Source of the DNA: Panorpa germanica
Taxonomy: Eukaryota; Arthropoda; Insecta; Mecoptera; Panorpidae
Reading direction: 5' to 3'
NCBI GenBank assembly: GCA_963678705.1
Contig: OY783210.1
Location: 15,191,331-15,255,330 of the forward strand
DNA length: 64,000 nt
The translations under genes were made by a program, and so were the position numbers. Of this stretch, positions 1 through 64,000 are shown one piece after another. Under the pieces are notes generated by a model. That model did not search any database. It had not been told where the DNA came from and saw only the letters and a program-made list of their open reading frames with translations. Every line of letters starts with the position of its first letter. The stretch's first letter is position 1.

Positions 1-576
1 GACTTTGATTTTGCTTACATTCAAGTCCACGTCACTATTAGTTGGCTACCATATTAGTGCCTAAATATTCTAAATACAATTATATAGAATTTATATCTTT
101 TAATCTGTAAGAATATTCGTACTTAAAAAGCTATGGAGAAAAATCTTTTTTGGAGATTCTAAAATAAGAACAGTGATGGCTACGAATTGATGAAATACTC
201 ATATATAATATACAAAGCGTGGGTTAGATTTTGTAAATAAACTTTGACCCAGATACTAATGTTTTGATATTTAAATTTATTCCTGTATTGTAAACAAATT
301 TTACACAGTTCAGTTATTTTTGTAATATATTTAGGTGTAGCAGTAGTGCGTGCCTACGTTTTAAATATTTATACAATTTCTAACTCTAACTTTATCCTTG
401 ATTATAAACATTGCAGTACAAATTTTCAATGTATTGAGTAAATATTTTGTTGTTTCTACATCAAAGTCCAGTTTTAATCTGGTTTTTGATTATTTTATTT
501 TTAGAAATTCCAAAGACGTCTAGAGATATTTCTAAGAAAAGTACTTAATGATTATGAATCATAATCGAAAAAATTT

Positions 577-794
577 ATAGTTCAAATTACGAGAGTTTGG
601 CGGCGACTCATACTTAAAACAAGTTATGGGGGTATAAACTGCCGATATAACTAAAAAGCACTGACTCCCTTATTTTTCTATAATGTATGTAGAAACGAAT
701 AAGATAAAATAAATTATCGTATTGTAGATTTATACCGCTCTTATAACCTCTTTTAAGTATAAGTCGCCGCCGAACTATCGAGATTTGGACTATA
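577..794. mobile_element. MITE family A, full copy, about 60-bp terminal inverted repeats
   Basis: The left end TAGTTCAAAT...GGCGGCGACT is repeated inverted at the right end (GTCGCCGCCGAAC...TTTGGACTA), with imperfect pairing over about 60 bp. Flanking TA on both sides suggests a TA target duplication, as for Tc1/mariner-type elements. No coding capacity. Second copy at 14818-15032, right-end fragment at 54404-54464. Confidence 0.85.
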
Positions 795-1674
795 TTAATA
801 TTACATTAAACAGTTTATTTTTGAAAATGGGCAAGTTCATTTTTCAAAGAATTAAAATTTAATAATATATTTTTATCTGTAAACTGTTAAAATAATAAAA
901 AATCCTTATTTTATGTACCCTAATATCACAATGTAATATTTATGAGTGAATTATATATATTAACTGGATTAAGAACAATTGAAAAACTGCAAACAGACGT
1001 AAAAAATAAATTAAATACAAATAACGTTTTTTTTTTAACAGAGTGTGCCTCTACTTGTATAATACATATCCTAACAATTCTAACAAACTATATATACCTG
1101 AAGAAGAGATCTTATCTTACAAATGGTACACTCTGTGTTTCAAGTGCTAAAAAAACACTTGCCATTAAAATATTTTGTACGTTACAGACTGCAAAGTCGT
1201 TGAACTTTGAGAACAGAAACGATCTAGTTTATGACCTTGGAAAACTCAGACCTAGTAATAATAAATATATATGTATCAATGTTTATTGCGATTTTAAATT
1301 ATAAATATATTAATATATTAATATTCAATAATATTTCTTCAATCGATTCGATAGATAAATTGCTAGCACAGTTACGACTATTTAAAATTATTTAATATAA
1401 AGATCTATTTTAAACCTTTATATATATTAAACTTTTAGGTCAATAGGTATTATTATCCAAGATAGTTAGCAGTCGTAACATATTTTGCATAATAAGGCTT
1501 ATACGTTTGAGGATTGAAAAATGCTTTGTGATATTTATGACTTTGAGATGATCGATGGTAAAAACATAGGGTTTTCATAATTTTTTTAATATATGCACAA
1601 TTTATATACGAATATAAAAAAAATCAACAGTTGGGACTTTCCACGACATTTTTTAAAATATGTAATGTATATTT

Positions 1675-2268
1675 ATCCGGGAATTATCAGGGAATTTAAT
1701 ACAACCTGGAAATATCCTGGAAATATCATGAAAATATTAGGGAATTTCAGGATATTTCAAAAAATATCAGGGACTTTAATTGATTGCAACTATTATAGTA
1801 TATTACATTTCATTTAAAATTCAAAATAAATTGAATCAGAAAATTTTAAAAGAAAACTTGTAGCTATTAAAAAAAGATTGGCGTCACAAAAAGCTAATCT
1901 TTTAGCTGAAATTCAAGTTATTCTGAATCATTTTAAAAAATTTCAATAATTTTATCTATTAATTATTAAAAGTTAATTTGGTCTAGTTTATACTAGTCAT
2001 TAGCTTATTTTTGTCTTACTCAATTTAAATTACTTTTTATTCACGAAATCGAATTTAATTAGTTATTAAACGCCAACTAAGGCAATGAGATAAAAAAGAA
2101 ATAAGAAATAAATATGATCATGTCTTTTGTTTTTTAGTTTAATACCAGATTCAAATATTGGCAATACTAACGAACAAAATTTCTATATCAGGGAAGAGTA
2201 CGAAAAACTTTACTGGAAAACGTGGAATTATCGGGGAAATTAAAAATAATTTTCTTGTGGTCACCCTG
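1675..2268. mobile_element. Repeat family B, left-truncated copy
   Basis: Shares the phrases CCGGGAATTATCAGGGAATT and CCTGGAAATATC at its left, and GTGGTCACCCTG at its right end, with the copies at 5784 and 19131. The left CAGGGTGGCC terminus is missing. Internal short direct repeats of the CCTGGAAAT type are a family hallmark. Non-coding; the open frame at 1593-1817 runs through it by chance. Confidence 0.75.
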
Positions 2269-3790
2269 TAATATAACTAATATTTTAATACAAATAATCT
2301 CAACATGTATTTTTTGTATGAGCATATGTTTCTGTAATATATGTCTAGTAATAAGCTAGTATACATATGAACACATATACACACGTTCATCTTTACATGT
2401 GTGTGTGTTGGCTAGTGCATTAAAAGTAGGTCAACTCGCATGAGAGTCACTCGTTAGTTGTAGCAAAGTATTATACAAACGGAGCCAGAAGGTTTTGCTA
2501 GTTCGTTTCTACCAGTTAATGATACCAGTGGTTCCACAAATGTCGCTTTAAATATGAAGCCAAGCTGAATAATAAATAAGATTGATATCATTTTTTTTTT
2601 CGTCTTTACTATTATTTTGTTATTTATATTGTTGGTTTGGTAATGGTCTGTCCAGATCATGCGACATGTTTTTTCTTTAACTCGATAACACTTATGCACT
2701 CCTGAAGCAGATATTGTAAAATATGTTCCATAAAAAAGGGACAATCCTACTTAAAAGGCAACGTTTTGGCATTTTACTGATGAAATTAACATAAAATTAT
2801 TTATTTATTATAAAAAACACGTTTTTCTGTGTTAATTATAATGTTATGATAAGGAAAACCTTTTACTTTTAAATTCTATGACGATTCTTAGAATTGAACT
2901 GGAATTCCAGTCTCACAGTTTAAAATGCTTGTGAAATGACATCACTATGAGTTGCATGTATTCACTTTATGGGCAGGTAGGTAGGTGTTTTTACACTATA
3001 CATATGATGTTATGCATTTTCCTTGATGGATTATACGTAAGTATATGTATATGCATAACGGAATATTATATGTAGGATGTTGCTTGGGCATTCTTACAAT
3101 AAATATATACATAATACATTATACATATGTATCAACCATATACTATATACCTATTATTACATTAGTAATATATTGTTTATAGCATGATAGTGTGAGAATC
3201 AGCGATATTCTGTGCTAATAGCTATAGATGTGCTATATTTCAGTGGATGTTTCTGAAATAAGCATTTCCTGATTTATTTGGTATATAGATGAGGTATTCA
3301 TGACACGAATTGTTGTATTAACTTTAAATGTGTTATGTATGTCTTCTGTCTTTAACACAGACGAAAATGCTGTGTTTTCAAAAGTTACCTTTAGAAATAA
3401 AAGAGCCTGTAAATATGACTCAAAATTAATATTTGTTGCAATGAATATATTAAGCTTAAGTTAATGCAACTAAAAATGATATTCCTAATTAAAATGTTCT
3501 TTGGTGTAAGCAACAAAAAGCAAATAAGCACGATCTGTACGCTGAGAAATATACTATATTTACACTGGATAGAATGGAATCTTATATATTTCCAGAAGAT
3601 TACTACGGGATATTTCTTGAAACATATTTTATATTAATTTCTAATTTATTTTACAACACATTTAGTACATTAACAATATTTGCTGTTACTTGTTGACCTG
3701 TTTCTTGCATCTCTCGTGGTTTATACTCTATACGTCATCTTGCTTGTGCAACAGGCATTACAATTAATAATATAATTTAACATTTTGATT

Positions 3791-4043
3791 AGGGGCCATA
3801 TATAAATCGTCACACGCAATGGGACAGTGGGTCAGAAGCGTTATGACGTCACATGCAATATAAAAAACATTAAAAAATGTAATTTTGTAAAAAAATTATA
3901 AATTTCCATGAGGTATAAAAAAGAAGAAAAAGTTATTTATTCTAGAAACTATAAAATATTACAAAAAATTTAGTAATTGAAATATGTGACCAAAGGGGTC
4001 AGAATAGCAAAAAATTTGTGTGACGTAATTTATGGATGGCACT
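3791..4043. mobile_element. MITE family D, full copy, ends related to CATAAATTACGTCACAC
   Basis: The left end GGGGCCATATATAAATCGTC and the inverted right end (GACGTAATTTATGGATGGCA) pair over roughly 30 bp with mismatches. Length about 250 bp, no ORF. A solo end with GACGCAATTTATGGATGACC lies at 4681-4723. Superfamily not assigned; no clear target duplication. Confidence 0.65.
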
Positions 4044-4642
4044 TTATCTGTGTGAATTTTTTTGCGTGCGCCTATGGTTTAGTATATTTCCGTCTTATGA
4101 AAGATATATATTATAAAACATAATACATTGTAGGTTGAGGTTAGCAGAGTCATGTAAATATCTCTAGTATTTTTAACATGTGCTCTATAGCTACATTACG
4201 ATTAAGAGTATTATACCTATATACCTAGTACACCTACTTATTACTCTCCTACACAGTATTTGTTCTTTGTATAAACATATTTTCTATGTTTATACATATT
4301 AAAATAGGAAATCTACAGAAAATATATAAAACAATAAGCTAGCAAATATAGATAAGAAAAATAAAGCCGACCAAAGAGTTATTATTGGAAGGACGTTAAA
4401 ACATATTACTTATTTTGAAATAAGAGTCACAGATAAAATAATTTGAATACGTATGTTCAAATGAATTGTTGATTATATTATCTAATTTTTAATTAACCAC
4501 TTCCTGTTTTTAATAGTGAAGCATACTTAGTTTTGATTTTATGTAATATATTTTACTACATACAGGAAAAATGGAAACAAATCGATGTGTTGAATAAACT
4601 ATTTGATTAGGGTCGAATTTAGACAGTTAAACTTGAATTATA

Positions 4643-4667
4643 GTTAAGCTACCTTAAGGTACTTAAC
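4643..4667. repeat. Short cruciform-forming palindrome
   Basis: GTTAAG, a one-base bulge, the perfect 12-bp palindrome TACCTTAAGGTA (4650-4661), then CTTAAC. The arms pair over 12 bp with one bulge. A further direct copy of GTTAAGCTACC follows at 4671. Function unknown. Confidence 0.5.
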
Positions 4668-4680
4668 TAGGTTAAGCTAC

Positions 4681-4723
4681 CAAATACCATGAAATTTGTC
4701 TGACGCAATTTATGGATGACCCC
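4681..4723. mobile_element. Solo right end of MITE family D
   Basis: A 43-bp stretch matching the right terminus of the element at 3791-4043 (AAATTTGTCTGACGCAATT, then ATGGATGACCCC). I see no partner left end close by, so it is a relic. Confidence 0.5.
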
Positions 4724-5783
4724 TGAAAGCTAATACAATCAAGGTCTATAATAAACCTCAGTTAACTGAGCATCTATTTATTTTTTCCTTTGGAGGCATG
4801 CAATGTTATAAAGTTACAAACTTAATATTGTATTCTTTTTTAAGATTTTCCCAACATTAATATTTCGACGTGGTATATTTGTGTGATATATTACCTTAGA
4901 CTTAAATATATTTAATATATTATTATGCTCATCTTTAAAATTAGTATCAAACGTTTTGTCCTAAATAATATACTTTTAATCTTATAGTTTTTTGCTGTTT
5001 TTATTTTTAAAATTGAACGCAGTTTAAATGAATATCTCCAACGTTGAGAAAGTTTATTAATAAATCATCTAAAAAGTTTTATGTTCTAAAAATAATAAAA
5101 ACTTTGTCGAACTTACTTCGTAAATGTCTTGACGTGTACTGTAAGGTTTCTACAAATAGATAAATCATTAAGGTGAAACAGAGTTACACAAAATAAGGCC
5201 CACGGTCTCAATTAGATTTCATAAACACATTTTATTTATCAGTTTGAATAAGTAGTACATTGATTTTTAATTCTGTAAAAGATTGAAGGTTAGAAAATAT
5301 ATGGTTGAGATTTCAAGTAGAAAATACGTAAAATATAAGGGTAGTAGAGGATAGCAAAATGTGATTGTTATAATAGCTTTAGTGACGTTTCTCTCAAAAC
5401 ATATATTCCAGGTAAAGATTATATACCTTTTACGGTTTATAAATTTTGTAATTCTTATCATTTTTGATGATAAGCATTGATGTTTAAATGTATAGACAAT
5501 ATCTCAGGTATAAAAATATTTCTCGAATACCCGTTTAAAAAAAAATAATATCTGCTTTATACATTATATCTATCCTTCAATGATTTTTGAGTTAAAAATA
5601 ATAGAAAAACTGTTAACATTATGATTTTCTCATTTTTATGAAAAATAAATAATTTCTTTTCTTTCCTTGTACATAATTCACACAAAATGTGTGTATTTAA
5701 AATATGCAAACACCTACAAATTCTAAATCTAGACTATTTTTAATTTTATAACATTTTAGAGAGCCAGAAGTTGTAACCATTTA

Positions 5784-6205
5784 CAGGGTGGCCATAGATC
5801 TGGAAAACCTGGAAATTCGGGAATTATCAGGGAATTTAATGCAACCTGGAAATATCAAAGAATTTCAGGAAATTTCTATAAACACTCGTATCAGGGAATT
5901 TCAAGAAATTTCAAAAAATACCAAGGAATTAAAAAGAAAACGTGTTGCTAATGAAAAAAAAATTTGGCGTTAAAAAAAGCTAAACTTTTTAAATATTAAG
6001 AGTTAATTTGTTTTAATTTATATCAGTCTTTTTACTTTATAGGCTTAATACCAGATTTAATTATGGGTAACTACAATATAATCAAAACTTTAAATATTTA
6101 AGTGATACGAATAAAATTTCTATATCAGCGAAAAGTACGTAAAACTTAACTGAAAAACCTGGAAATATCAGGGAAATTTGAAATCATTTTTTTGTGACCA
6201 TTCTG
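5784..6205. mobile_element. Repeat family B, full copy
   Basis: Begins CAGGGTGGCCATAGATC and ends TGTGACCATTCTG, forming short inverted termini. The interior has repeated CTGGAAAT, TCAGGGAAT and AATTTCA words. ATTTA occurs directly outside both ends, a possible 5-bp target duplication. About 420 bp, non-coding. Likely a non-autonomous DNA transposon; superfamily not certain. Confidence 0.8.
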
Positions 6206-7988
6206 ATTTAAGTCTCGAATATGGACAGCTATTTTACAATACAGCTGTTACTAAAATTAGGGAATCCCCTGGTACAGTTTAAAACAGTTCTTTAAATATT
6301 TCAAATAAAAATAATATCAATTTAAACATACTAGTAAACTATAGAAGTCGTTCAAATAATTCAAAAGAAATATGACGAAAATACATCCGTTGAAATTAAT
6401 TGAAATTAAAAGTATTGCGTTTCGTCCTTGTTTAACCTTGTCTGGGTATTTGTTTAACTATACCCTTCCATACTGCAATGTCACAAAATAGATAATTGTA
6501 TTTGTATTCAGGCAATATGCGTGCATAATTAACAATTGTATATGAATCGTTCAAATATCCATGGGAATATCAACAATCTACCACGTCATATGTTATTTGT
6601 TAAAATAGAAAGTAGGTTTTTATTATATTACGTGTTTTTTGTTTGTATATATTATCGATTGTGAATTGTGCATATGTCTTACATATATAAACGTTTTCTA
6701 CTTTTTTCTAAGGTCAAAATTGAGTTCATAAAAGTTTTTTTTTTTTATCTTTCATGATATATGATGAGGAAACAAACATTTTGATAGATATGGTTAAATT
6801 ATTATCTATAATTTTTATCGCGTTTTATTTATATATGCTATTATACTTGATAACGCTAAAATTATTTAGGTCATACAAATTCTTAATTCATATTTTTCTT
6901 ATTACTTTTTTCAAATTTAAATAAATACCGTTTAAACACAGTTATAGTATTTAAAGTTTATCTAACATAAAAAGTTACCTTTTACATAAAACAATGTTCG
7001 CTGATATACTACATTCTGTGACCTATTTTTTTTGCAAAAAAATTAATCTACCATTTTGTTTTTATCATAAGCAACTTTAAAACTTTTTTTGTGATTTTGT
7101 GTTATATATTATTGGACAAAAATTTTTGTTTTGTGTTTCTGTCGCCTGTTCTGTTATTTTAATACTAAAATTAAAGTTGTATTTTTAATTCTTGTAATAT
7201 TTGAGAAATAGTAAAGAGTATATCAGTAGAAGCTGATTGCTTTCAATATGTCGTCCTTTTGACCATGTATTATTTTGGCAATTGAAATGGCAAACGGCAA
7301 ATGTGATTTAGAATAGACATTTGTCATATGTTCATAAAGAAAACTAATAGGTTGTTCACGTTACTGTATTTAACGAAAACAAAACAAAATTATTATCAGT
7401 TAAAAGAAATATTCAAAATTATTAAATATATTCATATCTTAAAAATATTGACTGTTGTTTGAAACAACCCTGACCTAAATAGCTATTTCATGTTCTGTTT
7501 TTACGACGTCCTAAAAATCTATATACGCTGTAGATTTGATTATTATCCTCTATTATCCTATTAAATTTTTACAAGAAAATTGATTTTATTTAAAAATAAT
7601 TTTACCCTTTAAAAACTATTATTGTTTTTAAACTTTTATAAAATAAATGTCTTGTCATCAATCTGCAGATCTTTGCTTCCTCGTGCAAGACAATTGGGAC
7701 TAGATATAATTTATTCCGCTTGAGAGCTAAACAAAAGTAATTTCAGATGTTGGCGGGTACAGTAATTTTTTAGGCTTCTCAATTTGATAACGTTCTAATC
7801 AAATAAAATATTAACATTTAATAGGTGGAAGTGTTTTACATTGTGAGACTTCGATACTTTATAACTGTAATCGTTGGTTGACTGGACTATAGACATAAAA
7901 ATTGCCCGACGTAAAATAAAATTATTAAAAATGTACTAGATATATTTATATTCATATTATTAATAATGATTTTTCTTTCTTTTTTCAG

Positions 7989-50307
<42,319 letters not shown>

Positions 50308-51855
50308 CAATACTATAGCCGATATCCTTGGCGAAACTATCATATGTAAAACACGTATATGTATTTATGTTACCATGGATTTTGGCTATTTCCTGGTTGA
50401 CCGCAGTCTGTGAAAAGGCACTACGAACAAGAAGTCATTCTTTTATAGTACAGTATTGCAAATTGCGTAGTTACTGTATAAAGAGAATATTTGCACGTGT
50501 CAAGTACGTAGACAGTCACTGCATACTAAAAATAAGTGAAAAACCGTTCAATCGATTCGATTATAAACTTAGAATATATCGTTCTAAACAAGTGATAAAC
50601 AAAAATTATTGATTTTAATGATTGACTCAAGATTTATTTATATTGATAATATATAAATCAAAACGTTTAAATAAATGAAAGTTTATTTTAATAATAGTTA
50701 GTGTAAAAAAAAATTTCATTACATTCCTTGTAATTTTGCTTAAATTGTATATAATTTAAATATAAAAAATCATTGTTAAATAATTTAAAATAAATAATTG
50801 TAATGTAATGTAGATTTAAAAACATCGTTTACACTGCCAACATGTAAAAAGAAACAAAATCGAAAAGTAAATTATTAGAAACATTAACAGTAACACAAAA
50901 TGCAGAAAAGCAACGCCGCCACATATAGCAATCTTATTTAATGTCATTTCTTTTAAACCAAATAACACAAATCCAAGCCAAAAATGATAAAAGTTGTAAG
51001 TTTTTTTGTGTAATAACTCAACTCGCCAATAAATTAAGAAAAAGTAAGTGTAATAAACAGGTTTCAACGTGTATAAATTAATATGTATATTAATAATATC
51101 TGTGTTAAAATTACACAAAAAATATATACAATAAAAAACGTAAATTGTTCATAGACTAAGATATTCTATAAGTCATGTAAAATATTTTTTGCTCAAAATT
51201 TGAAGAAATTTGGCAAATATTAACGTAAACGTTGTAAGTATCACGTAAAGAAGTAACAGTTTGTACTTTGTTATTTTCAAACGATATAATATTCACTGCC
51301 AGTGTATTTATAATTTTATTTAGAAAAGTAGAATTTGTTATTATTTTTTATTTATTTAGTACTATTAATTATTTTGATTTATGCATGGTATTTCTTACAC
51401 AGTGTTCATGCGCGGTCTATAAACGATAGGTTTTATGTTATACACAAAGTGGGAGAAAAAGTTTGATCAATTTTAAAATACTTTAAAAATTATGTTTTTT
51501 ATATTTGTTATTATTAAGCTTATTTATATTTGTTTATTAACAAATAATTGATAATGTTATAATTAAACCAACCAATTTTAAACGAGTATTAAACTTGTAA
51601 TACATTTTCTGCTCTTGTGTGCTGGAGGATAAATTTTTTCTGTGATCAAATTTACACATTACATAAATATCACTAATACTGCCTCATTTTAGTAAAATAA
51701 TAGCATGTTTTTTATTATCCAAAGCAGCAGGTTTAATTGTCCGTTAGTTTTGAGATTAGATTAACATAATACACAAAAACATAACATAAGAAATAACTCT
51801 TTCGGCACAAAGACGAGCAGTAGTCGTGAACGCTATTTAAGTGTTATGATCGTAT

Positions 51856-51875
51856 ACTACAGCATCAGCTGTAGT
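51856..51875. repeat. Short perfect hairpin
   Basis: ACTACAGC, loop ATCA, GCTGTAGT: a perfect 8-bp stem with a 4-base loop, about 1.5 kb past the DOT1L stop. It could be an RNA structure in a long 3' UTR or chance. Confidence 0.4.
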
Positions 51876-54169
51876 CTAAATCTATGATATATAAATCTTT
51901 GTATAATAAAGAGCATAGATAGTCATGATAAAACGTTTCTGTCTGTGTGAGCAATTTGTTGAAAATTAAATTGCTGCCGAAGGTGTTCATTTTAGTTAAA
52001 GCTTATATTTAACACGAAAATGATGAAATATAAATTTTAAATTGTTATTTAAATATTGTACCATGAAAACACTTATAATTATGTGTATTTTATTTAGGAA
52101 AAATATGAAATGAAAAAGAAAATATTGAGACAAAATTATACATACAGATTATGCTAGAAAGAGAAACAATTTCCTTCTCAATCAGAGGGAGCAACATGTA
52201 TTTCTTTCTCTTTTAATTGTCATACATGTATATTAAGTTTGTTTAACAGCATCTCAGACAAGTAGACTGCCACTTTCGCATAGACGAGTTAAAAATCCAT
52301 TAAGAATAATTATGCATTCATTATCTTTAGTTGAGTTGCAATTAAGAAATAATAAAAATACATAATCATTATTGTTGAATGCAATGCCAAAACTTTTAAA
52401 TCTAAAAATACAGTATTAATGCGTATTATCTTCAAATCTCAGAGGTAATGTAGGATGAGTCGAATATTACTCTAAAATGAACTTTATGTATCTATAACAA
52501 GAATCATAATTTATAAATCTATTAATATTAGATATTGACAATTTTAATTTTGAACAATGAACAATATTTATGAAGTCTTACAGCTCATCTGACAGTGTTT
52601 TTCAGTTACAGTTTTTATTTGCAATTTATTTTAATCATGGTTTTATACTAATTTCTATTAGCAAATGTGGCAAAAGACACTGTTGGTTTAATTAAACATT
52701 TCTCTCTTTAATTTTAGATGTTTTAGAATTATTTTTATTTATTTATTATTAAACAAATGTAATACATATATTTATTTTTGTTACTATTGTTCCTTAATTA
52801 AAATATTGATAAGTTTAGCATAACGTTGCATAATTTAGAATGGATTGCAAAAAATATAAATAGTAAAGCATCGAATAGTCAATAATTCACATTTTAAGAA
52901 GAAGACTAACAATGTAATGTTTAGTTAGCTAAATATATATATATATCTTTTAGAAAAGGATAGTTCAATTTTATATGTAATTAACAATGTACTTATATTC
53001 ATATAAATATTTATAAGTGTCGATTAAAAAATTAGCCGAATTTCTCGGAATTGATAAAATTAGAAAAATAAGATTAATCATGTAGCATTTATTTATTAGC
53101 TGGTGTAATCAGTATTATTCGATCTTAATGTTTTATTGTGATTTGTTAAAAAAAATATAAATCGATATAAAAAATATGGATCGATAATAATTTTGAATGA
53201 AAATTAAAGCAATTTTTTTTAAATATTTTAATATTGAAATGATTTGACAATGGAATATTTTTAGATAGAATACCTAAGTAAATATTGGAGAACATGGAAT
53301 GTAAATTTATTTATATTTATGATATATTGTTGATTACATACAAGGTATAAAGAAAAAAATGAATAATAATATACTGCCGAATATATAAAAATGTACATTA
53401 AAAATATATATGTTTATACTGGACGGTTATTTAAATAAAACGTTAGAGCAAAATATATAAAATGCATGGACGTTCAATTTAAACAAAAAATAGTTCATAC
53501 ATGACTGTGATATGAACTTAATGTTATTTGTAATGAATTTTTTTTAATTGTTATTTTAAAAAAAGGATAAAAAGATATCCACCGGATTATTAAAAACTGT
53601 TATTTTATTGTAAATCTGTAATTTGAACATACAAGTGTGAATGAATGATCATCTAAAATAGTACAAATGCGAAGACTTCTAATGAGAAAAAACAAAAACA
53701 CTATCGAAATAGTAAATAAAAAAAAATTTAAAAAAACTTTTTCTAGCATTTTTAATCTTTAATTTGTGAGTGTAACTTTGCAATCAAAAATTTAAAAAAT
53801 TAGCCAGGAAATAAATTGAGAATGAAATTTGAAAGATTGTAATCCTGAGCATTAATTTTATCTTAAAAATAAATTATGTAATTCTATACTAGTATTGTTT
53901 TATTTTCTTGTTCTTATTTTTTTACAAAGATTTTTCAGGTACTGGGATAGATGCAGCGGTTATATAGTTTATCCAAATAAAAGTATATTAGCATATGTAA
54001 TGTACATATATTATAAATATTCCATAGATTTCCTATAATATAATTTTCTTTTACGCGGAACACATTAAATAAATAAAAATAACTTTTACTGTTTAATACA
54101 TTATTTATTATAATCTGAAGAAAAGTACAAGAAAAAACGTATAAAAAATGTTGAAACTTTTTTCTTAAT

Positions 54170-54221
54170 TCAATCTTCTTCAGGCGACTTACTGCTACTT
54201 ATCTCGCATCTAGTAGAACAC
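54170..54221 (-). CDS. Possible terminal exon of an unidentified minus-strand gene
   Basis: On the minus strand, acceptor attttacag is followed by a phase-2 frame reading CSTRCEISSSKSPEED then stop. The Ser/acidic ending looks like a natural C-terminus, and AATAAA-like words follow within about 80 bases. I could not find the partner exon; one possible donor (gtaagt) lies near 54347. Only 17 codons, so chance is quite possible. Confidence 0.2.
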
Positions 54222-54403
54222 CTGTAAAATAAAAGTTTTACATCAATCCCAAATATTAGACAATAAAAATAACCTCAAAGAGGAGTGTGATTTTACCGTA
54301 AATATATTTGTATAAATTAATTTAATATATATGTAAATATAGAAAACTTACATATGCGTTCTCTTTTCAAAAAATACATTACATTAAAGGGGGATTTTGC
54401 TTT

Positions 54404-54464
54404 ACCACCGCTCTTATAACCTCTTCTATCTATAAGTCGCCGCCGAACTCTCGTGATTTGGACT
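54404..54464. mobile_element. MITE family A, right-end fragment
   Basis: CCGCTCTTATAACCTCTTCT and AAGTCGCCGCCGAACTCTCG match the right terminus of the full copies at 577-794 and 14818-15032. The left half is missing. Located about 400 bases upstream of the SKP1-like gene. Confidence 0.8.
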
Positions 54465-54862
54465 ATATTTAATATTTGTTACATTACAATTAAAAAATTT
54501 AAGAAAGAACCCAAACAAAAAATTCACAACCCAATTGTCAGGAATTACATCAAAATCTGATAGTAAAATAACGTAAACTGATGGTAAAACCTTGCAAGTG
54601 TATGTGTCAATAGTCACATGGCAAAAGACAATAGTCAATGCAAAGTGCTTGCAAGATGCAATTGCTATAGATAAACTAGATTAACCGCCTTTGTAGGTAA
54701 ACCGAAGCAAGTATGAGATAATTATATATGTCGTTAACTTATGTTATGTAAGATAAAGCTTAAATGCACGTATCTGTGTTTAGCGGGACTAATCCAATGC
54801 AATCCTAGTTGTAAAATGATTATCTTTTCTTTATGCATACTTATATCTCTATACTTTTGCAG

Positions 54863-55958
54863 ATGATTGAAGTTAAATTAAGATCTTCGCAAGGCCAAGT
54901 GTTTACGGTGGACGAAGAGACCATAAGATGCATGGCGCCGATTGTTGAATCTTGGCGGACAAATAAAATAACAAACGAAAATGAAATTCCGCTTCCTATT
55001 GTAAAAACATCTACATTAAGAAAGGTCTGAATCATATAATTGAGCCCCTAATTTTATTTGTAAAACAATATATTGTTTTACAAATATAAGGTCATTTTTT
55101 GTGAGTGCTAAATGTTATTGACAATTCTGTGCGATTATTAGCGAGATTCTAATTAGAATCAAAAGCCATTGTCTTCTATGCAGAAAATAGTTTTTGAATG
55201 TAAGCGACTCAAACGTATTTGCCGCTCATTGTATTCCATGCAAATGATTCTAACTTTGATGATATTTACCGTGTCTGATATGATCTTTTTCTTGAGTCAA
55301 TATCAATTGTATCTACACAATTGCCTACGAGCCTATAGGGTTTGTCATAAATAAAGGTTATAAAATTTATGACAAACCCTTAGAAATGTTACCAGTCATA
55401 TAATAATTGGAATTTAATTTGAAAATATAGTAATATTCATTTTCAAAAGTAATTTTTGCGGTTCCAACTCATTAAAAGTCAGTGGAAGAAAGTTTAAAAT
55501 GCAGATACGTTATTCATCTAACTAATTGCAGCTTTAGATTTCGATTCGCGTTTATAGTTACTTACATAAAACGATTTAAACATTAAAAAACATGTTTTTT
55601 TTGATAATATTTAACCTGCTGTATAGTATCGCCATCTATATTTCGCGAAAAAAAATGGCCATGTATCGTTTCACCATAAGTTAAAGATAAATTAGCTGCA
55701 CTGGGTAGGCACCTATTTCATCCTGATTTATTACTAATTACTGAAACAAATATTCAGATTCTTCAATGGGCACAACACCACAAAGACGATCCAGAATCTT
55801 CTATTAAAGATGACATCAGTATACCAGAATGGGATCTCAAATTTTTGCAAGTGAATCTAACAGAATTATTCGTTTTGATATCAGCCGCTTCACTTTTGCG
55901 CATGGTGAAACTAATGACCTACTTATCAAAAGTTATTGAACTCATAACTATGATATGA
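54863..55958 (+). CDS. SKP1-like protein, shortened (gene or decaying copy)
   Basis: SKP1 links F-box proteins to cullin-1 in SCF ubiquitin ligases. Two exons: 54863-55024 and 55758-55958, phase 0. Exon 1 reads MIEVKLRSSQGQVFTVDEE...IPLPIVKTSTLRK, like the SKP1 start (IKLQSSDGEIFEVDVE...PLPNV); exon 2 reads ILQWAQHHKDDP, then WDLKFLQVNLTELFVLISAASLL, like IQWCTYHKDDP and WDADFLKVD..LFELILAANYL. The product is 120 residues against about 162, ending after the KLMTYLSKVIE helix, so the C-terminal F-box-contacting helices are missing. The frame has no stops across the two exons. The first intron donor is weak (gtctga). The start follows an acceptor-like ttttgcag, implying a 5' UTR intron. Several usually fixed residues differ, so it is a fast-evolving paralogue or a recent pseudogene. 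Confidence 0.7.
55337..55380. repeat. Perfect 16-bp hairpin, 12-base loop
   Basis: AGGGTTTGTCATAAAT (55337-55352) is exactly inverted at 55365-55380 (ATTTATGACAAACCCT) with a 12-base loop. It sits in the intron of the SKP1-like gene. It may be a tiny foldback element or a structured RNA; function unknown. Confidence 0.8.
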
Positions 55959-56160
55959 GAACCAAACATAATTATGCACAGCTTGATTTCAAATTTATTA
56001 TTTATTTTTAAATATGTATTTTAGTTTATGATATATCAATATATTAAATCTCCATATAGAAAGAAGACTATAATCTTGTTAAAAATGATGAAAAGGTTCA
56101 CTTTTATGATTTTAAGAGCAATGCAATTTTTTGAGTTTCTGCGTAGATATTTAAAATCTA

Positions 56161-57709
56161 ATGAAGCAGTTCTTTATTTTAAAGCCTAGCGAACATAACT
56201 GCATCAAAAAATTTCAAGAAATCCAAGAAAAATTTTTAGAAAAAAAAGTCCATGAATTTAAAAAAGGTCGTATAAAAGCCAGAATCGCGTGGATATTTAA
56301 AATGTAATGAAGCAGTTATTTACTTTAAAGCCTAGCGAACATAACTGCATCAAAATTTTTTAAGAAATCCAAGAAAAAAATTTAGAAAACAAAGTCCATG
56401 AATTTAAAAAAAGTCGCATAAAAGCCAGAAACGCGTGGATATTTAAAATATAATGAAGCAATTATTTACTTTAAAGCCTAGCGAACATAACTGCATCAAA
56501 AAATTACAAGAAATCCAAAAGAAATTTTTAGAAAAAAAAGTCCATGAATTTAAAAAAGGTCGCATAAAAGCCAGAATCGCGTGAATATTTAAAATGTAAT
56601 GAAGCAGTTATTTACTTTAAAGCCTAGCGAACATAACTGCATCAAAAAATTACAAGAAATTAAAAAAAAATTTTTAGAAAAAAAAGTCCATGAATTTAAA
56701 AAAGGTCGTATAAAAGCCAGAAATTCGTGGATATTTCAAATGTAATGAAGCAATTATTTACTTTAAAGCCTAGCGAACATAACTGCATCAAAAAATTACA
56801 AGAAATCCAAAATAAATTTTATAGAAAAAAAGTCCATGAATTTAAAAAAGATCGCATAAAGGCCAGAATCGCGTAAATATTTAATATGTAATGAAGCAGT
56901 TATTTACTTTAAAGCCTAGCGAACATAACTGCATCAAAAAATTTCAAGAAATCCAAGAAAAAAATTTAGAAAAAAAAGTCCATGAATTTAAAAAAAAGTC
57001 GCATAAAAGCCAGAAACGCGTGGATATTTAAAATGTAATGAAGCAGTTATTTACTTTAAAGCCTATCGAACATAACTGCATCAAAAAATTACAAGAAATC
57101 CAAAAGAAATTTTTAGAAAAAAAGTCCATGAATTTAAAAAAGGTCGCATAAAAGCCAGAATCGCGTGAATATTTAAAATGTAATGAAGCAGTTATTTACT
57201 TTAAAGCCTAGCGAATATAACTGCATCAAAAAATTACAAGAAATTAAAAAAAAATTTTTAGAAAAAAAAGTCCATGAATTTAAAAAAGGTCGCATAAAAG
57301 CCAGAAACGCGTGGATATTTAAAATGTAATGAAGCAGTTATTTACTTTAAAGCCTAGCGAACATAACTGCATCAAAAAATTACAAGAAATTCAAAATAAA
57401 CTTTATAGAATAAAAAGTCCATGAATTTAAAAAAGGTCGCATAAAGGCCAGAATCGCGTAAATATTTAATATGTAATGAAGCAGTTATTTACTTTAAATT
57501 CTATCGAAGATAACTGCATCAAAAAATTACAAGAAATCCAAAAAAAATTTTAGAAAAAAAGTCCATGAATTTTAAAAAGGTCGCATAAATGCAAGAATCG
57601 CGTGGATATTTAAAATGTAATGAAGCAGTTATTTACTTTAAATCCTATCGAACATAACTGCATCAAAAAATTACAAGAAATCCAAAAAAAAATTAAAAAA
57701 AAAAAAGTC
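56161..57709. repeat. 146-bp tandem satellite with four-unit higher-order pattern
   Basis: About 10.6 head-to-tail units. The word ATGAAGCAGTT or its variant starts units at 56161, 56307, 56453, 56599, 56745, 56891, 57038, 57183, 57329, 57476 and 57620 (spacing 144-147). Each unit has AAAGCCTAGCGAACATAACTG and AAGTCCATGAATTTAAAAA. Units 2 to 5 and units 6 to 9 match in order by their private variants (CCAAGAAAAAAATTTA, CCAAAAGAAATTT, ATTAAAAAAAAATT, CAAAATAAA with AAAGGCCAG), so the higher-order period is about 584 bp. Edge units are the most diverged. No coding in any frame. Confidence 0.97.
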
Positions 57710-58254
57710 CACCATTCACTTCAATTAATACTAATAATAATAGCGTAATTAATATAAATTTTTAGCTTATTTCAGCGCCTAATCGGCATGCAACTATATA
57801 TGCTCATATAGAAGTATATTTAGTTGCATATTGATTAGGGGTAGTAATTTATAACCAGTAGTGCCATCTATGAAACAAAGGAATAACTTTTTGGTATATC
57901 TACCATTTAATAGATGGCGCATTTTATGTTTTAATTATTCTGCTATAACTTTAAAATAATTAATTAATAATATCTCTCATCTAATTATGTGACAACATAT
58001 TTATGAACATAATTTACTAAGTTGTTCAAAGTAAATCATTCATTCTTTCTTTCATATTCGATATATTTCTTTAATTTTTAAATTACATTAAAAATATATT
58101 AGCCTTATCACATTGTTTCCTAAAAAATGAAGAGTAACAATTCTAAGTACAGTCTTTTTTAATATGTACGAAAGTAACATTTTATATACAGTTTTAAATA
58201 TAACAAAGGGTGAATCAATGTTTTTACCAGGTTTACAACCTGGTGCTGGGTTAC
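57710..58254. other. Intergenic between satellite and YJU2B
   Basis: About 545 bp, AT-rich, no gene. It carries two opposed copies of a GCCATCTAT-type motif (57862-57871 and 57910-57920) and should contain the 3' UTR and polyadenylation region of the minus-strand YJU2B gene. Confidence 0.7.
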
Positions 58255-59283
58255 TCAGTCAGAATCCGAAGAAGTATAATCGCACAGTTTCAAATTATTC
58301 TTTGTCCGTGTTTCAACAGCCTGCGGTTGATGATCTACTTTAGGAGATTTTGGTTTAACGGCAAATGAGTCCTCAGGTGCGGTACTTGTTATAAAATTGT
58401 CTGCTTGATCAGCGTTGTGCGATTTTGTGGTAATCCCGAGGGTCTGTCGATTCAGCGTAGTCTTCAGAATTCGTTCCCTCCTCAGGCCCCCAAAAGAAGT
58501 GATGGTGGAGCTCGGCAGAGCCGGTTGGTTCATCACATCAATACGTCTACGTTTTTCTCTATCTTGAATTTCCTGTGATGGTGTCAGCATCAAAAGAGCT
58601 GCCATTTTAACATCCGCAGCAGATTCGGGCAATAATTTTATATCTAGACTGCTCTTCGACAATAAGGCATTGTCCGAATCTGCTGATATTTTAATTTCTT
58701 TCTTCCTCTTTCTAAAAGAATCTCTTAACCTTTTATTGGCTTCATAACAATCATTCCACGTTTGGTCATTTCGTTCGTATAACTTTGCAAGTCTTGGTTT
58801 AGCATCATCAGCTACTTTTGTGTCACCAGAACCGTGTTCTAATTTGAACATCTGATCATCAAATAATCGCTTCTGAGTTTCCTTCGTTTCCGGAACAACT
58901 TGCTCATTTTGTAATGGGTCCCATCTATTCTCCTGTCTTCTCGCTCCAGAAATTATTTCATAATCAAGATTACCAGGATCCGTTTTAATTACAATGTAGT
59001 TATCACATAAATGGCATTTCATTTTAAACTGATAAACAGGTGTGGTATAGTACATTCCAACTTTAGTTTTTTCTGCATTGTAACGGACCCCCATTCCTAT
59101 GTGATTTTTGCATCCCTCGCACCATATATTATAGGGCATTTCAAATCTGATGATGAGAATTCCCAAGTGTATCTTTCGTGCCCGCTCCCGTAGGGCATGA
59201 GTCCCAAGGAAGCGGTTAAGCCCTCCAGCTTTGGGATCATAATCAGGTGGATAGTAATGATTAGTTCCCTTACGTTCTCCCAT
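58255..59283 (-). CDS. YJU2B: YJU2B (CCDC130), CWC16-family splicing factor
   Basis: Spliceosome-associated protein of the YJU2/CWC16 family, nuclear. A single uninterrupted exon of 342 codons, starting MGERKGTNHYYPPDYDP, the family's conserved N-terminus, and followed by ERARKIHLGILIIRFEMPYN. Four cysteines at residues 55, 58, 90 and 93 (WCEGCKNHIGMGVR and MKCHLCDNYIVIKTDP) form the zinc site. The middle is helical and charged (KRLFDDQMFKLEHG, RDSFRKRKKEIK), and the tail is disordered, ending in the acidic DYTSSDSD. Length is close to other insect homologues. The CCDC130-type GTNHYYPP start separates it from YJU2/CCDC94. Same strand as USP14, with about 1 kb between them, so no shared promoter. 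Confidence 0.97.
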   Translation of the reverse strand: MGERKGTNHYYPPDYDPKAGGLNRFLGTHALRERARKIHLGILIIRFEMPYNIWCEGCKNHIGMGVRYNAEKTKVGMYYTTPVYQFKMKCHLCDNYIVIKTDPGNLDYEIISGARRQENRWDPLQNEQVVPETKETQKRLFDDQMFKLEHGSGDTKVADDAKPRLAKLYERNDQTWNDCYEANKRLRDSFRKRKKEIKISADSDNALLSKSSLDIKLLPESAADVKMAALLMLTPSQEIQDREKRRRIDVMNQPALPSSTITSFGGLRRERILKTTLNRQTLGITTKSHNADQADNFITSTAPEDSFAVKPKSPKVDHQPQAVETRTKNNLKLCDYTSSDSD

Positions 59284-60290
59284 TTTGAACTTTGTTTATG
59301 ATCAGTGTAATCCTAGAAATGTTTTGAGGTTATGATAATAAAATATACTTGAATAATAAAAAAATATTAAGTTTGTATATACAAAATATATAATGGTACA
59401 CTTACTTGATAGTATTTATTTTCGTGAAAGTTCAATGATGACAATTAAAAGTAAATTTTGTAGAAACCAAAATAATTTCATACATTACAAAACGTCAAAT
59501 GAACCTTCATGAACTTCACTTTATTTTAACAGATGGCGATAAGAATTTCAGTTATGTGAATGATTGTCTCTGCTGTGAATTCAAAACCTATTAGCTGGGG
59601 AAAAATTATTTAATTAAATATAATAGTTAAGAATCTTAACAATTAAGAAATGCAATTTACTAATACAAGACTAATAAATATGTTAATCATTGCGGCAACA
59701 GTGTGCTAATAAAAATCTTCTTTATTAATCAATTTGGCGCATGTTTTAAAATTAAATTTTATTTAGACTTCTATTTTTTAATTTCTAGGGAGTAACGAAA
59801 TTGGGCAACTTATATATCAGATGATAACTTTCTGTAAACTTAAATAGTCTAATCAAGCTCATAATCAAATTACTATTCGTTGAAACGGAGATCGAACCCC
59901 AAGACGCATCAGTATGGCGTCTATCTTATCTGACTGTTATCAGTCACACTAATTACTATTAATCTTACTCCCAATTCAATTACATCTAGTCACAATTTAC
60001 TGAGGTGGAAGCACCTAAAAATGAAATGAAAAAAACTGATATTACCCTCCATGGAAAGAAAATACATAAATGCTTTTATAATGAAAAATATAAAAAGTTC
60101 TTAAAATCTTAATCTTTAAATTATTTGCACAATTAATGTATACAGACAATGTCAATAAAAAAATTAATATTCAAATTAATATCTAGAAGAATTTACATTG
60201 AAAAAATATTTATAAATTAAATACACTTCTGCAGTTACACGATTTAAAGATTGTTGATGTTATGTTAAATGATTTCAGATTTCACTATTT
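59284..60290. other. Intergenic: YJU2B promoter side and USP14 3' end
   Basis: About 1 kb with no gene. It contains the 5' flank of YJU2B, an AGATGGCGA motif at 59530 and a tRNA-like SINE relic at 59885-59945. The USP14 3' UTR should occupy the right part. Nothing else recognised. Confidence 0.7.
59885..59945 (-). mobile_element. tRNA-derived SINE-like head, relic
   Basis: On the minus strand, CAGATAAGATAGACGCCATA then GTCTTGGGGTTCGATCTCCG: A- and B-box-like words at tRNA spacing. It resembles 13385 and 25135 in the GGTTCGAT part. No cloverleaf. Confidence 0.4.
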
Positions 60291-63200
60291 TCACTCAGTT
60301 ATAGCTTCTTCTAGAATTCGTGGACCATAAAGGAGCACATAAGCACAATGCCAGTCGCCTAAAAACATAGAATAAAAGTAAGGATCAAAATACTCATTGA
60401 AGTAATATAATTACAAAGTTTGCACACTCTTACCTCCTCCAGAAAGTTTAATAATATCCTCTGATGTGACGGGTGTAACTACATCATCATCACATTTCAT
60501 CCAAGAGTCACCCTTGCTTCGAATCCAAGCCACATAATGACCACTGCTGCTGGAACGTCCTTGATGCGTCAAAACTGCTTGCAACGTATAGAATCCACTG
60601 TTGTTACTTCCTGGATCGTCTTCAAAAGAGTAAGGAAGCTTCCGTGTGCTATTATCAGGTTCAGAATCTCCCTTAGATACTTCCATCTTAAGAGAATCTT
60701 CAACTTTAGCATCCTCAATTGCCTGAAATTATAAATTGATCATTGCATAGATACAATCCTTAATGTATTAAACAGTATTTTCGGATAATAATAAAATACC
60801 TTAAATTTTTGTCTCATTGGGGCTAATTTTTCTTGGAGTGCTGGGGTGCATAATTCAAAAGCATCAAAATCCATTGGAAATTTAACATCTTTTAAAATTT
60901 TAGCATTAATCGCTTCCTTTTCTTTATAATAGAATCTAACAAATTGTATTGTCAAATATGCTGGTAAACGACTTATCAGAGACTGAAATTATAAAATATA
61001 TTATGAAATTATAAATTATAATTATAAACTCTATTTTTACAGTTTAAGTTTAAGTACTTACAGATTTTATATAAGTAGCATCTCTATTTAAAGATACTGA
61101 ATGTTTTACAATATTTTCTTGTAATTTCTGTAAATAAAAATTTGTATTAACATCATCATCGATAACTTTCCGACTTATTCTTATTATTAATATTGTAATT
61201 TTTTTGTTATTCGTTGGTTTAAACATTGTATCCAGTCATTATCAATAATACTAGTCATTTTAACAACAAACAAGGCAGTAATACTACAATGTACTACAAT
61301 AAAAATATGTTGCTTACTTTCTCTTACTGTAAAGATAGTTCAGAGACAGAAGTACACGGTTAAGCGTATACTAAAAAAAATGTTTTTTAATAAATTATTA
61401 GGACTTCATCTTTTTTTTCTTCTAAAAACTTAAAACTTTTGACTAATTATTAGAGTTAAATTGTGTAAATTTGTATAACTTACAGATTTAAGACCGGTCT
61501 GCATGTATTTAACTTCTGTAGAGATGAAACAACTTAATTGAAGTTGGTTTTCTTTACTTTTAGTTGGTGTTTCGTCTTCGGCTTCAACACATTTCATTTC
61601 GGCATCAAATGTAATACCAAAATACTGATCGACAATTGACCTAAAATGAAACGATAGCTTATTTAATATTCTGGTAAATTAAAAAAAAAGTTCTACGATC
61701 GGACATGTTAAAAGTGACCACCCTCTCAGACCCGGATATTGGCAATAAACCGGAACCCGAGATTCAGGTAGAAAACCCGACGGATTCGGATCCAAAAGCT
61801 TTAGAATTACATTTTGAGCAAAAATTTAAAATATTTCTTAAATATTTAATTGTATTTCTATATTGTATATATTTAATATGATAGTATGAGTCCCGCAAAT
61901 TTATATCAACAATAATCAAAATCAAGAGTAATCATTGCAAAACTCCAGCTCACCTGTACAAAATTAATATTAAATCCGACGATCATATTATATTTGAATG
62001 CATAAACTATAGTTTAGAAAGATCAAAATTCAATAGTGAAATATTAGATGTGGTTAAAACTTTTCCTGTTAATACTAAATTTTTGTTAAGTGATTCAAAA
62101 TTAATTAGTGAATTATTTAAAAATTTAGAAATTTGTAAAATAGAATTATAAAATGTGAAATATATAAAAAAAATGTTGGATGGTGGCTAGGACGAATAAA
62201 AGTCAAGGCAAATAAATAAATTAAAAAAAAAAATATGATAGGAACGTTAGTAAACAAATAAATCATATAGTTTAGTACAGGATTAGCATAAAGGATTATT
62301 TATTAAAAAGGATAATCCTATTATAATGTCAAAACGACCACCAAATACTAACATAGATTAGATGCAATTACTTAAATAATAAATGAATTGCTGCTTTACT
62401 TGATAATTTAGATGATTTCGATTCGAGATGACGAAGATTTTTGACAGCATACATAAAATCAGAAACCGATAATCACCCGAAACCTTTAAAATTACAATTC
62501 AAGTTATATATTATCAATAACCCAAAAAACGGTTTCTTTATTATCGGTATCTGTATTAATTCTATACAGGATCCGGAACTCCGTTCTTATTTGTTTAGTT
62601 ATTTAATAACGATATGAAAATTTCATTTCGTAATCGTTATTTTAAGATTTTTTTTAGAACAAAATTATATTACGTTATATTAAAAGCTATATGCATTATA
62701 TTCCGTAATGCTAAACCACATACATGTATAAAAATACCGTCACATTATTAGGAAAGTATAATTTGAATCTTTACTTTTTAGTTATTTATGCTACTTTGCA
62801 TTATTTTCTATTCCTCATTATACCAGGCGTTTAAGGACGTTAAACAAATGCAGAAGTTGGGTGAGTGAAATCTGTAACTTACTTTGATGTAGAATTTTCA
62901 CCAGCCGGGAGTTTTTGCTGCAACATTCTGATCATTTCTGTCCAGCATTCGTTGGCATCCTTTAAACAAAATTAATAAATGAAATACCGCGAAACATAAG
63001 TAAAAAAAACGCAACAAAAATTATCATTTATTATATACCTGTTGCATATAATTGCCATTATCACTTTTTTCAGAGAATCTTGGAAGTGCCAAGTGGAGAG
63101 TTTGAAGTAAAATAAATGGAGGAATAGATGATCCCTTATCCATTGTTTGATACAAATCTCTTAACGCGGTTGTAATATTTTGTGCCATTGCTGTTTCAGA

Positions 63201-63859
63201 TGTTAAAGATATCACTGAAAATATTTGATTAAAAAACATTAATTTTATATTTCAAATTAGTTAATAACTATTAATTAAGGTAGTAGTCATACCTCCATTA
63301 TATTTAGATAAAGCTTCTCGCAGCTCTGGGACAGTTTTTAAACATTGCACAGTTGCATTCATATAACACGTATTTCCAAGATTGTTAAGACCAGCAGGTA
63401 GCTCCAGCTGTAACGATAAGTGCGTATTAGAATTGGCGTAAAAGTTAATCTAAAAACGTCAAAGAGATTCAAATTCAACACTTACAGCTGTAGCTAGTTC
63501 ACTTTCATTCATATCTTCAACAAACTTTGTTTTTGCAACTGGTTCAACTGGTAACTCTTCTTTTGAACCCATAAGTAATATAGTAATTCCCTACAAACAT
63601 TTATAAATTAGTCTTAAACTTGTAATTTCAAAAGAAGGGATTATATATAAGTATTAAAATGATTGATAATTGTGACCTACATCTTTCAATTTCATTGCCC
63701 CCCATTCAGTGTCTTTTAATGTCACTCCTTTGCACATAACCTTTTGTCTCTCAGGTTGCACACCAGTTAAAGCAAATAATTGTGCTTTAAATAACATAGG
63801 GTCTTCATCAGTATTTACTTCAATACCAGGAAATTGTTCTTTTCCCCATTTTACAGTAA
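60291..63859 (-). CDS. USP14: USP14 proteasome-associated deubiquitinase, first codons missing
   Basis: Trims ubiquitin from substrates on the 26S proteasome. Ten exons in gene order: 63681-63859, 63486-63590, 63293-63407, 63039-63214, 62883-62959, 61484-61640, 61062-61127, 60800-60982, 60434-60722 and 60291-60358; all junctions are GT-AG with matching phase and give about 470 codons. The order is ubiquitin-like domain, linker, then USP fold. Catalytic Cys lies in LGNTCYMNATVQC, catalytic His in SSSSGHYVAW, with KCDDDVV after it; the end is GDWHCAYVLLYGPR. Human USP14 has 494 residues. The extreme N-terminus (about five residues before VTVKWGKEQF) must be in another exon to the right, which I could not see by 64000. 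Confidence 0.97.
60434..63407 (-). CDS. USP14: USP14 exons: catalytic USP domain
   Basis: Exon 63293-63407 carries GLNNLGNTCYMN with the nucleophile Cys. Exon 63039-63214 has ALRDLYQTMDKGSSIPP; 62883-62959 has DANECWTEMIRML; 61484-61640 has IVDQYFGITFDAEMKC and ENQLQLSCFI. Exon 61062-61127 is short (22 codons). Exon 60800-60982 has SRLPAYLTIQFVRF, and 60434-60722 has QAVLTHQGRSSSSGHY with the catalytic His. The acidic insert between KCVEAEDE and the QLQLS strand is shorter than in the human protein. All catalytic residues look intact. Confidence 0.95.
61641..62882. other. USP14 intron, 1.24 kb, carrying a LINE 3' fragment
   Basis: Largest USP14 intron. Its left half contains a LINE 3' end (61880-62225, plus strand, antisense to USP14). 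The rest is AT-rich with no recognised feature. Confidence 0.85.
61880..62225 (+). mobile_element. LINE 3' end, second copy
   Basis: Matches 38622-39000 closely: GAGTCCCGCAAATTTATA, then AATCATTGCAAAACTCCAGC, AATTTAGAAATTTGTAAAAT and the GACGAATAAAAGTCAAGGC tail. Relative to that copy it lacks about 33 bp covering the CQCG part of the zinc motif, between short GACGAT-like repeats. 5'-truncated and dead, lying antisense inside a USP14 intron. Confidence 0.85.
63486..63859 (-). CDS. USP14: USP14 exons: ubiquitin-like domain
   Basis: Two exons. 63681-63859 reads VTVKWGKEQFPGIEVNTDE, then LFALTGVQPERQKVM and GVTLKDTEW; 63486-63590 reads GITILLMGS then KTKFVEDMNESELATA. Together this is the N-terminal ubiquitin-like domain that docks on the proteasome subunit Rpn1, plus the start of the linker. 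Two donors are possible at the first exon's end. Only gtaggt at 63680 keeps the frame (LKD-GITI), so I chose it. The exon opens in phase 1. Confidence 0.93.
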
Positions 63860-64000
63860 CTATAACAATAGAAGAGTTTTAAAATTTTGACAACCTTTGA
63901 CAACCAATGATTAGACATTTTCCTAAATGAAATAACTCAAAGATAATTTTAGTGGTTCTTTGTAGGTAATATTGGCGAAAGAGTGTATTATAATTAATAT
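63860..64000. other. USP14 intron reaching the window edge
   Basis: Sequence upstream of the first visible USP14 exon. I find no start codon joined to a fitting donor, so the initiating exon is probably beyond 64000. Confidence 0.7.

What the first reader, a model, noticed from the sequence alone, without database searches (positions are those of the whole stretch)
56161..57709. Higher-order satellite: four-unit pattern of about 584 bp built from 146-bp monomers
Seen directly: about 10.6 monomers, spacing 144-147 bp, and private variants that repeat in the order 2-3-4-5 then 6-7-8-9. Edge units are more diverged, as expected if unequal exchange homogenises the centre. Higher-order repeats are typical of centromeric arrays but here sit in a short gene-rich interval, between a SKP1-like copy and YJU2B. 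The monomer length is close to the 147 bp wrapped in a nucleosome core. It may be a seed or outpost of a larger genomic satellite.
Basis: partly seen in the sequence, partly recalled or inferred. Interest (0 to 1): 0.75.

Follow-up and report, generated by a model that had tools for sequence, protein, structure and literature searches.

The report
Broken half of a palindromic Helitron
The short 146-base repeat array is not a stray piece of centromere but one surviving arm of a jumping gene (a Helitron) whose complete copies carry two mirror-image arrays around a palindromic centre.

Summary
The array is real (56141-57711, period 146, 10.8 copies). The "higher-order" pattern is one duplication of a four-unit block (units 2-5 and 6-9), seen twice and not shared by other copies tested. 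The satellite reading fails. Matches to the array in the window's own 464-Mb genome fall into 38 regions. 37 hold an inverted pair of arrays around a spacer: 28 seen in sequence, 9 by coordinates. Most spacers (cores) are palindromic. The window is the only single arm: 177 bp of core (55984-56160, up to 98.9% identical) plus 11 units. Complete copies are non-autonomous canonical Helitrons: 5' A|TCCTATATTATAATGTTCCAA; 3' a predicted 19-nt hairpin, 12 nt, CTAG|T. Four copies measured end to end are 2.2-5.3 kb, no frame over 81 aa. Empty sites of one copy join exactly at A|T without target duplication. So this is a foldback-like architecture carried by a rolling-circle transposon; the window copy is a truncated relic. 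Helitrons with central tandem arrays are known; eight literature searches showed no canonical Helitron with mirrored arrays around a palindromic core.

The parts
56141..57711 (+). Tandem array, 11 units (last one partial) of about 146 bp; one arm of the element, reading outward from the core
   Evidence: TRF; unit alignment; profile scan of the whole window: 11 units, all on +
55984..56160 (+). Half of the core that separates the two arms in complete copies (outer 177 bp); by eye, weak homology continues to about 55960
   Evidence: 98.9% to L025, 98.3% to L023, 96.0% to L028; junction sequences
56300..56882 (+). First copy of the four-unit block (units 2-5)
   Evidence: same order once in L025 left arm
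56884..57467 (+). Second copy of the four-unit block (units 6-9)
57712..57765 (.). Outer break: array homology stops within a unit; no terminus of this Helitron family recognised here
   Evidence: 3' pattern not found in the window at up to 5 edits; no 5' end next to the array
55344..55976 (+). Neighbour at the inner break: dispersed segment with a SKP1-like open stretch (about 55740-55960), 93% to C7:13147600-13148216; abuts the broken core; the 1.1-kb stretch fetched around the second copy shows no match to the L025 element beyond a 21-base one

Best explanation
The array is one arm of a decayed copy of a non-autonomous canonical Helitron. The complete element reads 5'-TC end, short 5' leader, array in minus orientation, A+T-rich and mostly palindromic core (about 0.4-1 kb), array in plus orientation, hairpin, CTAG-3', inserted between A and T without target duplication. 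SHOWN: the anatomy, the termini, an exact A|T empty site for one copy, lack of long reading frames in four complete copies, variable unit number. INFERRED: whole elements are copied as units (near-identical arms at different loci); a RepHel protein from an autonomous Helitron mobilises them by rolling-circle replication; unit number changes by unequal exchange or slippage; arms of older copies become alike by foldback conversion; the window copy lost its other arm, half the core and both termini by deletion or recombination. The four-unit 'higher-order' pattern is one local block duplication in this arm.
For: Dispersed relatives aligning over all 1549 bp at up to 94%. 37 of the 38 regions in that result are inverted pairs: 28 seen in sequence, 9 by coordinates; the window is the exception. 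Cores are 61-97% identical to their own reverse complement (gapped columns left out), median 82%, against a median of 50% for shuffled cores; each of 20 exceeds its own shuffle, but L022 (107 bp, 61% against 58%) barely, and L010, L013, L015 and L022 need many gaps. A search with one palindromic 514-bp core scored 40 of 912 candidates, each matched on both strands. 3' end with predicted 7-bp stem, 5-nt loop, 12 nt, then CTAG|T in 9, CTAA|T in 1, TTAG|T in 1, at the outer side of exactly one arm in 11 of 25 loci; 163 sites genome-wide at up to 3 mismatches against 0 for the reversed pattern. 5' end TCCTATATTATAATGTTCCAA preceded by A at six places in five loci (L011 twice, L018, L019, L028, L029); 3704 sites genome-wide at up to 1 mismatch, control 0. 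Ends in correct order, 2.2-4.0 kb apart, in six regions by coordinates (a core is listed or seen in five of them), plus L028 and L029 from sequence. L019, L029, L028 and L048 measured as 3990, 5315, 5036 and 2248 bp, longest frame 60-81 aa. L029: flanks joined without the element match 40 of 40 scored places across the junction; 4 of 4 fetched ones read ...GTACTA|TATATTG with no duplication. Subfamily L014, L017, L018, L019, L021, L027: arms match arms of other loci at up to 99.6%. The genome is rich in RepHel Helitrons: PF14214, 150 scored matches of 893 candidates, frames up to 1489 aa.
Against: The window copy itself has no terminus, so its membership rests on homology to complete copies. 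14 of the 25 loci L009-L033 show no 3' end at up to 5 edits. At up to 4 edits the 5' search gave 13 matches; I counted six as true 5' ends and set aside seven (L016, L021 truncated, L022, L026, L031, L032, window 62316), of which L022 and L032 are not preceded by A. In L010, L015 and L023, and partly in L011 and L024, mirror symmetry goes on beyond the arrays, which the simple anatomy does not explain. The 3' hairpin does not fold better than shuffles (z -1.24 and +0.56). L048's 5' end is preceded by T unless a TC four bases further out is the true start. No autonomous copy with the same ends was found. The joined flanks of L028 gave no clear empty site, only its own two halves and three weak matches. 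Only one insertion has been tested for an empty site with a positive result.
Confidence: 0.9

Rival explanations
1. Outpost or seed of a centromeric-type satellite with four-unit higher-order repeats.
For: 146-bp monomer; one four-unit block duplication; many related arrays in the genome.
Against: 37 of 38 regions are inverted pairs around a spacer; arrays seen are short; the four-unit order is not shared by the other arms typed, apart from one copy of the block in L025.
Confidence: 0.04
2. A foldback (FB/Tetris-like) terminal-inverted-repeat DNA transposon, with tandem repeats in its inverted arms and a cut-and-paste transposase.
For: Long inverted arms built of tandem units around a spacer are the visible hallmark of foldback elements such as Tetris (PMC4079207: abstract and the section 'Tetris Is a Foldback TE' read); in some loci the symmetry extends past the arrays.
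Against: Outer ends are asymmetric: TC at one side, hairpin and CTAG at the other; the one tested insertion has no target duplication and sits at A|T, whereas that paper reports 8-10 bp duplications for Tetris.
Confidence: 0.05
3. Mirror-image arrays made locally by inverted duplication of a single-arm repeat, with Helitron ends nearby only because Helitrons are very common in this genome.
For: Helitron 5' ends are frequent (3704 sites); in 22 of 50 arms the sister arm is the closest relative.
Against: Related cores lie between the arms of the fetched loci, and the 40 scored matches to one core are palindromic; leader sequence between 5' end and arm is shared by independent copies (L019 and L021, 97% over 237 bp); the L029 empty sites lack the whole 5.3-kb unit; 0 of 12 arms of the young subfamily have the sister as closest relative.
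Confidence: 0.03

Closest known systems
Non-autonomous Helentrons with central tandem repeats (Cg_HINE of the Pacific oyster; DINE-1/DINE-TR1 of Drosophila)
   Same: Rolling-circle elements without coding capacity that carry short arrays of mostly 140-180-bp satellite-like units (one oyster cluster averages 146 bp) dispersed in the genome (PMC7492417, passages read; PMC4067079, passages read; DINE-TR1 paper seen only as a cited reference).
   Different: Those have subterminal inverted repeats and as a rule one central array (one oyster element carries two consecutive ones); here the ends are canonical TC/CTAG at A|T and there are two arrays in mirror image around a palindromic core. A review notes arrays 'oriented in different directions' inside oyster Helitron/Helentron elements (PMC12628747, passage read), the nearest precedent I found.
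Tetris foldback transposon of Drosophila virilis (TIR-220 repeats)
   Same: Inverted arms with internal tandem repeats (about 220 bp); non-autonomous (PMC4079207, abstract and one section read).
   Different: Tetris has terminal inverted repeats and 8-10 bp target duplications and its authors suggest the Mutator superfamily; the present element has asymmetric Helitron ends and no duplication at the tested site.
Canonical Helitrons (Helibat1/Helraiser type)
   Same: 5'-TC, CTAG-3', a 19-bp palindrome 11 nt from the 3' end in Helraiser (PMC4778049, passages read) against 19 nt and 12 nt here; A|T target.
   Different: No canonical Helitron with long inverted arms appeared in my searches; no RepHel copy with these ends was found.

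Membership tests
Canonical Helitron (non-autonomous) | 5' terminus TC preceded by host A | tested here: met
   6 of 6 places counted as full 5' ends, in 5 of 25 loci (L011 twice, L018, L019, L028, L029); seven weaker matches set aside; L021 truncated; L048 ambiguous. Absent from the window copy
Canonical Helitron (non-autonomous) | 3' terminus CTRR followed by host T | tested here: met
   11 of 25 loci carry the end; 9 CTAG|T, L026 CTAA|T, L029 TTAG|T. Absent from the window copy
Canonical Helitron (non-autonomous) | 16-20-nt hairpin about 11 nt upstream of the 3' end | tested here: met
   7-bp stem, 5-nt loop, 12 nt to the end; fold not better than shuffles, so pattern and position only
Canonical Helitron (non-autonomous) | Insertion between A and T without target site duplication | tested here: met
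   One insertion (L029) against 4 of 4 fetched paralogous empty sites; L028 uninformative; others not tested
Canonical Helitron (non-autonomous) | Shares ends with an autonomous RepHel element | tested here: inconclusive
   RepHel copies abundant; two aligned ones (L046, L047) end in CTAG|T but with other sequence before it; partner not found in a partial look
Foldback TIR transposon | Long inverted arms with tandem subrepeats | tested here: met
   37 of 38 regions
Foldback TIR transposon | Symmetrical termini and target site duplication | tested here: not met
   Asymmetric TC / CTAG ends, no duplication at the one tested insertion
Helentron / HINE | Subterminal inverted repeats, T-rich target, Helentron ends | tested here: inconclusive
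   Ends and A|T target are of the canonical Helitron type; subterminal inverted repeats were not searched for
Higher-order satellite repeat | Multi-unit block iterated and shared among arrays | tested here: not met
   Block present twice here and once in L025, not seen in other arms typed
Centromeric satellite | CENP-A or centromere association, long arrays | not testable with these tools
   No chromatin data; no long array found, search is a lower bound

The most novel reading that the evidence does not exclude
The mirror-image arrays and palindromic core are not passive cargo but part of how this Helitron lineage works: as single strand the element folds into a kilobase-long hairpin, which promotes second-strand synthesis or copying of one arm onto the other during rolling-circle transposition, and if transcribed makes long hairpin RNA. 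Foldback architecture would then arise outside terminal-inverted-repeat transposons too.
Probability: 0.2. Interest if true: 0.65.

Novelty: new variant of a known kind. Interest (0 to 1): 0.42.

Why it matters
In the papers I saw, foldback structure is tied to cut-and-paste transposons. Finding it, with tandem arrays in the arms, inside canonical Helitrons shows that rolling-circle elements can carry and spread kilobase palindromes, which should be hard for a single-strand intermediate. It also gives a clear source for dispersed satellite-like arrays and a warning that a short array with apparent higher-order structure can be a transposon arm.

Tried and rejected
Satellite outpost: rejected because 37 of 38 regions are inverted pairs. 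Assembly artefact (false palindromes): thought unlikely because cores, termini and flanks recur over many loci and an empty site exists; raw reads were not available. Nucleosome-length argument: not testable, left aside. First-unit type next to the core: 44 of 50 arms have a first unit closest to window unit 1 (my count), but unit 1 is also the closest type for many other units, so I do not use it. Autonomous partner: two aligned RepHel copies had other sequence at the 3' end (their 5' ends were not reached); comparing by eye the 16 RepHel hits on the first 15.5 Mb of C1 with the 100 listed 5' ends gave no pair in the right order within a few kb. Viral contigs: one exact pattern for the unit, 0 matches. 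Unit profile on 14 loci with RepHel genes (L034-L047): 0 hits. Empty site of L028: none clear. One search returned no alignments, probably because of wrong BLAST options, repeated; one search stopped half-way, the rest done. Outputs were cut by the tool; I used what was shown.

Full report
OBSERVATION. Tandem Repeats Finder gives one array, 56141-57711, period 146, 10.8 copies, 91% matches. Eleven anchors lie 144-147 bp apart. A profile made from ten units finds 11 units on the plus strand and none elsewhere in the window. Units 2-5 match units 6-9 at 96.6, 97.9, 97.3 and 93.2%; the lag-4 mean beats permuted orders (P = 0.005; 0.076 if the best of lags 1-7 may be chosen; p = 0.012 with another statistic). 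So there is a duplicated four-unit block, seen twice, not an iterated higher-order repeat. The nearest relative by unit similarity, the left arm of L025 about 0.8 Mb away on the same contig, has units 1-5 in the same order (96.6-98.6% for units 2-5), then different units; whether the window gained a block or L025 lost one is not settled. Other arms do not share the order. Only the outer edge is more diverged; unit 1 is not.

RELATIVES. The array searched in the window's own genome (464 Mb, 249 contigs) gave 113 matches from 40 scored of 1256 candidates; they fall into 38 regions. In 29 of them both strands were matched in that search; 20 of these were fetched (L009-L028) and seen as pairs, 9 are judged by coordinates. 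Of the nine with one strand, the window is one; the other eight were fetched (L029-L033, L054-L056) and each shows the opposite arm. Thus 37 of 38 regions are inverted pairs and the window is the only single arm. The number of regions is a lower bound and more divergent arrays may be missing. L009-L028 had been chosen as visible pairs; the eight one-strand regions had not. Over the 25 loci L009-L033 there are 575 unit hits, partial ones counted, 4-17 per minus arm and 9-21 per plus arm; the fetched stretch of L030 cuts its left arm, and L011 and L024 also hold hits outside the main arrays.

CORE. The spacer between arms is 107-1005 bp, 19-24% G+C, in the 20 loci measured. Each of these 20 is closer to its own reverse complement (61-97%, median 82%, gapped columns left out) than its shuffle (median 50%, maximum 58%), though L022 (107 bp) is barely above its control and L010, L013, L015 and L022 need many gaps. 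A search with the palindromic 514-bp core of L019 scored 40 of 912 candidates, and all 40 places match on both strands over nearly the whole length; being the best matches to a symmetrical query they are a favourable sample. The window's 55984-56160 matches the outer part of the core at up to 98.9%. Left of it lies a dispersed segment with a SKP1-like stretch; a second copy (590 of 633 aligned positions) stands without the element.

ENDS. In 11 of 25 loci the outer side of exactly one arm runs into a hairpin sequence, a CTRR-like end (9 CTAG, 1 CTAA, 1 TTAG) and T. The predicted stem-loop is 7 bp and 5 nt, 12 nt before the end (the fold itself is not better than shuffles). The other side begins A|TCCTATATTATAATGTTCCAA at six places in five loci, with a truncated case in L021; six other matches at up to 4 edits were set aside as weak. 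Genome-wide the 3' pattern has 163 sites and the 5' pattern 3704, reversed controls 0. Ends in the right order, 2.2-4.0 kb apart, occur in six regions by coordinates, from the listed places only; four copies measured end to end are 3990, 5315, 5036 and 2248 bp, longest frame 60-81 aa. L048 is a compact complete copy. For L029 the joined flanks match 40 of 40 scored places across the junction, and four of four fetched sites read straight through ...GTACTA|TATATTG without duplication. The same test for L028 found no clear empty site. These features are those that PMC4067079 and PMC4778049 (passages read) give for canonical Helitrons.

MECHANISM. Copies L014, L017, L018, L019, L021 and L027 have unlike arms that match the corresponding arms of other loci at up to 99.6%, from which I infer that elements move as whole units. 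Over all 50 arms the sister arm is the best match in 22, against a mean of 0.96 and a maximum of 8 in 2000 label shuffles; in that young subfamily it is in 0 of 12. I infer that arms of older copies become alike after insertion, by conversion within the folded element; an origin from several symmetrical masters is not excluded. Mobilisation in trans by a RepHel protein is inferred: RepHel genes abound, but no copy with these ends was identified. In L010, L015 and L023, and partly in L011 and L024, the mirror symmetry goes on past the arrays, which I cannot explain. The window copy is then a relic that lost one arm, half its core and both termini; its four-unit duplication is a local event of a kind that could also account for the varying unit number of other arms.

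KNOWN AND NEW. Helentrons with central satellite-like arrays are well known (PMC7492417, PMC4067079, passages read; review PMC12628747, passages read, which also mentions arrays in different directions in oyster elements). Foldback elements with tandem repeats in their arms are known from Tetris (PMC4079207, abstract, outline and one section read), a terminal-inverted-repeat element. Eight literature searches (listings with the starts of abstracts read) showed no canonical Helitron with mirror-image arrays around a palindromic core. Besides Tetris I read passages only of nine papers: PMC7492417, PMC4067079, PMC5139131, PMC3789558, PMC5148889, PMC4423592, PMC12628747, PMC10048060, PMC4778049. 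The library lacks most subscription journals. I therefore call it a new variant of a known kind.

Noticed in passing
window 57766-58033: Another dispersed repeat, 73-82% identical to 39 other scored places (of 336 candidates), begins about 55 bp right of the array; related sequence also lies outside L014 and L026.
   Followed up: partly
window 55400-55690: Very high-copy repeat, 91-95% identical to most of the 40 scored of 2067 candidates, left of the SKP1-like stretch.
   Followed up: no
window 62316: TCCTATTATAATG..., resembles the Helitron 5' end of this family within four edits, preceded by A; possibly another Helitron copy.
   Followed up: no
L023 168-2030 and 5566-7501; L010 and L015 outer flanks: Mirror symmetry goes on beyond the arrays, in L023 for at least 1.6 kb at 97%, so these loci are larger palindromes than the Helitron anatomy explains.
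   Followed up: partly
G000 C1:11.57-11.83 Mb: Helitron 5' ends 48-56 bp apart, often two or three in a row, in a dense cluster: multiple 5' ends, as in rolling-circle concatemers.
   Followed up: no
L020 6159 (minus strand), L028 1766: A second, different Helitron-like 3' end (GACGTCGCATTGCGACGGGGGTAAACTCTAG or close) beside or inside the 5' part of these copies: nested or chimeric Helitrons.
   Followed up: no
   Followed up: no
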